This document shows, in pieces, positions 1-64,000 of a stretch of DNA of 64,000 bases. The DNA is from Streptomyces sp. NBC_00557 (GTDB taxonomy: Bacteria; Actinomycetota; Actinomycetes; Streptomycetales; Streptomycetaceae). The position numbers and the translations under genes were made by a program. How positions within the stretch are numbered: the stretch's first letter is position 1; every line of letters starts with the position of its first letter. The notes under the pieces were generated by a model. It was not told the DNA's origin. It was given only the letters and a program-made list of their open reading frames with translations, and searched no databases. The stretch covers positions 6,758,001 to 6,822,000 of the forward strand of contig NZ_CP107796.1 of the NCBI RefSeq assembly GCF_036345995.1, given 5' to 3'.

Positions 1-1
1 G

Positions 2-382
2 ACCTTCGGCGGCAACCCGGTCGCCTGCGCCGCCGGACTCGCCGTCCTCGACACCATCGAGGGCGAGGGACTGCTGGAGAACGTCAAGCGGCAGAGCGAG
101 AAGCTGCGCGAGGGAATCGAGGGCCTCGGCCACCCGTTGATCGATTATGTGCGAGGCGCCGGCCTCCTCCTGGGTATCGTGCTCACCGGGCCGCACGCGC
201 AGCAGGCGCAGGCGGCGGCCCAGGAGGCCGGGTTCCTGGTGAACGCGCCCGCCCCCGACGTCGTACGGCTCATGCCGCCGCTGAACATCACGGACGCCGA
301 GGTGGGTGCCTTCCTGCGGGCGCTGCCCGGCATCCTCGACGCAGCGAACCCAGTGGATGGGGACGGACGATCCGGAGAATAG
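2..382 (+). CDS. argD: Acetylornithine aminotransferase, C-terminal part (cut by window edge)
   Basis: The reading frame is already open at the left edge and ends with TAG at 380-382, giving the last 126 residues of a class III PLP aminotransferase. It begins [20 protein letters not shown], the segment typical of ArgD after the active-site lysine, which lies outside the window. It ends with the C-terminal small domain ([17 protein letters not shown]). ArgD transfers an amino group from glutamate to N-acetylglutamate semialdehyde in arginine synthesis. argR follows 7 bases later, the usual end of the Streptomyces argCJBDR cluster, so co-transcription is likely. Confidence 0.93.
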
Positions 383-389
383 GACGACG

Positions 390-932
390 ATGAGCCAGGC
401 GCAGGATCACGAGCAGGCGGCCGCCGGGCCGGCCGTGCCGCAGACCCGTACCGCGCGGCACCGCCGGATCGTGGACATCCTCAACCGGCAGCCGGTGCGG
501 TCGCAGAGCCAGCTGGCGAAGCTGCTCGCCGACGACGGGCTGAGCGTCACCCAGGCGACGCTCTCCCGGGACCTCGACGAGCTGAACGCGGTGAAGATCC
601 GCAACACCGACGGCGAGCTGATCTACGCGGTGCCGAGCGAGGGCGGCTTCCGCACCCCCCGCGCGCCGCTGGGGGAGTCGGCGAAGGAGGAGCGGATGCG
701 GCGGCTCTCCCAGGAGCTGCTGATCTCCGCGGAGGCCTCCGCCAACCTCGTGGTGCTGCGCACCCCGCCGGGCGCCGCCCAGTTCCTGGCCTCCGCCATC
801 GACCAGGCCGAGCTGCACGACATCCTCGGCACCATCGCCGGCGACGACACGCTGCTGCTGATCAGCCGGGACCCGAGCGGCGGGCAGGCCCTCGCGGACC
901 ACCTGCTGCGCCTGGCGCAGAACGGCCACTAG
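390..932 (+). CDS. argR: Arginine repressor ArgR
   Basis: A 180-residue ArgR/AhrC repressor. The ATG at 390 starts [13 protein letters not shown], 7 bases after the argD stop. The N-terminal winged-helix DNA-binding domain (residues about 25-95) carries SQSQLAKLL and [18 protein letters not shown], containing the SR recognition motif. The C-terminal domain (about 105-180) has the arginine-binding and oligomerisation motif [14 protein letters not shown]. The family forms arginine-bound hexamers that repress arg genes and activate catabolic ones. A probable target, a 16-bp palindrome upstream of argH, is present in this window at 14211-14226. Confidence 0.95.
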
Positions 933-947
933 GTCCTGTCGTCGGAC

Positions 948-1010
948 TCCCTCCGCCGGTCTGCGGCCGGGGGCGCCCGGCGCGAGTGCGGCGCCCGGCC
1001 CGTCGGCGGA
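948..1010 (+). terminator. GC-rich nested hairpin after argR
   Basis: Outer arms TCCGCCG/CGGCGGA and inner arms GGGCGCC/GGCGCCC can pair between the argR stop and the sigma gene. There is no long T-tract, as is common in Streptomyces. The left edge overlaps a sequence resembling the end of the MITE-like repeat at 37181-37320, so it may be an element remnant as well as a terminator. Confidence 0.5.
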
Positions 1011-1020
1011 GAATGAGCGT

Positions 1021-1677
1021 GTGATCTTCCGCGGCGGGCGGGCAGGTGGGCGGGCAATCCCCTGGCGGCCGTCGTCCGTATACAGAAGTGTGTCGGGTCT
1101 GCGGTTCCCCGAGGGCCGTCTCCCGGACGAGGCCCTGCTGGCCGGGCTGGCCACCGGGGACCCGGAACTGGCGGCTGTCTTCGTCCGCAGGTTCCAGCGC
1201 CGGGTCTTCGGCGTCGCCATGGCCGTCACCGGCGACGAGCAACTCGCCGAGGACGTCGCCCAGTCGACGTTCGAGCGGGCGTGGCGTCATGCGCAGATCT
1301 ACGACTCCCGCCGCGGCTCGGTCGCCACCTGGCTGACGACCATCGCGCACAACCTCGCCGTCGACGCCGTCCGGGCCCGGCGGAGCCGGCCGATGGCCCC
1401 CGAGGACGTCGACGCCGTCATCGGCGTCGTCACCGAGACCCCCGAGCAGTGGGCGCTGGCCGACGAGGCCTCCGCCGAGCTGCGGGCCGCCGTTTCCCGG
1501 CTGCCCCGGGAACAGGCCCGGGCCCTGGTGATGGCGGGCATCTACGGCATGACGGCCCAGCAGATCGCCGAGACCGAGGAGATCCCGCTCGGGACCGCCA
1601 AGACCAGGATCAGGTCGGCCATGGCGAAACTGCGCACCACGCTCGCGTCCCCGAAGCGAGGCGACCATGTCGAGTGA
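1021..1677 (+). CDS. ECF-type RNA polymerase sigma factor
   Basis: A 218-residue group 4 sigma factor. Region 2 (about residues 40-105) includes FVRRFQRRVFGVAMAV and the core-binding/-10 segment QSTFERAWRHAQIYD...SVATWLTTIAHNLAVD. Region 4 (about 155-210) contains LPREQARALVMAGIYGMTAQQIAE and a helix-turn-helix ending GTAKTRIRSAMAKLR. The GTG at 1021 has a GGCGGAGA-like sequence about 8 bases upstream; GTG 1090 would remove an atypical 23-residue extension and is a fair alternative. The 3' end overlaps the anti-sigma gene by 11 bases, implying translational coupling and that the pair forms one regulatory switch. Confidence 0.88.
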   Translation: MIFRGGRAGGRAIPWRPSSVYRSVSGLRFPEGRLPDEALLAGLATGDPELAAVFVRRFQRRVFGVAMAVTGDEQLAEDVAQSTFERAWRHAQIYDSRRGSVATWLTTIAHNLAVDAVRARRSRPMAPEDVDAVIGVVTETPEQWALADEASAELRAAVSRLPREQARALVMAGIYGMTAQQIAETEEIPLGTAKTRIRSAMAKLRTTLASPKRGDHVE

Positions 1678-2434
1678 CGCCGGCTGCGAGAAGCTCCGGG
1701 AGATGGGCGCCGAGCTGGCGCTGGGCGTGCTGCCCGGCCGCGAGCGCGCGGAGGCGGTCGCCCATCTGGACCGGTGCGCGGACTGCCGGGAGTACGTCCG
1801 CCGGCTCACCCTGGTCGGCGACCGGCTGATCGGCCTGCTGCCGGACGCCGACCCGCCGGCCGGGTTCGAGACCCGGACGGCGCGCAGGCTGGCCGGGCAG
1901 GCGTCCGCGCACGAGGGCCGGGAGGGCGCCGCGGCCCGCGCGGCCCGGGGCCTGCGCGGGCGGGCCCGCCGGGCCAGGCTGCGGTTCGCTGCCGTCGTCG
2001 CCGCGGTCACCGTCGCCGTCGGCTTCGCCGGGTGGGGGGTCGGCACCGCCGTGGAGGCGGTCATCGCCTCGACCGCGCCCGCCGTCGTGTCCGAGCCGAT
2101 GATGGTCGGCGACATGACGTCGGCCGGGCACGGCGGGCAGTCCGCCGGCGAGGTCTACGCCCACCCCGGAAGCCCCGGCTGGGTGTTCGTGTCCGTCGCG
2201 CTCGCCGGGCCGCGCCGCTCGTACACCGGAAAGGTCACCTGTCTCCTGCAGCACTCCGACGGCACCTCCGTGCGGGTCGGCGACTTCCCGCTGACCGGTG
2301 GGCGCGGCCAGTGGGGCGTGGCCGCGCCGGGCGACCTGTCGACGCTCACCGGCGCCCGGCTGACCGCTCCCGACGGCACCGTCCTCGCCACGGCCCAGCT
2401 GCACAAGGGCCAGGTGGTGGAGTCCGAGGCGTGA
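1667..2434 (+). CDS. Membrane-anchored zinc-finger anti-sigma factor
   Basis: A 255-residue protein with an N-terminal anti-sigma zinc domain: the H-x3-C-x2-C element reads HLDRCADC at about residues 34-41. One membrane segment follows (about 105-135, RFAAVVAAVTVAVGFAGWGV), then an extracytoplasmic C-terminal domain rich in beta-like segments ending VLATAQLHKGQVVESEA. The architecture fits a sensor that holds the preceding ECF sigma factor at the membrane and releases it on an envelope or redox cue. The start ATG lies inside the sigma gene. The signal sensed cannot be read from the sequence. Confidence 0.86.
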   Translation: MSSDAGCEKLREMGAELALGVLPGRERAEAVAHLDRCADCREYVRRLTLVGDRLIGLLPDADPPAGFETRTARRLAGQASAHEGREGAAARAARGLRGRARRARLRFAAVVAAVTVAVGFAGWGVGTAVEAVIASTAPAVVSEPMMVGDMTSAGHGGQSAGEVYAHPGSPGWVFVSVALAGPRRSYTGKVTCLLQHSDGTSVRVGDFPLTGGRGQWGVAAPGDLSTLTGARLTAPDGTVLATAQLHKGQVVESEA

Positions 2435-2450
2435 CGGCGGCCGCCCCCGC

Positions 2451-3299
2451 TCAGGGCTCCGGCGGCAGCGCCGGCTCCAGGGCCGCGGTCAGCTCGGCGA
2501 CCGTGGGCCGCGCCGCCGGGTCCGGCCGCAGACAGGCGTCCACGGCGGCGGCGAGCGGGCGCGGCAGCCGCCGCCGGGACGCGATGGGCGGAGCCGTCTC
2601 CGCGGCCCCCGGGCACCGGCCGTCCGTGGTGCCGCCGCTGTCGTCCGCCGTCTCCCCGTGGCCGAACGGCGGCTCGCCGCACGCCACCTCGAACAGCGTG
2701 ACGCCGATGCCCCACACGTCGGCGGCCGCCGTGAGCGGTCCGCCGCGCGCCTGCTCCGGAGCCCGGTAGCCGCACGTGCCCACCCCGGCGGGCGCGCGTC
2801 CCGGCGGCCGGGCGACGCTCAGGTCCAGCACCTTGGCGTGACCGCGCTCCACCACCACGTTGGACGGCTTGAGGTCCAGATGCAGCAGGCCCCGGCCGTG
2901 CAGATAGTGGGCGGCGGAGCACAACTGCACGCCGAGCAGCGCCACATCGGCCGCGGCCGGCCGGCGCCGCAGGCGGTGCACCAGATGGGACAGCGTCTCA
3001 CCGGTCAGCGTCTCCAGGACGACGAGCGGTTCGGGCCGCTCCACGGTCTCGTAACCCCGCACCAGGTGCGGATGGCTGAACTCCCGCAGCCACCGGCCCT
3101 CCCGCAGCAGCCGCGCGCCCAGCCCCTCCTCGCCGCGCAGATCCGGCCGTACGACCTTGATCACGCACCGGCAGGCCCGCTCCTCGCTCCACGCGTCGTA
3201 CACGTCGAGCCAGCCGGTGCGGGTCAGATGGGCCAGGATCGCGTACCCGGGAGCCGGGTGCGCGCCCGGTGCCAGGGCCGGGGGTGCGGGGCCGCTCAT
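2451..3299 (-). CDS. Soluble Ser/Thr protein kinase-like protein with non-canonical motifs
   Basis: A 282-residue eukaryotic-type kinase fold without a membrane segment. The VAIK lysine is present (CVIKVV, about residue 44), but the glycine-rich loop is not recognisable. The catalytic loop reads HLDLKPSN instead of HRDLKPxN, the metal motif is DLS instead of DFG, and the APE motif (RAPEQ) and the DVWGIGV helix are intact. HRD arginine loss suggests activation-loop-independent activity or weak catalysis. The ATG overlaps the exporter stop codon (ATGA at 3296-3299), so the kinase is coupled to the ABC transporter and is the last gene of the minus-strand operon. It converges with the anti-sigma gene. 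Confidence 0.8.
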   Translation of the reverse strand: MSGPAPPALAPGAHPAPGYAILAHLTRTGWLDVYDAWSEERACRCVIKVVRPDLRGEEGLGARLLREGRWLREFSHPHLVRGYETVERPEPLVVLETLTGETLSHLVHRLRRRPAAADVALLGVQLCSAAHYLHGRGLLHLDLKPSNVVVERGHAKVLDLSVARPPGRAPAGVGTCGYRAPEQARGGPLTAAADVWGIGVTLFEVACGEPPFGHGETADDSGGTTDGRCPGAAETAPPIASRRRLPRPLAAAVDACLRPDPAARPTVAELTAALEPALPPEP

Positions 3300-5110
3300 G
3301 ACAGCACCGTGCCCGCGCTCAGCCGGTGCAGCCGGGCGTACGCACCCTGGCGGCGCAGCAGGTCGTCCGGGGCGCCGTGCTCGACGACCCGGCCGTGGCC
3401 GAGCACCACGATCCGGGTGGCGTCGCGGACGGTCGGCAGGTTGTGGGAGATCACGACGGTCGTCCGGCCGGCCATGAGCCGGCGCAGCGGTTCCATGATC
3501 CGCCGGCCCGAGCGCACGTCGAGCCCGGTGGTCGGCTCGTCCAGCAGCAGCACCGGCGCGTCCCTGATCATCGCCCGCGCGATCGCCAGGCGCTGGCACT
3601 GCCCGCCGGACAGCGTGCGGCCGCGCTGGCCGACGAGCGTGTCGTAGCCCTCCGGGAGCCGCTCGATGAACTCGTGGGCGTCCGCCGCGCGGGCCGCCGC
3701 GACGATGTCCGCCTCGCTCGCCCCCGGCCGGCCGTAGGCGATGTTCTCCCGCACGGTTCCGTGGAAGACGAGCGTCTCCTGGAGCACCACGGCGACGCTG
3801 TCCCGGACGTCGGACAGCCGCAGCTCCCGCAGATCGGTCCCGTCGAGCCGGACCGCGCCCCGGTCGGGGTCGTAGAACCGCAACTGCAGCTTGGCGACGG
3901 TCGACTTGCCGGCCCCGCTGGCGCCGACCAGCGCCAGCGTCTCGCCCGGGGCCACCCGGAAGGACACCGCCGACAGCGCCCAGGACGGGGCGCCGGGATA
4001 GCGGAACCAGACGCCGTCGAACTCCAGCGCGCCCCGCGCCCGCCCGGTCCGCCGGGCGTCGGCCCGCTCGCGGACCTGCGGCCGCTGGTCCAGCAGCTCG
4101 ATGATCCGCTCGGCCGAGGCGGAGGCCGCGTAGAAGGTGGTGCCGAGCCCGGACAGGCCGTGCACCGGGCCGTACAGCTTGCCGATCAGGGCCAGGAAGA
4201 CCAGCAGCCCGCCCAGCGTGAGCTGACCCTGGGCCAGCTTCCAGGTGCCGAGACCCATCACCGCGAGACCCCCGGTCACCTCGATGATCTCGACGACCGG
4301 CGCGTAGACGGCCCGGATCCGCGCGGAGGCCATCACCGCCCGGAACCTGCCGACGCCCTCCCGCTCGAACCGGCGCTCCTCCCAGCCCTGCCGGTTGTAC
4401 GCCTGCACCAGCGCCACGTTGCCCAGCACCTCCTCGGCGATCGCGCTGAGGGAGCCGCTGCGCCGCCTGCGCTCCCTGGACGCCGCCTTGACCAGCCGGG
4501 AGAAGTGCCGGGCGGCCCCCCAGAACAGGGGCACGATGAGCAGCGCCAGCACGGTCAGGTCCCAGCGCAGGTAGAAGAGCAGGCCGAGGAAGAGGGCGAG
4601 GCGGATCACGTAGTACAGGGCGTCCGCGACCCCCGAGAGCAGGAAGGTCTCCACCGCGTCGACATCACCCGTGATGCGGGAGAGCACGTCGCCGAGCCGC
4701 CGGCGCTCGAAGAAGCCGAGCGACAGTCCCTGGACATGCCGGAAGACGTCGCAGCGCAGCGACAGCAGGAAGCGTTCGCCGACCCAGGTCGAGATCATGT
4801 CGTCGGCGAAGCGCAGGACGCCGGAGAAGAGGATGAGGCCCAGATAGGCCGGTGCGATCCACACGAAGGGCCGCAGGTCGCGGGGGACGAGGACGGCGTC
4901 CACCACGGTCTTGAACAGCCACAGCTCGGCGGCGTCCACGGCCGGGCCGAGCAGGCTGAAGACGACGACGGGCGCCAGCCAGCGCCGGCCGCCGCGCGTA
5001 TAGGGCCAGAACCGCCGGAACACCGCGCGCGGCGGCACCGGGGGCGCGGCCGCCACGACGCCGTCGGACGCCTCCGCGACCGACAGCAGACGCCGCAGGA
5101 CATGCGCCAT
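3296..5110 (-). CDS. ABC exporter, fused membrane and ATPase domains
   Basis: A 604-residue half-transporter of the type IV exporter class. Residues about 30-325 form the six-helix membrane domain. The ATPase domain (about 355-595) has Walker A GASGAGKST, Q-loop VLQETLVF, signature LSGGQ, Walker B VLLLDEPT and switch histidine SHN. It should work as a homodimer exporting lipid, peptide or drug-like substrates. The start ATG lies 84 bases after the His-rich miniprotein gene, on the same strand. Placement after flavoprotein and reductase genes suggests export of something linked to their redox role, but the substrate is unknown. Confidence 0.9.
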   Translation of the reverse strand: MAHVLRRLLSVAEASDGVVAAAPPVPPRAVFRRFWPYTRGGRRWLAPVVVFSLLGPAVDAAELWLFKTVVDAVLVPRDLRPFVWIAPAYLGLILFSGVLRFADDMISTWVGERFLLSLRCDVFRHVQGLSLGFFERRRLGDVLSRITGDVDAVETFLLSGVADALYYVIRLALFLGLLFYLRWDLTVLALLIVPLFWGAARHFSRLVKAASRERRRRSGSLSAIAEEVLGNVALVQAYNRQGWEERRFEREGVGRFRAVMASARIRAVYAPVVEIIEVTGGLAVMGLGTWKLAQGQLTLGGLLVFLALIGKLYGPVHGLSGLGTTFYAASASAERIIELLDQRPQVRERADARRTGRARGALEFDGVWFRYPGAPSWALSAVSFRVAPGETLALVGASGAGKSTVAKLQLRFYDPDRGAVRLDGTDLRELRLSDVRDSVAVVLQETLVFHGTVRENIAYGRPGASEADIVAAARAADAHEFIERLPEGYDTLVGQRGRTLSGGQCQRLAIARAMIRDAPVLLLDEPTTGLDVRSGRRIMEPLRRLMAGRTTVVISHNLPTVRDATRIVVLGHGRVVEHGAPDDLLRRQGAYARLHRLSAGTVLS

Positions 5111-5194
5111 GGGAGGGTCCCTCGGGGATCGGCGGCGATCGGCGGAGCGGACCGGGGCCTGGCGGTCTCCGGTCCCCTCCGCCTTCGTGGGCGA

Positions 5195-5371
5195 TCAGTA
5201 TCCGTGGTGGTCGTGGTCGCCGTGGCTGTGACGGTCGAAGTGGTCGTGGCGGTGACCGCCGGTGTGCCGGTGCCCGTGGCGGTGCCCGTGCCGCGTGCCG
5301 AAGTGACGTGAGGTGTCGTCGCGGTCGCGGTCACGGCGCTTGGCGGGCAGCAGACTGCTGAAGATGGCCAT
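5195..5371 (-). CDS. 58-residue histidine-rich miniprotein
   Basis: A small gene with an excellent ribosome site (AGGAGGAG, 5 bases before the ATG at 5371). The product begins MAIFSSLLPAKRRDRDRDD and then becomes a histidine-rich tail of alternating H-G-H, R-H and D-H: 14 of the last 36 residues are His. The frame closes at TGA 5195-5197. No signal peptide or membrane helix is evident. It lies between apbE (82 bases upstream) and the ABC exporter on the same strand. A role as a metal (Fe, Ni, Zn or Cu) buffer or chaperone for the reductase/exporter system is inference from composition only. I do not recognise a family. Confidence 0.72.
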   Translation of the reverse strand: MAIFSSLLPAKRRDRDRDDTSRHFGTRHGHRHGHRHTGGHRHDHFDRHSHGDHDHHGY

Positions 5372-5453
5372 AGCGCTCCTCCTGGAACTCGTTGCACACG
5401 GGATACGTCCCAGGACGGAAACGGGATGGCCTTCACCGGCAAAAAGATGCGGG

Positions 5454-6257
5454 TCAGCCCAGTCGCGCGGCCAGCCCCCCGGTGCAGCGCACCTCGTCCC
5501 CGGCCGTGATCAGCAGGGCCTCCACGCCGGGCAGCGACTCCAGCCAGGCCAGCCCTGCCCGCGACCCCATCGCGAACGCCGCCGTGGCCCAGCAGTCGGC
5601 CCAGGTGAGCCGGGGTCCCACGACCGTCACCGCGACCAGGTCCGACACCGCCGACCTGCCCGTACGCGGATCCACGATGTGCGCGCCCCGCTCGGCCGTG
5701 CCCGAGGTCGCCACCGACAGCTCCGCCAGACCCGCCGCCGAGATCACCGCCGCCAGACCCCCGGGCCGGAGCGGATCGGCCACTCCCACCCGCCACGGCC
5801 GCTGCGGCTCCGGCGCACCGAGCATCTGCACGTCCCCGCCCCCGTTGACGCTCACCCCGCGCACCCCGGCCACCCCCGCCAGCAGCCGCGCCGCCCGCTC
5901 GGCGGCCCAGCCCTTGACGATGCCGGTGGGGTCCAGCGAGCCGCGGTAGCGGGGGCTGAACCAGCCCTCGCTCACCCGCTCCGCCTCGTCGGCCAGTACC
6001 AGCACCTCGGCCACCTCGGGCGAGCAGTCCGCCACGGTCAGCTCACCGCGGACGAGCCGCGAGACCTCGCTGTCCTCGCGGTAGGTGCTGAAGACCGCGT
6101 CCGCGCGGTGCAGCCCGGCGACGGCCTCGGCCAGCGCCTGCCGCACGGCGCCGGGTTCCCCGCCGCGGACGTCGAAGGAGAAGACGGTCCCCATGACCTC
6201 CTCCGCGTGACGCACCGCGGCGGGAGCTTCGGCCGGCTCGGTCACCGTGTCAGCCAC
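5454..6257 (-). CDS. apbE: FAD:protein FMN transferase (ApbE family)
   Basis: A 267-residue ApbE protein that moves FMN from FAD onto a Thr in SGAT-type motifs of target proteins. Seen are HAEEVMGTVFSFDV, FSTYREDSEVSRL, DPTGIVKGWAAE, VNGGGDVQMLG, the metal/FAD region SVATSGTAERGAHIVDPRTG and ADCWATAAFAMG. No signal peptide or lipobox is seen, so it should act in the cytoplasm. The GTG start at 6257 overlaps the stop of the two-domain FMN-binding gene by 8 bases. That gene is the obvious substrate, together with the single-domain protein at 8499-8990. Confidence 0.92.
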   Translation of the reverse strand: MADTVTEPAEAPAAVRHAEEVMGTVFSFDVRGGEPGAVRQALAEAVAGLHRADAVFSTYREDSEVSRLVRGELTVADCSPEVAEVLVLADEAERVSEGWFSPRYRGSLDPTGIVKGWAAERAARLLAGVAGVRGVSVNGGGDVQMLGAPEPQRPWRVGVADPLRPGGLAAVISAAGLAELSVATSGTAERGAHIVDPRTGRSAVSDLVAVTVVGPRLTWADCWATAAFAMGSRAGLAWLESLPGVEALLITAGDEVRCTGGLAARLG

Positions 6258-7026
6258 CGGCCTGGTCCAGCGCCGACTGGAGGGACTGCCGGTAGCCGGT
6301 GCTGGTGTAGGTGGCGCCGGAGACGGCGTCGATGTGCGCGGTGCCGGCCGCGACGGCCTCCTGGTTCAGCTTGGGCACGGCCATCGCGGTCTTCTGGTCG
6401 CTGAGTCCGCCCTTGGGCGCCTGGACGGCCTCCGCCTTGGTGATCTTCCCGCCGGCGACGGTGATCCGCACCTGGACCGGCCCGTACTGCGTCTGCGCCA
6501 CCTTCCCGGTGACCGTACGGGCCTGCGCCGCACCGGAGGAGCCGGCGCCCGACGCACCGGAACCCGCCGGCTTCATCTTGTCCAGCGCCGACTGCAGCGA
6601 CTTCTTGTAGCCGTCGCTCGTGTACGTCGCCCCCGACACCGCGTCGATCCGCGCGCTCTGCGCCGCGACGGCCTCCTGGTTCAGCTTGGGCACGGCCATC
6701 GCGGTCTTCTGGTCGCTGAGCCCGCCCTTGGGCGCCTGGACGGCCTCCGCCTTGGTGATCTTCCCGCCGGCGACGGTGATCCGCACCTGCACGGTCCCGT
6801 ACTGCGTCTGCGTCGCGTCACCGGTCACCGTGCCGGAACCCGCGCCCGCCGCCTGCGACCCGCCCTGCGGGGCCTGCTGCCCCGCGACCGTCTGCTGCGG
6901 CGCGGCGCCCGCCGCCGAAGCGGCGGCCGGACCGGACGCCGGCTTCAGCGACAGCAGCAGCACGACACCGGACACCGTCGCGGCGGTGGCCAGCACGACC
7001 CGCCGAATGGGGTGGCTCTTCCTCAT
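6250..7026 (-). CDS. Exported tandem FMN-binding domain protein (two SGAT motifs)
   Basis: A 258-residue protein starting MRKSHPIRRVVLATAATVSG, with a hydrophobic segment to about residue 26 and twin arginines compatible with a Tat-type signal or anchor. A Pro/Ala/Gln-rich linker leads to two FMN_bind domains (about residues 68-150 and 173-256), each ending in DAVSGATYTS, the site flavinylated by ApbE. It should carry two covalent FMNs outside the membrane, accepting electrons from the reductase encoded upstream. The two domains are nearly identical at DNA level over 128 bp, showing recent internal duplication. The ATG lies 17 bases after the reductase stop, with apbE overlapping downstream. 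Confidence 0.9.
   Translation of the reverse strand: MRKSHPIRRVVLATAATVSGVVLLLSLKPASGPAAASAAGAAPQQTVAGQQAPQGGSQAAGAGSGTVTGDATQTQYGTVQVRITVAGGKITKAEAVQAPKGGLSDQKTAMAVPKLNQEAVAAQSARIDAVSGATYTSDGYKKSLQSALDKMKPAGSGASGAGSSGAAQARTVTGKVAQTQYGPVQVRITVAGGKITKAEAVQAPKGGLSDQKTAMAVPKLNQEAVAAGTAHIDAVSGATYTSTGYRQSLQSALDQAGG
6347..6474 (-). repeat. Direct repeat copy A inside the FMN-binding gene
   Basis: This 128-bp segment recurs at 6662-6789 (offset 315 bp) with one difference, T at 6406 against C at 6721. The offset equals 105 codons, one FMN-binding domain plus linker. Such identity across synonymous sites points to recent duplication or gene conversion. Confidence 0.95.
6662..6789 (-). repeat. Direct repeat copy B inside the FMN-binding gene
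   Basis: Partner of the repeat at 6347-6474, encoding the same stretch of the N-terminal FMN-binding domain of this protein. Unequal crossing-over between copies would change the number of flavin domains by exactly one. Confidence 0.95.
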
Positions 7027-7043
7027 CTGTCCGTAGCTCCCGC

Positions 7044-8426
7044 TCACATCTCGAACGACTCGTGATGGATGCGGCGGGCGGGGACCCCCGCGCCGCGCAG
7101 TGCCTCGTACACCGACTGGGCGAACCCGGGCGGGCCGCACATGAAGACGTCGTGGCGGTCGATGTCCGGGATCTTCCGCTTCAGGTTCTCCGCGGAGATG
7201 TCCGGCCGCTCGCCGTCGGGGCTGTTCACCGCGTACATCAGCCGGGCGCCCCGCTCGTCGGCGATCTTCGCCAGCTCGTCCCACAGGGCCAGGTCCTGGG
7301 TGCTGTTGGCCCGGTAGAGCAGGGTGATGTCACCGGCCGCGCCGGGCAGCGTCTCGAACAGCGCCCGCATCGGGGTGATGCCGACCCCGCCCGCGACCAG
7401 CAGCACCTTGCCGCGGCTGCGGCGCTGCGCGGTGAGCGCGCCGTACGGCCCCTCCGCCCACACCCGGGTGCCGGGCGTCAGCTCGCGCAGCCGCGCGCTG
7501 TGGTCGCCGATCGCCTTCACCGTGATCCGCAGCATGTCCGGGCGGGGCGCCGCCGACAGCGAGTACGGGTGCGAGCTGAACCGCATCCCGGGCGCCAGGA
7601 ACCGCCAGCGGAAGAACTGGCCCGCCTCCGCGCCCATCCGGTGCAGCCTGCGCCCGCCGATCAGCACCGACACGATGCCCGGCGTCTCCTCGATGACGGC
7701 CTCCACCCGCATCCGGTGCCGCAGGTTCAGCCGGATCGGGGTGAGGATGCGGTACCAGAGCACCAGCGCGGTGACCGCGCCGTACAGGCCGTACCAGAAG
7801 GTCTTCGCCACGGGCTCGACCGCGAAGTCGTTGCCGGTGGTGATCTGGTGCCAGAACGTCAGGAACACCGCCGCGTACGTCATCAGGTGCACGTGGTACC
7901 AGGTGTCGTACGGCATCCGGCGGCGGACCGCGCCGACGGAGGTGAGCCCGATCAGCACGAACAGGCCGGTGCCGACGGCAGCCTTGCCCAGGTCCGGCAG
8001 CTGGTTGATGGAGTCCATGGTCTGCTGGACGATGTCGCCGAGCGACTTGCCCGCCTGCCGCGCGTACCCCCACATGGTGAGGAAGACGTGCGCCACGATC
8101 AGGGAGAGGGTGTAGCGGCCGCTCATCGCGTGCCAGCGGGCCACCCGGTCCGAGCCGACCCGCCGCTCCAGCGCGGGCACGCGCGCCATCTGGAGCACGA
8201 CCAGCGCCATCAGATAGCCGGCCAGCAGGCCGGTGATCCGGCCCGCGTTGAGGATCCTGCCGGTGTCGTCGGCGATGGACGGGGTGTTGTGCCACCAGAG
8301 CCACAGCACGGCCGCCGCGCCCGCCCAGACGGCGAGCAGCAGCGGTACGGCCGGGCTGCGGCGCGGGCGGATGCGGCGCATCGTCTGGCGGCGGGCGGCA
8401 CGTCCGCCTGCGAGCGTGGTGGTCAC
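7044..8426 (-). CDS. Ferric-reductase/NADPH-oxidase-like transmembrane flavocytochrome
   Basis: A 460-residue protein with a six-helix ferric reductase-like membrane domain (about residues 20-225) and a cytoplasmic ferredoxin-reductase module (about 230-460). Candidate haem histidines are in RWHAMSGRYTLSLIVAHVF and WYHVHLMTYAAVFLTFWHQ. FAD binding is indicated by SSHPYSLSAAP, NAD(P) binding by LLVAGGVGITPMRALFE and FMCGPPGF. It should take electrons from cytosolic NAD(P)H across the membrane. The GTG at 8426 is preferred because GGAGG lies just upstream. It sits between two FMN_bind genes and is paralogous to the protein at 9019-10371. Confidence 0.88.
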   Translation of the reverse strand: MTTTLAGGRAARRQTMRRIRPRRSPAVPLLLAVWAGAAAVLWLWWHNTPSIADDTGRILNAGRITGLLAGYLMALVVLQMARVPALERRVGSDRVARWHAMSGRYTLSLIVAHVFLTMWGYARQAGKSLGDIVQQTMDSINQLPDLGKAAVGTGLFVLIGLTSVGAVRRRMPYDTWYHVHLMTYAAVFLTFWHQITTGNDFAVEPVAKTFWYGLYGAVTALVLWYRILTPIRLNLRHRMRVEAVIEETPGIVSVLIGGRRLHRMGAEAGQFFRWRFLAPGMRFSSHPYSLSAAPRPDMLRITVKAIGDHSARLRELTPGTRVWAEGPYGALTAQRRSRGKVLLVAGGVGITPMRALFETLPGAAGDITLLYRANSTQDLALWDELAKIADERGARLMYAVNSPDGERPDISAENLKRKIPDIDRHDVFMCGPPGFAQSVYEALRGAGVPARRIHHESFEM

Positions 8427-8498
8427 GGTTCCTCCGTGGGGACTTGACCCTTGGCCCTCAGATACGTGCCGCATGCGCTCGGTGTTCAGCGTGACCGC

Positions 8499-8990
8499 TC
8501 ACAGCCCCGCGGAGTCGAGCGCGGACTGCAGGGACTGCTTGTAGCCGGTGCTGGTGTACGTGGCGCCGGACACCATGTCGATGTCCGCGCTCTGCGCCGC
8601 CAGCGCCTCGCGCCGCAGCTGGGGCAGCGCGTAGCTGTTGATCTCCTGGTCGCGCGGGTTGTCCTGCGGGTACCGCACGGCGGTCACGTCCGTGAGCTTC
8701 CCGCCCGTGATCGTCACCCGCACCTGGACCGGGCCCCAGCGGGTCTGGACGGTGTCGCCGGTGGCGGTCCTGCTGCCCGTCGCCGACCCCGGGGAAGAGC
8801 CGCTCGATCCCCCCGACGAGCCGCTCGACGGGGCCGAACTGCCCGACACCGTGGGGGACTTGGTGTCGGCCGTGGCGAGCGTGGGGCCCGTGTGCGGCTT
8901 CAGCGACAGCAGCAGCACCATCCCGGTGACCGTGGCGGCGCCGGCCAGCACGATGCGGCGCAGGGGGCGGTTCCTCTTCAGGGCATGCAC
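8499..8990 (-). CDS. Exported single FMN-binding domain protein
   Basis: A 163-residue protein beginning MHALKRNRPLRRIVLAGAAT, with a twin-arginine plus hydrophobic segment much like the paralogue at 6250-7026. A Ser/Gly-rich linker (about residues 44-75) is followed by one FMN_bind domain ending DMVSGATYTSTGYKQSL. The Thr of SGAT is the expected covalent FMN site. Immediately upstream (28 bases) is the 450-residue reductase, so each reductase gene is followed by its own FMN carrier gene. The protein probably relays electrons to an extracytoplasmic acceptor that is not encoded here. Confidence 0.88.
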   Translation of the reverse strand: MHALKRNRPLRRIVLAGAATVTGMVLLLSLKPHTGPTLATADTKSPTVSGSSAPSSGSSGGSSGSSPGSATGSRTATGDTVQTRWGPVQVRVTITGGKLTDVTAVRYPQDNPRDQEINSYALPQLRREALAAQSADIDMVSGATYTSTGYKQSLQSALDSAGL

Positions 8991-9018
8991 GTGTTCTGCC
9001 TCACAGCTTCGCTGGTTG

Positions 9019-10371
9019 TCACAGTTCGAACGACTCGTGGTGGATACGGCGGTCCGGGACCCCGGCGGCCCGCAGCGCCTCGTACACCTCGCGGGCGAAG
9101 CCGTGCGGCCCGCAGATGTAGACGTCGTGGCCGGCGATGCCGGGGAAGGCCGCGCGCAGCGACTCCGCCGTGATGCGGGGCCGCTCGCCCCGGGGACCGT
9201 TCAGCGCGTACAGCACCTGGGCGCCGCGCCGGCGGGCGATCGCCTCCAGTTCCCCGCCGAGCGCCAGGTCCTCGACGCCGCGCGCCCGGTACAGCAGGGT
9301 GACCTCGCCGGGCAGCGTCTCGAAGAGCGCCCGCAGCGGGGTGATGCCGACGCCGGCCGCGATGAGCAGACAGTGGTGGCTGGTGGCCCGGTCGGCGGTC
9401 AGGGAGCCGTAGGGGCCCTCCGCCCACACCCGGGTGCCGGGCCGCAGCAGGGCGACGGCCGCGCTGTGGTCGCCGAGCGCCTTGACCGTGATGCGCATCA
9501 TGTCCGGGCGCGGCGGCGCGGACAGGGAGTACGGCGTCGACGTCCAGCCCAGCCCCTGGCCGAGGAACCGCCAGCGGAAGAACTGCCCCGGCCGCGCCGC
9601 CAGCTCGTCCAGGCGCCGCCCGCGCACGACGACCGAGTACACACCGGGCGCCTCCTGGTGGACGGAGTCCACCCGCAGCTGGTGGCGCCGGTTGAGGCGG
9701 ACCGGGGTGAGGATCCGGTACCAGAGCACCAGGGCCGCGACGCCCAGGTACAGCGCGTACCAGACGGCGGTCGCGACGGGCTTGCCGTTGAACTCGTTCC
9801 CGAGCGTCAGCTGGTGGAAGAAGGCCAGGAACACGGCCGCGTACGTCAGCAGGTGGACGTAGTACCAGAACTCGTGGCTGGTGCGGCGGCGCACCGCCCG
9901 CGCCGAGGTGACGCCGACCGCGAGGAGGATCACCGTGCCGGCGGTGGCCTTGAGCATGTCCGGATAGTCCAGGACGACCGTCACCGCCTCGTGCCACAGC
10001 GAGGCCCGGTCCTGGGCGGCGTACCCGGCGAGGATCAGCGCGATGTGCGCGAGCAGCAGGCAGACCGTGTACCGGCCGGCCATCGCGTGCCAGCGCGCCA
10101 CCCGGTCCGAGCCTGTCCGCCGCTCCAGCAGCGGCACCCGCGCCATCAGGCCGACCAGCACCGCGCAGGCGTACCCGCACAGCAGCCCGGCGATCCGCCC
10201 GGCGCCGGTCAGCCAGCCGGCCGTGCCGACCACGGAGGCGGTGTCCGCCCACCACAGCGCGACCACGGCCGCCGCCCCGGCCCACAGCACGGCCAGCACG
10301 GGCCCCGCGGGGGAGCGCCGTGCGGTCACGGGCGCCGGCGGGGCCGCCCGCCCCGCATCCACGGTGGTCAT
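9019..10371 (-). CDS. Ferric-reductase/NADPH-oxidase-like transmembrane flavocytochrome (paralogue 2)
   Basis: A 450-residue paralogue of the 7044-8426 protein with the same order: membrane domain with histidine pairs in RWHAMAGRYTVCLLLAHIA and FWYYVHLLTYAAVFLAFFHQ, then FAD site (TSTPYSLSAPPRPDMM), NAD(P) site (LLIAAGVGITPLRALFE), and ICGPHGFAREVYEAL, ending HHESFEL. It is the first gene of the minus-strand operon. The 208-bp space to the divergent two-component system contains repeated TCAGAG boxes, so phosphorelay control is likely. The ATG at 10371 begins MTTVDAGRAAPPAP. Confidence 0.88.
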   Translation of the reverse strand: MTTVDAGRAAPPAPVTARRSPAGPVLAVLWAGAAAVVALWWADTASVVGTAGWLTGAGRIAGLLCGYACAVLVGLMARVPLLERRTGSDRVARWHAMAGRYTVCLLLAHIALILAGYAAQDRASLWHEAVTVVLDYPDMLKATAGTVILLAVGVTSARAVRRRTSHEFWYYVHLLTYAAVFLAFFHQLTLGNEFNGKPVATAVWYALYLGVAALVLWYRILTPVRLNRRHQLRVDSVHQEAPGVYSVVVRGRRLDELAARPGQFFRWRFLGQGLGWTSTPYSLSAPPRPDMMRITVKALGDHSAAVALLRPGTRVWAEGPYGSLTADRATSHHCLLIAAGVGITPLRALFETLPGEVTLLYRARGVEDLALGGELEAIARRRGAQVLYALNGPRGERPRITAESLRAAFPGIAGHDVYICGPHGFAREVYEALRAAGVPDRRIHHESFEL

Positions 10372-10418
10372 CGATCGCCGTCCCTTCGTCGTCGTACCGG
10401 GCCACTGTGCGCGGCGAA

Positions 10419-10531
10419 GCTCTGAGCCACCTCTGAACGACCCCCTGACCAGGTGCTGTGAGAGCAGACTCAGAGGTGGTTCTCAGCCGGTCTTCAGCGG
10501 ACCGGGGACCGGCTCAGAGAAAACTCAGAGG
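10419..10531. promoter_or_regulatory. Repeated TCAGAG boxes between reductase operon and response regulator
   Basis: Three related sites are seen. Site a, 10419-10438, reads GTTCAGAGGTGGCTCAGAGC on the minus strand. Site b, 10468-10486, reads ACTCAGAGGTGGTTCTCAG on the plus strand and shares the 10-mer TCAGAGGTGG with site a in opposite orientation. Site c, 10511-10531, has two CTCAGAG units with an 11-bp period. OmpR-family regulators typically bind direct repeats spaced by about one helical turn, so these are the likely operators of the adjacent regulator for both divergent promoters. Confidence 0.6.
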
Positions 10532-10579
10532 GCGGGCGGTACGCCGCACCCCGCCATCTGGGTGATGCTGGTAGGCGCG

Positions 10580-11320
10580 ATGAACACGACCCGTTCCGGC
10601 CGCCCGGCCCTCACCCGACCCGACGGCACCCCCGTGCGCGTCCTCGTCGTCGACGACGACCCCGACCTCGCCGAGGTGCTCACCGGCGCCCTGCGCTACG
10701 AGGGCTGGCAGGTGCGCGCGGCCGGCGACGGCGCCGCGGCCCTCGACGGCGCGCGCGAGCTGCTGCCCGACGCCGTGGTCCTGGACGTGATGCTCCCGGA
10801 CACCGACGGCTTCGCCGTGCTGCGCCGGCTGCGCGAGGTGAAGCCGGACGTCTGCGTGCTCTTCCTCACGGCCCGGGACGCGGTGGAGGACCGGATCGCG
10901 GGCATCACGGCCGGCGGCGACGACTACGTCACCAAGCCGTTCAGCCTGGAGGAGGTCGTCGCCCGGCTGCGCGGCCTGCTGCGCAGGGCCGGCATGGCCC
11001 GCCAGCAGGAGGAGGGCCCGCGGCTGACGGTCGGCGACCTGGTCATGGACGAGGAGGCCCGCGAGGTCAGCCGGGCCGGCGAGCTGATCGAACTCTCGCC
11101 CACCGAGTTCGAACTGCTCCGCTTCCTCATGCGCAACCCGCGCCGGGTGCTCAGCAAGGCGCAGATCCTCGACCGGGTGTGGTCCTACGACTTCGGCGGC
11201 CGGGCCCATGTCGTGGAGCTGTACATCTCCTACCTGCGCAAGAAGGTCGACGCGGGCCGCGCACCCATGATCCACACCGTGCGCGGGGCGGGATACGTCC
11301 TGAAACCGGTGACCACGTGA
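10580..11320 (+). CDS. OmpR-family response regulator
   Basis: A 246-residue regulator. The receiver domain (about residues 17-130) has acidic pocket VVDDDPDLAEVL, phospho-acceptor Asp in VVLDVMLPDTDGF, Thr in LFLTARD and Lys in VTKPFSLEEVV. The C-terminal winged helix (about 148-244) contains SPTEFELLRFLMRNPRRV and AHVVELYISYLRKKVD. ATG 10580 is used; in-frame ATG 10565 is an alternative. It is translationally coupled to the sensor kinase (GTGA overlap) and probably controls the divergent flavin/reductase operon and its own gene through the TCAGAG boxes. Confidence 0.92.
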   Translation: MNTTRSGRPALTRPDGTPVRVLVVDDDPDLAEVLTGALRYEGWQVRAAGDGAAALDGARELLPDAVVLDVMLPDTDGFAVLRRLREVKPDVCVLFLTARDAVEDRIAGITAGGDDYVTKPFSLEEVVARLRGLLRRAGMARQQEEGPRLTVGDLVMDEEAREVSRAGELIELSPTEFELLRFLMRNPRRVLSKAQILDRVWSYDFGGRAHVVELYISYLRKKVDAGRAPMIHTVRGAGYVLKPVTT

Positions 11321-12798
11321 GCCGTCCGCATGTCCGCGCCCGCCTCGCCCGGCTGCCCCGGCCCCGCACCCTGCGCGCCCGCCTCACCTTCGGCCTCGTG
11401 GTGCTGCTGGCGGTGAGCTGCGCCGCCGTGGGCCTCGCGGCCGTCGTCGAGCTGGACGGCTTCCTCACCCAGCGCTTGGACGAGCAGCTCGCCCAGGTCG
11501 GCACCCGCTTCCCGGAGAGCCTGGAACACAACGGGAGGGTCCCCGACGACCACGACGGGGACGAGAAGGGCGACACCCGCCGCATGGCCACCGGCACCTT
11601 CGGCGCCCGCCTGCTCGACGGCACGGTCACCAACAAGGGCCTCATCCGCTCCGGGGACCTGGGCGCGGACCTGAACGTCGACCTGACCGCGCAGGATGCG
11701 GCCCGGCTGGCCCGCGTCCCGGTCGACGGCCGGCCGCACACCGTCGAGCTGTCCTCCCTGCACCACTACCGCGTCGTCGCCTCCGCCGGCCGGGACGGGG
11801 ACGTGCTGCTGGTGGGACTGCCGCTGGAGCCGGTCGAGAGCGCGGTCCACCGGCTGGAGGCGGTCGCCGCGATCGTCTTCGGCGCGGCCCTGGTGGTGAC
11901 GGGGGTGGCCGGCGCGCTCTGGGTCCGCTGGTCGCTGCGTCCCCTGAGCCGGGTCGCCGCCACCGCCACCCGGGTCAGCGAACTGCCGCTGGCCAGCGGG
12001 GAGGTGGCGCTGCCACCGCGCGCTCCGGACGCCGACCCGGGCACCGAGGTCGGCCGGGTGGCGGCCGCCTTCAACCGCATGCTGGGCCATGTCGAGGACG
12101 CCCTGACCAAGCGTCACGCGAGCGAGGAGCGGCTGCGCCGGTTCGCCGCCGACGCCAGCCACGAGCTGCGCACCCCGGTCGCCTCGGTCCGCGGCCACGC
12201 CGAACTGGCCCTCCTCCACCCGGGCCCGGTGCCGCCGGAGGTGACCCGGGCGTTGCAGCGCATCACCGCCGAGTCCGCCCGCATGGGGGAGATGGTCGAC
12301 GACCTGCTCCTGCTCGCCCGCCTCGACGCCGGCCGCCCGCTGGAACGCGAGCCGGTCGACCTGACCCGCCTGGTCCTGGACGCGGTCACCGACGCCCGCG
12401 CCGCGGGCCCCGGCCACCGCTGGAGCCTGGACCTGCCCGAGGACCCGGTGACGGTCCCCGGCGACGCCCACCGCCTCCACCAGGTGGTGGCCAACCTGCT
12501 GGCCAACGCGCGTACGCATACCCCCGCGGGCACGAAGGTGACGGTCACCCTGGAGGCAGACGCCGGTTCGGCCGTCCTCCGCGTCCACGACGACGGCCCC
12601 GGCGTCCCGGAAGAGGTCCGGCCCGGCGTCTTCGAACGCTTCACCCGGGCGGAACACCGCCGCCACCCGAACGCCTCCGGCGCGGGCGCGGGCCTGGGGC
12701 TGTCGATCGTGGCGGCGGTGGCGGAGGCGCACGGCGGGACGGTGGGGCTGGAGAGCCGGCCGGGCTCCACGGCGTTCCGGGTACGCCTGCCCCGCTGA
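11317..12798 (+). CDS. Sensor histidine kinase
   Basis: A 493-residue membrane kinase starting at GTG 11317, overlapping the regulator stop by 4 bases. TM1 is at about 24-45 (LTFGLVVLLAVSCAAVGLAA). An extracytoplasmic sensor of about 130 residues follows, then TM2 (VAAIVFGAALVVTGVAGALW, about 185-208), HAMP, HisKA (DASHELRTPVASVRGHAEL) and HATPase boxes N (HQVVANLLANARTHTP), G1 (DDGPGVP) and G2 (GAGLGLSI). The sensor domain has no motif I recognise. From context it could monitor the envelope redox state or metal supply served by the neighbouring operon. Confidence 0.93.
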   Translation: MSRPHVRARLARLPRPRTLRARLTFGLVVLLAVSCAAVGLAAVVELDGFLTQRLDEQLAQVGTRFPESLEHNGRVPDDHDGDEKGDTRRMATGTFGARLLDGTVTNKGLIRSGDLGADLNVDLTAQDAARLARVPVDGRPHTVELSSLHHYRVVASAGRDGDVLLVGLPLEPVESAVHRLEAVAAIVFGAALVVTGVAGALWVRWSLRPLSRVAATATRVSELPLASGEVALPPRAPDADPGTEVGRVAAAFNRMLGHVEDALTKRHASEERLRRFAADASHELRTPVASVRGHAELALLHPGPVPPEVTRALQRITAESARMGEMVDDLLLLARLDAGRPLEREPVDLTRLVLDAVTDARAAGPGHRWSLDLPEDPVTVPGDAHRLHQVVANLLANARTHTPAGTKVTVTLEADAGSAVLRVHDDGPGVPEEVRPGVFERFTRAEHRRHPNASGAGAGLGLSIVAAVAEAHGGTVGLESRPGSTAFRVRLPR

Positions 12799-12831
12799 GC
12801 CGGCCCGGATCCGCCCCCGGGGCACCGGCTC

Positions 12832-13536
12832 TCAGTACCGGGTGACGGCCGTGACCCCGTCCTCGGTCCCGATGGCGACATGCGGCCGCTTGGCCGGATC
12901 CGCCCACTGCAGGATCCGCCGCATCGCGTCCTCGGGCACCGACACGCAGCCTGCCGTGGCCGCCTTGCCGTTCACATGGAGGAAGATCCCGGCGCCGCGC
13001 CCGCGCACCGGCCGGTCGTAGTTGAAGCCGATCACGAGCGCGTACGCGTACTGCGTCGCATAGGAGACGAGGTGCTCGGACTCGGACGCACGACAGTCCT
13101 GCGGCAACGGCTCGACCCACCGGTTGTACGAAGCCGAGTCATTGTCCTGGCACCACCACGAACTGTCCTTCACCGCGCGATAGGCGACCCTCGTCCCGCT
13201 CGGCGCCGCCTTGGTCCCGAAGGCGAACGGAAGGTCGTACAGACCGGTCGGCGTGGTGTTCGTGCCCTGGGTCCGTGAGCCGCCCTCGGCCAGTCCGTTC
13301 GCTCCGAACCGCGCCGGAGCCGTCCCGGCCGCCACCCACCGACCGTCCCGGAGGTCCCACCACGTCAGCGTCCCGGACGTCGCGTCGGTGCCCGCCGCCT
13401 GCGCGGTGATCAGCTGGCTGCCGCCGCCGGTGTCGGCCATCCGCGCGGGCAGCGGGGTGGACCCGGGACCCGGAGTGAGGCCGAGCAGGGCGAGCGAGGA
13501 GACGGACACGAGGGTCAGCACGACACCGGGGCGCAT
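12832..13536 (-). CDS. Exported L,D-transpeptidase-family (YkuD-like) protein
   Basis: A 234-residue protein with a signal peptide (MRPGVVLTLVSVSSLALLGL). The C-terminal half carries the catalytic signature in the divergent form HVNGKAATAGCVSVP, with catalytic Cys and upstream His, as in YkuD-family enzymes that form 3-3 peptidoglycan cross-links or cleave related bonds. A cysteine-containing insert (WWCQDNDSASYNRW and PQDCRAS) may form a disulfide. It is convergent with the sensor kinase. The stop of the next minus-strand gene lies 4 bases upstream, so both may share a transcript. Confidence 0.8.
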   Translation of the reverse strand: MRPGVVLTLVSVSSLALLGLTPGPGSTPLPARMADTGGGSQLITAQAAGTDATSGTLTWWDLRDGRWVAAGTAPARFGANGLAEGGSRTQGTNTTPTGLYDLPFAFGTKAAPSGTRVAYRAVKDSSWWCQDNDSASYNRWVEPLPQDCRASESEHLVSYATQYAYALVIGFNYDRPVRGRGAGIFLHVNGKAATAGCVSVPEDAMRRILQWADPAKRPHVAIGTEDGVTAVTRY

Positions 13537-13539
13537 GGC

Positions 13540-14127
13540 TCAGACGGTAGACGGAGGCAGGGGGAGCGGCAGCCCGGGCAGTCCGTCCAGGCTCGTCGCC
13601 ACGTGCTCCTTCTTCTCGAAGTACGCGCTCAGGGAGACGTCGTCCTCCCGCGCGAAACGCTTTCCGTGCAGGTCGCGGTCCGCCTCGTACGCCATGTAGG
13701 GGACGGCGTACCCGCAGGTGTCGCGGATCAGCTCCGCGTGGACGACGATGATCGCGCGCAGCCCGTGCGTGCTCGGGTCGATGCCGGGGAAACGGCTGAG
13801 CAGGTCCTTGAAGCGCGGGTCGTCCCGGAAGACGGGCTCGCCCCTGCCGTGCACGCGCACGATGTTCGGCGGGCCCTGGAAGGCGCACCACATCAGGGTG
13901 ATCCGCCCGTTCTCCCGGAGGTGCGCGATGGTCTCGGCGTTGGACCCGGCGAAGTCCAGGTAGGCCACGGTACGTTCGTCGAGCACGGCGAAGGATCCCT
14001 TGAGGCCCTTGGGGGAGAGGTTGACCGTGCCGTCGCCGGACAGCGGGGCGGTCGCGGTGAAGAAGAGGGGCTGCTCCTCGATGAACGTCCGGAGCCTGCC
14101 GTCGATGCGCTCATAGGTCTTTCCCAT
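13540..14127 (-). CDS. Pyridoxamine 5'-phosphate oxidase-family flavoprotein
   Basis: A 195-residue PPOX-fold protein beginning MGKTYERIDGRLRTFIEEQP. Seen are the substrate/flavin strand FFTATAPLSGDGTVNLSPKG, the strand TVAYLDFAGSNAETIAHLRENGRITLMWCAF and RVHGRGEPVFRDD. Members bind FMN or F420, and PNPO-type activity should not be assumed. The gene is divergent from argH with about 150 bases between them. The C-terminus (GLPGLPLPLPPSTV) is a proline-rich tail. Confidence 0.82.
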   Translation of the reverse strand: MGKTYERIDGRLRTFIEEQPLFFTATAPLSGDGTVNLSPKGLKGSFAVLDERTVAYLDFAGSNAETIAHLRENGRITLMWCAFQGPPNIVRVHGRGEPVFRDDPRFKDLLSRFPGIDPSTHGLRAIIVVHAELIRDTCGYAVPYMAYEADRDLHGKRFAREDDVSLSAYFEKKEHVATSLDGLPGLPLPLPPSTV

Positions 14128-14210
14128 GTCCAGGATTATCCGCGCAACTCTTTCGAGTGTCTAAGTATTTGCCCCGCTCTTTCGTGCCCGGCGCCGCTGA
14201 TTGACGAATC

Positions 14211-14235
14211 ATGCAGAGCTCTGCATACTCATGCA
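14211..14235 (+). promoter_or_regulatory. Candidate ARG box (ArgR operator) upstream of argH
   Basis: A 16-bp perfect palindrome ATGCAGAGCTCTGCAT (14211-14226) is followed after 4 bases by another ATGCA half (14231-14235). ArgR operators in Streptomyces are imperfect palindromes built on TGCAT-type arms. The position, 56-71 bases before the argH start, suits arginine repression by the argR product encoded at 390-932. Confidence 0.6.
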
Positions 14236-14254
14236 CAAGGCAGGCGCAGTGTGA

Positions 14255-15715
<1,461 letters not shown>

Positions 15716-15936
15716 GGGCGGGCGCCGACGGCGGGCGTCCCGCAGGGCCGGCCCTTGCGGGACGCGGGGCTGTATCCATGTGCGGCTCCGCCGCGCGGGC
15801 GCGGGCAACCACGGGGGCGCGCACCCGCCCACGTGCCGTGAGCCCCGAGCTCCCGGCGCCCGGCTTCCCAATCGGAGCGTCATCGCGGGTTACGTTGGTC
15901 GCCAGCCGTACCGGAGCCGACCGAACGGAGCCCGCG

Positions 15937-16908
15937 ATGCCCTTCGCCCGCCTGGCGACAGCGACGACCCCCACCTGCCACATCGGACTCGGACTCGCCG
16001 CCGTCGGCCGGCCCGGCTACATCAACCTGGACCGCGACCAGGACCTCGGAGACAACCGCAGCGTCGACGCGCTGGGCGCCCGGACCCACGAACTCCTCGA
16101 CGCCGCCTACGCGCAGGGCGTGCGCTACGTCGACGCGGCCCGCTCCTACGGCCGTTCGGAGGAGTTCCTCGCCGACTGGCTGAACGCCCGGCCCGACATC
16201 GACGACGTGGTCGTCGGCAGCAAATGGGGCTACACCTACACCGCCGGCTGGTCGGCGGACGCCGAGACCCACGAGGTCAAGGACCACAGTCTCGCCGCGT
16301 ACGAGCGGCAGCGCGCCGAGACCGAGGCGGTGCTCGGCGACCGCCTCGACCTCTACCAGATCCACTCGGTGACCCCGGACAGCCCCGCCCTCACCGACAA
16401 GGAACTCCACGCCCGGCTCGCCGAGGCCGCCGCACAGGGCCTGACCATCGGCTTCTCCACCAGCGGTCCCGCGCAGGCCGAGGCCGTCCGCGCCGCCCTC
16501 GCGGTGACCGTCGGGGGCGAACCGCTGTTCCGCACCGTGCAGTCGACGTACAACCTGCTGGAGACCTCCGCCGCGCCCGCGCTCGCCGAGGCGCACGAGG
16601 CCGGGCTCACCGTGCTCGTCAAGGAGGGCATGGCCAACGGCAGGCTGGCCGGGCCGCACGCGCCCGAGGCGCTGAAGGCCGTGGCCGAGGAGACCGGGCT
16701 CGGCTGCGACGCCGTGGCCCTGGCCTGGATCCTCTCCCGGCCCTGGGCCGGCGTGGTCCTCTCCGGCGCGGCGACGGTCACCCAGCTCGTCTCCAACCTC
16801 CACGCCCCCGCCGTCGACCTCGACGAGGACCAGCTGTCCCGCCTCGCCACCCTCGCCGAGGACCCGCACGCCTACTGGGAGCGGCGCGGCCGGCTGCCCT
16901 GGCACTGA
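15937..16908 (+). CDS. Aldo/keto reductase
   Basis: A 323-residue AKR-fold oxidoreductase. The catalytic tetrad is visible: Asp and Tyr in YVDAARSYGRSEEFL, Lys in VVVGSKWGYTYT and His in LYQIHSV. The C-terminal part has the cofactor-binding pattern LSGAATVTQLVSNL. The substrate cannot be told. The ATG at 15937 has a CGGAG sequence 6 bases before it. The gene stands between argH and the TetR-MFS pair on the same strand, with a gap of about 220 bases after argH. Confidence 0.86.
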   Translation: MPFARLATATTPTCHIGLGLAAVGRPGYINLDRDQDLGDNRSVDALGARTHELLDAAYAQGVRYVDAARSYGRSEEFLADWLNARPDIDDVVVGSKWGYTYTAGWSADAETHEVKDHSLAAYERQRAETEAVLGDRLDLYQIHSVTPDSPALTDKELHARLAEAAAQGLTIGFSTSGPAQAEAVRAALAVTVGGEPLFRTVQSTYNLLETSAAPALAEAHEAGLTVLVKEGMANGRLAGPHAPEALKAVAEETGLGCDAVALAWILSRPWAGVVLSGAATVTQLVSNLHAPAVDLDEDQLSRLATLAEDPHAYWERRGRLPWH

Positions 16909-16961
16909 TCGCACACGTCACCGACCAGCCGACCAGCACCTATGAGTCACGCACGCCTTGT

Positions 16962-17001
16962 ATGAGACAAGTTTGTCTCATCCAAGCTATTCTTGTCTCA
17001 T
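16962..17001 (+). promoter_or_regulatory. Palindromic operator of the TetR-MFS pair
   Basis: A palindrome with 9-bp arms, ATGAGACAA-GT-TTGTCTCAT (16962-16981), and a third half-site TTGTCTCAT (16993-17001) that includes the regulator start codon. The arrangement fits autorepression by the TetR-family protein and co-control of the downstream exporter. Confidence 0.75.
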
Positions 17002-17551
17002 GGCTCTCGACCGTGACCACGTGCTGCGCAGCGCGGCCGCCCTGCTGACCCGCAAGTCCACCGCGACCATGGACGAGGTCGCCAAGGCCGCGGGGATCAG
17101 CCGGGCCACGCTGCACCGGCACTTCGCCGGGCGGGACGCGCTCGTCCGGGCCCTGGAGGCGCTCGGCATCGAGGAGTGCGAGGCGGCCGTGGACCGCGCC
17201 CGCCCCGACGACGGGCCCGCGAGCGAGGCCGTACGCAGGCTGGTGTGCGAGATCCAGCCCGCGGCCGGACTGCTCGCCTTCCTGTACGGCGAGAGCCAGC
17301 TGTGGGAGGGCGAGCGGCAGAACGACGGCTGGCAGCGGCTGGACGCGCGCATCGGCGCGGTCTTCCAGCGCGGTCAGCGAAGCGGCGAGTTCCGCATCGA
17401 CCTCACCCCGGTCTGGCTCACCGAGGCGCTCTACGGCCTGATCGCCTCCTGCGCCTGGGCCACCCTGGACGGCCGCGTGGCCGCCAGGGACTTCCCGACG
17501 ATGGTCGCCGAGCTGCTGCTCGGCGGCGCTCTGCGAAGAGAGGAATCATGA
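17000..17551 (+). CDS. TetR-family transcriptional regulator
   Basis: A 183-residue regulator. The N-terminal helix-turn-helix (about residues 20-52) reads TMDEVAKAAGISRATLHRHF. The C-terminal ligand domain has LLAFLYGESQLWEG and ends next to the MFS gene. The ATG at 17000 follows a palindromic operator whose third half overlaps it, so the message may be leaderless. The stop overlaps the MFS start (ATGA). It most likely represses its own gene and the exporter, with an exported compound as inducer. Confidence 0.9.
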   Translation: MALDRDHVLRSAAALLTRKSTATMDEVAKAAGISRATLHRHFAGRDALVRALEALGIEECEAAVDRARPDDGPASEAVRRLVCEIQPAAGLLAFLYGESQLWEGERQNDGWQRLDARIGAVFQRGQRSGEFRIDLTPVWLTEALYGLIASCAWATLDGRVAARDFPTMVAELLLGGALRREES

Positions 17552-19074
17552 CCAGCACCCTGCAGCCGGCGCACGCGGCGGAGGCGGTGAAGCGCCCGGG
17601 CCGCTGGCTCGCGCTCTGCGTCCTCGTCCTGGCCGTGCTGCTGGTGGCCGTCGACGCCACCGTCCTCGGCCTGGCGACCCCCTACATCAGCGAAGACCTC
17701 AACCCCTCCGGCACCCAGCTGCTGTGGATCGGCGACGTCTACTCCTTCGTCATCGCCGGTCTGCTGGTGTCCATGGGCAGCCTCGGCGACCGCATCGGCC
17801 GCAAGCGGATCCTGCTCGGCGGAGCCACGGCGTTCGGCGCGATCTCCGTGCTCAACGCGTACGCCACCACACCGGACCTGATGATCCTGGCGCGGGCGCT
17901 GCTCGGTGTCGCGGGCGCGACCCTGATGCCCGCCACCCTCGCCCTGATCCGCAACCTCTTCCACGACTCCCGCGAGCGCAGCGTCGCCGTCGGCATCTGG
18001 GGTGCCGCCGCCTCCGCAGGCACGGCGGTCGGGCCGATCACCGGCGGCTTCCTCCTCGAGCACTTCTGGTGGGGCTCGGTCTTCCTGATCAACCTGCCCG
18101 TGATGGCGGTGCTGGTCCTGGTCGGCATCCGCACCCTGCCCGAGTCGCGCAATCCGAACCCCGGCCCCTGGGACCTGCTCAGCGTCGTGCTCTCGCTGGC
18201 CGGCGTGATCGGTGTCGTCTACGCGGTCAAGGAGACGGCCACGCACGGTCTCTCCGTGCCCGTTCTCGCCGCGGGCCTGCTGGGCGCGGCCGCGCTCTAC
18301 GGCTTCGTGCACCGCCAGCTCACCATGCCGACGCCGCTGCTGGACATGCGGTTGTTCCGGCAGCGCGGCTTCAGCGGCGCGGTCCTCGCCGACCTGCTGA
18401 CCGTGCTGGGCATGTCCGGCCTGGTGTTCTTCCTCTCCCAGTACCTGCAACTCGTCCAGGGCAGGCGCCCGTTCGAGGCGGGCCTGGCCGAACTGCCCGC
18501 CGCCGTCGGCGCGGTGGCGGCCGGCCTGGCCGCGGGCGGCGCGGCCCGCCGCTTCTCGGTCCGCGCCGTGGTCTCCGGCGGCCTCGCGGCGGTCGGCCTG
18601 GCCCTGGCCGCGCTGACGGCACTCGGCCGGGCCACCGGCTACCCGGCCCTCGGCGCCGCGCTCCTGGTCGTGGGCGTCGGCGCGGGCCTGTCCTTCACCG
18701 TCACGGCCGACGTGATCCTCTCCAGCGTGCCCAGGGAACAGGCGGGCGCGGCCTCGGCGGTCTCCGAGACGGCGTACGAACTGGGCGCGGCCCTGGGCAT
18801 CGCCCTGCTGGGCTCGATCGTCACCGGCGCCTACCGCGACTTCACGGGCCCGGCCGGCACCCCCGCCCAGGCCCATGAGTCACTGGGCGCGGCGGTCGAG
18901 ACGGCGAGGAGCATGCCCCCGCACACGGCAGGAGCACTCCTGAACGCGTCCCGCGACGCCTTCGTCCACGGCCTGCACCTGGCCTCGGGCGCGGGAGCGG
19001 CGGTCCTGCTGGGAACGGCGGCCGCGGCGTGGTTCCTGCTGAGGGGGCAGCGACTGGAGAACACGGCGGAGTGA
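17548..19074 (+). CDS. MFS drug-efflux transporter (DHA2-like, 14 helices)
   Basis: A 508-residue permease. Motif A is GSLGDRIGRKRILLGG between helices 2 and 3. The antiporter motif is AAASAGTAVGPITGGFLLE in helix 5, and TM1 carries VDATVLGLATPYI. The helix count by hydrophobicity is about 14, as in the DHA2 family of proton-driven multidrug exporters. The gene overlaps the tetR stop by 4 bases with GAGAGAGGA as ribosome site, forming a regulated efflux operon. Substrates are unknown. Confidence 0.9.
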   Translation: MTSTLQPAHAAEAVKRPGRWLALCVLVLAVLLVAVDATVLGLATPYISEDLNPSGTQLLWIGDVYSFVIAGLLVSMGSLGDRIGRKRILLGGATAFGAISVLNAYATTPDLMILARALLGVAGATLMPATLALIRNLFHDSRERSVAVGIWGAAASAGTAVGPITGGFLLEHFWWGSVFLINLPVMAVLVLVGIRTLPESRNPNPGPWDLLSVVLSLAGVIGVVYAVKETATHGLSVPVLAAGLLGAAALYGFVHRQLTMPTPLLDMRLFRQRGFSGAVLADLLTVLGMSGLVFFLSQYLQLVQGRRPFEAGLAELPAAVGAVAAGLAAGGAARRFSVRAVVSGGLAAVGLALAALTALGRATGYPALGAALLVVGVGAGLSFTVTADVILSSVPREQAGAASAVSETAYELGAALGIALLGSIVTGAYRDFTGPAGTPAQAHESLGAAVETARSMPPHTAGALLNASRDAFVHGLHLASGAGAAVLLGTAAAAWFLLRGQRLENTAE

Positions 19075-19079
19075 AGCGC

Positions 19080-19240
19080 CGGCGGCGTCCGGCAGCTTGG
19101 CCTTCCGGCGCTTCGGCCTTCCGGCGTCCAGGGTCCGGCACTTTGGCTTTCCGGCGTCGGCACCTTGGCTTTCCGACGCCCGGCATGTTCCTCGCGGCGC
19201 CCGGCCCCTTGGCCATCCGGCGTCCGGGGGGCCGGCGCAG
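19080..19240 (+). repeat. Degenerate short repeats downstream of the MFS gene
   Basis: Five versions of TTGGC(C/T)TTCCGGCG occur at about 19097, 19113, 19143, 19165 and 19209 with spacing of 16 to 45 bases. No credible gene is seen between 19075 and 19365, apart from the 3' end of the acyltransferase gene from 19366. The region may be a decayed minisatellite or a terminator zone between convergent genes. Confidence 0.55.
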
Positions 19241-19365
19241 CAAGCCGCTCAACGGCACGGCGTCCACGGGCGACGGCTGCGCGACCGCCATCCGCTCCTA
19301 GCGGACGTCTGCGCGGGACGGGGCGTTTTCCGGCGTACCCGACGACCGGCCGAACCGGCAGCGGC

Positions 19366-20037
19366 TCACGCCGCCTTGGCCTTGGTGGCGTACATGTCCA
19401 CGTACTCCTGCCCGGACAGCCGCATGACCTCGGCCATCACCGAGTCGGTCACGGCCCGCAGCACGTAGCGGTCCCGGTCCATGCCGTCGTACCGGGAGAA
19501 CTCCATGGCCTCGCCGAAGCGGACGGTGACCTTGCCCGGCCGCGGGATGCCCCGGCCGCCCGGCTGCAGCTTGTCCGTGCCGATCATGGCGAACGGGACG
19601 ACCGGCGCGCCGGTCATCAGCGTCAGCCGCGCGATGCCGGTACGCCCCCGGTACAGCCGCCCGTCGGGCGACCGTGTGCCCTCGGGGTAGATCCCGAAGA
19701 TCTTGCCCTCCTCCAGGATCCGGCGCCCGGTCATCAGCGCGGCCACGCCGCCGCTCGCGCCGTCCCGGTCCACCGGGATCATGCCGACGCCGGTGAAGAA
19801 CCACGCCATCAGCCGGCCCTTGACGCCCTTGCCGGTGACGTACTCGTCCTTGCCGATGAAGAAGACCTGCCGCTTGGTGACGAGCGGCAGCACGATCGAG
19901 TCGATGAACGTGAGGTGGTTGCCGGCCAGAATGACCGGACCGTCGCCCGGGATGTGCTCCGCGCCCTCCACCTGTGGGCGGAACATCAGGCGCATGATCG
20001 GTCCGAGCACTGCCTTGATGAGCGCGAAGCGGGACAA
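19366..20037 (-). CDS. 1-acyl-sn-glycerol-3-phosphate acyltransferase (PlsC-like)
   Basis: A 223-residue acyltransferase. The catalytic motif NHLTFID (H-x4-D form, about residue 40) and glycerophosphate-binding motif GIYPEGTRSPDG (about 114) are intact, as is VVPFAMIGTD. It should acylate lysophosphatidic acid at sn-2 during phospholipid synthesis, at the membrane. The start is TTG 20037 (product MSRFALIKAVLG). It shares an upstream region with the divergent glycerophosphodiesterase gene, so phosphate control of both is possible. Confidence 0.88.
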   Translation of the reverse strand: MSRFALIKAVLGPIMRLMFRPQVEGAEHIPGDGPVILAGNHLTFIDSIVLPLVTKRQVFFIGKDEYVTGKGVKGRLMAWFFTGVGMIPVDRDGASGGVAALMTGRRILEEGKIFGIYPEGTRSPDGRLYRGRTGIARLTLMTGAPVVPFAMIGTDKLQPGGRGIPRPGKVTVRFGEAMEFSRYDGMDRDRYVLRAVTDSVMAEVMRLSGQEYVDMYATKAKAA

Positions 20038-20129
20038 CGGGTCCTCCGATGTCGAGGGGGGCGATATGTGTCTGTGCAGGTGAGGACATTACTCGCGGCT
20101 CCCGGCCGGGCGCACATCGGGGACGCCCG

Positions 20130-20184
20130 GTTCACCGAGGTCTTACGAACTGTTGACGCGGGTTTACCTGCGGTGACGCCCGGG
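20130..20184 (+). promoter_or_regulatory. Candidate PHO box upstream of glpQ
   Basis: 11-bp-spaced direct repeat units resemble the Streptomyces PhoP consensus GTTCACC: GTTCACC at 20130, a weak TCTTACG at 20141, GTTGACG at 20152 and GTTTACC at 20162, then GTGACGC. S. coelicolor glpQ genes are known PhoP targets, which supports the reading. The site lies 220 to 275 bases before the glpQ start. Confidence 0.5.
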
Positions 20185-20405
20185 AGACGGGCCGTAACAC
20201 CCTCGCGACGGTGTGACGGATCTCGCGAACGGCCGTCACCCACTCGGCTACCCGGTCGCCGGCCGCCCAAGCCGACGGCCCGTCAGCACACCGCCCCCAC
20301 AGGACATACGGCGTCACCCGGGTGTTCCGCCCTGGGACTCCCTTCGGTCATGTCCGCGCCCCTACGATCGGCGCGACTCACGAGGCCGACGGCAGGAGGG
20401 CGCTG

Positions 20406-21581
20406 ATGAGCGGCGACCAGGCGGACAAGAAGACCCCGGGCACCGGGCGGCGGGCGATCCTCGGCGCCGCGGTGCTCGGCGCGGGCGGAGCGGTCCTCGG
20501 GCTGCCGGGCGCGGCCGAGGCCGCCGGGGCCCGGACCGCGAGGCAGGGCGGCCGGGGCCTGAAGAGCCTGCCGGTACCGACGATCATCGGCCACCGCGGC
20601 GCCAGCGGCTACCGCCCCGAGCACACCTTCGGCTCGTACGACCTGGCCCTGGACCTGGGCGCCGACGTCGTCGAGGCCGGCGACCTGGTGCCCACCAAGG
20701 ACGGCCATCTGGTCTGCCGGCACGAGCCGGAGATCGGCGGCACCACGGACGTCGCCGCGCACCCGGAGTTCGCCGGCCGCAAGACCACCAAGGTGGTCGA
20801 CGGCGTGCCCACCACCGGCTGGTTCACCGAGGACTTCACGCTCGCCGAGCTGAAGACCCTGCGCGCGGTCGAGCGCATCCCGGCCAACCGGCCGCACAAC
20901 ACCCTCTACAACGGGCGCTGGGAGATCCCCACCTTCGAAGAGGTCCTGAAGTGGCAGGACGAGCAGACCCGCAAGCGTGGCAGGCAGGTCTGGATCTACC
21001 CCGAGACCAAGCACCCCACCTATTTCCGCAAGCTCGGCCTGGGCCTGGAGGAGCGGGTGGCCAAGCTGCTGCACAAGTACGGCAAGGACGGCCGGAACTC
21101 GCCGGTCATCCTGCAGTCCTTCGAGCCCACCAGCATCCAGAGGCTGAACCAGCTGGTGGACAACCCGCTCGTCGTGCTGCTCTCCACCGCCGACAGCCGC
21201 CCCTACGACTTCGTGGAGGCGGGCGACCCGCGCACCGTCGCCGATCTCATCACCCCGAAGGGCCTGCGGGAGATCGCCGGTTACGCACAGGGCATCGGGC
21301 CGACCCTGGACCTGGTCATCCCGAAGAACGCGGACGGCACCCTGGGCAAGCCCACGACCCTGGTCGCCGACGCGCACAAGGTGGGCCTGGTCCTGCACCC
21401 CTACACCATGCGCAACGAGAACCCGTTCCTTCCGGCCGATTACCGCAAGGGCAGCGCGGCCGACGGCTACGGCGACTCCTTCGGCGCCTTCCGGACCTAC
21501 TTCGAGACCGGCATCGACGGCGTCTTCACCGACAACGCCGACACCGGCCTGCTCGCCCGCGCCGACTTCCTCGGCCGCTGA
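20406..21581 (+). CDS. glpQ: Secreted glycerophosphodiester phosphodiesterase
   Basis: A 391-residue GDPD enzyme releasing glycerol 3-phosphate and alcohols from deacylated phospholipids. The N-terminus has a Tat-type signal (GTGRRAILGAAVLGAGGAVL) ending near AEAAGA. Catalytic elements are IIGHRGASGYRPEHT (the two-histidine region is completed by CRHEPEIGG), VVEAGDLVPTKDGHLV with one metal ligand, and IYPETKHP. The C-terminal GIDGVFTDNADTG is the terminal metal/active-site segment. AGGAGGG precedes the ATG at 20406. The upstream PHO-box-like repeats point to phosphate-starvation induction. Confidence 0.92.
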   Translation: MSGDQADKKTPGTGRRAILGAAVLGAGGAVLGLPGAAEAAGARTARQGGRGLKSLPVPTIIGHRGASGYRPEHTFGSYDLALDLGADVVEAGDLVPTKDGHLVCRHEPEIGGTTDVAAHPEFAGRKTTKVVDGVPTTGWFTEDFTLAELKTLRAVERIPANRPHNTLYNGRWEIPTFEEVLKWQDEQTRKRGRQVWIYPETKHPTYFRKLGLGLEERVAKLLHKYGKDGRNSPVILQSFEPTSIQRLNQLVDNPLVVLLSTADSRPYDFVEAGDPRTVADLITPKGLREIAGYAQGIGPTLDLVIPKNADGTLGKPTTLVADAHKVGLVLHPYTMRNENPFLPADYRKGSAADGYGDSFGAFRTYFETGIDGVFTDNADTGLLARADFLGR

Positions 21582-21629
21582 CCGGCGTCAACCGCGGCAC
21601 CCGCCGGCACCCCGTTCGGAGTGTTGGCC

Positions 21630-21661
21630 CGCCGCCCCGGAAACCCGCTCCCGGGGCGGCG
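21630..21661 (+). terminator. Hairpin after glpQ
   Basis: Perfect 11-bp stem CGCCGCCCCGG (21630-21640) / CCGGGGCGGCG (21651-21661) with a 10-base loop, 49 bases after the glpQ stop and just before the next gene. There is no T-tract, as usual for Streptomyces. Confidence 0.7.
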
Positions 21662-21674
21662 CGTCGTTCCGCAT

Positions 21675-22181
21675 ATGACGCATGACTTGGTAGCCGTTCT
21701 GCATCCCCTGCTCACCGCGGAGGCGTCCGCCGAGGCATATGCCTCCGGAAGCGAGCCGGACGACCTGGAACAGGCCGTCTGGGTCCGGCTGCTGGAACGG
21801 CTGGAGACCGACGGGCCGCCGGGCGACCCGCAGCGCTGGCTGCGCAGGGCCGTACGGGCCGAGGCGCGCCGCAGCCGCCGTACCCGCCGGCGGGAACGGC
21901 CCTACGGCCTCGAACCGGTCGACTACGGCCGCCCCGGACCGGAACAGCTCGTCCTCACCGCCGCCCGGTACCGCGCGCTGCGCGACGCGGTGCGCCGGCT
22001 GCCCGGTCGCTGCCCCCGCCTGCTCGAGGCCCTGCTGTCCCCGAAGGACCTGACATACCGGGAGATCGCGGGGGAGTTGGGTATCTCACAGGGCAGCCTC
22101 GGCCCGGAACGCTCCAGATGTCTGGGATGTCTGCGTCGATTGCTCGCACCGGAGGTTGCGGCCCGCGAAGTGCGGGGATAG
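21675..22181 (+). CDS. Small sigma-70-like (ECF-related) protein
   Basis: A 168-residue protein with a region-2-like first half (DLEQAVWVRLLERLETD...WLRRAVRAEARRSRR) and a clear region 4 helix-turn-helix, LTYREIAGELGISQGSLGPERSRCLGCLRRLL. The spacing is that of a compact ECF sigma factor. The ATG at 21675 follows the glpQ terminator. No anti-sigma gene is adjacent. It may act with another regulator or be a diverged sigma with few targets. The arginine-rich stretch RRSRRTRRRERP could aid DNA binding. Confidence 0.75.
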   Translation: MTHDLVAVLHPLLTAEASAEAYASGSEPDDLEQAVWVRLLERLETDGPPGDPQRWLRRAVRAEARRSRRTRRRERPYGLEPVDYGRPGPEQLVLTAARYRALRDAVRRLPGRCPRLLEALLSPKDLTYREIAGELGISQGSLGPERSRCLGCLRRLLAPEVAAREVRG

Positions 22182-22226
22182 GAGTGAGGGACGACAGGTG
22201 ATCAGGTGAGCGGGAGGCGTGCGCAC

Positions 22227-22724
22227 ATGGGCATGAGCGTGACCATCTCGGCGGCGACCGAGCAGGACGCGGAGCAGATCTTCAGGCTCCAGTACCTGTG
22301 CTTCCAGAGCGAGGCGGCGCTGTACGGCAACTACCGCATCGACCCGCTCGTGCAGACCCTGGACTCCGTCCGCGAGGAGGTCGCCTCCGACTGCGTCTTC
22401 GTCGCCCGGCTCGGCGACGAGGTGGTCGGCTCGGTGCGCGGCAAGGTCACCGAGGACGGCGCCGCCGCCATCGGCAAGCTCTGCGTCCACCCCCGTCTGC
22501 AGGGCCACGGCATCGGCGCACGCCTGCTGCGCGCGGCCGAGACGGCGCTGGAGCAGGAGCGGGGCGCCACCCGCTTCCGCCTCTTCACCGGCCACCGCAG
22601 CGAGGGCAACCTCCGCCTCTACCGCCGCTCCGGCTACGAGACGGTGGGCCGCTCCCGGGGCGACGACGGGGTGGAGCTGATCATCCTGGAGAAGCAGGCC
22701 GGGGCCTACGCCGCTACGGCGTGA
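22227..22724 (+). CDS. GNAT-family N-acetyltransferase
   Basis: A 165-residue GNAT protein. The acetyl-CoA motif A reads LCVHPRLQGHGIGARLLRAAE (the R/Q-x2-G-x-G/A core is LQGHGIG), motif B is GNLRLYRRSGYETVGR. Substrate unknown. ATG 22227 is preferred because GGGAGG lies about 10 bases upstream; in-frame GTG 22206 is possible. The 3' end overlaps the convergent membrane protein gene by 11 bases. Confidence 0.85.
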   Translation: MGMSVTISAATEQDAEQIFRLQYLCFQSEAALYGNYRIDPLVQTLDSVREEVASDCVFVARLGDEVVGSVRGKVTEDGAAAIGKLCVHPRLQGHGIGARLLRAAETALEQERGATRFRLFTGHRSEGNLRLYRRSGYETVGRSRGDDGVELIILEKQAGAYAATA

Positions 22725-23136
22725 CGGCGGCCCTACGCGCCCGCCGCAGCCAGTACATCGCCGAGATGGGCAGCAGTACGGGGATGAAGACGTACCCCGC
22801 CCCGTAGTACGACCACACCGTCGTGTCCGGGAACGCGGAGTGGTCGACCAGGGTCCAGGTACCGACGAGCAGCACCCCCGCGAGTTCGGCGGCACAGCAC
22901 ACCAGTGCCGCCCTGCGGGCCGTCTCCCCGCCCCGGATCAGTGTGAACGTGATGAAGCCGTACACGACACCGGCCACGGCCGACAGCGAGTAGGCGAGCG
23001 GCGCCCGGTCGAACTCCGTGGAGATCTGGAAGGCCGAACGCGACACCGCGCCGACCACCATCACGCCGTAGAACCAGACGAGCAGCATGCCCGGTCCCTT
23101 GATCAACCGGGTCGGCTTCTCCTCCACCGCCGTCAT
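22714..23136 (-). CDS. Small integral membrane protein (four helices)
   Basis: A 140-residue protein beginning MTAVEEKPTRLIKGPGMLLV. Four hydrophobic stretches are evident: LLVWFYGVMVVGAVS, LAYSLSAVAGVVYGFITFTL, AALVCCAAELAGVLLVGTW and YYGAGYVFIPVLLPISAMYW. The stop of the upstream gene (23138) is one base from its ATG (TGAGATG), so it is coupled to the 119-residue membrane protein as a two-gene unit. I do not recognise a function. Confidence 0.8.
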   Translation of the reverse strand: MTAVEEKPTRLIKGPGMLLVWFYGVMVVGAVSRSAFQISTEFDRAPLAYSLSAVAGVVYGFITFTLIRGGETARRAALVCCAAELAGVLLVGTWTLVDHSAFPDTTVWSYYGAGYVFIPVLLPISAMYWLRRARRAAVTP

Positions 23137-23137
23137 C

Positions 23138-23497
23138 TCAGCCTCCCCAGATGTCGAAGAGCCGCACTTCCAGCACGGCCAGCACCACACCGCCCGCGGC
23201 GACCGTCACCGAGCCCCAGCGGGTCCGCTCCGCCAGGGACATGAACCCGGCCGCCGGGATGCACGCGAACGCGCCCAGCAGGTACGCCACGAAGATCGTC
23301 GTGCCCTGCGCCGGCTTCTCGCCCCGCGCCAGCTGCACGACGCCGACCACCAGCTGCGCCACGGCCAGCAGCGACACCACGGCCATGCCGATGAAGTGCC
23401 AGTCCTTGGTCGGCTGGTCCCGGTAGGCGGCCCAGCCGCACCAGGCGGCGAGCAGCAGCGCGGCGACCCCGGTCACCAGCGTCAGGGCATTGAGCAT
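23138..23497 (-). CDS. Small integral membrane protein
   Basis: A 119-residue protein with four likely helices (NALTLVTGVAALLLAAWCGW, GMAVVSLLAVAQLVVGVVQL, IFVAYLLGAFACIPAAGF and SVTVAAGGVVLAVLEVRL). It is translated with the downstream 140-residue membrane protein, and the two probably form a complex. No catalytic motif is seen. The gene is divergent from the HAD phosphatase, with 87 bases between starts. Confidence 0.8.
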   Translation of the reverse strand: MLNALTLVTGVAALLLAAWCGWAAYRDQPTKDWHFIGMAVVSLLAVAQLVVGVVQLARGEKPAQGTTIFVAYLLGAFACIPAAGFMSLAERTRWGSVTVAAGGVVLAVLEVRLFDIWGG

Positions 23498-23584
23498 GCC
23501 GTGACCTTATTACGGCCGAAACGGACGCCGGCCGCCGACCCCGCCGTAGGCCGGAGGGTCTAGACCACATCGTAGGGTCTGGGT

Positions 23585-24235
23585 ATGACGATCCACGCGC
23601 ACGCCCTCCTGTTCGACAACGACGGCACCCTCGTCTCCTCCCTCGACTCCGTCGAGCGCTGCTGGACCAGGTGGGCGAAGGAGTACGGAATCACCGCCGA
23701 GCAGTTCGGGCGCGTGGCACTGCACGGGCGGCCCGCCGCCGAGATAGTCGCCGACCTGCTGCCCGCTCGCCTGGTGCCGGAGGCGGTCGCCCGGGTCGAG
23801 CAGCTGGAGGTGGACGACGTGCCGGACGGCGGCGTACGGCTGCTGCCCGGCACCCGGGACTTCCTGGACGCGCTGCCGGCCGACCGCTGGGCCGTCGTCA
23901 CCTCCGCCACCCGGCGCCTCGCCGAGGCCCGCCTCGACGCCGTCGGCATCCTGCCCAAGACGCTGATCGCCGCCGCCGACGTCACCCGCGGCAAGCCCGA
24001 TCCCGAGCCCTACCTGCTCGCCGCCCGGCAGCTCGGCGTCGACCCGGCCCACTGCGTCGTCTTCGAGGACGCCCCCGCCGGACTCCGGGCGGGCCGCGCC
24101 GCCGGGATGACCACCGTGGCCTTGGCCACAACCCATCGGGCCGAGGAACTCCACGCCGACCTCGTGGTGGAGAACCTGTCGGCCTTGTCCGCACTGGTCA
24201 CGGACGAGGGTGTGGAGGTCTCCGTCCGCCGCTGA
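23585..24235 (+). CDS. HAD-family sugar-phosphate phosphatase-like hydrolase
   Basis: A 216-residue HAD subfamily IA hydrolase. Motif I is FDNDGTL with the nucleophile Asp, motif II is VTSATR, motif III Lys is RGKPDPEPY, and motif IV is VFEDAPAGLRAGRAAGM. The helical cap between motifs I and II (about residues 20-85) resembles DOG/beta-phosphoglucomutase-like enzymes. It likely removes phosphate from a small sugar phosphate. Only 6 bases separate a TAGGGT -10-like hexamer from the ATG, so a leaderless transcript is possible. Confidence 0.87.
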   Translation: MTIHAHALLFDNDGTLVSSLDSVERCWTRWAKEYGITAEQFGRVALHGRPAAEIVADLLPARLVPEAVARVEQLEVDDVPDGGVRLLPGTRDFLDALPADRWAVVTSATRRLAEARLDAVGILPKTLIAAADVTRGKPDPEPYLLAARQLGVDPAHCVVFEDAPAGLRAGRAAGMTTVALATTHRAEELHADLVVENLSALSALVTDEGVEVSVRR

Positions 24236-24255
24236 CCGCCTGGGCCGGGCTGTCC

Positions 24256-24282
24256 GCCGCTGTCCACTATCCGGACAGCGGC
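24256..24282 (+). terminator. Hairpin after the HAD gene
   Basis: Perfect 10-bp stem GCCGCTGTCC / GGACAGCGGC with a 7-base loop (24266-24272), 20 bases after the HAD stop. It isolates the metN leader transcription unit that follows. Confidence 0.75.
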
Positions 24283-24318
24283 GACCGGTCAGCACCGTGG
24301 GTCTGGTTTACTGATCGC

Positions 24319-24420
24319 ATGACCACGACGAGCTGCCGCACCCGTGCGACCGAGGCGACCATGACGCCGCCCGGTGCTCGTTGTCTGTGTCGCCTGATGT
24401 GTCGAATGTGCGCCTTCTAG
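24319..24420 (+). CDS. Cysteine-rich leader peptide upstream of metNIQ
   Basis: A 33-codon frame from ATG 24319 to TAG 24418-24420; an internal ATG at 24361 would give 19 residues. The C-terminal part reads GARCLCRLMCRMCAF, with Cys at residues 22, 24, 28 and 31 plus an earlier Cys6 and two nearby Met. A TTTACT hexamer ends 6 bases before the first ATG, so it may be translated from a leaderless message. Cys-rich leaderless short frames in mycobacteria act as cysteine-responsive attenuators of sulfur genes. Here the following genes encode a methionine-type importer, so a comparable sulfur-amino-acid sensing role is inferred. Confidence 0.62.
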   Translation: MTTTSCRTRATEATMTPPGARCLCRLMCRMCAF

Positions 24421-24592
24421 AGGGCCCCCGCATCAGCTGAGTCTCGCGCCCCGAAGCGAGAGCCGTGGCATGTCCGTGCGCGCAGTCCGTACGGGACGCA
24501 CCACCACTTCCCATGTCTGACACATGCCTGACCGCATGCACCCGTGCCCGGGCACACCCCTGCCCGCGCACTCGACAGTGACGGAAACCCAC
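24421..24592 (+). promoter_or_regulatory. Possible attenuator region between Cys leader and metN
   Basis: 172 bases without a gene but with several short self-complementary pieces: TCTCGC-loop-GCGAGA at 24443-24462, CATGTCTGACACATG at 24514-24528 and GTGCCCGGGCAC at 24544-24555. Such alternating hairpins suit an attenuator whose folding depends on ribosome progress through the Cys-rich frame. I see no SAM riboswitch consensus here. Confidence 0.4.
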
Positions 24593-25627
24593 GTGATCAC
24601 CACCTCGGGCCTGACCAAGGTCTACCGCTCCCGCGGCCGCGAGGTCACCGCCCTCGACGGCGTCGACCTGCATGTCCGCGAAGGCGAGGTCTACGGCGTC
24701 ATCGGCCAGTCCGGCGCCGGCAAGTCCTCCCTCATCCGCTGCGTCAACCTGCTGGAGCGCCCCACCTCCGGCACCGTGACCGTCGCCGGACAGGACCTCA
24801 CCGCCCTGGCCGGCCGCGGCCCGCGCGCCGGCCGGGAACTGCGCCGGGCGCGCAGCCGCATCGGCATGGTCTTCCAGCACTTCAACCTGCTGTCCTCGCG
24901 GACCGTGCAGGACAACGTCGAGCTGCCGCTGGAGATCCTCGGCAAGTCCGGGAAGGAACGTTCCCGCAAGGCGCTGGAACTCCTCGACCTGGTCGGCCTC
25001 GCCGACAAGGCCAAGGCCTACCCGGCCCAGCTCTCCGGCGGTCAGAAGCAGCGCGTCGGCATCGCCCGCGCCCTCGCCGGCGACCCCAAGGTGCTGCTCT
25101 CCGACGAGGCCACCAGCGCCCTCGACCCGGAGACCACCCGCTCCATCCTCCAGCTGCTGCGCGACCTGAACCGGCAGCTGGGCCTGACCGTCCTGCTCAT
25201 CACCCACGAGATGGACGTCGTCAAGGCCGTCTGCGACTCCGCCGCCCTCATGGAGAAGGGCCGGATCGTCGAGTCCGGCACCGTCAGCGAACTGCTGGCC
25301 ACCCCCGGCTCGGAGCTGGCCGCCGCGCTGTTCCCGGTGAGCGGCGAGCGCACGGGCGCCGACCGGACCGTCGTCGACGTCACCTTCCACGGCGAGGCGG
25401 CCACCCAGCCGGTCATCTCGCAGCTGTCGCGCACCTACAACATCGACATCTCGATCCTCGGCGCCGCCATCGACACCGTCGGCGGCCTGCAGATCGGCCG
25501 CATGCGCATCGAACTGCCCGGCCGCTACGAGGACAACGTGGTGCCGATCGGGTTCCTGCGCGAACAGGGCCTGCAGATCGACGTCGTGGGCCAGGAGGCC
25601 CTGCTGGTGAAGGAAGGTGCCAAGTGA
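24593..25627 (+). CDS. metN: Methionine ABC transporter, ATP-binding protein
   Basis: A 344-residue ATPase: Walker A GQSGAGKSS, Q-loop VFQHFNLL, signature LSGGQKQR, Walker B VLLSDEAT and switch His THEMD. The C-terminal NIL domain (about residues 265-340, YNIDISILGAAIDTVGGLQ) is the methionine-sensing regulatory domain typical of MetN. GTG 24593 (product ITTSGLTKVYRSRG) is preferred; in-frame starts at 24578 and 24524 exist. The stop overlaps the permease start (GTGA). It powers uptake of methionine or related D- or oxidised forms. Confidence 0.93.
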   Translation: MITTSGLTKVYRSRGREVTALDGVDLHVREGEVYGVIGQSGAGKSSLIRCVNLLERPTSGTVTVAGQDLTALAGRGPRAGRELRRARSRIGMVFQHFNLLSSRTVQDNVELPLEILGKSGKERSRKALELLDLVGLADKAKAYPAQLSGGQKQRVGIARALAGDPKVLLSDEATSALDPETTRSILQLLRDLNRQLGLTVLLITHEMDVVKAVCDSAALMEKGRIVESGTVSELLATPGSELAAALFPVSGERTGADRTVVDVTFHGEAATQPVISQLSRTYNIDISILGAAIDTVGGLQIGRMRIELPGRYEDNVVPIGFLREQGLQIDVVGQEALLVKEGAK

Positions 25628-26361
25628 CCTGGTCCGAGATGCAGCCGCTGCTGCAGCAGGCGTGTACCGAGACCTTCTGGATGGTGCTGTGGTCCACCCT
25701 GATCGCCGTCGCCGCCGGCCTTCCGCTCGGCATCCTCCTCGTCCTCACCGACCGGGGCGGCCTGCTGCAGAACGTCCTCGCCAACAAGGTGATCGGCCAG
25801 ATCGTGAACATCGGCCGGTCGATGCCGTTCATCATCCTGATGGTCGCGCTGATGAGCTTCACGCGCTGGGTCACCGGGACGACGATCGGCACGACCGCAG
25901 CGATCGTGCCGCTCGCCATCGGCGGCATCCCGTTCTTCGCCCGGCTGGTCGAGACGGCCGTCCGCGAAGTGGACCATGGCCTCGTCGAGGCCGTGCAGGC
26001 CATGGGCGGCAACACCTGGACGATCGTCCGCAAGGTCCTCGTCCCCGAGGCCCTGCCCTCGCTCATCGCCTCCACCACCACCACGGTCATCGCCCTCATC
26101 GGCTACTCCGCCATGGCCGGCACGGTCGGCGGCGGCGGCCTCGGAGACCTCGCCGTCCGCTACGGCTACCAGCGCTTCGAGACCGAGCTGATGTGGATCA
26201 CCGTCGCGATCCTCGCCGTCGTCATCTCCCTCATCCAGTTCGCCGGCGACCTCGCGGCCCGCTCCCTGCACAGCCGCGGCGGCCGCTCCGGCCCCGCCCC
26301 CAAGCTCCGCCTGCTCAAGGCGAAGGAGCCGGCGGCGGCCGACATCAGCAAGGTCGCGTAA
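25624..26361 (+). CDS. metI: Methionine ABC transporter, permease
   Basis: A 245-residue MetI-type permease with about five helices. The ATPase-contacting EAA loop reads EAVQAMGGNTWTIVRKVLVPE. N-terminal VTWSEMQPLLQQACTETFWM leads into the first helix. It is slightly longer than usual because of a charged C-terminal tail (LRLLKAKEPAAADISKVA). It overlaps metN by 4 bases and precedes metQ by 80 bases, completing the importer with MetN (2 copies) and MetI (2 copies). Confidence 0.93.
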   Translation: MTWSEMQPLLQQACTETFWMVLWSTLIAVAAGLPLGILLVLTDRGGLLQNVLANKVIGQIVNIGRSMPFIILMVALMSFTRWVTGTTIGTTAAIVPLAIGGIPFFARLVETAVREVDHGLVEAVQAMGGNTWTIVRKVLVPEALPSLIASTTTTVIALIGYSAMAGTVGGGGLGDLAVRYGYQRFETELMWITVAILAVVISLIQFAGDLAARSLHSRGGRSGPAPKLRLLKAKEPAAADISKVA

Positions 26362-26441
26362 CGCCGTTTCGTACGGCACCCCCCAGACTCCCCGTTTACC
26401 CGTACACGGGGTCGCACCACCCATCAGGAAAGGCACTTTTC

Positions 26442-27272
26442 GTGCGTAACACCGCCAAGCTCACCACCGCCGTCCTCGCCGCCGGAGCCCTCACCTTCGG
26501 GCTGACCGCCTGCGGCTCCGGCAGCTCCTCCGCCTCCCACGACTACAGCGGCCCGCTGGTCGTCGCCGCGAGCCCCACCCCGCACGCCGAGATCCTGGAC
26601 TTCGTCAAGGACAAGCTGGCGAAGAAGGCGGGCCTCGACCTTCAGGTCAAGGAGTTCACGGACTACATCACGCCGAACACGGCGACCGAGGACGGCTCGG
26701 TGGACGCCAACTACTTCCAGAACCAGCCGTACCTGGACGACTTCAACGCCAAGCGGGGCACCCACATCGTGCCCGTCGTCACGGTGCACCTGGAGCCGCT
26801 CGGCCTGTACTCCCACAAGGTCAAGAAGGCCGACGCGCTGAAGAGCGGTGCGACCGTCGCCGTCCCGAACGACGCCGTCAACGAGGCCCGCGCCCTGAAG
26901 CTGCTCGCCGCGGGCGGGCTCATCACCCTCAAGTCCGGCGCCGGCAACGAGGCCACCCCGCAGGACATCGCCAAGAACCCCAGGAACCTGAAGTTCAAGG
27001 AGGTCGAGGCCGCCCAGACCCCGCGCTCCCTGGACGACGTGGACGCGGCCGTGGTGAACGGCAACTACGCCATCTCCGCCGGTCTGAAGCCCGCCAAGGA
27101 CGCCATCCTGCTGGAGTCCGCCAAGAACAACCCGTACGCCAACTTCCTCGCCGTGAAGAAGGGCAACGAGAAGGACCCGCGGGTCGAGAAGCTCGCCAAG
27201 CTCCTCGTCTCGCCCGAGGTCAAGAAGTTCATCGAGGACAAGTACCAGGGCTCGGTCATCCCCTCCTTCTGA
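26442..27272 (+). CDS. metQ: Methionine-binding lipoprotein (NlpA/MetQ family)
   Basis: A 276-residue solute-binding lipoprotein. The signal peptide ends in lipobox LTAC (about residue 24, after AVLAAGALTFG). The mature protein has PTPHAEILDFVKDKLAKKAG, DYITPNTATEDGSVDANYFQ, a glutamine-rich ligand pocket and ALNGNYAISAGL-like segment VVNGNYAISAGLKPAKD. GTG 26442 is preceded by AGGAAAGG. It captures methionine outside the membrane for MetNI. A strong hairpin terminator follows. Confidence 0.93.
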   Translation: MRNTAKLTTAVLAAGALTFGLTACGSGSSSASHDYSGPLVVAASPTPHAEILDFVKDKLAKKAGLDLQVKEFTDYITPNTATEDGSVDANYFQNQPYLDDFNAKRGTHIVPVVTVHLEPLGLYSHKVKKADALKSGATVAVPNDAVNEARALKLLAAGGLITLKSGAGNEATPQDIAKNPRNLKFKEVEAAQTPRSLDDVDAAVVNGNYAISAGLKPAKDAILLESAKNNPYANFLAVKKGNEKDPRVEKLAKLLVSPEVKKFIEDKYQGSVIPSF

Positions 27273-27289
27273 TCCGGCCCGCCCGCCCT

Positions 27290-27322
27290 CGGGGCCCGCT
27301 CCCGCACCGGGAGCGGGCCCCG
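27290..27322 (+). terminator. Strong hairpin terminator after metQ
   Basis: Perfect 14-bp stem, CGGGGCCCGCTCCC (27290-27303) / GGGAGCGGGCCCCG (27309-27322), with a 5-base loop GCACC, 18 bases after the metQ stop. Confidence 0.88.
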
Positions 27323-27405
27323 TCGTGCGGTTCAGTGGTTACATGCTGCATGCTGGGCAGTTCAGCAGGCCCTGAAGGTTCATTCCGAAGGTTACGGAGC
27401 GGCGC

Positions 27406-28044
27406 ATGACTAGCACCTTCCCCAACATCTCCATCAGCACGGAGCGGTTGGTGCTGCGTCCCTTCGAGGAGTCCGACATCGAGGCCTTCGCCGAGATGAT
27501 GAACGACGAACTGGTCACCGCCTGGACCTCGGTGCCGCAGCCGTACACCGAGGCCGACGCCCGCGCCTGGATCACCGAACACGCCCCCGCCGAACGGGCG
27601 GAGGGCCGCGGCATCGTCTTCGCCGTCGACGAGTTCCTCACCCAGCGCCTGGTCGGCACGGTCCATCTGCGGCACGCCGACTGGCGCGTGCGCTCCGCCG
27701 AGATGGCCTACGTCATCGCCCCCTGGGCGCGCGGCGAGGGCTACGCCTCCGAGGCGGCCCTGGCCACCGCCCAATGGTTCTTCCGGGACCAGAAGTTCGA
27801 GCGCCTGGAGCTGCGCACCGCGGCCGACAACACCGCCTCCCAGCAGGTCGCCCAGAAGATCGGCTGCATCAGCGAGGGCGTCCTGCGCGGCGCCTGGATA
27901 GCCCGGACCCGCGACACCCACGGCGAGTGGACGGACGTGCGCACCGACCTCATCGTCTGGAGCCTGCTGCCCGAGGACCTGGACGGCGTCGAGGAGCAGC
28001 TGGCCGACACGGGCGGTTTCACCTCCTACTCCGACTGGAACTGA
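27406..28044 (+). CDS. RimJ/RimL-type GNAT N-acetyltransferase
   Basis: A 212-residue acetyltransferase of the RimJ/L class: TERLVLRPFEESDIEAFAEM at the start, VGTVHLRHADW, acetyl-CoA motif APWARGEGYASEAALATAQW and ELRTAADNTASQQVAQKIGC with EGVLRGAWI. These enzymes acetylate N-termini of proteins or small amines; the substrate is not identifiable. It lies 83 bases before cobL on the same strand and may be co-transcribed. Confidence 0.86.
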   Translation: MTSTFPNISISTERLVLRPFEESDIEAFAEMMNDELVTAWTSVPQPYTEADARAWITEHAPAERAEGRGIVFAVDEFLTQRLVGTVHLRHADWRVRSAEMAYVIAPWARGEGYASEAALATAQWFFRDQKFERLELRTAADNTASQQVAQKIGCISEGVLRGAWIARTRDTHGEWTDVRTDLIVWSLLPEDLDGVEEQLADTGGFTSYSDWN

Positions 28045-28127
28045 GCCCTCAGCCGCACCAGGTACGCTCAGGGGGCCCGCTGGGGCCCGTACCCTGACGA
28101 CCTGCGAAGACCTGGAGAGAAACGACG

Positions 28128-29369
28128 ATGGCCGACCGGGTCACGGTGATCGGCTGGGACGGCTCGCCGCTGACCGACACGGCACGCGCCGCCCTCGGCG
28201 CCGCCACACTCGTGGCGGGCGCGGCCCACCACCTGGCGCTGCCCGAGGTTCCGCCCGCCGCCGAACGCGTCCGCCTGGGCAGCGTCGCGCTCGCCGCCCG
28301 CCGGATCGCCGCCCACCGCGGCACCGCCGTCGTACTCGCCGACGGCGACCCCGGCTTCTTCGGCGTCGTACGCACCCTGCGCGCCCCGGAGTTCGGCCTG
28401 GAGGTCGAGGTCGTCCCCGCCGTCTCCTCGGTGGCCGCCGCCTTCGCCCGCGCCGGCATGCCCTGGGACGACGCCCAGGTGGTCGTCGCCCACCCGCGCA
28501 CCCTGCGCCGCGCCGTGAACGTCTGCCGCGCCCACACCAAGGTCGCCGTCCTCACCGCACCGGGCGCCGGACCCGCCGAACTCGGGCTGCTGCTGGAAGG
28601 CGTCCACCGGACCTTCGTCATCTGCGAGGAACTGGGCACCGAACGCGAGCAGGTCACCGTCGTCACCTCCGACAAGGCAGCCGACCACACCTGGCGCGAC
28701 CCCAACGTCGTCATCGTCATCGGCGGCCCGGCCGGCGCGGGGGAGGGCGGCGGCTGGATCGCCGGCCGCGACCCGGGCGCCGGACCGCGCGGCTGGGTGC
28801 AGCCCGACGCGAGCTACGCCGAGGGACCGGCCGGCGGACCCGGCGGCGGCCTCGGCGAGGGCGAGCGGCAGCTGCTGCGGGCCGCCCAACTCGCCCGGCT
28901 CGGCCCCCGGGTCGGCGACCTGGTCTGGGACATCGGCAGCGGCTCCGGCGCGTTCGCCGCCGAGGCCGCGCGCGCCGGAGCGGCCGTCATCGCCGTCGAC
29001 CGGGATCCCGCGGCCTGCGCCCGCACCGACTCCGCCGCGCGCCGGTACGGTGTCCAGCTCCACGTCGTCCACGGCACCGCCCCGCACGTCCTGGAGAACC
29101 TGCCCGAACCGGACGTCGTCCGGGTCGGCGGCGGGGGAGCGGCCGTCGTCTCTGCCGTCGCCGACCGGCGCCCGCAGCGCATCGTCACTCACGCCGCCAC
29201 CCGCGACGCCGCCGAACTCATCGGCCGCGACCTGACCGAGCACGGATACCACGTCGAGTGCGCGCTGCTGCAGTCCGTCGAACTCGACACCCGCGCCTGG
29301 ACGGAGACCGAGCGGAGTGTCTCGTTCCTGCTCATCGGAACACTGCCGCTGCGCGAAGCGCCTCGTTGA
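28128..29369 (+). CDS. cobL: Precorrin-6Y C5,15-methyltransferase (decarboxylating), CbiE-CbiT fusion
   Basis: A 413-residue two-domain enzyme of the corrin ring pathway. Residues about 5-205 form the CbiE-type tetrapyrrole methylase domain (VVLADGDPGFFGVVRTL, VPAVSSVAAAFARAGMPWDD). Residues about 240-405 form the CbiT-type domain with the SAM loop VWDIGSGSGAFAAEAARAG and VIAVDRDPAAC. CobL adds two methyl groups (C5 and C15) and decarboxylates the C12 acetate side chain. The cobT and cysG genes follow on the same strand. Confidence 0.93.
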   Translation: MADRVTVIGWDGSPLTDTARAALGAATLVAGAAHHLALPEVPPAAERVRLGSVALAARRIAAHRGTAVVLADGDPGFFGVVRTLRAPEFGLEVEVVPAVSSVAAAFARAGMPWDDAQVVVAHPRTLRRAVNVCRAHTKVAVLTAPGAGPAELGLLLEGVHRTFVICEELGTEREQVTVVTSDKAADHTWRDPNVVIVIGGPAGAGEGGGWIAGRDPGAGPRGWVQPDASYAEGPAGGPGGGLGEGERQLLRAAQLARLGPRVGDLVWDIGSGSGAFAAEAARAGAAVIAVDRDPAACARTDSAARRYGVQLHVVHGTAPHVLENLPEPDVVRVGGGGAAVVSAVADRRPQRIVTHAATRDAAELIGRDLTEHGYHVECALLQSVELDTRAWTETERSVSFLLIGTLPLREAPR

Positions 29370-29762
29370 GGGGTGGTGGCCGGGCGACGGGCGGGCGCTG
29401 CCGGATCGCGCCCCGTGATCCGGTTGTCGTACCGCGCGCGGTAGGCTGGCCGATCGTTGTGCCACACCGGCGGCCCGGAACTTCGTTCGCCAATGTCCGG
29501 AAAGCACGCCCGTTTTGGGGCGGGTGCGGTACTGCGGAACCGGAGGACGCGCAACGTGGCGCAGTCCACAGCGTGCCGTCGCGGATCATGCTGTCGCGAC
29601 GGCCGGGCGGCCGGGACAATGCCACTGAATGGCTTTGTCGCCTTTTCCGGCGGGTCGTTCGTGCCGCTGGGCACGGACGCTCGTTCTTCACTACGGGCGG
29701 TCGGTGCGCCGTTCCGGGTGAGCTGGTCGTAGGAGCACTAAACCGATGGGCGAGGGGTACGC
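29370..29762 (+). other. Intergenic leader before the bluB-cobT fusion
   Basis: 393 bases with no convincing gene. It contains a 14-bp perfect palindrome TACCGCGCGCGGTA (29430-29443), an AT-richer stretch around 29625-29655, and a six-codon frame MGEGYA (29745-29765) whose stop overlaps the next ATG (GCATGA). A low-confidence small frame from GTG 29558 to 29732 includes MPLNGFVAFSGGSF. I do not see cobalamin riboswitch consensus elements. Confidence 0.45.
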
Positions 29763-32700
29763 ATGACCGACACCGGCCAGGTCCCGGGCGAGGGGCAGCC
29801 GGAGAGCGCAGGCATGGTGGAGCAGCCGGGCGTCGCCGCGCACGGTGCGTACACCTACCTCTCCGAGGCACCCGCCGAGGACGAAGACCTGCTGCTGCCG
29901 GGCGCCCAGGGCGCATGGGGCAACGAGGTTCCGCCACCCGCGCCGGAACCGGTCGTCGAGGCCGTCCACCAGCCGGGGCCGCACGAGACGGCCGGCCGGG
30001 ACAGCGGCTCCGTCGACCTCAGCGGCGTCCGCCTGCCGAACCCGGCCCCGGCCTCCGTGCCGCCGTCGCCGATACTGTCGGCCCCGCAGGAGCAGCCGGC
30101 CGCCGCGCAGGCGCCGCGCCGTCCGCTGCACCTCGGCCCGCCGATCCCCGACGCCTCCGCGAGCCCGGTCCGCTCCCTCGCCGACCGCGGCCCGGCCGGC
30201 GCGCCGGTACGGCAGCCCGGTCCGGTCGCGGCCGGCCCGGAGTACCTCGACGCCCAGCCGCCGTACGAGACGGCCCCGCAGGGCGCGGCCCCCTGGGGCG
30301 CCGCCCACGCGGCCCAGGCCGACGCGCAGGCACCGGCTGCCGAAACGGTTGACCCGGCCGCCGTCGCCGTGGACACCGCCGCGCAGACCGACCCGTCCGG
30401 CGCCGCGCAGGCCGCCGTCACCCGCCTCGCGACCCAGGCCGCCGCACCGGTGCCGGGCACCGCGCACCTGGTCCACGGCCACGACGGCGTACAGCCCGCG
30501 CACGGCCATGACGGGGTGGTGCACACGGCTCCTACGGCGGCGGTGCCCGAGGAGGCTCGTCCGCTCGCCGGTGGCCAGGAGGCCGGGGCCGCCGGACCCG
30601 GTGCGGCGGAGGGCGTTCAGGCTGCTGTTGCCGGGCAGGAGGCCGACGGCGTTCAGCACACTGTCGCCGAGACCGGTGAGAGCGCGCCGGAGGCGGCCGG
30701 TGCGGAGCCTGCCGAGGACACGACCGCCGTGGACGGCGGGCTCGCCGCCGCCGTCGGCGCTCCCGCCGCCGACGTTGGGGCCGAGGCCGTGGCGAACGCC
30801 GGTCGGTCTGCCGAGGGCGCGGAGACCGGGCAGGCCGCCGCGGGCGCCGAGGGCGCACCGGTGCCGACGACCGCCGAGACGGCTGCCCCGGATCACGACC
30901 AGGCCGTCGCCCCGCAGGCGGCAACGCCCGCGCAGGCCGAGGCCGTTGCGGCCGGGCAGGCAGCGGGTCCCGCCGCCGACGGCGTCGAACCGGCCGAGGC
31001 CGCTCAGCCGTCCGGCGAGGCCGGGCCGGGCCGGCACCCGGAGCAGGCCGCGGGCGAACCGCGGGGCGACGCCGAGTCGTCGGCCGCGGACACTGCCCCT
31101 GCCGCCGAGGGCGGCACCGCGGCTCAGGGCGTAGACGGCACGGCGACGGTGCCGTCCGGCCACGCCGCCGTCGCCACCGACGGCGCCCCCGCGGCCCAGG
31201 AGAGTGCCGCGACCGTTCCCGCGGCACAGGCGCCGAACGCCGCTCCGGGCGCCCCGGACACCCCGGAGGACGCCACCCCGGCACCGCCAGCCCCGCAGAG
31301 CCCCGATGCCGTTGTGGACGCCCAGCCCCCGGCCGCCGCGGACGCCGTACGCGCCTCCGGGACCGCCGTCGCACCCGAGGCCGGCGCCGTGACCGCGCCC
31401 GCGGTCGGCACCCCGGCCGGCGTTTCCGAGGCGTCGGAGGTGCAGGCCGCCGAGGTGGTTGTGGCCCCTGACGTCGTACCGGGGCCAGCGGCCGAAGGCT
31501 CCGGCGGCCCCGCGCCGCACCCCCACCCCCAGGGCCCGCAGCTGGCCGAGCCCCTCGCGTACGACGCCCAGGCGGCCCCCGGCGCACCGCAGCCCCACCC
31601 GGCCGCGGAGTTGAATCCACAGGTCCAGCCCGACGCTGCCGCACCTGAAGCCGTCCCGCAGGCCGAGCCCGAGGCGAGCGCCCCCGAAGCCCTCCCGCAG
31701 CCCCAGCCCGACACGGCCACCCCCGAAACCGTCCCGCAGGCACCGCCCGCGGAGACCGCCACCACGCCGAACGCCGACGGCACCCCCGCGCAGCCCACCG
31801 ACGCCACCCCGGTGCCGGCCGCCGCCGAAGCAGCTCCCGTGGCGGCGGGCCCGGCCGAGTCGGCGGAGACCGGCGGGCAGCACGCCCCGGCCGAGCCGGC
31901 GGAGCCGCTGCCCTCCCATGTGCCGCCGCACCCCGAGCAGCCGCTCGGGCAGTTCGTGCCGGTCGCGGGCCAGGTCCCCACGACCCCGCACCTGGCGCCG
32001 ACCCCTCCGCAGCCCCTGGTCCTCCCCACGGAGGAGACGCAGCAGGCGGCGGCCACGGTGCCCGCGCCGCGCGAGGGCGAACCCGCGCCGGCCCCCGATG
32101 TCGTACAGCACGCGGAGGACCTGCGGACCAGGGCCGCCGACCAGGAGGAAGAGGGCACGGGAGCAGTGGCGGAAGCACGACAGTCCACCGGCCCGGCCGC
32201 GCCCGGCTACGCCGACGCCGAGCGCGAGGCCGTCCTGAAGGTCATGCGCGAGCGCAGGGACATCCGCAACGGCTTCCGCAGCGACCCCATCCCGCACGAG
32301 GTGCTGCTGCGCGTCCTGGAGGCCGCCCACACGGCGCCCTCCGTGGGCCACTCGCAGCCCTGGGACTTCGTCGTCATCCGCTCCGCCGAGACCCGGCGGA
32401 CGATGCACGAGCTGGCGATGCGTCAGCGTGAGGCCTACGCCAAGTCGCTGCCCAAGGGCCGGGCCAAGCAGTTCAAGGAACTGAAGATCGAGGCCATCCT
32501 CGACACCCCGGTCAACATCGTCGTCACCGCCGACCCCACCCGCGGCGGCCGGCACACCCTCGGCCGGCACACCCAGCCGCAGATGGCGCCCTACTCCTCG
32601 GCGCTCGCGGTGGAGAACCTCTGGCTCGCCGCCCGCGCCGAAGGCCTCGGCGTCGGCTGGGTCAGCTTCTTCGACGAGCGGGAGATGGTCCGCGCGCTCG

Positions 32701-33923
32701 GCCTGCCCGAGCACCTGGAGGTCGTCGCCTATCTCTGCGTCGGGTACGTCGACGAGTTCCCGGACGAGCCCGAGCTGATGCAGGCCGGCTGGTCCAAGCG
32801 GCGCCCCCTGTCCTGGGTGGTGCACGAGGAGACGTACGGCCGCCGCGCCCTGCCCGGAGAGGAACCCCACGACCTGCTTGCCGAGACCGTCGCCCAGATC
32901 CGCCCGCTCGACGCCAAGGCCCTCGGCGAGGCCTGGGAGCGCCAGAAGCGCATGACCAAGCCGGCCGGCGCGCTCGGCATGCTCGAGATCATCTCCGCGC
33001 AGCTGTCCGGGCTGTCCCGGCAGTGCCCGCCGCCGATCCCCGAGCCCGCCGCCGTCGCCATCTTCGCCGGCGACCACGGCGTGCACGCCCAGGGCGTCAC
33101 TCCCTGGCCGCAGGAGGTCACCGCCCAGATGGTGGCCAACTTCCTGGGCGGCGGAGCGGTCTGCAACGCCTTCGCGGGCCAGGTCGGCGCCGAGGTGTGC
33201 GTCGTGGACGTCGGCGTCGCCGCAGACCTGCCCGCCACCCCCGGCCTGCTGCCCCGCAAGATCCGCGGCGGCACGTCCGACATGACCACCGGGCCCGCGA
33301 TGACCCGCGAGGAGGCCAAGCAGGCCATCGAGGTCGGCATCGAGACCGCCCGCGACCTGGTGGCGGCCGGCAACAAGGCGCTGCTGACGGGCGAGATGGG
33401 CATCGCCAACACCACGGCGTCGGCCGCGCTCATCTCGGTGTTCACCGGCGCCGACCCGGCCGAGGTCACCGGCCGCGGCACCGGCATCAACGACGAGACG
33501 CTGGCCCGCAAGACCGAGGTGGTCCGCCGCGCCCTGGAACTCCACCAGCCGGACCCGGCCGACCCCATCGGCGTCCTGGCCGCGATCGGCGGCTTCGAGC
33601 ACGCCGCCATGGTCGGCCTGCTCCTCGGCGGCGCCTCCCTGCGTACGCCGGTGATCCTGGACGGCGTCAGCGCCGGCGCCGCGGCGCTGGTCGCCCGCGC
33701 CATCGCCCCCGAGGTCCTCGCCGCCTGCATCGCGGGTCACCGCAGCGCCGAGCCCGGCCACGTGGCCGCCCTCAACAAGCTGGGCCTGCGCCCGCTGGTC
33801 GACCTCGACCTGCGCCTCGGCGAGGGCACCGGCGCCCTGCTGGCGCTGCCGCTGGTGCAGAGCACCGCGCGGGCGATGCACGAGGTGGCGACGTTCGACT
33901 CGGCGGGGGTCACCGAGAAGTAG
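29763..33923 (+). CDS. cobT: BluB-CobT fusion with a very long disordered N-terminal region
   Basis: A 1386-residue protein. Residues 1 to about 810 are low complexity, rich in Ala, Pro, Glu and Gly, with a short ordered-looking start (AHGAYTYLSEAPAEDEDLLL). Residues about 816-1030 are a nitroreductase-fold BluB-like domain (RERRDIRNGFRSDPIPHEVL, APSVGHSQPWDFV, YSSALAVENLWLAARAEGLG), which makes dimethylbenzimidazole from FMN. Residues about 1037-1386 are CobT (AIFAGDHGVHAQGV, NTTASAALISVFTGADP, GTGINDETLARKTEVV), which activates it to alpha-ribazole phosphate. The fusion links making and loading the lower ligand of cobalamin. The ATG at 29763 overlaps a tiny upstream frame. Confidence 0.92.
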   Translation: MTDTGQVPGEGQPESAGMVEQPGVAAHGAYTYLSEAPAEDEDLLLPGAQGAWGNEVPPPAPEPVVEAVHQPGPHETAGRDSGSVDLSGVRLPNPAPASVPPSPILSAPQEQPAAAQAPRRPLHLGPPIPDASASPVRSLADRGPAGAPVRQPGPVAAGPEYLDAQPPYETAPQGAAPWGAAHAAQADAQAPAAETVDPAAVAVDTAAQTDPSGAAQAAVTRLATQAAAPVPGTAHLVHGHDGVQPAHGHDGVVHTAPTAAVPEEARPLAGGQEAGAAGPGAAEGVQAAVAGQEADGVQHTVAETGESAPEAAGAEPAEDTTAVDGGLAAAVGAPAADVGAEAVANAGRSAEGAETGQAAAGAEGAPVPTTAETAAPDHDQAVAPQAATPAQAEAVAAGQAAGPAADGVEPAEAAQPSGEAGPGRHPEQAAGEPRGDAESSAADTAPAAEGGTAAQGVDGTATVPSGHAAVATDGAPAAQESAATVPAAQAPNAAPGAPDTPEDATPAPPAPQSPDAVVDAQPPAAADAVRASGTAVAPEAGAVTAPAVGTPAGVSEASEVQAAEVVVAPDVVPGPAAEGSGGPAPHPHPQGPQLAEPLAYDAQAAPGAPQPHPAAELNPQVQPDAAAPEAVPQAEPEASAPEALPQPQPDTATPETVPQAPPAETATTPNADGTPAQPTDATPVPAAAEAAPVAAGPAESAETGGQHAPAEPAEPLPSHVPPHPEQPLGQFVPVAGQVPTTPHLAPTPPQPLVLPTEETQQAAATVPAPREGEPAPAPDVVQHAEDLRTRAADQEEEGTGAVAEARQSTGPAAPGYADAEREAVLKVMRERRDIRNGFRSDPIPHEVLLRVLEAAHTAPSVGHSQPWDFVVIRSAETRRTMHELAMRQREAYAKSLPKGRAKQFKELKIEAILDTPVNIVVTADPTRGGRHTLGRHTQPQMAPYSSALAVENLWLAARAEGLGVGWVSFFDEREMVRALGLPEHLEVVAYLCVGYVDEFPDEPELMQAGWSKRRPLSWVVHEETYGRRALPGEEPHDLLAETVAQIRPLDAKALGEAWERQKRMTKPAGALGMLEIISAQLSGLSRQCPPPIPEPAAVAIFAGDHGVHAQGVTPWPQEVTAQMVANFLGGGAVCNAFAGQVGAEVCVVDVGVAADLPATPGLLPRKIRGGTSDMTTGPAMTREEAKQAIEVGIETARDLVAAGNKALLTGEMGIANTTASAALISVFTGADPAEVTGRGTGINDETLARKTEVVRRALELHQPDPADPIGVLAAIGGFEHAAMVGLLLGGASLRTPVILDGVSAGAAALVARAIAPEVLAACIAGHRSAEPGHVAALNKLGLRPLVDLDLRLGEGTGALLALPLVQSTARAMHEVATFDSAGVTEK

Positions 33924-33930
33924 GCGCCAC

Positions 33931-33972
33931 GGCACGGGTGGTCCGGTGTTCAGCTGTCGGACCACCCGGTGC
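33931..33972 (+). terminator. Hairpin after cobT
   Basis: Perfect 10-bp stem GGGTGGTCCG (33936-33945) / CGGACCACCC (33958-33967) with a 12-base loop, extended by GGCAC/GTGCC flanks with a bulge. A TAAAAT -10-like hexamer at 33992-33997 may start the cysG transcript. Confidence 0.75.
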
Positions 33973-34065
33973 CCTCTGCCCTGCGCATCGCTAAAATCGC
34001 ACGTCAGGGCCGCTCCGAAGGTGCAGCGAGCCCCCACCGCACAGCTGCACGAGGAGCCGCCCCTC

Positions 34066-35298
34066 ATGGCCGAACACCCCGCCTACCCCGTAGGCCTCCG
34101 CCTCTCCGGCCGCCGCGTGGTCGTCCTCGGCGCCGGCACGGTGGTCCAGCGCCGCCTGCCGGCACTCATCGCGGCCGGCGCGGACATCGTCGTCGTGTCC
34201 CCCGAGGCGACCCCCTCCGTCGAGGCCATGGCGGACACGGGCGAGATCACCTGGATCAGGCGCCCGTACCAGGACGGCGACCTCGCCGAGGCCTGGTACG
34301 CCCTGATCGCCACCAGCGACCGCGAGGCCAACGCGCGGGCGTCCGCCGAGGCCGAGCGGCACCGCGTCTGGTGCGTCCGCTCCGACGACGCCGACCAGGC
34401 CACCGCCTGGACCCCGGCCACCGGCCACAGCGAGGGCGTCACCGTCGCCGTACTCACCACGCAGGCGCGCGGCCGCGACCCCCGCCACACCGCCGCCATC
34501 CGGGACGCGGTGGTGGAGGGTCTGCGCGACGGCACCCTGGTGGCCCCGCACCACCGCACGCGCACGCCCGGCGTCGCCCTGGTCGGCGGCGGACCCGGCG
34601 ACCCCGACCTGATCACGGTCCGCGGCCGCCGGCTGCTCGCCGAGGCGGACGTCGTCATCGCCGACCGGCTCGGCCCGCGCGACCTGCTCGCCGAACTCCC
34701 GCCGCACGTCGAGGTCATCGACGCGGCGAAGATCCCGTACGGCCGCTACATGGCCCAGGAGGCCATCAACAACGCGCTCATCGAGCACGCCAAGCAGGGC
34801 AAGTCGGTCGTCCGGCTCAAGGGCGGCGACCCGTTCGTGTTCGGCCGGGGCATGGAGGAGGTCCAGGCGCTCGCCGAGGCCGGCATCCCCTGCACCGTGG
34901 TCCCCGGCATCTCCAGCTCGATCTCGGTACCGGGCGCGGCCGGCATCCCGGTCACGCACCGGGGTGTGGCGCACGAGTTCACGGTCGTCAGCGGCCATGT
35001 GGCCCCGGACGACGAGCGTTCCCTGGTCGACTGGCCGTCGCTGGCCAGGCTCACCGGCACGCTGGTGATCCTCATGGGCGTCGACAAGATCGGGAAGATC
35101 GCCGAGACGCTCGTCGCGCACGGCAAGTCCCCGCAGACCCCCGTCGCGCTGGTCCAGGAAGGCACGACGGCCGCGCAGCGCCGCGTCGACGCCACCCTCG
35201 CCACGGTCGCCGAGACCGTGCGGACCGAGGACGTCAGGCCCCCGGCGGTCATCGTGATCGGCGAGGTCGTGACGGTCGGCCCCGCGCCCGCCGGGTGA
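34066..35298 (+). CDS. cysG: CysG-type siroheme synthase / uroporphyrinogen-III methyltransferase
   Basis: A 410-residue bifunctional enzyme. The N-terminal half (about residues 5-150) is the NAD-dependent precorrin-2 dehydrogenase/ferrochelatase (VVVLGAGTVVQRRLPALIAA). The C-terminal half (about 165-405) is the SAM-dependent uroporphyrinogen-III methyltransferase with GVALVGGGPGDPDLITVRG, RLKGGDPFVFGRGMEEV and PGISSSISVPGAAGIPVTHR. It supplies precorrin-2 for cobalamin and siroheme for sulfite and nitrite reductases. GAGGAGC precedes the ATG at 34066. Confidence 0.93.
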   Translation: MAEHPAYPVGLRLSGRRVVVLGAGTVVQRRLPALIAAGADIVVVSPEATPSVEAMADTGEITWIRRPYQDGDLAEAWYALIATSDREANARASAEAERHRVWCVRSDDADQATAWTPATGHSEGVTVAVLTTQARGRDPRHTAAIRDAVVEGLRDGTLVAPHHRTRTPGVALVGGGPGDPDLITVRGRRLLAEADVVIADRLGPRDLLAELPPHVEVIDAAKIPYGRYMAQEAINNALIEHAKQGKSVVRLKGGDPFVFGRGMEEVQALAEAGIPCTVVPGISSSISVPGAAGIPVTHRGVAHEFTVVSGHVAPDDERSLVDWPSLARLTGTLVILMGVDKIGKIAETLVAHGKSPQTPVALVQEGTTAAQRRVDATLATVAETVRTEDVRPPAVIVIGEVVTVGPAPAG

Positions 35299-35387
35299 CG
35301 ACCAGCCCCTTGATCATGCATAACCCCGGGTAACCTAGTCGTTCCAGCCGTTGGCTCCGCACCCCCAGGACAAGGCAGCATCACCCT

Positions 35388-36206
35388 GTGGCCGATCTCA
35401 TCACCGTCGAGGATCCCGACGACCCCCGCCTGACCGACTACACCGGGCTGACCGACGTCGAGCTGCGCCGCAGGCGCGAGCCTGCCGAGGGCCTGTTCAT
35501 CGCCGAGGGCGAGAAGGTCATCCGCAGGGCCAGGGAAGCGGGCTACGAGATGCGCTCCATGCTGCTCTCGGCCAAGTGGATCGACGTCATGCGCGACGTC
35601 ATCGACGAACTCCCCGCGCCCGTCTACACCGTGAGCCCCGAACTGGCCGAGCAGGTCACCGGCTACCACGTGCACCGCGGCGCCCTCGCCTCCATGCAGC
35701 GCAAGCCCCTGCCGACGGCGGAGGAGCTGCTGCGGGACGCCCGCCGCGTCGTGATCATGGAGTCGGTCAACGACCACACCAACATCGGCGCGATCTTCCG
35801 CTCGGCCGCCGCCCTCGGCATGGACGCGGTCCTGCTGTCGCCCGACTGCGCCGACCCGCTGTACCGCCGGAGCGTCAAGGTCTCCATGGGCGCGGTGTTC
35901 TCGGTGCCGTACGCCCGGCTGGAGACCTGGCCGAAGGGCCTGGAGTCGGTCCGCGGGGCCGGCTTCACGCTGCTCGCGCTCACCCCGGACGACAAGGCCC
36001 GCACCCTCGACGAGGCAGCCCCGCACCGGATGGACCGGGTGGCCCTGATGCTCGGCGCGGAGGGCGACGGACTGTCCACCCGGGCCCTGGTCGCCGCCGA
36101 CGAATGGGTCCGCATCCCGATGTCCCACGGCGTCGACTCGCTCAACGTCGGCGCGGCCGCGGCGGTCGCCTTCTACGCGGTGACCGCCGGCCGCCCGGAG
36201 TCCTAG
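35388..36206 (+). CDS. SpoU/TrmH-family RNA 2'-O-methyltransferase
   Basis: A 272-residue SPOUT methyltransferase. An N-terminal substrate-binding segment (EGLFIAEGEKVIRRAREAGY) precedes the knot domain with motif 1 NDHTNIGAIFRSAAALG, motif 2 LMLGAEGDGLS and motif 3 IPMSHGVDSLNVGAAAAVA. The likely target is an rRNA or tRNA ribose. GTG 35388 is the start. The TAG stop (36204-36206) lies inside the terminal inverted repeat of the IS982 element, so the insertion touched the very end of the gene. The native C-terminus may have been a little different. Confidence 0.88.
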   Translation: MADLITVEDPDDPRLTDYTGLTDVELRRRREPAEGLFIAEGEKVIRRAREAGYEMRSMLLSAKWIDVMRDVIDELPAPVYTVSPELAEQVTGYHVHRGALASMQRKPLPTAEELLRDARRVVIMESVNDHTNIGAIFRSAAALGMDAVLLSPDCADPLYRRSVKVSMGAVFSVPYARLETWPKGLESVRGAGFTLLALTPDDKARTLDEAAPHRMDRVALMLGAEGDGLSTRALVAADEWVRIPMSHGVDSLNVGAAAAVAFYAVTAGRPES

Positions 36207-37182
36207 ACGAGTAAGTCCGAAGGGGCCGAGTGCATGAAGCGAGGGTCTCGTTGGTCCGTTTGTGACGACAGACCTCGAAACCCTCGCGACTGCACTGTAC
36301 GTGAAGATCGATGACTCTCTGGCAGGATCGCGTCGATGGGGCCGCCCGCCGAGCCTGAGCGATGCCGAGTTGTTGACGCTGGCGGTGATGCAGGCCCTGC
36401 TCGGGTTCGTCTCCGAAGCCCGCTGGCTGCGGTTCGCCCGCGTCCATCTGGCGGCCGAGTTCCCCTACCTGCCCGGGCAGTCCGGGTACAACAAACGCCT
36501 GCGGGCCGCGAACACGCTGATCAGCAGGTTCATCCGCACCCTGGCCCGGGACAGCGACCTTTGGCACGACGACGTGTGGATCGTGGACTCCACCCCCGTG
36601 GAGTGCGCCCGCTCACGGCCCACCGCGAAGCGCTCCGACCTGGCCGGCTGGGCCGGCTACGGCTACTGCCCCTCGCACTCCCGGTTCTTCTGGGGCCTGC
36701 GTCTTCACCTTGTGTGCACCCCCGGCGGCCTCCCGATCGCCTGGGCCCTGGCCAACCCCAAAGTTGACGAACGCGAGGTGCTGGCCGACATGCTCACCGG
36801 CGACCAGGACCTACTGGCCACCCACCCCGGACAGACCATCGTCGGCGACAAGGGCTACGTATCCAGGCACCTCGACGCCTTCATGGCCGAGCACGGCCTG
36901 ACCCTGCTGCGGCCGACCTACCGCAACATCACCCCCCGGCCCGGCGAACACCTTCTCAAGCCCATCCGACAGCTCATCGAGTCGGTGAACGACACCCTCA
37001 AGGGCCAGCTCGACCTCGAGCGTCACGGCGCGAGAACCCCCGCCGGCGTTCTCGCCCGTGTCGGACAACGGATCCTCGCCATGACGACCGCGATCTGGCA
37101 CAACCGCAACACAGGCCGAGCCATCACACGCTCACTGATCGCCTACGACCACTGACCAACCCTTCGGACTTACTCGTCTAGG
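36202..37182 (+). mobile_element. Intact IS982-family insertion sequence
   Basis: About 980 bp bounded by perfect inverted repeats: CCTAGACGAGTAAGTCCGAA... at 36202-36224 and its reverse complement at 37160-37182 (23 bp). One full-length transposase frame lies inside. I see no clear target duplication at either edge. The left end provides or retains the stop of the SpoU methyltransferase; the right end abuts a MITE-like repeat at 37181. Confidence 0.9.
36262..37155 (+). CDS. IS982-family transposase
   Basis: A 297-residue DDE transposase. The first catalytic Asp is in WIVDSTPVECARSRPT, the second region is HLVCTPGGLPIAWALANPK...TIVGDKGYVSRHLDAF, and the third is RQLIESVNDTLKGQLDLERH. C-terminal IWHNRNTGRAITRSLIAYDH matches the family end. 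GTG 36262 starts the frame 58 bases inside the left repeat. No frameshift or stop interrupts it, so the element may still be active. Confidence 0.93.
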   Translation: MTTDLETLATALYVKIDDSLAGSRRWGRPPSLSDAELLTLAVMQALLGFVSEARWLRFARVHLAAEFPYLPGQSGYNKRLRAANTLISRFIRTLARDSDLWHDDVWIVDSTPVECARSRPTAKRSDLAGWAGYGYCPSHSRFFWGLRLHLVCTPGGLPIAWALANPKVDEREVLADMLTGDQDLLATHPGQTIVGDKGYVSRHLDAFMAEHGLTLLRPTYRNITPRPGEHLLKPIRQLIESVNDTLKGQLDLERHGARTPAGVLARVGQRILAMTTAIWHNRNTGRAITRSLIAYDH

Positions 37183-37320
37183 CCCTGTCGTCAAACTCCC
37201 TCCCCCAGCCTTCGGCCGGGGGGACCCCCAGAGCACGCACCTACGGCATGCATCAGCTGCTCCGCAGCGGGCGCGAGGCCCGCCCTCCGGGCGGACGGCG
37301 GGAGTTTGACGACAGGACCC
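37181..37320. repeat. MITE-like 140-bp element with inverted ends
   Basis: The ends CCTGTCGTCAAACTCCC (37184-37200) and its exact reverse complement (37300-37316) frame about 100 bp with no coding capacity. Extended to 21 bp the arms differ at two positions. The interior is GC-rich with hairpins such as GGCCCGCCCTCCGGGCGG. A similar end, CCTGTCGTCGGACTCCCTCC, occurs after argR at 935-954, suggesting a dispersed non-autonomous element in this genome. Confidence 0.7.
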
Positions 37321-37329
37321 AGCCGCTGA

Positions 37330-38742
37330 TCAGCCCACGCGGCCCGTGCCCGGGGCCGGGCCGTACCGGCCGGGCACCGGAAGGCCGGCGTCCGCCGTCG
37401 CGTGGGCCGGCTGGGCCTGCCGCTGACGTCGGACGCCGTCGTCGCCGAGGCCGCGGGCGGGACCCTGGCAGCCCTGCGCCACCGCGATGCCGAGCGCCAC
37501 GAGCAGCGTCACCACGACGAACACGAACAGCCGCTGGCGCAGCAGCCGGGGATTGGCCGGCCGCAGCCCGGTGCCCGTCGTCCGCTGCGCCGGCCGCCCG
37601 GAACCGCCCCGTGCGGCCGGACGGCCCCCGCCGCCCGAGCGCGGCGCGCCGCCGCGCTGCGCCGGGGGCGTACGCCCGGAGCCCGGCCGTGCGGAGCGCC
37701 CCGAGCCGGTGCCGCGCGGGCCGCTGCCGGTCCGCGCGGACGCGCCGCCGCGCGCCGGCGTACCGCCCCGGGCGGGGGTGCCACCGCGCGGCACCGGCGT
37801 GCCGGGGGACATGCGGCGGGTGCGCTGCGGCTCCGGGTAGGTGTCCACGAGCCGCCCGGTGGGCCGGTCCTCCGCCGCGGCGCGCGGCGCGGGCGGCCGT
37901 ACGCCGTCCAGGCCCTGAGCCTCCCGTGCCGCGATCTCCTTGAGCCGCAGCGACAGCTGCAGCGTGCTGGGCCGGTCCTCGGGGTCCTTCGCCAGACAGG
38001 CCCTAACCAGCGGGGCGAGCGCGTCCGGCACGCCGGACAGCTGCGGCTCCTCGTGCACCACCCGGTACAGCATCACCTCCGAACTGCCGTGTCCGAAGGG
38101 TGAGTCGCCGGTGGAGGCGTAGGCGAGGGTGGCGCCGAGCGAGAACACGTCCGTCGCCGGGGTGACGGCCGCGCCGCGCACCTGCTCCGGCGCGAGGAAG
38201 CCGGGGGAGCCGACCGCCGTGCCCACGTGGGTGAGGGTGGAGGCGCCGGTGGCCCAGGCGATGCCGAAGTCGATGATCCGCGGCCCCTTCGGGGACAGCA
38301 GGATGTTGGAGGGCTTCAGGTCCCGGTGGACGACGCCGGCCTCGTGCACCGCGACCAGGCCCTCGGACAGGGCCGCGCCGATCGCGGCGGTGTCGGCCGC
38401 GCTGAGCGGGCCCTCGTCGGCGACCTTGTCGTGCAGGGAGGGGCCGGGCACGTACTGCGTGGCGAACCAGGGCCGCTCGGCCTCCAGGTCGGCCGCCACC
38501 AGCCGGGCCGTGCAGCCGCCCCGGATGCGGCGGGCGGCGGAGACCTCGCGGGCGAACCGCGACCGGAACTCCTGGTCCTCCGCCAGGTCGGGCCGGATCA
38601 CCTTCAGCGCGACCCGCTGCCCCTTCTTGTCGGAGCCGAGGTAGACCACACCCATCCCGCCCGCGCCGAGCCGTCGGTGAAGCCTGAACGAGCCGACGAC
38701 GCGCGGGTCCTCGCGCCTCAGGCGCATCATCGCCATGTTCAT
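37330..38742 (-). CDS. Membrane-anchored Ser/Thr protein kinase (PknB-like)
   Basis: A 470-residue kinase. The catalytic domain (about residues 15-275) has glycine loop RLGAGGMGVVYLG, Lys in VALKVIRPD, HRDLKPSN, DFG (IIDFGIAWATG) and PEQ (FLAPEQVRG). A linker of about 110 residues rich in Pro, Gly, Arg and Thr (repeated RGGTPARGG units) precedes one membrane helix (LFVFVVVTLLVALGIAVAQG) and a short outer tail, with no PASTA domains. ATG 38742 (MNMAMMRLRRED) is preferred over 38772. The stop lies 10 bases from the MITE end. Confidence 0.9.
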   Translation of the reverse strand: MNMAMMRLRREDPRVVGSFRLHRRLGAGGMGVVYLGSDKKGQRVALKVIRPDLAEDQEFRSRFAREVSAARRIRGGCTARLVAADLEAERPWFATQYVPGPSLHDKVADEGPLSAADTAAIGAALSEGLVAVHEAGVVHRDLKPSNILLSPKGPRIIDFGIAWATGASTLTHVGTAVGSPGFLAPEQVRGAAVTPATDVFSLGATLAYASTGDSPFGHGSSEVMLYRVVHEEPQLSGVPDALAPLVRACLAKDPEDRPSTLQLSLRLKEIAAREAQGLDGVRPPAPRAAAEDRPTGRLVDTYPEPQRTRRMSPGTPVPRGGTPARGGTPARGGASARTGSGPRGTGSGRSARPGSGRTPPAQRGGAPRSGGGGRPAARGGSGRPAQRTTGTGLRPANPRLLRQRLFVFVVVTLLVALGIAVAQGCQGPARGLGDDGVRRQRQAQPAHATADAGLPVPGRYGPAPGTGRVG

Positions 38743-38772
38743 CCCCGCTGCCCGGTCCCTGTGACGTGGCAC

Positions 38773-39343
38773 AGCTTACGTTTCCACGGCCGCCCGCGCG
38801 CAGAGGCCGCGCCCTCCGGTGCGGAAGGAATGTGACGTCGACCGGTACGACGTGAAAAGCGGTCAGGAGACCTGCCGGCGTCGGGGCGTTGGGCCGCCGC
38901 CGTGCCCAACCGCTCGCGGACGAGAGGGCGTTGGGATCATCACGGGCCAGGTGGCGTCGGTTCCCCGGCCCGCCCGGCGCCCGCCGCGAAGGGCCCGCGG
39001 ACACCGGCGCGGGGCCGGCGGCGGACCGTGCGCGGTTCCGGCTCCACCCCAGGGCGGAGTGATCGAAGTCACTCCGTCCGGCCGTAGGACGCGTCGGACA
39101 TGACCGACACGGCGGGCGACCCCTCCGGGAAGACCCCGAGACCCTGATGCGCGTCTCCACCCAGGGGAGTACGTCCCGGATCGTGGCTCATCCTCGGGGA
39201 GGCCCGGCAATCGGTACGAGGGCATGACGCCCGGATGCGGCCCCGCGCCTAGATTTGAGGTCAAGCGGCGGGTGCAGCACTCGTCCCCCGAGGTCAGACA
39301 TCCGCCGCTGCCGACGACAACCGACACGGTCAGGAGAGGGACC
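38773..39343. other. Non-coding gap with one hairpin
   Basis: 570 bases separate the kinase start from the next small gene. The only clear structure is a hairpin CGGAGTGA-TCGAAG-TCACTCCG at 39055-39076 with a perfect 8-bp stem, which could be an operator. No convincing gene or tRNA is seen. Confidence 0.5.
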
Positions 39344-39520
39344 ATGGCCCACACGGCACCGCGACGCCCGGCGTTCGCACCGCGCCGGACGGGCCGCCGC
39401 CACCCCCTGGTGGCGACACTGATGGCCCTTCCCCTGGCGGCCCTGCTCCTGCTCGTCTTCGACGGCTGGGAGACGGTGGCCACACAGGCGTCGTCCGTGG
39501 GTGTGATGCTGGGGCGCTGA
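39344..39520 (+). CDS. Small single-pass membrane protein (58 residues)
   Basis: Begins MAHTAPRRPAFAPRRTGRRH with a strongly basic N-terminus, then one hydrophobic helix (PLVATLMALPLAALLLLVF) and a short tail ending VGVMLGR. AGGAGAGGG lies 6 bases before the ATG at 39344, a strong ribosome site. Topology by the positive-inside rule puts the N-terminus in the cytoplasm. No family recognised. Confidence 0.7.
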   Translation: MAHTAPRRPAFAPRRTGRRHPLVATLMALPLAALLLLVFDGWETVATQASSVGVMLGR

Positions 39521-39608
39521 GCGGCGACCCCAGGCCCGGAAGAGCGGTCCGGGCGGGGACATCCATCCAGGAAACCCCGTGGGGACGGGGGTGCGGCGGA
39601 CGGCACAA

Positions 39609-39640
39609 ATGCCGGCGCAGCTGGGGAGCTGCGCCGGCAT
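39609..39640 (+). terminator. Strong hairpin terminator
   Basis: Perfect 14-bp stem ATGCCGGCGCAGCT (39609-39622) / AGCTGCGCCGGCAT (39627-39640) with a GGGG loop, followed by GCGCCGTTTT. It ends the small membrane protein transcript and insulates the phosphotransferase gene. Confidence 0.85.
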
Positions 39641-39883
39641 GCGCCGTTTTCGGGGCGCTTCCGGGCGGGGCGCGCCGCGCGCGTGCGGCACGTGGATCTC
39701 CGCCCCGGGGACTGCCGGCCGCCTCGTGACCGGCCGCGCCCGCGCGGCGGCAGCCGCACCTCGGACACGGCCGCGCGCCCCTCCGGGAGCTGCGGCGCCG
39801 CCGGCTTCCCGGCGCGGTCGAGCGTCCCCGCCCCGCCCGCCGCCGGTACGCTCAGCCGCGCAGCCCACCTTGCCGAGGCACCG

Positions 39884-40843
39884 TTGACCACAGACACCCC
39901 CGCCCTCATCCCCGCGCTCAGCGCGAAGGTCCGGGCCGCCGCCCATCCCGGCCGCACCGAGGACACCCCCTGCGCCTGCGCCGGCGGCGCTCTGGCCGAC
40001 CGCCCCGACGCCACCGTCGTACGGCACGCCGGCACCGTCGCGAAGGCCCACGCCCCCGGCACCGACCCCGGCGAGCTGACCAGGCGCCTCGCCGCGGCCG
40101 CCCGCCTGCCCGGCGTCCTGCTGCCGCCGCTCACCCCGGCCCCCACCCCGCTGCAGGGCCGCCTCGTGACCTTCTGGCCGTACGGCGCCCCCGTGGATCC
40201 CGGCGCCCCGGACGCGGCCCCCTGGGAGGCCACCGCCACCCTCCTGGCCCGGCTGCACCGCACACCCCCGCCCCCCGGCCTGCCCGCGATGCGCGGCCCC
40301 GCGAAGGCCGCCCGCGCCGTCGCCCGGCTCCACAAGGCCCTGGACGGCGGACCGCACCCCGCCGCCGGTGCCGTCCTCGCCGCCTGGGCCGCTCTCCCCG
40401 CCTGGGCCCGCGCCGAGGCCCCCATGCCCGGCGCACCCGCCCTCTGCCACGGCGACCTGCACCTCGGCCAGCTCGTCCGCCACCCGGCGCCGGACGGGCC
40501 CTGGCGGCTGATCGACGTCGACGACCTGGGCGCCGGCGTCCCGGCCTGGGACCTCGCCCGCCCCGCCGCGTGGTACGCCTGCGGGCTCCTCCCGCCCGAC
40601 GACTGGACCCGTTTCCTCGGCGCGTACCGGCGGGCCGGCGGCCCGGCCGTGCCCGCGGCCGGCGACCCCTGGCCCGCCCTGGACGTGCCGGCCCGCGCGC
40701 TGACCGTGCAGACGGCCGCCCTCGCCGTCGTCAAGGCGCGTGCGGCCGGCCGGCCGCTGGACGAGGTGGAGCAGGCGGTCGTCGACGCATGTGCCCGAAT
40801 GACCCCGGTTCCGCACCAGTTGCCGCCGGAAGGCACCGGCTAG
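39884..40843 (+). CDS. Aminoglycoside phosphotransferase-family protein
   Basis: A 319-residue APH-fold protein starting at TTG 39884 (product TTDTPALIPALSAK). The catalytic motif is CHGDLHLGQLV (about residue 188) and the metal-binding motif is LIDVDDLGAGVPAWDLARP. A Brenner-type HGD with an ID-x-D pair indicates phosphate transfer to a small alcohol or sugar. The usual nucleotide-loop lysine is not obvious by eye. GAGG lies 8 bases before the start. It precedes the zinc-ribbon gene by 80 bases. Confidence 0.8.
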   Translation: MTTDTPALIPALSAKVRAAAHPGRTEDTPCACAGGALADRPDATVVRHAGTVAKAHAPGTDPGELTRRLAAAARLPGVLLPPLTPAPTPLQGRLVTFWPYGAPVDPGAPDAAPWEATATLLARLHRTPPPPGLPAMRGPAKAARAVARLHKALDGGPHPAAGAVLAAWAALPAWARAEAPMPGAPALCHGDLHLGQLVRHPAPDGPWRLIDVDDLGAGVPAWDLARPAAWYACGLLPPDDWTRFLGAYRRAGGPAVPAAGDPWPALDVPARALTVQTAALAVVKARAAGRPLDEVEQAVVDACARMTPVPHQLPPEGTG

Positions 40844-40923
40844 GCTGCAACCGCCCGGGGCCGGACGGAGTCTGTCCTGGGGAACCACGAAGCAGGACCG
40901 ACCGGCGAGGAGTTGAGCCGACC

Positions 40924-41214
40924 ATGCATTGTCCGAAGTGCCACGCGCCGATGCACACCTACAACCGCAGCGGCGTCCAGATCGAGCAGTGCAGCGGTTG
41001 CCGCGGCATCTTCCTCGACTACGGCGAGCTGGAGGCGCTGACCCAGCTGGAGGCCCAGTGGTCCAAGCAGGCGCCGCCGGCCCCGCCCGCCCCGCAGCCG
41101 TACCCGGCCCCGCACGCGCCCGCCTGGGGCGCCCCGCACGGCGGTCACCACGGCGGCCATGGGCACCACCACGGCCACCACAAGAGCTGGGCGCACATGC
41201 TCTTCTCCAGCTGA
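40924..41214 (+). CDS. TFIIB-type zinc-ribbon protein with His-rich tail
   Basis: A 96-residue protein with a zinc ribbon of four Cys: MHCPKCHAPM at the start and QCSGCRGIFLDYGELEAL at residues about 22-38. A Pro/Ala linker is followed by a His/Gly tail, GGHHGGHGHHHGHHKSW. The zf-TFIIB family is small and poorly understood; metal storage or chaperoning is a fair guess for the tail. The ATG at 40924 follows GGAGTTG. Confidence 0.8.
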   Translation: MHCPKCHAPMHTYNRSGVQIEQCSGCRGIFLDYGELEALTQLEAQWSKQAPPAPPAPQPYPAPHAPAWGAPHGGHHGGHGHHHGHHKSWAHMLFSS

Positions 41215-41242
41215 CCCTGCGACACCCGGGCTGAACAGGCGA

Positions 41243-41275
41243 AAGCCCCCGGCCGTACGAGACGGCCGGGGGCTT
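41243..41275. terminator. Bidirectional terminator between zinc-ribbon gene and tRNA cluster
   Basis: Perfect 14-bp stem AAGCCCCCGGCCGT (41243-41256) / ACGGCCGGGGGCTT (41262-41275), loop ACGAG. It can end both the plus-strand gene and the minus-strand tRNA transcript. Confidence 0.88.
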
Positions 41276-41284
41276 CGTGCTGTG

Positions 41285-41356
41285 TGGACGATACTGGGAT
41301 TGAACCAGTGACCTCTTCCGTGTCAGGGAAGCGCTCTCCCGCTGAGCTAATCGTCC
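41285..41356 (-). tRNA. tRNA-Val(GAC), copy 1
   Basis: The cloverleaf reads on the minus strand: acceptor GGACGAT/ATCGTCC, D-arm GCTCAGCGGGAGAGC, anticodon arm CTTCC-CTGACAC-GGAAG (anticodon GAC, Val codon GUC), T-arm ACTGGTTCAATCCCAGT, discriminator A. CCA is not encoded. Last gene of the five-tRNA transcript. Confidence 0.93.
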
Positions 41357-41385
41357 GCGGGCTGTGACACGTACATCACAGGCAG

Positions 41386-41457
41386 TGCGCGATACTGGGA
41401 TTGAACCAGTGACCTCTTCCGTGTCAGGGAAGCGCTCTCCCGCTGAGCTAATCGCGC
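41386..41457 (-). tRNA. tRNA-Val(GAC), copy 2
   Basis: Same body as the other GAC copies but acceptor stem GCGCGAT/ATCGCGC in place of GGACGAT/ATCGTCC. Anticodon loop CTGACAC gives GAC. The stem change keeps pairing, a compensatory difference. Discriminator A, no encoded CCA. Confidence 0.92.
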
Positions 41458-41504
41458 GGGCGGGGATCTTCAAGAAGATCCGAGGATCCTGCGAGAAGAT
41501 CCAG

Positions 41505-41576
41505 TGGACGATACTGGGATTGAACCAGTGACCTCTTCCGTGTCAGGGAAGCGCTCTCCCGCTGAGCTAATCGTCC
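41505..41576 (-). tRNA. tRNA-Val(GAC), copy 3
   Basis: Identical to copy 1 over the mature gene (acceptor GGACGAT/ATCGTCC, anticodon GAC). A hairpin-rich spacer with AGATCC/GGATCT-type repeats separates it from copy 2. Confidence 0.93.
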
Positions 41577-41580
41577 TTGG

Positions 41581-41651
41581 AGGTGGAGACGGGATTTGAA
41601 CCCGTGTAGACGGCTTTGCAGGCCGTTGCCTCGCCTCTCGGCCACTCCACC
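41581..41651 (-). tRNA. tRNA-Cys(GCA)
   Basis: Minus strand: acceptor GGTGGAG/CTCCACC, anticodon arm ACGGC-CTGCAAA-GCCGT (anticodon GCA), T-arm with GGGTTCAAATCCC, discriminator U as expected for tRNA-Cys. 71 bases, no encoded CCA. Confidence 0.93.
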
Positions 41652-41688
41652 AGGAGTGTAGGGGATCGGGAGACCCCCTCTTCCTTCG

Positions 41689-41761
41689 AGCGGACGACGA
41701 GGCTCGAACTCGCGACCTCAACCTTGGCAAGGTTGCGCTCTACCAACTGAGCTACGTCCGC
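41689..41761 (-). tRNA. tRNA-Gly(GCC)
   Basis: Minus strand: acceptor GCGGACG/CGTCCGC, D-arm GCTCAGTTGGTAGAGC, anticodon arm CAACC-TTGCCAA-GGTTG (anticodon GCC), T-arm CGAGTTCGAGCCTCG, discriminator U. First gene of the minus-strand tRNA cluster. Confidence 0.93.
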
Positions 41762-41926
41762 CTGTCGTTTCGGTCCGCTTGCGCGTCCCGGCGACGTGTT
41801 GAACTCTAGCGGATTCCCGGGCCAGTACAAAAACGCGTTTGCGCAGCGTGCTGCGCCGACCGTGGCGGACCCCGTGGTCACAGCGTCCTCGGGGACATCA
41901 CACGGCTACCCGCCGGACACCCGACC

Positions 41927-41942
41927 TAGACTCGTCCACGTG
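41927..41942 (+). promoter_or_regulatory. Leaderless-type promoter of pabB
   Basis: TAGACT (41927-41932) matches a -10 hexamer and ends 7 bases before the GTG at 41940, so transcription would start at or just before the start codon. No convincing Shine-Dalgarno lies upstream, which supports a leaderless message. Confidence 0.5.
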
Positions 41943-42995
41943 CTTCACGACCCCTCCGTCCTGCCTGCCCTGGCCCGTTTCGGCGACCGCGTCGCCACCG
42001 GCCTGCTCGACGTCACCAGCGACCCGGCCGCCCTGGACTCCACGGGCTTCTGGGCCGTCTGCGCGGACTTCGAGGGCCAGCTGACCTGCGCCCGCTTCGC
42101 GGACGTGCGCAGGGAGCCGGTGCCCGCCCCGGTGCCGGGCGGCTGGCGGGGCCCGGCGGTGGGGGAGTGGACCTCCTCCCTGGACCGGGCCGCGTACACG
42201 GAGGCCGTCCGCCGGATCCGCGGGCACATAGCGGCCGGCGAGGTCTACCAGGCGAACCTCTGCCGGGTGCTCGGCGCGCCGGTCGCCCCGGACGCCGACG
42301 TGGACGCCCTGACCGCCCTGCTGGCCCGCGGCAACCCGGCGCCGTACGCAGGAACGATCCGGCTGCCGGAACACGGCGTGGAGATCGCCACCGCGTCGCC
42401 CGAGCTGTTCCTGCGCCGGGACGGGCGTGTGGTGGAGTCCGGGCCGATCAAGGGGACCGGCCGTACCGAGGCGGACCTCCTGGAGAAGGACTACGCCGAG
42501 AACGTGATGATCGTGGACCTGGTCCGCAACGACATCGGGCGCGTGTGCGCCACCGGCAGCGTGACCGTCCCCGACCTGTGCGCCGTGGAGAAGCACCCGG
42601 GACTGGTCCACCTGGTCTCCACCGTCCGCGGCGAACTGGCCGAGGGCGCGGGGTGGCCGGACCTGCTCGCCGCCGCCTTCCCGCCCGGCTCGGTCACCGG
42701 CGCGCCGAAGTCCAGCGCCCTGAAGATCATCGAGGCCCTGGAGACCGCGCCGCGCGGGCCGTACTGCGGCGGCATCGGCTGGGTCGACGCCGACCGGCGC
42801 ACGGGCGAGCTGGCCGTCGGCATCCGCACCTTCTGGATCGACCGGGAGGCCGGGATGCTGCGCTTCGGCACCGGCGCCGGCATCACCTGGGGTTCCGACC
42901 CCGAGGGGGAGTGGCGGGAGACCGAGCTGAAGGCGTCCCGGCTGCTCGCGGTAGCGTCGGGGGCGTACGACGCGAGTGGAGGGCTGTGCGCATGA
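41940..42995 (+). CDS. pabB: Aminodeoxychorismate synthase component I / chorismate-binding enzyme
   Basis: A 351-residue chorismate-utilising enzyme. Seen are AAGEVYQANLCRVL, ASPELFLRRDGRVVESGPIKGT, the DLVRNDIGRVCATGSV segment and FPPGSVTGAPKSSALKIIE with GIGWVDADRRTGELAVGIRT and GAGITWGSDPEGEWRET at the end. The PIKGT form and QANLC are typical of PabB. It should aminate chorismate to aminodeoxychorismate for folate. It overlaps the next gene by 4 bases (ATGA), and that neighbour is the matching lyase type. Confidence 0.88.
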   Translation: MLHDPSVLPALARFGDRVATGLLDVTSDPAALDSTGFWAVCADFEGQLTCARFADVRREPVPAPVPGGWRGPAVGEWTSSLDRAAYTEAVRRIRGHIAAGEVYQANLCRVLGAPVAPDADVDALTALLARGNPAPYAGTIRLPEHGVEIATASPELFLRRDGRVVESGPIKGTGRTEADLLEKDYAENVMIVDLVRNDIGRVCATGSVTVPDLCAVEKHPGLVHLVSTVRGELAEGAGWPDLLAAAFPPGSVTGAPKSSALKIIEALETAPRGPYCGGIGWVDADRRTGELAVGIRTFWIDREAGMLRFGTGAGITWGSDPEGEWRETELKASRLLAVASGAYDASGGLCA

Positions 42996-43813
42996 GGATC
43001 TGGCTGGACGGCGGACTGCGGGACCTGGAGTCCGCGCGTGTCTCCGTCTTCGACCACGGGCTCACCGTGGGCGACGGCGTCTTCGAGACGGTGAAGGCCG
43101 TCCACGGCAGGCCGTTCGCGCTCACCCGGCACCTGGAGCGGCTGACCCGCTCGGCCCGGGGCCTCGGCCTGCCCGACCCCGACCACGACGAGGTCCGCGA
43201 GGCCTGCGCGGCGGTTCTGGAGGCGAACCCGATGCCGCTCGGCCGGCTGCGGATCACCTTCACCGGCGGCCACGGCCCGCTCGGCTCCGACCGCGGCGAG
43301 CACGGCCCGACCCTCGTGGTCGCCCTCGGCGAGACCGCCCGCCGCCCGGACACCACCGCCGTGATCACCGTCCCCTGGACCCGCAACGAGCGCGGCGCCC
43401 TCACCGGCCTGAAGACCACCTCGTACGCCGAGAACGTCGTCGCCCTCGCCCGCGCCCACGAACACGGCGCGTCGGAGGCGCTGTTCGGCAACACGGCCGG
43501 ACAGCTCTGCGAGGGCACCGGGTCGAACGTCTTCGTCGTCCTGGACGGCGAGATCCACACCCCGCCCGTCTCCTCCGGCTGCCTCCCCGGCATCACCCGC
43601 GCGCTGACCGTCGAGTGGACGGGCGCCAAGGAGACCGACCTGCCGCTGGACGTGCTGCGGCGCGCCGACGAGGTGTTCCTCACCTCCACCCTGCGCGACG
43701 TCCAGGCCGTCCACCGGGTCGACGACCGCGAACTGCCCGGCACCCCGGGACCGGTCACCGCCAAGGCCATGCGGATCTTCGACGAGCACGCCGCGCGGGA
43801 CCTCGACCCCTGA
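42992..43813 (+). CDS. pabC: Aminodeoxychorismate lyase-like class IV aminotransferase
   Basis: A 273-residue PLP fold type IV enzyme. Catalytic Lys is in LTGLKTTSYAENVVALARA; SVFDHGLTVGDGVFETVKAV starts the domain; EALFGNTAGQLCEGTGSNVF and SGCLPGITRALTVEW follow. Coupling to pabB supports 4-amino-4-deoxychorismate lyase, which makes p-aminobenzoate and pyruvate, rather than branched-chain aminotransferase, but the fold alone does not decide. Confidence 0.83.
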   Translation: MRIWLDGGLRDLESARVSVFDHGLTVGDGVFETVKAVHGRPFALTRHLERLTRSARGLGLPDPDHDEVREACAAVLEANPMPLGRLRITFTGGHGPLGSDRGEHGPTLVVALGETARRPDTTAVITVPWTRNERGALTGLKTTSYAENVVALARAHEHGASEALFGNTAGQLCEGTGSNVFVVLDGEIHTPPVSSGCLPGITRALTVEWTGAKETDLPLDVLRRADEVFLTSTLRDVQAVHRVDDRELPGTPGPVTAKAMRIFDEHAARDLDP

Positions 43814-43885
43814 GCCGGGGCACGGCCCTGCGGCGCTGCGGAAAACGGGCTGACTGGGCGGTCGGCTACGGGTAGAACACCTGTG

Positions 43886-44710
43886 ATGACCACGACCCTG
43901 CGGCCGGTCGAGCCGCTGCAGCAGCACCCCGACGGCACCCGTTCCCGCCGCTACCAGGTGTGCGTGAACAGCCGGCCCGTCGGCGAGATCCACCTCGGCA
44001 CCTCGCCGTCCCTCGGCGAGGCGGTGGCCCGCGTCATCGACCTGCGGATAGCCGAGCCCGACCGCCGGCGCGGCCGGGGCACGGTGGCCGCGCTCGCCGC
44101 CGAGGAGGTGGCGCGCGGCTGGGGCTGCACGCAGATCGAGACCCTCGTCCCCGCCTCGGCCGGCATCGCCCTGAGGCTGTTCGGCGCCCTCGGCTACACC
44201 CTGCGCAACCGCGGCATGGAGAAGCGCCTCGGCACCACCCCGCCCGACCTGCCGCCGGGCAGCCGGGCGCGGCCCATGACGGCAGCGGAGTTCGACGCGT
44301 GGCACGCGCACGAGAGCGAGCACTACGCGCGCGCGTGGATCGAGCGCGGCGTCCCCGAGGCCGCGGCACGCGCCAAGGCCCGCAGCGACCACGAGGCGCT
44401 GCTGCCGCACGGTCTCGCCACCGACGGCATGGTCTTCAGCGTCCTGGAGCACGAAGGGACCCGCGTGGGCACGCTGTGGGTGGCCCTGCAGGACGACAAG
44501 GCGTTCGTGTTCGACGTCGGGACCGACGCGGCCCAGCGCGGCCGGGGACACGGCCGCACGCTCATGCTGCTGGCCGAGCGCCAGGCCATCGAGGCCGGCC
44601 GGCCGGTCCTCGGCCTCAATGTGTTCGCGGGCAACACTCCCGCCGAGCGGCTGTACGAGTCCCTCGGCTATGAGACGACGACCCACGCCCTCGCCAAACC
44701 CCTGCTGTAG
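43886..44710 (+). CDS. Tandem GNAT-domain acetyltransferase
   Basis: A 274-residue protein with two GNAT domains. The first (about residues 20-115) has RIAEPDRRRGRGTVAALAAEE and ALRLFGALGYTLRNRG. The second (about 130-270) has VFDVGTDAAQRGRGHGRTLM and GLNVFAGNTPAERLYESLGY. Tandem GNATs include mycothiol synthase, but the length and motif details do not prove that here. ATG 43886 is used; GTG 43883 is one codon earlier. Confidence 0.85.
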   Translation: MTTTLRPVEPLQQHPDGTRSRRYQVCVNSRPVGEIHLGTSPSLGEAVARVIDLRIAEPDRRRGRGTVAALAAEEVARGWGCTQIETLVPASAGIALRLFGALGYTLRNRGMEKRLGTTPPDLPPGSRARPMTAAEFDAWHAHESEHYARAWIERGVPEAAARAKARSDHEALLPHGLATDGMVFSVLEHEGTRVGTLWVALQDDKAFVFDVGTDAAQRGRGHGRTLMLLAERQAIEAGRPVLGLNVFAGNTPAERLYESLGYETTTHALAKPLL

Positions 44711-44743
44711 GCGTTCCGCCCCGGCCGCCGGCGGTCCGCGGGG

Positions 44744-45277
44744 TCAGGCGCCCCCGCCCAGCAGCCGGTCGGCGATCTCCTCGATGCGCGCGCGCAGCCC
44801 CTCCTGGCTCTTGCCGCCGTCGAGGCGCTCGCCGCCGATGACGTACGTCGGGGTGCCGGTCACCCCGATCGCCTTGCCCTCGGCCTGGTCGGCGTCCACG
44901 ATCAGGATGTGCCGGCCGTCGATCAGCGCGGTGTCGAACTCCTCGGCGTCCAGGCCCAGTTCGCGCGCCATCTCGACCAGGAAGGGTTCGCCCTCGCGGT
45001 CCAGCTCCTCGACCCGCTCCAGCACGGCCTCGACGTACGGCCAGCCCCGGCCCTGCGCCAGCGCCTCCTCGGCGGCCTGCGCGGCGGCGAAGGAGTGCTT
45101 GTGCTTCTCCAGCGGGAAGTGCCGCAGCCGCAGCTCCAGCCGGTCGCCGTAGCGCTCCCGCAGCGCGCGGACGTCACCGAGGGCGGTACGGCAGTCGGGG
45201 CACTGCAGCTCGCACCAGACGTCGAGGACGACGGCGCCGGCGCGTGTGGGGGTCGATTCGGGGGAGGCATCGGTCAT
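44744..45277 (-). CDS. DsbA-like thioredoxin-fold oxidoreductase (CPDC active site)
   Basis: A 177-residue protein with active site LQCPDCRTALGDVRA near residue 25, helical insertion (LDREGEPFLVEMARELGLDAEEF) and the cis-Pro loop GVTGTPTYVIGGERL. DsbA/FrnE-type fold without a signal peptide, so it probably acts in the cytoplasm. ATG 45277 (MTDASPESTP) starts the product. It is convergent with the tandem GNAT gene. Confidence 0.85.
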   Translation of the reverse strand: MTDASPESTPTRAGAVVLDVWCELQCPDCRTALGDVRALRERYGDRLELRLRHFPLEKHKHSFAAAQAAEEALAQGRGWPYVEAVLERVEELDREGEPFLVEMARELGLDAEEFDTALIDGRHILIVDADQAEGKAIGVTGTPTYVIGGERLDGGKSQEGLRARIEEIADRLLGGGA

Positions 45278-45541
45278 GCCGCCCAGTCTTCCAGGCCGGC
45301 CCCGGCCGACCCAATCGGGACGGTACGGCCGCCGGTGCCCTGGCTTTGCGGCATGTGCCGGTACGGCCCCGGGCCGGCACTCCAGTAGGAGACGACCCGG
45401 AGATGTCCCTGATGTCCCGCTGGAGCATGGCATCGCAGGGAGGGGGCGGTGCACGATGGAGGGGACGGAGGCGGCGTGCCGTGCCGGTGTGCAGCGTCCG
45501 CCGACTGCCCGCCGCCCGACCCAGCCCGCCAGGAGGACCGG

Positions 45542-46003
45542 ATGATTGCCGAGACCGTCTGCTCCGCCGTGTCCGCGGCGGGCCTGGGCATCGCGGTGGT
45601 CACGGCCTACCGCAGGCGTTTCCTCGCGGCGGCCCGCATCGCGGCCTACGCACTGGTGCCGGTCGGCCTGGTGATGACCGGGCTGGTCGGCTGGCTCGCC
45701 CACACCGCCTTCAGCCCCACCGCGTGGGCGGGGTTCGGATTGCTGGGCGCGGCCTGGCTGCTGTTCGCCGGCACCCGGGCGGTGGAGCGCCGGCGCGCCG
45801 GGCGCGCGGCGGCCGGCAGCGAGCGGACCGAGGCCGTGGCCCCGGGATCCTCCGCTCCGTCCCTGGGCGGATCCTCCGCTGCGTCCCTGGGCGCCGGCAG
45901 CCGGCCCGCGAAGGGCTCCGCCGCCCCGCGCCCGACCGGCTCGGCGGCCCCCACCGACGACTTCAGCGACATCGAGGCCATCCTCAAGAAACACGGCATA
46001 TGA
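45542..46003 (+). CDS. Two-helix membrane protein with conserved-looking acidic/amphipathic tail
   Basis: A 153-residue protein beginning MIAETVCSAVSAAGLGIAVV. Helices at about 5-22, 38-58 and 65-82 are followed by a Ser/Ala/Gly/Pro-rich linker and the C-terminus DDFSDIEAILKKHGI, which looks like a binding peptide. AGGAGG lies 5 bases before the ATG at 45542. No family recognised. Confidence 0.72.
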   Translation: MIAETVCSAVSAAGLGIAVVTAYRRRFLAAARIAAYALVPVGLVMTGLVGWLAHTAFSPTAWAGFGLLGAAWLLFAGTRAVERRRAGRAAAGSERTEAVAPGSSAPSLGGSSAASLGAGSRPAKGSAAPRPTGSAAPTDDFSDIEAILKKHGI

Positions 46004-46203
46004 CGGCCGCGGCCCTCCGCGCCGCGGCACGTGCACCACAGGACCCTCCCGGACCGAAACGACACAGAGCGTCGCGCGCCCGGCCCGAATCGTTCACAAC
46101 CCGAAGCGAGTCGGACGGGACGGTGCGACAAGCGGCAACTCCCGCGCCCGGCGAGCGTGTGGATCGCGCGCAGGCCCCCATCTGCGCCATGATCTGCGGC
46201 GAG

Positions 46204-46356
46204 ATGCTGGACACGAGACAGAGCGAGGCCGCGCCGCCGAAGGACGAGCCGCGCGGGTGCCTCTTCGCCCTATCCCAGCCACCGCTGATGATCTTCCTTG
46301 CGGTGATCGGGTGTCTGCTCCTCATGGCTGCGCTGCACGACCTGCTGTTGCTGTGA
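46204..46356 (+). CDS. Small C-terminally anchored membrane protein (50 residues)
   Basis: Starts MLDTRQSEAAPPKDEPRGCL, then a single hydrophobic helix to the end (PPLMIFLAVIGCLLLMAALH). In-frame ATG 46189 would add MICGE. No strong ribosome site, so the start is uncertain. It lies between a membrane protein gene and the convergent CGNR regulator. Function unknown. Confidence 0.55.
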   Translation: MLDTRQSEAAPPKDEPRGCLFALSQPPLMIFLAVIGCLLLMAALHDLLLL

Positions 46357-46420
46357 GCCGTACACGTCCGTCCCGGCGTCACCCGCCGGGACGGACGTCG
46401 CCCCGGCCGGCCCGTGCCGG

Positions 46421-46981
46421 TCAGCCCGCCGCTTCCTTCCTCCTGGCCCGGTAGGCGGCCACATGGAGCCGGTTGCCGCAGGTGCGGCTGTCGCAGTAGC
46501 GCCGCGAGCGGTTGCGGGAGAGGTCGACGAAGGCGCGCCGGCAGTCCGGTGCCTCGCAGCGCCGCAGCCGCTCCTGCTCCCCGGCCACCACGAAGAAGGC
46601 CAGCGCCATGCCGCAGTCGGCGGCGAGATGGTCGGCCACGGAGGCGCCGGGAGCGAAGTAGTGCACATGCCAGTCGTAGCCGTCGTGGTCCGTCAGACGC
46701 GGGGTGGTGCCCGCCGCGGCGACCAGCTCGTTGATCAGCACCGCAGCCGAGCGGGCGTCCGGCGCGGCGAAGATCGCCGCGAAGCGCCCCCGGACCCTGC
46801 GCACCGCCGACAGGTCGAACTCCGACAGCACGCCGACATCGCTGATCTTGTGGTTTCGTACGAATTCCGCGAGGGCCGGGACATCGGGCAGTCCGTCGGC
46901 CGCCGCGTCGTCCTCCGGCGCGGTGTTCACCAGATCCACCACGGTGTCGAGCGCGCACCGGGTGTCGTGGGTGATCAGCAC
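46421..46981 (-). CDS. CGNR zinc-finger (ABATE-domain) regulator
   Basis: A 186-residue protein. The N-terminal ABATE-type domain includes CALDTVVDLVNTAPED. The C-terminal zinc finger has two Cys pairs, RRCEAPDCRRAFVDLSRNR and RYCDSRTCGNRLHVAAYRAR, and the diagnostic CGNR. Such proteins are likely DNA-binding regulators. GTG 46981 (product LITHDTRCALDT) is used because GGGAG lies upstream. Confidence 0.86.
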   Translation of the reverse strand: MLITHDTRCALDTVVDLVNTAPEDDAAADGLPDVPALAEFVRNHKISDVGVLSEFDLSAVRRVRGRFAAIFAAPDARSAAVLINELVAAAGTTPRLTDHDGYDWHVHYFAPGASVADHLAADCGMALAFFVVAGEQERLRRCEAPDCRRAFVDLSRNRSRRYCDSRTCGNRLHVAAYRARRKEAAG

Positions 46982-47291
46982 TGTTCGCTCCCTGGCCTGG
47001 GGGGTCGGGCCGAGGCCCGCCGATGCTGGCCGATGGTAGCGACATCCGCGCCCACCGCACCGGTCCGAGTCCGACCTCGATTGCCGGTAGAACGCCTCGG
47101 CGCGCGGGCTGGTTCCCTCCCCGCGCCGGCGTACACGAGTCACCCGGCCGGCGGAAGCGGGCGGGCACACCTGGGCGCCGTCCCGTGTGCATCGCTCACG
47201 GTGACGGCGCCGGGCTGTGCCGTATGCGGTTGTCTTGGCCCGAGCCGTCTCCCCGAGTGGACGGCACCGGGCTGCTTTCGAGGGCCGCGGC
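46982..47291. other. Intergenic gap between CGNR gene and ssgB
   Basis: 310 bases with no gene. Two related pieces, GACGGCGCCGGGCTG near 47202 and GACGGCACCGGGCTG near 47261, are the only repeat noticed. Confidence 0.5.
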
Positions 47292-47705
47292 CTAGCTCTC
47301 CGCCAAGATGTGCGAGAGCTCCTGATCCAGATCGAAATGCCGATGCTCCGTGCCGGGGGGCACGGCGGCGTCGGTTCGCTTCAGGAAGGACTCGAGGGCC
47401 CGCGCAGGGGCCTCGAGCAGGGCCTCCCCCTCCGGGGAGCTGAGGGCGATGCACACGACGCCCTGACCATGGCTGCGCGACGGCCAGACTCGGACGTCGC
47501 CGGTGCCGGTGGGACGGTGCAGCCCCTCGGCGAGGAGGTCGCGGGCGAACACCCACTCGACGGTCTCCTCGGCTCCGGTGTGGAAGGTGGCGTGCACGGC
47601 GTAGGGGTCGGCCGTGTCGTACCGCAGGCCTGCGGGGACAGGCAGGGAGGACTCGCTCGACACAACGAGGCGCAGGTGCAGCTCGCAGCTGACCGTGGTG
47701 TTCAT
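47292..47705 (-). CDS. ssgB: Sporulation septation protein SsgB
   Basis: A 137-residue SsgA-like protein beginning MNTTVSCELHLRLVVSSES and ending HFDLDQELSHILAES, with YAVHATFHTGAEETVEWVF and VRVWPSRSHGQGVVCIAL. Length and sequence agree closely with SsgB from S. coelicolor as I recall it. SsgB marks future septum sites in aerial hyphae and recruits FtsZ. ATG 47705 is separated from the divergent gene by 190 bases that contain an inverted repeat AAACCC-CTCTGA-GGGTTT (47787-47804). Confidence 0.95.
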   Translation of the reverse strand: MNTTVSCELHLRLVVSSESSLPVPAGLRYDTADPYAVHATFHTGAEETVEWVFARDLLAEGLHRPTGTGDVRVWPSRSHGQGVVCIALSSPEGEALLEAPARALESFLKRTDAAVPPGTEHRHFDLDQELSHILAES

Positions 47706-47786
47706 AAGCGCCAGGGCCTTTCGCTCAGTGTGCGCTCGGGGATTCGCACGTCGGCGAAATCGACATGCCACCTACGATGCCGTTGT

Positions 47787-47804
47787 AAACCCCTCTGAGG
47801 GTTT
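47787..47804. promoter_or_regulatory. Inverted repeat upstream of ssgB
   Basis: AAACCCCTCTGAGGGTTT has 6-bp arms AAACCC/GGGTTT around CTCTGA, between the divergent ssgB and PGPGW genes. S. coelicolor ssgB is reported to depend on stress sigma factor SigH; a GTTTAC element on the minus strand lies here, but the -10 match is weak. The site may be an operator. Confidence 0.35.
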
Positions 47805-47895
47805 TGCGTGTCTTTACGTAACTCTTCCGGCCGAGAACTCGTACGAGATCTACGACCATTCCGGTGACCGATTCACTCCGGTAGGGTTTGTATGT

Positions 47896-48378
47896 ATGAA
47901 TACGCGGAGTGACGGGCGGAACGAGGCCGCCGTGGGGGTCGGGGACGAGCACCCTGACGGGCATCGCGGAGAAGGCCGCGAGGACGCCGTACCCGCGGCC
48001 GGCGGCCGGCTCGGCTCCCGGGCGCCGGAATTCATCAGGGCCCGCCCGATGCTGCACCTCGGCTGGCAGGTCTGCGTCTTCCTGGTCGGCCTGGCGGTCG
48101 TCGCCGCCGGGATCGTGATGCTGCCGCTGCCGGGACCCGGCTGGGTGGTGATCTTCGGCGGCATGGCGATCTGGGCGACCGAGTTCGTCTGGGCGCAGCT
48201 CGTGCTCCGCTGGACCAAGCGCAAGGTCACCGAGGCCGCCCAGCGCGCCCTCGATCCCAAGGTGCGCCGTCGCAACATCGTCCTGACCGTGATCGGGCTG
48301 GTGATCGTGGCCGTGCTGGTCGCGGTCTACACGTGGAAGTTCGGCTTCGTCATGCCGTGGAAGATCAAGCACCAGTGA
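47896..48378 (+). CDS. PGPGW-family (TIGR02611-like) membrane protein
   Basis: A 160-residue protein with a charged N-terminus (about 45 residues), two helices near 55-105 that carry the signature LPLPGPGWVVIFGGMAIWAT, and a third helix (NIVLTVIGLVIVAVLVAVYT). C-terminus FVMPWKIKHQ. TAGGGT (47882-47887) ends 8 bases before the ATG at 47896, consistent with a leaderless or near-leaderless message. Role unknown. Confidence 0.82.
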   Translation: MNTRSDGRNEAAVGVGDEHPDGHRGEGREDAVPAAGGRLGSRAPEFIRARPMLHLGWQVCVFLVGLAVVAAGIVMLPLPGPGWVVIFGGMAIWATEFVWAQLVLRWTKRKVTEAAQRALDPKVRRRNIVLTVIGLVIVAVLVAVYTWKFGFVMPWKIKHQ

Positions 48379-48462
48379 CGTCTCCTGCGCCGCCCGGCGG
48401 TCCACCGCCCCGGCCCTGGTCGGAGGCACCCCCTGACATGGGGTAATGTTCTTCCTGAGCCC

Positions 48463-48534
48463 GGGCGATTAGCTCAGTGGGAGAGCGCTTCGTTCACACC
48501 GAAGAGGCCACTGGTTCGAACCCAGTATCGCCCA
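48463..48534 (+). tRNA. tRNA-Val(CAC), copy 1
   Basis: Acceptor GGGCGAT/ATCGCCC, D-arm GCTCAGTGGGAGAGC, anticodon arm CTTCG-TTCACAC-CGAAG (anticodon CAC, Val codon GUG), T-arm ACTGGTTCGAACCCAGT, discriminator A. A TAATGT -10-like hexamer lies at 48444-48449. Identical to the copy at 51890. Confidence 0.94.
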
Positions 48535-48540
48535 CCCCAA

Positions 48541-48578
48541 CCGACGGCCCACCTGCGACAGAGCGGGTGGGCCGTCGG
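48541..48578 (+). terminator. Terminator of tRNA-Val copy 1
   Basis: Perfect 13-bp stem CCGACGGCCCACC (48541-48553) / GGTGGGCCGTCGG (48566-48578), 7 bases after the tRNA. Confidence 0.85.
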
Positions 48579-48855
48579 CGTGCGCGGGCCTGTGGGCTCG
48601 GTGGCAGGGTTGCCGCGCCGGTCGGCTGCTGCGGGCTTGTGTGCCTCGGCGGAGGCTGCCGTGTCGGTCGGTGCTGGGGGCTGGTGCGGGTGGTGGTGGG
48701 CTGCTGTGCTGGTCGGCTGCTGCGGGCTCGTGCGGGTCGGTGGGGTCCTGCCGCGTCGGCTCGCCTCTGCAGGCCTGTCCGGGTCGGTGGAGGCTGCCTG
48801 CCGCTCGGCTGCTGCGGGCTTGTAGTGGCTTGGTGGAGTCCTGCTGCGCCGGCTT
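48574..48855 (+). repeat. Degenerate 46-bp tandem repeat (minisatellite)
   Basis: About six units start near 48574, 48620, 48666, 48711, 48757 and 48803, each beginning close to GTCGGCTGCTGCGGGCTTGT and running 45-47 bases. Unit lengths are not multiples of three, so it is unlikely to code. It begins inside the terminator of the tRNA-Val gene. The stretch from here to 49364 holds no convincing gene. Confidence 0.8.
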
Positions 48856-49364
48856 GCAGGTCAGCCGTGTGGGGTCCCCGTTCGCAGGATGCCGGCACCT
48901 GCGGTCTCCGTCCGCCGAGGCCCATGCACGGACCGTTCCTTTTGCCGAAGCGGCAACTTTCCTCGTGCTCACCGGGCCGGCCATCGCACCATCGTCCACA
49001 TCGGCCGCCACCGGACCGACGCCCTTCGCCGGTCGCTCCGACCGGGCAGCCGCGAGCCGCCCCTGCCCGGCCTTCCACCCCACCTGACCAGCACTTAAGC
49101 CGAGAACACCCCGGCGCACGACTTGTCCGGGAGAGGCGACAGAGCGATAGATCGGCAAGCCGACAAACCGACAGGACCGACGCCCCGCCACCACGCGCAC
49201 CTCGGGCGACGGCCGGCACGCCAGGACCTGGCAAGCCGGTACACCGACAGTCCCGCACCGCCGGCCGTCAGCCTCGAAGATCCGTGCCCTTGAGCGGCCC
49301 CGCACACCCCGTGACCGTGAACGCCCCAGACGACCCGACGTCGGAGCCCTCCGCAGGAGACCCC
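48856..49364. other. Apparently non-coding spacer
   Basis: About 500 bases between the minisatellite and the hydrolase gene. The base composition is less codon-biased than neighbours. Several open frames exist, but none has motif support. It looks like decayed or plastic DNA. Confidence 0.45.
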
Positions 49365-50417
49365 GTGCCCGAGACGCCCGCAGCAGCAGCCACGCCCAAG
49401 AACGCCGCCCCGCCCCCCACTCCAGCACCAGCCAGGCCCAAGAATCCCGCCCCCGCCCCCGTCCACCGCCTGGTGTCCTCCCCGGCGGGCCGTGTGCACC
49501 TCGTGGAGCAGGGCCGCGGCCCCCTCGTGCTGCTGGTGCACGGTTTCCCGGAGTCCTGGTACTCGTGGCGGCACCAGTTGCCGGCCCTGGCTGCCGCCGG
49601 TTACCGGGCCGTGGCCGTGGACGTCCGGGGCTACGGCCGGTCGTCGAAACCGGCGGCCGTGGATGCGTACCGGATGTTCGACCTGGTCGCCGACAACCTC
49701 GCCGTGGTGGAGGCGCTGGGGGAGGAGTCCGCGGTGGTGGTGGGGCACGACTGGGGCGCCACGATCGCCGCTACGTCCGCTCTGACCAGACCGGACGTCT
49801 TCCGAGCAGTGGCTCTGCTGGGGGTGCCGTACAGCCCTCCCGGCGGTCCCCGGCCCAGTGAGATCTTCGCGGGCATGGGTGGGGAGGGGGAGTTCTACGT
49901 GGCGTACTTCCAGCAGCCGGGCCGGGCCGAGGCGGAGATCGAGCCGGATGTGCGCGGCTGGCTCGCCGGCTTCCACGCGGCCCTGTCCGCCGGCACCATG
50001 CCCGGGCCGGGCGCCCCCGGCCCGCACTTCACCGGCCGTGGCGGCACCCTGCGGGAGCGTTTCCCCGCCGGTCCGCCGCCCGCCTGGCTGGGCGAGGAGG
50101 CCCTGGACTTCCTGGCCGGGGAGTTCGAGCGGACCGGCATGACCGGGGCGCTGAACCGGTACCGGAACATGGACCGTGACTGGGCGGACCTGGCAGGTCA
50201 CGCGGGCGCCCCGATCCGGCAGCCCTCGCTGTTCATCGCCGGAGCCCTGGACCCCTCGCTCGCCTGGCTGGCCGACGCGGTCGCGGCCTACCCCGAGACC
50301 CTGCCCGGCCTGCGCGGCTCGCACCTCCTCGACGGCTGCGGTCACTTCGTCCAGCAGGAACGCCCGGAAAAGACCAACCGTCTCCTGCTCGACTGGCTGA
50401 CGGGCCTGCCTTCCTGA
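49365..50417 (+). CDS. Epoxide hydrolase-like alpha/beta hydrolase
   Basis: A 350-residue protein with a Pro/Ala-rich N-terminal extension (about 40 residues) and an alpha/beta hydrolase fold. Seen are LLVHGFPESWYSWRHQLPAL (oxyanion region), DVRGYGRSSKPAAVDAY, the nucleophile Asp in VVVGHDWGATIAA, and late Asp and His in AGALDPSLAWL and GCGHFVQQERPE. Asp as nucleophile and the HGFPESWYSWRHQ string favour epoxide hydrolase over esterase. GTG 49365 is preferred because GCAGGAGA ends 4 bases before; 49311 is possible. Confidence 0.85.
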   Translation: MPETPAAAATPKNAAPPPTPAPARPKNPAPAPVHRLVSSPAGRVHLVEQGRGPLVLLVHGFPESWYSWRHQLPALAAAGYRAVAVDVRGYGRSSKPAAVDAYRMFDLVADNLAVVEALGEESAVVVGHDWGATIAATSALTRPDVFRAVALLGVPYSPPGGPRPSEIFAGMGGEGEFYVAYFQQPGRAEAEIEPDVRGWLAGFHAALSAGTMPGPGAPGPHFTGRGGTLRERFPAGPPPAWLGEEALDFLAGEFERTGMTGALNRYRNMDRDWADLAGHAGAPIRQPSLFIAGALDPSLAWLADAVAAYPETLPGLRGSHLLDGCGHFVQQERPEKTNRLLLDWLTGLPS

Positions 50418-50459
50418 ATCCCACGTGTCTGCGTGACTTACCCGGCCGCCGCCGCCCAC

Positions 50460-51277
50460 CTGCGGCGCCGGGGGCGGCGGCGGAAGCGGTTCCGGGGACG
50501 CGAGGGTGACGATCCGTTACTCGCGGTGGGGCGCCGAGGAGCGGATCAAGAAGATCAACCAGACCATCGCGCTCTTCGAGAAGAAGTATCCGAAGATCAA
50601 GGTCAAGACCGACTTCCAGACGTACGCGTCCTTCTGGGAGAAGTTCCAGACGCAGGTCGCCGACGGAAATCCCCCGGAGTTTTCCAAAACGCCGTCACTT
50701 TTCTCCGGAAGTACGACAAGCGCGGAATTCTCCTCGGCCTCGGATCTCAGGTGCAGGCAGGTAATCTGACTCCGGATCACTTCCGGGCCGGAACGACGAA
50801 GGTCGGCGAGGTCTACGGAAAACAGCTCGGAATTCCCGTCGGCTCCAACACCATGGCGCTCGTGATCGACAAGAAGGTGTTCCAGAAGGCCGGCGTCGAG
50901 CCGCACCCGGACTGGACCTGGGACGACTACTTCAAGGCCCTGAAGACCGTCCACGACCGGACGAAGGTCCCCGGGGACACCGGCTACTTCCCCATCATGT
51001 ACCTGTACGACCTCCGCCTCCGGCAGAACGGCAAGGCGATCTTCACGAAGGACGGGCTCGGCTTCGACAAGACCGATCTGACGGAGTGGTGGACCGACGG
51101 CTACAACCGCGTCAAGGCGTCCCCTGGTCGGCGCCGTGGAAGACGGACAAGCTGACCGGGCCCGGCACCCTGGTCGAGGGCAGCGAGGCGAGCCGGGTGT
51201 CCAGCAACGACACCGCGCTGTACGGCCTCGCGGCCATCGAGAACCTGGTGCTGCTCCGCGACAGGATGCCGTCGTAG
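50460..51277 (+). pseudogene. Frameshifted extracellular sugar-binding lipoprotein remnant
   Basis: Pieces of a family 1 solute-binding protein lie in shifted frames. A lipoprotein-like TCGAGGGGGSGSG start without signal peptide leads to VTIRYSRWGAEERIKKINQT and FASFWEKF-like text (TYASFWEKFQTQVADGN) in one frame. After a deletion comes VFQNAVTFLRKYDKRGILLG, PVGSNTMALVIDKKVFQKAG and DWTWDDYFKALKTVHDRT in a second frame. SSNDTALYGLAAIENLVLL ends it in a third. At least two frameshifts, a lost signal peptide and internal deletions show a dead gene. Confidence 0.85.
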
Positions 51278-51403
51278 CCGGTGATTGGGGGGAGCGCCGG
51301 CGCACGGGCGGCGGCGCTCCCCGAAGAGTGTGGCCCGCGTCACGGTACGGCGCATGAGTACGCGTACTCAGATTCATCCGCCCCGGCCGGGCACACTCCC
51401 GGC

Positions 51404-51850
51404 ATGGACTGGAACCACTACCGCTTCCGCAGCCTGTGGCCCCTGCCCGCGCCGCCGGCCGACGTGTACGCGGTGCTGGAGCGGCCCGAGGACTATCCGC
51501 GCTGGTGGCCGCAGGTGCGGTCGGTGACCAGGCTGGACGCCGACACCGGTGTGATCACCGTCCGGTCCGTGCTGCCGTACGCCATGACCTTCACCGCGCG
51601 GCGGATCCGCCGCGACCCCGACGCCGGTGTGCTGGAGGTCGCCCTGTCCGGTGACATCGAGGGCCGGGCACGCTGGACCGTCACCGCCGAAGGCCCGGGA
51701 ACCCTGGCCCGCTACGAGCAGGAAGTGGACGTGCACAAGCCGCTGCTGCGCCGGCTCGCCGTACCCGGCCGTGCGGTCTTCCGCGCCAACCACCGCCTGA
51801 TGATGCGGTCCGGGCGCCGCGGACTGCTCCGGCACCTGCAAGCGGTTTGA
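51404..51850 (+). CDS. SRPBCC-family (START-like) protein
   Basis: A 148-residue polyketide-cyclase/dehydrase-type fold starting MDWNHYRFRSLWPLPAPPAD. The pattern VYAVLERPEDYPRWWPQVRS is typical, as is EGRARWTVTAEGPGTLARYE and the C-terminal helix (FRANHRLMMRSGRRGLLRHL). Such proteins bind hydrophobic ligands in a deep cavity. ATG 51404 is used; longer starts lack the family pattern. It precedes tRNA-Val copy 2 by 39 bases. Confidence 0.82.
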   Translation: MDWNHYRFRSLWPLPAPPADVYAVLERPEDYPRWWPQVRSVTRLDADTGVITVRSVLPYAMTFTARRIRRDPDAGVLEVALSGDIEGRARWTVTAEGPGTLARYEQEVDVHKPLLRRLAVPGRAVFRANHRLMMRSGRRGLLRHLQAV

Positions 51851-51876
51851 AGGATCGGCGCCGGGGCCTGTATTGT
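51847..51876 (+). promoter_or_regulatory. Promoter of tRNA-Val copy 2
   Basis: TTGAAG (51847-51852), an 18-base spacer and TATTGT (51871-51876) match a housekeeping promoter, 13 bases before the mature tRNA 5' end. Confidence 0.65.
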
Positions 51877-51889
51877 TCAGTGCGTTCCC

Positions 51890-51961
51890 GGGCGATTAGC
51901 TCAGTGGGAGAGCGCTTCGTTCACACCGAAGAGGCCACTGGTTCGAACCCAGTATCGCCCA
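51890..51961 (+). tRNA. tRNA-Val(CAC), copy 2
   Basis: Identical to the gene at 48463-48534 over all 72 bases plus a few flanking bases (CC before, CC after the discriminator is absent here). Anticodon CAC. The two copies are 3.4 kb apart in the same orientation. Confidence 0.94.
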
Positions 51962-51966
51962 CCGGG

Positions 51967-52001
51967 AAAGGGCCGGTCCGCAGCAGCGGGCCGGCCCTTT
52001 T
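51967..52001 (+). terminator. Terminator of tRNA-Val copy 2
   Basis: Perfect 10-bp stem AAAGGGCCGG (51967-51976) / CCGGCCCTTT (51991-52000) followed by T, a classic intrinsic terminator by Streptomyces standards. Confidence 0.85.
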
Positions 52002-52832
52002 GATGCCACGGGCGAGCAACACGCCCCGGGCCTGCGGCGCCGCACCAGGGACACCGGCTCCCCGGACCCGGTCACCGGCGAGGTCCTCGGGTGCCTCTTC
52101 GGCGGTCGCGACGAGATCACGCCGAGCCGGTACGACACGACCTTCCAGGCTGGCTGGTCGCTGCTGGCGCGCCGCCTCGAGGACTGGCAGGCCGCGAGCG
52201 GTCTGTGGGACGCGGCGTCCGTGCGCCGGGCACGCGCCGGACGGTACGCTGGCATCGCCGGCGCCGTGCTCGGTTTCGTCATCGCCGTGGTGGGCGCGGG
52301 CCTCGGCGGCAGCCGCCATGCGGCCGGAGGACCCGTGCTCGTCGCCGGCGCGGTCCTCTTCGGCACCGGGCTCGCGATGGCGCGGCAGGCCTGGGAGCTG
52401 CACCGGCGCACCCCCGACGGCAGCGCCCAGTGGCTGCGGGTCGAGGCGTTCCGGCGCTATCCCGCCGACCCGTCCGCCCATCCCGGCACCGAACCGCTCG
52501 ACGACGACCAGGTGCGGCTCTGCACGGCCTGGGCGGTCGCCCTCGGCCTGGACGACACCTGGCGGCATGCCGTCGAGACGACCGCCGTGCCCACCCGGCG
52601 GCCGTCCTCGCACGCCGTGCGGCCCGGCCCGGCGCCGGCCGCCGGACTCGTCGCCTCGGCCGCGCTCGCCTCCACGACGGCGTCCTCCGGCGGCGGCTCG
52701 AGCGGAGGAGGTTCCCCGCGGCTGTCGGCGGCGGGGCGGGCGGCGGAGGCGCTCCTGGTGACCGCCGTACGGGGCGCGGTGCCCGGGCCGTGCCTCGCTG
52801 AGCCTAGGCCGCGGCCGGCAGCTCCGGCCTGA
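52002..52832 (+). pseudogene. 5'-truncated membrane protein (DUF2207-like C-terminal remnant)
   Basis: One frame runs from the tRNA terminator to TGA at 52832 but has no credible start before GTG 52221. Its translation includes FGGRDEITPSRYDTTFQAGW, two helices (YAGIAGAVLGFVIAVVGAGL and AGGPVLVAGAVLFGTGLAMA) and EAFRRYPADPSAHPG...WAVALGLDDTWRHAV, the pattern of DUF2207 C-terminal domains, then a Ser/Gly run. The missing N-terminus and the boundary at the tRNA suggest a deletion. It could instead be a short real gene from 52221 (203 residues). Confidence 0.55.
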
Positions 52833-53529
52833 GCGGCCAGTCCGTGCTGACGATCTCGTCCGAGCCGCTGCGCGCGAACCACGCCTGAAGACCGCGGGCC
52901 TGCGCCGCGTGCCAGCCGGCCTGGAGCGTGTGCAGCTCGGCGGGGGTCAGGCGCTCCAGACGGGTCGCGAAGCGGCGGCCCAGGGCGCGTACGACGTCCA
53001 GCGCGGCCAGCGCGTCCGCCGCCGCGTCGTGCGCGCCCTGCAGCGTCACGCCGTAGTGCTCGCACAGGTCGGTCAGGGTGCGGCGGCCCTTGCGGTAGCG
53101 GTCCAGGTGCTTGTCCAGCACCCGCGGGTCCAGCACCCTGAGCGGCGCCGACTGGAACCACCGGTCCAGCGAGGACGCCCGGTGCCTGCGCAACTCCCGG
53201 TCCAGCAACGTGAGATCGAAGGGCGCGTTCATCACCACCAGCGGGCGGCCCATCGCCGCGTGCTCCGCCAGCTGCTCGGCTATCTCGTACATCACCGGCG
53301 CCGGCCAGCGGCCGTTGCGCTGCAGGTGATCCTCCGTCAGACCGTGCACCGCCGTGGCCTCCTCGGGCACCGGCACGCCCGGGTTCACCAGCCACCGGGT
53401 GACCCGGGGCCGGGTGCCCGGCGCGTCCTGGACGACGACGGCGGCCGACACGATCCGGTCGGTCTCGACGTCCACGCCCGTCGTCTCCGTGTCGAAGGCG
53501 GCCAGCGGCCCCTCGTACCAGTACGTCAT
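52804..53529 (-). CDS. DEDDh 3'-5' exonuclease (DNA polymerase III epsilon-like)
   Basis: A 241-residue exonuclease. Exo I is AAFDTETTGVDVETDRIVSA with the DxE pair, Exo II is VVMNAPFDLTLLDREL with Asp, and Exo III is GAHDAAADALAALDVV with the DEDDh histidine and last Asp. The rest (LTPAELHTLQAGWHAAQARG) is a helical tail. It probably trims DNA or RNA 3' ends in repair. ATG 53529 starts the product. The 3' end overlaps the truncated gene by 29 bases, convergent. Confidence 0.9.
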   Translation of the reverse strand: MTYWYEGPLAAFDTETTGVDVETDRIVSAAVVVQDAPGTRPRVTRWLVNPGVPVPEEATAVHGLTEDHLQRNGRWPAPVMYEIAEQLAEHAAMGRPLVVMNAPFDLTLLDRELRRHRASSLDRWFQSAPLRVLDPRVLDKHLDRYRKGRRTLTDLCEHYGVTLQGAHDAAADALAALDVVRALGRRFATRLERLTPAELHTLQAGWHAAQARGLQAWFARSGSDEIVSTDWPLRPELPAAA

Positions 53530-53697
53530 CCCAACCCAACTCCTCGTTCACCCGGGGCAGGTGACGTTCCGTCTTCTGCCCGTTTGGTGATACCCGGGCC
53601 GTTTGCGCCGTACGCCGGGCGGAGACAACAGGAGTACGGGTCTTTGCTGTTCAGCGGCCCTCAGCGGGGAAACACTTGGCTTGGAAGGCTGTTGGTC

Positions 53698-54264
53698 ATG
53701 GCCATTGCGCAGCCCGAGCGGGGCGGGCTGCTGCCCGATCGCACGGGCCCCCTTCGCGGCACGCTCGCCACCACCGCCTGCATGGAGACACTGCAGGTCG
53801 GCTATCTCCACGCGGTCGCCGCCGCGGCGGGATGCTCGCTGTCCCAGCCCTTCCCGGACAACGGCATCGACTGGCATGTCAGCCACAGCGCGCCCGGGCA
53901 CACCGTCGACGACGAGGTCACCATCAAGGTGCAGCTCAAGGCCACGTACCAGGTCGCGCCGAACCCTCCGGGGCGCTCCTTCTCCTTCACCCTCGACAAC
54001 GACCATCTGCGCAAGCTCGCCCGCACACCCGTCTCGGTGCACAAGATCCTCGTCGTGATGCTCGTCCCGCGCTCCCAGGACGACTGGCTGCGCGCCAGCC
54101 ACGACCGGCTCGACCTCAGGCACTGCTGCTACTGGGTCAACCTGGCCGGTCACGCCGTCACCGGCCGGCACCGGACCACCGTGCGGATCCCGACCTCGCG
54201 CATCTTCGACGACCGGGCGCTGTGCGAGATCATGACGCGGGTCGGGACGGGAGGCAGGCCATGA
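53698..54264 (+). CDS. DUF4365-type protein (PD-(D/E)xK nuclease-like)
   Basis: A 188-residue protein starting MAIAQPERGGLLPDRTGPLR. It has the DUF4365 pattern: GYLHAVAAAAGCSL, PFPDNGIDWHVSHSAPG (putative Asp ligand), VTIKVQLKATYQ (Q-x-K pair), then FSFTLDNDHLRKLARTPVS and ILVVMLVPRSQDDWL. D-then-QxK spacing matches the restriction endonuclease-like fold, but activity is not shown. The stop overlaps the next ATG (ATGA), so the two are co-translated. Confidence 0.78.
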   Translation: MAIAQPERGGLLPDRTGPLRGTLATTACMETLQVGYLHAVAAAAGCSLSQPFPDNGIDWHVSHSAPGHTVDDEVTIKVQLKATYQVAPNPPGRSFSFTLDNDHLRKLARTPVSVHKILVVMLVPRSQDDWLRASHDRLDLRHCCYWVNLAGHAVTGRHRTTVRIPTSRIFDDRALCEIMTRVGTGGRP

Positions 54265-55505
54265 GGAGCCGTCCGTACGAGGAGCCGCCGCGCCAGGTCC
54301 GGCCGCATCCCGACGACCCCGCCTGGCAGCGGCCGCCCGACCCCGGCCGGGTCGACCCCGCCGTGCTCGGCGCCCTGCTGCGCCGGCACGGCTGGCAGCG
54401 GCGCGGCGGGGCCCCGGGACGCTACGGCCGCTGGACCCCGCCCGGACCGGGCGGCGGCGGGACCAGCCTGCTGGTGCCGGAGAGCCGGGCCTTCCCCGAC
54501 AGCGACGACCTGCTCGGCGAGGCCCTCGACGCTCTCGCCCGCAGCCACACCCCCGCCGCGCGCGAGGTGCTGATCTCCCTCGCCGTGCCCAGCGACGAGA
54601 TCCGCTGGTGGCGGGACACCCCGAGCGGACCCGTCGGCGCCGCGCCCTGGTCGGCCGACGAGCAACTGCGCGGCGCCGCACGGCAGATGCTGCTCGCCGC
54701 CGCGCTCGCCACACGCGCCCGTGCCGGCTACCACGGCGCCCGCCACCGCCGTGCGGCCGCCGCGCTCCTGGACGACGTCCTCGTCGGCCCCGCCGCCGAG
54801 GGCCGGCGTCTCACCGCCTTCGTGCCCGTGCCCACCGGCCGCCCGCTCGCCGTCCGCCTCCACCAGGCCCTGTACGCCGCCCGGGAGGCCGTCGACTACC
54901 GGCGGGCCACCGGCGGTATGGACGCCTTCGACGGCGCCGTCGAGGCCGGCGTCAGCCGCGAGCTGACCGAGGCGCTGGCCGCGCTCGTCCGGGGCACCGA
55001 GGGCGCCCGGATCGCCGTCGCCTGGGCGCCCGGCGCCGGTGTCCCCGAGGGCTGCGCCCCCTCCGCCGAACCCGTCGAGTTCTCACCCGGCGACCTGCCC
55101 GTCCTGCGCGAGGCCGCCGCCCGCTACCTGCGCGAGGAACCCTCCGTGCCGGTCCGGATCACCGGCGCCGTGGTCCGCATGCGCCGCTCCGGACCCGGCG
55201 GCGCGGGCACGGTGCGGCTGCGCGTCCTCGCGGGCGCCGACGTGCCGCACGTGCGCGTCACCCTGGACGAGGAGGACTACCGCATCGCCGGCCACGCCCA
55301 CCTCGTCGGACTCCCGGTGCGGGTGCACGGCCGGCTGGAGCGGCGCGGCGGCTTCCGGCGGCTCACCGGCGCCTCCGGCGTCGTACCCGTGCAGGTCGAC
55401 GAGGGGGAGCGGGACCGGCTGATGAAGTCCCTGCAGGAGAACCTCGACTTCTTCGAGGAGGCGTGCGGCGACAGGGAGCCAGGAGAGTACGGGGACGAGG
55501 ACTGA
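54261..55505 (+). CDS. Conserved-looking hypothetical protein coupled to DUF4365 gene
   Basis: A 414-residue soluble protein. The first part includes LGALLRRHGWQRRGGAPG and GGGGTSLLVPESRAFPDS. A central segment (DEQLRGAARQMLLAAALATR, YHGARHRRAAAALLDDVLVG) is helical. The C-terminal part (PVRITGAVVRMRRSGP, VRVTLDEEDYRIAGHAHLVG, VRVHGRLERRGGFRRLTG) is beta-rich and OB-like, suggesting nucleic-acid binding. Overlapping starts tie it to the nuclease-like protein. I do not recognise a named family. Confidence 0.7.
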   Translation: MRSRPYEEPPRQVRPHPDDPAWQRPPDPGRVDPAVLGALLRRHGWQRRGGAPGRYGRWTPPGPGGGGTSLLVPESRAFPDSDDLLGEALDALARSHTPAAREVLISLAVPSDEIRWWRDTPSGPVGAAPWSADEQLRGAARQMLLAAALATRARAGYHGARHRRAAAALLDDVLVGPAAEGRRLTAFVPVPTGRPLAVRLHQALYAAREAVDYRRATGGMDAFDGAVEAGVSRELTEALAALVRGTEGARIAVAWAPGAGVPEGCAPSAEPVEFSPGDLPVLREAAARYLREEPSVPVRITGAVVRMRRSGPGGAGTVRLRVLAGADVPHVRVTLDEEDYRIAGHAHLVGLPVRVHGRLERRGGFRRLTGASGVVPVQVDEGERDRLMKSLQENLDFFEEACGDREPGEYGDED

Positions 55506-55603
55506 GGGTGACCGTTTCGCGGTCGGCGCCGTGAGGTCGGTACGATCGCCTGTGCGCGCGCTCCTGGTACGGCGCCGCACCCACCTTCAGTCAGGAGAGA
55601 CCG

Positions 55604-57580
55604 GTGTCAGACGTCCGTGTGATCATCCAACGCGATTCCGAGCGGGAAGAACGCGTGGTGACGACGGGCACTACGGCCGCCGACCTCTTCGCGGGCGAGC
55701 GCTCGATCATCGCCGCGCGCGTGGGCGGCGAGCTGAAGGACCTGGCGTACGAGCTGGCCGACGGCGACGAGGTCGAGGGCGTCGAGATCTCGTCCGAGGA
55801 CGGCCTGAACATCCTGCGCCACTCCACCGCACACGTCATGGCACAGGCCGTGCAGGAGCTGTTCCCCGAGGCCAAGCTGGGCATCGGCCCGCCCGTCAAG
55901 GACGGCTTCTACTACGACTTCGACGTCGACAAGCCGTTCACGCCCGAGGATCTCAAGGCCATCGAGAAGAAGATGCAGGAGATCCAGAAGCGCGGGCAGC
56001 GCTTCTCCCGCCGTGTGGTCACCGACGAGGCCGCCCGTGAGGAGCTGGCGGACGAGCCGTACAAGCTGGAGCTGATCGGCCTCAAGGGCTCCGCCTCCTC
56101 CGACGACGGCGCGGACGTCGAGGTCGGCGCCGGAGAGCTGACGATCTACGACAACCTGGACGCCAAGACCGGCGAGCTGTGCTGGAAGGACCTGTGCCGC
56201 GGTCCGCACCTGCCCTCGACCCGGCTGATCCCGGCGTTCAAGCTGATGCGCAACGCGGCCGCCTACTGGCGCGGCAGCGAGAAGAACCCGATGCTCCAGC
56301 GCATCTACGGCACCGCCTGGCCGTCGAAGGACGAGCTGAAGGCGTACCTGGACTTCCTCGCCGAGGCGGAGAAGCGCGACCACCGCAAGCTCGGCACCGA
56401 GCTGGACCTGTTCTCCATCCCGGAGCAGATCGGCTCCGGCCTCGCCGTCTTCCACCCCAAGGGGGGCATCGTCCGCCGGGTCATGGAGGACTACTCGCGC
56501 CGCCGGCACGAGGAGGAGGGCTACGAGTTCGTCTACACCCCGCACGCGACCAAGGGGAAGCTCTTCGAGACCTCCGGGCACCTGGACTGGTACGCCGAGG
56601 GCATGTACCCGCCCATGCAGCTCGACGAGGGCGTGGACTACTACCTCAAGCCCATGAACTGCCCGATGCACAACCTGATCTTCGACGCGCGCGGCCGCTC
56701 CTACCGCGAACTGCCGCTGCGCCTCTTCGAGTTCGGGACCGTGTACCGGTACGAGAAGTCGGGCGTCGTGCACGGCCTGACTCGCGCCCGGGGCTTCACG
56801 CAGGACGACGCGCACATCTACTGCACCCGCGAGCAGATGTCCGAGGAACTGGACAAGACGCTCACCTTCGTCCTCGGTCTGCTGCGCGACTACGGCCTGA
56901 CCGACTTCTACCTGGAGCTGTCCACCAAGGACCCGGAGAAGTTCGTCGGCTCCGACGAGGTCTGGGAGGAGGCGACCGAGACGCTGCGCCAGGTCGCCGA
57001 GAAGCAGGGCCTGCCGCTGGTCCCGGACCCGGGCGGCGCCGCCTTCTACGGCCCGAAGATCTCTGTCCAGGCCAAGGACGCGATCGGCCGGACCTGGCAG
57101 ATGTCGACCATCCAGCTCGACTTCAACCTGCCCGAGCGGTTCAACCTGGAGTACACCGGTCCCGACGGCTCCAAGCAGCGCCCGGTCATGATCCACCGCG
57201 CCCTGTTCGGCTCCATCGAGCGGTTCTTCGCGGTCCTGCTGGAGCACTACGCGGGCGCCTTCCCGGCGTGGCTGGCGCCGGTGCAGGCGCTGGGCATCCC
57301 GATCGGCGACGCGCACGTGGAGTACCTGGAGAAGTTCGCGGCGGCGGCCCGCAAGAAGGGCCTGCGCGTCGAGGTGGACTCCTCCTCGGACCGCATGCAG
57401 AAGAAGATCCGCAACGCCCAGAAGCAGAAGGTGCCCTTCATGGTCATCGCGGGCGACGAGGACATGTCGAACGGCTCGGTCTCCTTCCGCTACCGCGACG
57501 GCTCCCAGGAGAACGGCATCCCGTTCGACGAGGCCATCGCCAAGATCGCGAAGGTCGTGGAGGACCGGGTCCAGGTCTGA
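55604..57580 (+). CDS. thrS: Threonyl-tRNA synthetase
   Basis: A 658-residue class II synthetase. TGS and editing domains come first ([40 protein letters not shown] with HxxxH). The catalytic core has motif 2 [28 protein letters not shown], zinc ligands including Cys in MNCPMHN, and motif 3 [15 protein letters not shown]. The anticodon domain closes ([20 protein letters not shown]). GTG 55604 follows CAGGAGAGA. Length is standard. No T-box leader was seen. Confidence 0.97.
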
Positions 57581-57605
57581 TCCACCCCGTGTGAAGAGCG
57601 CGGAC

Positions 57606-57639
57606 AGGCCCCCGGGACCCCAGTGGATCCCGGGGGCCT
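57606..57639 (+). terminator. Terminator after thrS
   Basis: Perfect 12-bp stem AGGCCCCCGGGA (57606-57617) / TCCCGGGGGCCT (57628-57639) with a 10-base loop, followed by TTT. Confidence 0.88.
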
Positions 57640-57665
57640 TTCCCGGTCGGCGGGGGTGACGCCAT

Positions 57666-58223
57666 ATGCTGCACAGCATGACGAGTGAGCCGGAGCAGCA
57701 GATCGGAGTGGGGACGCAGGACGCGTTCCAGCGCCTGTGGACGCCCCACCGGATGGCCTACATCCAGGGCGAGGGCAAGCCGACCGGTCCCGGGGCCGAC
57801 GACGGCTGCCCCTTCTGCACGATCCCGGCCAAGTCCGACGAGGACGGACTGATCGTCCGGCGTGGCGAGCACGTCTACGCGGTGCTCAACCTCTACCCGT
57901 ACAACGGCGGCCATCTGATGACGGTCCCGTACCGCCATGTCGCCGACTACACGGAGCTGACCGGTCCGGAGACCGCCGAGCTGGCCGAGCTGACCAAGCA
58001 GGCCATGACCGCCCTGCGCAGCGCGTCCGGCGCGCACGGCTTCAACATCGGCATGAACCAGGGCACGGTCGCGGGCGCCGGCATCGCCGCCCACCTGCAC
58101 CAGCACATCGTCCCGCGCTGGGGCGGCGACACCAACTTCATGCCGGTGGTCGGCCACACCAAGGTGCTGCCGCAGCTGCTGGCGGACACCAGGAAGATGC
58201 TGGCCGAGGCCTGGCCGGCGTAG
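57666..58223 (+). CDS. HIT-domain nucleotide hydrolase/phosphorylase
   Basis: A 185-residue HIT protein with histidine triad HLHQHIVPRW (about residue 142), the CPFCTIPAKSDEDGLI zinc-like Cys pair and YAVLNLYPYNGGHLMTVPYR. Actinobacterial members act as Ap4A phosphorylase or adenylylsulfate hydrolase. ATG 57666 is used; MTSEPEQQIGV from 57678 is an alternative. The order thrS-HIT-...-pgsA is the usual actinobacterial arrangement. Confidence 0.88.
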   Translation: MLHSMTSEPEQQIGVGTQDAFQRLWTPHRMAYIQGEGKPTGPGADDGCPFCTIPAKSDEDGLIVRRGEHVYAVLNLYPYNGGHLMTVPYRHVADYTELTGPETAELAELTKQAMTALRSASGAHGFNIGMNQGTVAGAGIAAHLHQHIVPRWGGDTNFMPVVGHTKVLPQLLADTRKMLAEAWPA

Positions 58224-58254
58224 TCGCTCCGGTGCCCTCCGCCGAGGGCACCGC

Positions 58255-59901
58255 TCACGCGTCGTACAGGTCGGCCTTCGTCGGTGTCGGGTCCTGCACC
58301 AGCCCGCTGAGGACGCCCGAGCGCGTGCCGAACTTCTCCGTGTCCACGCCGTTCTCCTCCAGCACCCTCATCGCCGCCGCGTGCACCACCCGCAGCACCG
58401 GCGTGGCCGCGCGCAGCGCGTCGTCGGCCATGAAGCGGTGCCGCCACGGCTGGTCGGCCCAGGCGTGCCGCAGGCCGAACGGCTCGGGCAGGACCAGCTG
58501 GCCGCCGAGCCAGTTGAGCAGCGGCGGATACCAGGTCAGCGGGGCGCGCGTGGCCAGCCGGACCACCTCGTCGGTGGTGGCCAGCGGCAGCATGACCTTG
58601 CGGGTCTCCCACGGCTTGAGGGACTTGGCGACCTCCTTGCTCGGCGGCTCCGGCTTGGAGGTGAACAGCGAGTTGACCGGCCCCAGCGCGTGCCCGGTGA
58701 CCTCGATGCGCAGCGTCTCGTGCAGCACCGTCACCGTGATCAGCATGGTGATGACCAGCTGACCGTCCCACAGCGTCCACTGCACGCCCAGGTAGTGCCG
58801 GTCGCCGCTGCCGAACTGCTGCTTGTTGCAGATCTCCTGTATCGCGTGCGGCTTGACCTGGAAGGCCTCGACGTCGGTGCCCTGCGGGCGGGACACCTCC
58901 GTGGCCTTCTCGCCGATCGGCGTGACGATCCAGTGCTTGATGGACGGCTTGGGGAAACCGCCGGTGTTCAGCGGGCCGCGCTCCAGCAGGGCGAGCTGGT
59001 CGTGGATCGCGCGTATGACGTCCCAGCTGCGGAACGGGTGGATCTCCCGGGACGGGTCGGCCGGCACCAGGTCCTCGGCGAGCTGCCAGGAACCCCAGCG
59101 TGTGCCCATGCCGAGTATGCCCTTGGGGCCGGCGTAGAAGACCGAGTTGGACTGCTGCTCGGCGCTGAGCCGGGCCAGTGACTGGCGCAGCTCCTCGGCC
59201 GCGGTCTGGTTCGGTCCGCGCGGCACCGCCTCCGGGACCTTGGCGCCGACGCTGGTGCCCGACAGCAGGCCGTCCCAGCGGGCCCGCAGGTCTCTGGCCG
59301 TGCGCTCGCAGATCTGCTTGGCCCAGAACCAGCCGAGGACGGGCACCACCACGCAGGCGCGCGCGTACCACCCCCAGAATCCGCCGAACGGCATCTTGAT
59401 CAGGAACAGCGCGGCGAGCAGGCCGACGCCGAGGAGGAGGACGGTGGCGAGCGCCCCCGCCCGTCTGTCCTCGCGGGTGGCGACGAACGTGCGCAGCTGG
59501 AAGACGAGCAGCCAGCCCAGCAGCCCGGGCAGGAAGAGCACCCCGCACAGCAGCGTCACGGCGGTCAGCCGGTTGTCGCGCTCCCGGCGGATGTTGTTGG
59601 CCGCGAGGCAGTGCTCGACGACGAACTGGGGCTCCGAGCCGAAGGACTGGATGAGCGGCTTGCGGCCGGGCGCGAGCATCCGGGTGATCACGGCGCGCGA
59701 GAACGCCTCACCGAGATTGGGCCGCAGCAGCGCGATTCTGCCGGGCTTGAGGGTCGACTCGTGCCATTCGTTGTCGGCCTTCTTGATCTCCTCCATCGGG
59801 CTGTCCCGGTACGCCGCGGAAGCCAGCGCGGCGGTCGCCGCCTGGCCCTCGTCGCCCGAGACGGGCACCTGGGGTCCGTCCCACTCCGTTCCCAACGACA
59901 T
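58255..59901 (-). CDS. Large conserved-looking membrane protein of unknown function
   Basis: A protein of about 548 residues from ATG 59901 (MSLGTEWDGPQVPVSG); earlier ATGs at 59913 and 59961 are possible. The N-terminal third is soluble (ADNEWHESTLKPGRIALLRP), then four helices in two pairs (TLLCGVLFLPGLLGWLLVFQ, ALATVLLLGVGLLAALFLIK, ARACVVVPVLGWFWAKQ), then a soluble domain of about 330 residues (KHWIVTPIGEKATEVSRPQG). No catalytic motif is recognised. It is convergent with the HIT gene and upstream of the EF-G paralogue. Confidence 0.8.
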   Translation of the reverse strand: MSLGTEWDGPQVPVSGDEGQAATAALASAAYRDSPMEEIKKADNEWHESTLKPGRIALLRPNLGEAFSRAVITRMLAPGRKPLIQSFGSEPQFVVEHCLAANNIRRERDNRLTAVTLLCGVLFLPGLLGWLLVFQLRTFVATREDRRAGALATVLLLGVGLLAALFLIKMPFGGFWGWYARACVVVPVLGWFWAKQICERTARDLRARWDGLLSGTSVGAKVPEAVPRGPNQTAAEELRQSLARLSAEQQSNSVFYAGPKGILGMGTRWGSWQLAEDLVPADPSREIHPFRSWDVIRAIHDQLALLERGPLNTGGFPKPSIKHWIVTPIGEKATEVSRPQGTDVEAFQVKPHAIQEICNKQQFGSGDRHYLGVQWTLWDGQLVITMLITVTVLHETLRIEVTGHALGPVNSLFTSKPEPPSKEVAKSLKPWETRKVMLPLATTDEVVRLATRAPLTWYPPLLNWLGGQLVLPEPFGLRHAWADQPWRHRFMADDALRAATPVLRVVHAAAMRVLEENGVDTEKFGTRSGVLSGLVQDPTPTKADLYDA

Positions 59902-60112
59902 TCCCGCCCCCATCGCCGCCGGTGTCGCTTCTGCGGCCTTCCCGCCTTCCTCGCTCCGCACACCTGTTGAACAGGCCGTCGCGTCGATTACCCGTCACAA
60001 CCGGACGGCTGCGGCACGACGCGATCAGGTGATCAGCGTAGTCGCCGCCACCGACAACCGGCGGGCGGACGGCCGAAGCCGCCCGCCCGCACACCCGGCC
60101 CGGGGTGCTGGA

Positions 60113-62311
60113 CTACCCGTTGTCACCGGCCTGTTCACGGATCCTTTCGGCGATCTGCGGCGGCATCGGCTCGTGCCGGGCGTACGCGCGGTCGAACCGC
60201 GCCGTGCCGTGCGACAGCGAGCGCAGGTCGACGGCGTACCGGCCGATCTCGAACTCGGGCACCTCGGCCCGGATCAGGGTCCGCCCGGAGCCCACCTGCT
60301 CGGTGCCGAGCACCCGGCCGCGGCGGCCGGACAGGTCGCTCATCACGGCGCCCACGTAGTCGTCGCCGACCAGCACGGACACCTCGGCCACCGGCTCCAG
60401 AAGATGGATCTTCGCGCCCGCCGCGGCCTCGCGCAGCGCCAGCGCGCCCGCCGTCTGGAAGGCGGCGTCGGAGGAGTCCACCGAATGCGCCTTGCCGTCC
60501 ACCAGCGTGACCCGCACGTCCACGAGCGGATACCCGGCGGCGACGCCCTTGGCGGCCTGCGCCCGCACGCCCTTCTCCACGGACGGGATGAACTGGCGCG
60601 GCACCGCGCCGCCGACCACCTTGTCCACGAACTCGATGCCCGAGCCGCCGGGCAGCGGCTCCACCTCGATCTCGCAGATGGCGTACTGCCCGTGCCCGCC
60701 GGACTGCTTCACGTGGCGGCCGCGGCCGGTCGCCTTGTTCGCGAACGTCTCCCGCAGGGACACCTTGTGCGGCACCACGTCGACCTGGACGCCGTAGCGG
60801 CTGCGCAGCCGCTCCAGGGCGACGTCCGCGTGGGCCTCGCCCAGGCACCACAGGACCACCTGGTGGGTGTCCTGGTTCTGCTCCAGGCGCATGGTCGGGT
60901 CCTCGGCCACCAGCCGGGCCAGGCCCTGGGAGAGCTTGTCCTCGTCGGCCTTGCTGTGCGCCTGGATGGCGAGCGGCAGCAGCGGGTCGGGCATCCGCCA
61001 GGGCTCCATCAGCAGCGGGTCGTCCTTGGCGGAGAGCGTGTCCCCGGTCTCGGCCCGGCCCAGCTTGGCCACGCACACCAGGTCGCCGGCGACGGCGTGC
61101 GTCACCGGGCGCTGCTGCTTGCCGAACGGCATGGACAGCGCGCCGACCTTCTCGTCGACGTCGTGGTCCTCGTGACCGCGGTCGGCGAGCCCGTGACCGG
61201 AGATGTGCACCGTCTGGTCGGGTCGCAGGGTGCCGGAGAAGACACGGACCAGCGAGATCCGGCCGACGTAGGGGTCGGAGGACGTCTTGACCACCTCGGC
61301 GACCAGCGGACCGTCGATGTCGCACGGCTTGAGCTCGCGCGGCTTGCCGTCGACGGTCGTGACCTCGGGCAGCGGGTGCTCGAACGGCGTCGGGAACCCG
61401 CGGGTGATCAGCTCCAGCAGCTCCACCGTGCCGAGTCCCTGCTTGGCGCCCTCGGGCGCGGGGGCGGCCGCCAGGACGGGGAAGAACGAGCCGCGCGCCA
61501 CGGCCCGCTCCAGGTCCTGGATCAGCGTCTTGACGTCGACCTCCTCGCCGCCGAGGTAGCGGTCCATGAGGGTCTCGTCCTCGCTCTCGGCGATGATGCC
61601 CTCGATGAGCCGGTTACGGGCCTCCTCGATGTCCGGCACCTGGTCCTCGCCGGGGTCGGACTCCTCGCGCTTCCCGGCCGAGTAGTCGAACAGCTTCTGC
61701 GTGAGCAGCCCGACCAGCCCGGTCACGGGCGCGTGCCCGTCGGGGCCCTCCGGGCCGCGCAGCGGCAGATACAGCGGCAGCACCGCGTCGGGGTCGTCCC
61801 CGCCGAATGCCTCGGCGCAGATCCGGGTCATCTCCTCGAAGTCCGCGCGCGCGGCCTCCAGGTGCGTGATCACGATCGCGCGCGGCATGCCGACGGCCGC
61901 GCACTCCTCCCACACCATCCGGGTGGAGCCGTCCACGCCGTCCGAGGCCGAGACGACGAAGAGGGCCGCGTCCGCGGCGCGCAGACCGGCCCTGAGCTCA
62001 CCGACGAAGTCGGCGTATCCGGGGGTGTCCAGCAGGTTGATCTTGATGCCGTCCCATTCGACCGGCACCAGGGAGAGCTGTACCGAGCGCTGCTGCCGGT
62101 GCTCGATCTCGTCGTAGTCCGAGACGGTGCCGCCGTCCTCCTTGCGGCCCGCCCGGTTCACCGCCCCCGTCGTCAGCGCGAGGGCCTCCACCAGAGTCGT
62201 CTTGCCCGAACCGGAGTGGCCGACCAGCACCACGTTCCGTACGGACGCGGGCTGGTCGGCCTCCAGAGCCCTGCCGGCGGCTCCGGGGTGTGTCTGAGTC
62301 TTGTCGCCCAT
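60113..62311 (-). CDS. EF-G-like translational GTPase paralogue (FusA2 type)
   Basis: A 732-residue EF-G paralogue. G1 is VGHSGSGKTTLVEAL, G3 is LLDTPGYADFVGELRAGL. The G4 region reads VITHLEAARADFEEM in place of NKxD, so nucleotide specificity may differ. Domains II-V follow (KTSSDPYVGRISLVRVFSGT, GPRRQ-like PRQFIPSVEKGVRAQAAKG, GRRGRVLGTEQVGSG). These paralogues in actinobacteria are not the main elongation factor. ATG 62311 is used; ATG 62356 is possible. Confidence 0.87.
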   Translation of the reverse strand: MGDKTQTHPGAAGRALEADQPASVRNVVLVGHSGSGKTTLVEALALTTGAVNRAGRKEDGGTVSDYDEIEHRQQRSVQLSLVPVEWDGIKINLLDTPGYADFVGELRAGLRAADAALFVVSASDGVDGSTRMVWEECAAVGMPRAIVITHLEAARADFEEMTRICAEAFGGDDPDAVLPLYLPLRGPEGPDGHAPVTGLVGLLTQKLFDYSAGKREESDPGEDQVPDIEEARNRLIEGIIAESEDETLMDRYLGGEEVDVKTLIQDLERAVARGSFFPVLAAAPAPEGAKQGLGTVELLELITRGFPTPFEHPLPEVTTVDGKPRELKPCDIDGPLVAEVVKTSSDPYVGRISLVRVFSGTLRPDQTVHISGHGLADRGHEDHDVDEKVGALSMPFGKQQRPVTHAVAGDLVCVAKLGRAETGDTLSAKDDPLLMEPWRMPDPLLPLAIQAHSKADEDKLSQGLARLVAEDPTMRLEQNQDTHQVVLWCLGEAHADVALERLRSRYGVQVDVVPHKVSLRETFANKATGRGRHVKQSGGHGQYAICEIEVEPLPGGSGIEFVDKVVGGAVPRQFIPSVEKGVRAQAAKGVAAGYPLVDVRVTLVDGKAHSVDSSDAAFQTAGALALREAAAGAKIHLLEPVAEVSVLVGDDYVGAVMSDLSGRRGRVLGTEQVGSGRTLIRAEVPEFEIGRYAVDLRSLSHGTARFDRAYARHEPMPPQIAERIREQAGDNG

Positions 62312-62607
62312 GATCCTGCCTCCCGTGCACGGTGAGGTCACTGTGGGCGCGGACACGCGGGACCCGCGTGCACTGGCGGCTCCGGCGACGCCCGCGGTTA
62401 TTCGAGCTTTCCACTCCCGTCACGCTGCGTCCATACGAACGACAGCCGCGGCCCAGCGGCGGCCCTCCGTGCGCCCCGCGCACGGCGGCGCGCACCGGTC
62501 CGCGCGACCGGCTGCGGGTGCCCGCCCGCCACGCACACGCGCGCGTGGCTACGATGGGCCAGCCGGAGGCCACCAGGGGCCACGGCGACACGACCGTCGG
62601 GAAGGCC

Positions 62608-63270
62608 ATGCTGAACAAGTACGCGCGTGCATTCTTCACGCGTGTCCTCACACCGTTCGCCGCGTTTCTCATCCGCCGGGGCGTCAGCCCCGACACGGTC
62701 ACCCTCATCGGCACGGCCGGTGTGGTCGCGGGAGCGCTGGTCTTCTACCCCCAGGGCGCGTTCTTCTGGGGCACGGTCGTGATCACCCTGTTCGTCTTCT
62801 CCGACCTGGTCGACGGCAACATGGCCCGCCAGCTGGGCCGTTCCAGCCGCTGGGGAGCCTTCCTGGACTCCACCCTCGACCGGGTCGCGGACGGCGCCAT
62901 CTTCGGCGGCTTCGCCCTCTGGTACGCGGGCCACGGGAACGACAACGTCCTGTGCGCCGTGTCGATCTTCTGTCTCGCGAGCGGGCAGGTGGTGTCGTAC
63001 ACCAAGGCGCGCGGCGAGTCCATCGGGCTGCCGGTCGCCGTCAACGGCCTCGTGGAGCGCGCCGAGCGGCTGGTGATCTCGCTGGTCGCGGCCGGTTTCG
63101 CGGGCCTGCACGCGTTCGGCGTGCCGGGCATCCAATGGCTGCTGCCGATCGCGCTGTGGATCGTCGCCGCCGGCAGCCTGGTCACGCTGGTCCAGCGCGT
63201 CGTCACCGTCCGCCGCGAGTCCGCCGAGGCGGAGGCGGCGGCCCAGCACGGCGCCGAGGCGGCGAAGTGA
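62608..63270 (+). CDS. pgsA: CDP-alcohol phosphatidyltransferase, phosphatidylinositol phosphate synthase-like
   Basis: A 220-residue membrane enzyme. The CDP-alcohol motif is DLVDGNMARQLGRSSRWGAF followed by LDSTLD, giving D-x2-DG-x2-AR-x8-G-x3-D-x3-D. In actinobacteria this joins CDP-diacylglycerol to inositol phosphate for phosphatidylinositol and mannosides. About six helices. ATG 62608 (MLNKYARAFFTRVLTPFAAF) is used. The stop overlaps the acyltransferase start (GTGA), forming the start of the lipid cluster. Confidence 0.9.
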   Translation: MLNKYARAFFTRVLTPFAAFLIRRGVSPDTVTLIGTAGVVAGALVFYPQGAFFWGTVVITLFVFSDLVDGNMARQLGRSSRWGAFLDSTLDRVADGAIFGGFALWYAGHGNDNVLCAVSIFCLASGQVVSYTKARGESIGLPVAVNGLVERAERLVISLVAAGFAGLHAFGVPGIQWLLPIALWIVAAGSLVTLVQRVVTVRRESAEAEAAAQHGAEAAK

Positions 63271-64000
63271 GCGCCGGCGAACGGCTCACCGACGCGCTGT
63301 ACGGGCTCGGCTGGAGCACCGTCAAGAAGCTCCCCGAACCCGTCGCGGTCCGCCTCGGGCAGACCATCGCCGACCTCGCCTGGAAACAGCGCGGCAAGGG
63401 CGTACAGCGCCTGGAGTCCAACTACGCGCGCGTGCTGCCCGACGCCGGCCCCGAGCGCCTGCGCGAGCTGTCCCGCGCGGGTATGCGCTCCTACCTGCGC
63501 TACTGGATGGAGTCCTTCCGGCTGCCGGCCTGGAGCCGGGAACGCGTGAAGTCGGGCTTCGACCCCAAGGACCTGCACTTCCTCACCGACGGGCTGGCCG
63601 CCGGCAAGGGGGTGGTCCTGGCCCTGCCGCACATGGCCAACTACGACCTCGCCGGCGCCTGGGTCACCACCGCGCTGGAGACGCCCTTCACGACGGTCGC
63701 CGAGCGGCTGAAGCCCGAGACGCTGTACGACCGCTTCGTCGCCTACCGGGAGGGCCTCGGCATGGAGGTCCTGCCGCACAGCGGCGGCTCCGCGTTCGGC
63801 ACCCTGGCCCGCAGGCTGCGCGACGGCGGCCTGGTCTGCCTGGTCGCCGACCGCGACCTGTCCGCCTCCGGCGTCGAGGTCGAGTTCTTCGGCGAGCGGA
63901 CCCGGATGCCCGCGGGGCCGGCCCTGCTCGCCCAGCAGACCGGAGCGCTGCTGCTGCCGGTCACCCTCTGGTACGACGGCTCGCCCGTCATGCAGGGCCG
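63267..64000 (+). CDS. LpxL/PatA-type phosphatidylinositol mannoside acyltransferase (cut by window edge)
   Basis: The first 244 codons from GTG 63267 are present; the frame is open at 64000. The N-terminus SAGERLTDALYGLGWSTVKK and the SYLRYWMESFRLPAWSRERV segment match HtrB/PatA lauroyl-type acyltransferases. The catalytic H-x4-D motif is HMANYDLAGAWVTT, and CLVADRDLSASGVEVEFFGE follows. It likely acylates a mannose of PIM. It overlaps pgsA by 4 bases. Confidence 0.88.
   Translation, partial: MSAGERLTDALYGLGWSTVKKLPEPVAVRLGQTIADLAWKQRGKGVQRLESNYARVLPDAGPERLRELSRAGMRSYLRYWMESFRLPAWSRERVKSGFDPKDLHFLTDGLAAGKGVVLALPHMANYDLAGAWVTTALETPFTTVAERLKPETLYDRFVAYREGLGMEVLPHSGGSAFGTLARRLRDGGLVCLVADRDLSASGVEVEFFGERTRMPAGPALLAQQTGALLLPVTLWYDGSPVMQG

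Follow-up and report, generated by a model that had tools for sequence, protein, structure and literature searches.

Gene content of the locus

We analysed a 64,000-nt window of the Streptomyces sp. NBC_00557 genome (GCF_036345995.1, NZ_CP107796.1, positions 6,758,001–6,822,000 of the forward strand); coordinates below are those of the window. The eight minus-strand genes claimed for 2451–10371 in the original prediction are all present, with named Pfam domains assigned. The prediction was silent on two neighbouring gene pairs, a divergent response regulator/histidine kinase pair (10580–12798) and a convergent ECF sigma/anti-sigma pair. The features of the region are as follows.

11317–12798, plus strand: sensor histidine kinase (domain search)
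10580–11320, plus strand: OmpR-type response regulator, divergent from A1 (domain search)
10513–10530, minus strand: direct repeat CTCTGAGN4CTCTGAG close to the regulator gene, a putative binding site of the regulator
10420–10437, plus strand: direct repeat CTCTGAGN4CTCTGAA close to A1, a putative binding site of the regulator
9019–10371, minus strand: A1, ferric-reductase-like membrane protein with a C-terminal NAD(P)-binding domain (PF01794, PF00175), pair 1 of the flavin module
8499–8990, minus strand: B1, single FMN_bind carrier (PF04205) with an SGAT site and a hydrophobic N-terminus with an RR motif
7044–8426, minus strand: A2, second ferric-reductase-like protein (Ferric_reduct and NAD_binding_1), closest solved relative 8qt6
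6250–7026, minus strand: B2, tandem FMN_bind carrier with two SGAT sites, close relative of 8p2a (E 1.2e-38)
5454–6257, minus strand: ApbE flavin transferase (PF02424), N-terminus without a signal peptide by eye
5195–5371, minus strand: His-rich ORF of no family, cassette peptide H (58 aa; MAIFSSLLPA followed by a His/Arg/Asp tail), proposed exported peptide
5111–5194, minus strand: hairpin between the peptide and exporter genes (dG −45.5 kcal/mol, z −3.5)
3296–5110, minus strand: ABC exporter, ABC_membrane and ABC_tran in a single chain (Pfam); the nearest named model is MsbA, below cut-off
2451–3299, minus strand: Ser/Thr kinase, kinase domain only (Pkinase), catalytic residues intact
1667–2434, plus strand: anti-sigma factor, convergent with the kinase, adjoining the cassette in many genomes
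1021–1677, plus strand: ECF sigma factor, partner of the anti-sigma factor, the gene pair spanning 1021–2434

A2 probably starts at GTG 8426, which has a good ribosome-binding site, and not at the mechanical-ORF start 8474; the kinase gene probably starts at ATG 3299, overlapping the exporter gene by 4 nt, and not at 3599 inside it. The His-rich ORF is separated from apbE by 82 nt and from the exporter gene by 84 nt, the latter gap being occupied by the strong hairpin.

The flavin module and its independence from the cassette

The predicted reading of reductases, FMN carriers and ApbE agrees with the Pfam domains, with the relatedness of B2 to SaFMN3, and with a published class. Both reductases exceed the cut-offs for PF01794 (A1 59.2 bits, A2 67.9 bits; cut-off 28) and PF00175 (34.3 and 41.2 bits; cut-off 22), FMN_bind with an SGAT site is found in B1 and B2, and apbE lies in the same cluster. 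Together with the divergent two-component system, A1–B1–A2–B2–apbE belongs to a type already in the literature as the "MsrQ-like" flavinylation cluster. A1 and A2 would draw electrons from NAD(P)H in the cytosol and pass them via hemes, as the class is described, across the membrane to the FMN carriers B1 and B2, which would be membrane-anchored and whose SGAT threonines would be flavinylated by ApbE; this is the presumed direction of electron flow. In line with the prediction, no gene for a terminal acceptor was recognised at the locus.

The flavin loci compared were 54 other Streptomyces apbE loci and the NBC_00557 locus, 55 in all (besides the NBC_00557 locus there were 55 close ApbE loci, of which G138, at a contig start, was left out; two short G102 fragments were not counted). 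Across these, five B2 reading frames have no SGAT site by the pattern used, the number of B2 domains ranges from 1 to 3 among genomes, an RR motif with a hydrophobic N-terminus is seen in 55/55 best B2 matches (the match in L088 being B1), and apbE shows no signal peptide by eye in any locus compared. Tat export of carriers pre-flavinylated by a cytosolic ApbE was not adopted, and is kept only as a lead because two outgroup carriers, those of L089 and L094, have no RR motif although apbE also looks cytosolic there.

Control of the A1–B1 pair probably lies with the divergent two-component system. The repeats between the regulator gene and A1 are found with at most two mismatches, in each orientation, in 24 of 25 loci, and are putative binding sites of the regulator. 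The terminal acceptor was sought by regulon, searching the repeat in the NBC_00557 genome itself; sites with 0 or 1 mismatch are confined to the stretch between A1 and the regulator gene and to C1:7810700, while sites with at most two mismatches number 13 forward and 13 reverse, compared with 11 and 10 for a reversed-pattern control. As these counts are barely above the control, no regulon is claimed. The repeat at C1:7810700 adjoins, by eye, a LysR-type gene and a gene for a 170-aa protein. The conserved putative sites give an experimental handle on the flavin half, a regulated two-pair example in a class with few known acceptors.

The carriers could act as part of a NOX-like oxidase, reducing O2 and not ferric iron or a protein acceptor, which we consider quite possible though on the unlikely side. 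A2 matches 8qt6 (E 1.7e-13; PDB label "FAD-binding FR-type domain-containing protein"), which we take to be the bacterial NOX SpNOX. In the same direction, reduced SaFMN3 is reported to react with O2 at 1.2 per second and to have a potential of −184 mV (PMC10339131). Reactivity with O2, however, is general to flavins; part of the MsrQ-like class is linked to an iron transporter by Meheust et al. (2021, eLife, PMC8238504); and the acceptor gene, not being recognised at the locus, speaks neither way.

The exporter and kinase had been predicted to serve the flavin system and hence to co-occur with its genes in other genomes; in fact, the exporter is present in 6, the kinase in 5, and the His-rich ORF in 6 of the 55 flavin loci, an outcome of the kind that the prediction itself had named as refuting. 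Ten of 16 exporter orthologues are located elsewhere in their genomes with no flavin genes nearby; these have a small ORF upstream in 10/10 cases and an adjacent kinase in 9/10, the contig ending in the tenth case. A2–B2–apbE stands alone in front of argR in 31/55 loci, and A1 occurs together with the two-component system in 21/55. Both reductase–carrier pairs are present, as predicted for a single electron route, but they are separable, and the eight genes are not one system: they form two independent gene sets side by side. In much of one clade the cassette has remained beside the flavin genes; in L138 it adjoins argR with no apbE.

The peptide–exporter–kinase cassette

The small ORF looks real: variation in its N-terminal codons falls mostly on the third position (entropy 0.55, 0.36, and 1.14 bits at positions 1, 2, and 3; 34 distinct sequences). 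A short low-complexity peptide gene lies just upstream of exporter relatives in 26/29 loci, and no signature peptide was found at the other 3, with the signature derived from the same exporter relatives on which it was scored and the listed strands used. As a control within the NBC_00557 genome, of 19 exporter-domain hits only the exporter at 3296–5110 has an upstream signature peptide. Several loci carry peptide genes in tandem, with a maximum of four copies (L235). The N-terminal segment is hydrophobic and conserved, with 16 of the 64 Streptomyces-set peptides departing from the strict register MxxFxxxxPA, while the tail is hypervariable. His averages 23% of tails in the Streptomyces kinase-bearing set; the same gene slot in relatives holds Lys/Pro, poly-Arg, Trp- or Ser-rich peptides, hence His is not the shared property. 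Homologue searches gave 4 hits for the NBC_00557 peptide, including itself, none for a poly-Arg-type peptide, and 77 for a Lys/Pro-type peptide, where the named hits are labelled "hypothetical" or "uncharacterized" (one of them "Histone H1" as well) and any organism given is Streptomyces. The hairpin has a mean z of −2.6 over 60 cassette loci with a gap of at least 25 nt (one of the scored loci, L105, has none, z 0.7; L102, L104, L128, and L286, whose gaps measure 17 or 3 nt, lack a hairpin and were left unscored), and it may raise the peptide level over that of the exporter.

The kinase, 282 aa long with the kinase domain as its only domain, retains K48, E67, D142, N147, and D159 in 62/62 aligned relatives, and was apparently lost about nine times in Streptomyces. 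Over eight loss events, Ser+Thr in the peptide changes from 12.7% to 2.8% (p 3e-4) and Asp from 13.6% to 23.6% (p 0.009), with H and G unchanged, where the p values compare 8 events with 47 related rows, the Ser/Thr pattern was spotted post hoc, and the Asp p value fails correction over 20 residues. Ala and Tyr also shift nominally (p 0.018 and 0.026), and D+E is not raised in 2 of the 8 events (L300, L126). All 47 kinase-present rows carry at least two tail Ser/Thr, and 12 of 14 kinase-absent rows with a peptide have 0 or 1, the exceptions being L126, which retains 5, and L305, which retains 3. By the starred branches there are only 6 independent pairs, 4–5 in the same direction and 0 opposite (p 0.06–0.125). 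The ninth kinase change, L135, is outside the eight events; like L117 and L315, it has no signature peptide. L300, with a 46-residue kinase remnant, was counted as kinase-less, and L102, L139, and L141, where the contig ends, were given no kinase status. The tree was made without L137 (short reading frame); the exact exporter duplicates L131, L284, L285, L287, L297, and L312 were removed, and L103 has no exporter.

These observations suggest a route in which the small ORF would yield a disordered peptide in abundance, made up of a conserved N-terminal segment (mostly MxxFxxxxPA) and a polybasic/His-rich tail, the stand-alone kinase would phosphorylate tail Ser/Thr residues, and the product would be secreted by its dedicated ABC exporter; phosphorylation, export, and all functions outside the cell are predictions from sequence. 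The reading as a whole, i.e., two independent modules with the cassette inserted between apbE and argR, its kinase phosphorylating and its exporter secreting the peptide, we judge somewhat better than an even prospect. Being at the flavin locus may give the cassette some benefit.

A single functional system, with exporter and kinase serving to transport or control some partner of the flavin chain, appears highly improbable. The genes are adjacent on the same strand with short gaps, and 33 of 68 distinct exporter loci, in a non-random sample, are at the flavin locus; however, no exporter was found at 49/55 flavin loci (one of which, L079, ends before argR), the cassette stands elsewhere without flavin genes, the same triad recurs in a different class and in one genome of the Bacillota, and a hairpin precedes the exporter. 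It is unlikely, if still plausible, that the peptide is an accessory or regulatory subunit of an exporter of lipids or small molecules, with the kinase regulating one or the other: the best exporter model is MsbA, though below cut-off, no peptidase domain is present, and it is the hydrophobic N-terminus of the peptide, not the tail, that is conserved, but tandem copies, hypervariable tails, a tail composition that mostly tracks the neighbouring enzyme, and a hairpin that may lift the peptide above the exporter all argue against it. A role inside the cell as a metal buffer or chaperone, supplying or shielding the flavin/heme module, would suit the His content of the Streptomyces tails, yet the ORF is rare at flavin loci and the tails of relatives are built of other residues, making this role improbable.

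Returning to the proposed secreted, phosphorylated peptide, triads of peptide, exporter, and kinase are also found in another class of Actinomycetota and in a single genome of the Bacillota, where most of them keep the N-terminal register MxxFxxxxPA; at 2 of 11 non-Streptomyces exporter–kinase loci the signature peptide was not found. Cassettes with an FAD monooxygenase in place of the kinase have Trp-rich peptides in 4/4 readable cases. Since L147 has a Trp-rich ORF upstream of its exporter with no monooxygenase recognised alongside, and L349 has one upstream of an exporter with a kinase, tail and enzyme are not always matched. The cassette is mobile, with relatives in distant bacteria. We tentatively propose, as a suggestion that may well prove wrong, that the exporter half represents a family, widespread and undescribed, of disordered peptides that are modified by an enzyme and secreted. 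An N-terminal segment shared by its members (MxxFxxxxPA or a close variant) would deliver interchangeable His-, Arg-, Lys/Pro-, Ser- or Trp-rich tails to the dedicated exporter, and a swappable enzyme would be matched to the tail (a stand-alone kinase for Ser/Thr; for Trp, an FAD monooxygenase akin to VioD and salicylyl-CoA hydroxylase), phosphate supplying the negative charge that kinase-less lineages encode as Asp. A literature search of titles and abstract openings found no description of such a peptide–exporter–kinase cassette; it is easily overlooked, as its products are mostly below 75 residues, of low complexity, and unmatched by the family models tried. If the kinase does phosphorylate a secreted peptide, the cassette would represent a way of modifying and secreting peptides that the search found nowhere described, common to Streptomyces, a second class of Actinomycetota, and a Bacillota genome. 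The covariation of kinase loss with Ser/Thr yields a sharp prediction, and the cassette is the weightier half of the locus. A defence system was considered and rejected; the PADLOC hits are many kinase models for the kinase and ATPase parts for the exporter.

Comparison with known systems

In class III/IV lanthipeptide synthetases LanKC/LanL (NF038150, NF038151), kinase, lyase, and cyclase are combined in one synthetase. They resemble the cassette in pairing a Ser/Thr kinase domain with a short peptide, its proposed substrate, whose gene adjoins that of an ABC exporter; however, the kinase here is stand-alone, with no lyase or cyclase, and the peptide has no Cys. Bacteriocin and RiPP exporters of the peptidase-containing type follow a precursor gene and a hairpin, and NBC_00557 has the same order of short ORF, hairpin, and ABC exporter, but with a low-complexity tail, no obvious double-glycine leader, and no C39 peptidase Pfam hit in the exporter (ABC_membrane and ABC_tran lie within residues 48–528 of 604).

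Flavin-based extracellular electron transfer in Listeria uses PplA, EetA, EetB, and Ndh2, and shares with the NBC_00557 locus an FMN_bind carrier flavinylated by an ApbE-type enzyme. None of PplA, Ndh2, EetA, EetB, and DmkA was found among the ten proteins scanned at the locus, the PplA model giving 31.8 of 325 bits with B2, far below cut-off.

MsrQ-like clusters, as described by Meheust et al. (2021), comprise a PF01794 membrane protein, in many cases with a C-terminal PF00175 domain, FMN_bind, and apbE, and are broadly conserved in Actinobacteria. NBC_00557 shares the PF01794 protein with PF00175, FMN_bind, and apbE, but has two reductase–carrier pairs on one apbE and an adjoining two-component system, and an iron transporter is absent among the genes read. 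A close relative of B2 is SaFMN3 of Streptomyces azureus, which is reported to have been purified, with one domain crystallised (PMC10339131), and whose gene is flanked by a putative flavin transferase gene. SaFMN3 has three FMN domains, while B2 has two; the second B2 domain matches 8p2a, taken as the second domain of SaFMN3, over its full length, with the same SGAT flavinylation site.

Gene content and conservation of the flavin locus

Eight minus-strand genes are present at 2451–10371, as described in the original prediction, and Pfam domains agree with it: two of the proteins are ferric-reductase-like and contain an NAD-binding domain, one has a single FMN_bind domain and another a tandem pair, and the others are ApbE, an ABC exporter, and a kinase; no family covers the 58-aa His-rich ORF. 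The probable start of the second reductase is 8426, and that of the kinase 3299. Beyond these genes, there are a divergent response regulator and histidine kinase (10580–12798) and convergent ECF sigma and anti-sigma genes (1021–2434); the genes at the left end of the window are presumably argR and argD. The genome comprises 9.02 Mb in two contigs.

1021–1677, plus strand, ECF sigma factor
1667–2434, plus strand, anti-sigma factor
2451–3299, minus strand, Ser/Thr kinase
3296–5110, minus strand, ABC exporter
5195–5371, minus strand, peptide H (the His-rich small ORF)
5454–6257, minus strand, apbE
6250–7026, minus strand, B2, tandem FMN_bind protein
7044–8426, minus strand, A2, second ferric-reductase-like protein
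8499–8990, minus strand, B1, single FMN_bind protein
9019–10371, minus strand, A1, first ferric-reductase-like protein
10580–11320, plus strand, response regulator
11317–12798, plus strand, sensor histidine kinase

A search with ApbE of 150 genomes of the genus, including the present one, gave matches in 84; 55 genomes besides our own have a close orthologue (at least 77% identity, counted from the table), and the 54 loci fetched, together with the window, made up the 55 flavin loci compared. A2–B2–apbE alone, followed by argR, is seen in 31; the two-component system and A1 are added upstream in 13; five loci carry all of the genes, exporter, kinase, and sigma factor included, and one has the exporter without the kinase; the remaining five are single variants or contig-end cases. 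In total, the two-component system with A1 occurs at 21 flavin loci, the exporter at six, and the kinase at five. The proposal that flavin genes, exporter, and kinase form a single system thus fails the gene-order comparison, and is wrong by its own test, that is, co-occurrence in other genomes.

Only parts of the exporter cassette lie between apbE and argR in L039 (kinase fragment, sigma, anti-sigma) and L040 (sigma and anti-sigma), which suggests loss after insertion. At one and the same locus, B2 has from one to three FMN domains, depending on the genome. A separate second flavin locus of our own genome (L094, C1:1925135–1926065) encodes ferric-reductase-like, FMN_bind, and ApbE proteins at approximately 40–48% identity; the N-terminus of its FMN_bind protein is without an RR motif.

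The flavin module and its putative regulator sites

The flavin module fits the "MsrQ-like" type of cluster that Meheust et al. describe, a PF01794 protein, often with PF00175, together with FMN_bind and apbE; 1797 were counted there, broadly conserved in Actinobacteria and infrequent elsewhere (PMC8238504). Four outgroup loci (L090–L093) have a separate apbE next to the two-component system, A1, and an FMN_bind gene; hence, gene order suggests that the two reductase–carrier pairs are modules that were joined.

The second B2 domain matches 8p2a (E 1.2e-38), which we take to be SaFMN3-D2 of S. azureus, and A2 matches 8qt6 (E 1.7e-13), presumably SpNOX, a bacterial NOX. Most likely, electrons would pass from NAD(P)H through membrane hemes to surface-anchored FMN. 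Purified SaFMN3 carries three covalent FMN and reacts with O2; its potential is -184 mV, and the second of its domains has been crystallised (PMC10339131).

In the region between the regulator and A1, the direct repeat CTCTGAG-N4-CTCTGAG occurs close to the regulator and, in reverse orientation, close to A1. The best matches have at most two mismatches in 24 of 25 loci in each orientation, and base-shuffled controls reach this level for the forward pattern in 1 of 500 regions, the pattern having been drawn up from the tested regions themselves. Given this conservation, the response regulator is predicted to control A1–B1 and its own gene. The flavin half belongs to a known class and is probably regulated.

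The exporter cassette and its peptide

The exporter half constitutes a peptide cassette that is independent of the flavin genes. Exporter orthologues (at least 67% identity) are found in 16 of the 150 genomes, six at the flavin locus and ten elsewhere; all ten fetched loci elsewhere have a small ORF upstream of the exporter, and the kinase adjoins in nine, the contig ending in L102. A scan of named genomes and two further searches brought the number of distinct exporter loci to 68, 33 of them at the flavin locus (counted from the table), and the flavin-locus label needs four changes on the exporter tree. Two cassettes reside on linear plasmids, of S. cathayae (L355, where exporter and kinase match in pieces) and S. 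nigrescens (L354, plasmid SNP1).

The small ORF looks coding, since in 34 distinct sequences its first codons vary mainly at third positions and a conserved ribosome-binding site stands in front. The strict register MxxFxxxxPA at the N-terminus is found at 1 of 1145 start codons of 25–90-aa frames in the window, that of peptide H itself; 48 peptides of the Streptomyces set conform to it, 16 depart from it, and three rows have no peptide. Among 29 loci of exporter relatives (44–88% identity), 26 have a short basic ORF bearing the N-terminal signature (signature ORF) within approximately 900 nt upstream, while among 19 ABC_membrane hits in our own genome (some forming one chain or side by side) the signature ORF accompanies only the window exporter; as the signature was defined after these relatives were seen, the comparison shows group specificity and is no independent prediction. 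The four peptides scanned (window, L143, L144, and L108) have no match among Pfam or NCBIfam models. In most loci the peptide gene and the exporter gene have a hairpin between them (mean z -2.6, n=60, simple block shuffle), as would be expected if much peptide and little exporter were made.

L235 has four tandem peptide copies. Exporters without an adjoining kinase (L108–L111, L217–L235) come with peptides rich in Lys/Pro/Ala or in Arg/Tyr/Gly, in some cases as several tandem copies.

Putative modifying enzymes and peptide composition

The kinase is present in 49 of 67 exporter rows, absent in 15, and unknown in three. On a quick exporter tree with a simple model its status needs nine changes, at least seven by starred branches; we read these as losses, because the kinase accompanies the exporter in other taxa too. 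Each of the 47 kinase-bearing rows in which a peptide is found has at least two Ser/Thr after residue 10; among 14 kinase-less ones, nine have none, three have one, L305 has three, and L126 five. In eight loss events, set against the 47 rows, Ser+Thr is 0.028 instead of 0.127 (p 3e-4) and Asp is 0.236 instead of 0.136 (p 0.009); His and Gly stay level, and Ala and Tyr also differ nominally. Relative to the three nearest kinase-bearing relatives, Ser+Thr is lower in seven of eight events, and Asp+Glu higher in six. The pattern was noticed on earlier loci. In the distinct loci fetched later, five of six kinase-less rows have zero or one Ser/Thr, and 13 of 13 kinase-bearing rows at least two (counted from the table), although several of these rows share ancestry with earlier ones; two of three new loss events fit. 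Strict independent pairs, an underpowered comparison, give 4–5 in the same direction and none opposite (p 0.06–0.125).

A kinase search across the phylum (396 genomes) yielded 14 hits in addition to our own. The exporter adjoins in 11 of 12 hits in families f56 and f80 (none in L341); nine of these 11 have a signature peptide, eight strict and one a residue shorter, typically MAxFSxxxPA with a Ser/Thr patch and an Arg run, while L347 and L349 have none. The f47 hits (L352, L353) have no exporter within the stretch read. In Jeotgalicoccus aerolatus (L145, Bacillota), two same-register peptides stand in tandem, together with an exporter (42%) and a kinase that shares 43% identity with that of the window. 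All 62 aligned kinases share K48, E67, D142, N147, and D159.

In Saccharopolyspora, Modestobacter, and Blastococcus (L142–L144), an FAD monooxygenase comes after the exporter, recognised in L142 from N-termini only; in L143 and L144 the best models are salicylyl-CoA 5-hydroxylase, then VioD, both below cut-off. All four readable upstream peptides are Trp-rich, so this may be a modified-Trp peptide cassette. Against a strict rule, a Trp-rich ORF precedes the L147 exporter with no FAD monooxygenase recognised beside it, and also that of the kinase-bearing L349. Trp-rich short peptides are located at 3167–3301 and about 9687–9887 in L142 (Blastococcus, two sets in tandem), 9714–9866 in L143 (Saccharopolyspora), and 8985–9134 in L144 (Modestobacter); in L349, an Asn/Trp/Gly-rich ORF of 69 aa occupies the expected place of the signature peptide. 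Our own genome encodes two relatives of the monooxygenase (C1:8228746–8229900 and C1:5221817–5223013).

A modified, secreted peptide is the most economical reading of the cassette. Judged by titles and beginnings of abstracts, none of the papers found in the literature available without subscription names such a cassette, which may have been described elsewhere. By the tests for membership it falls outside class III/IV lanthipeptides and peptidase-type exporters, but in operation it would resemble a RiPP or bacteriocin export unit.
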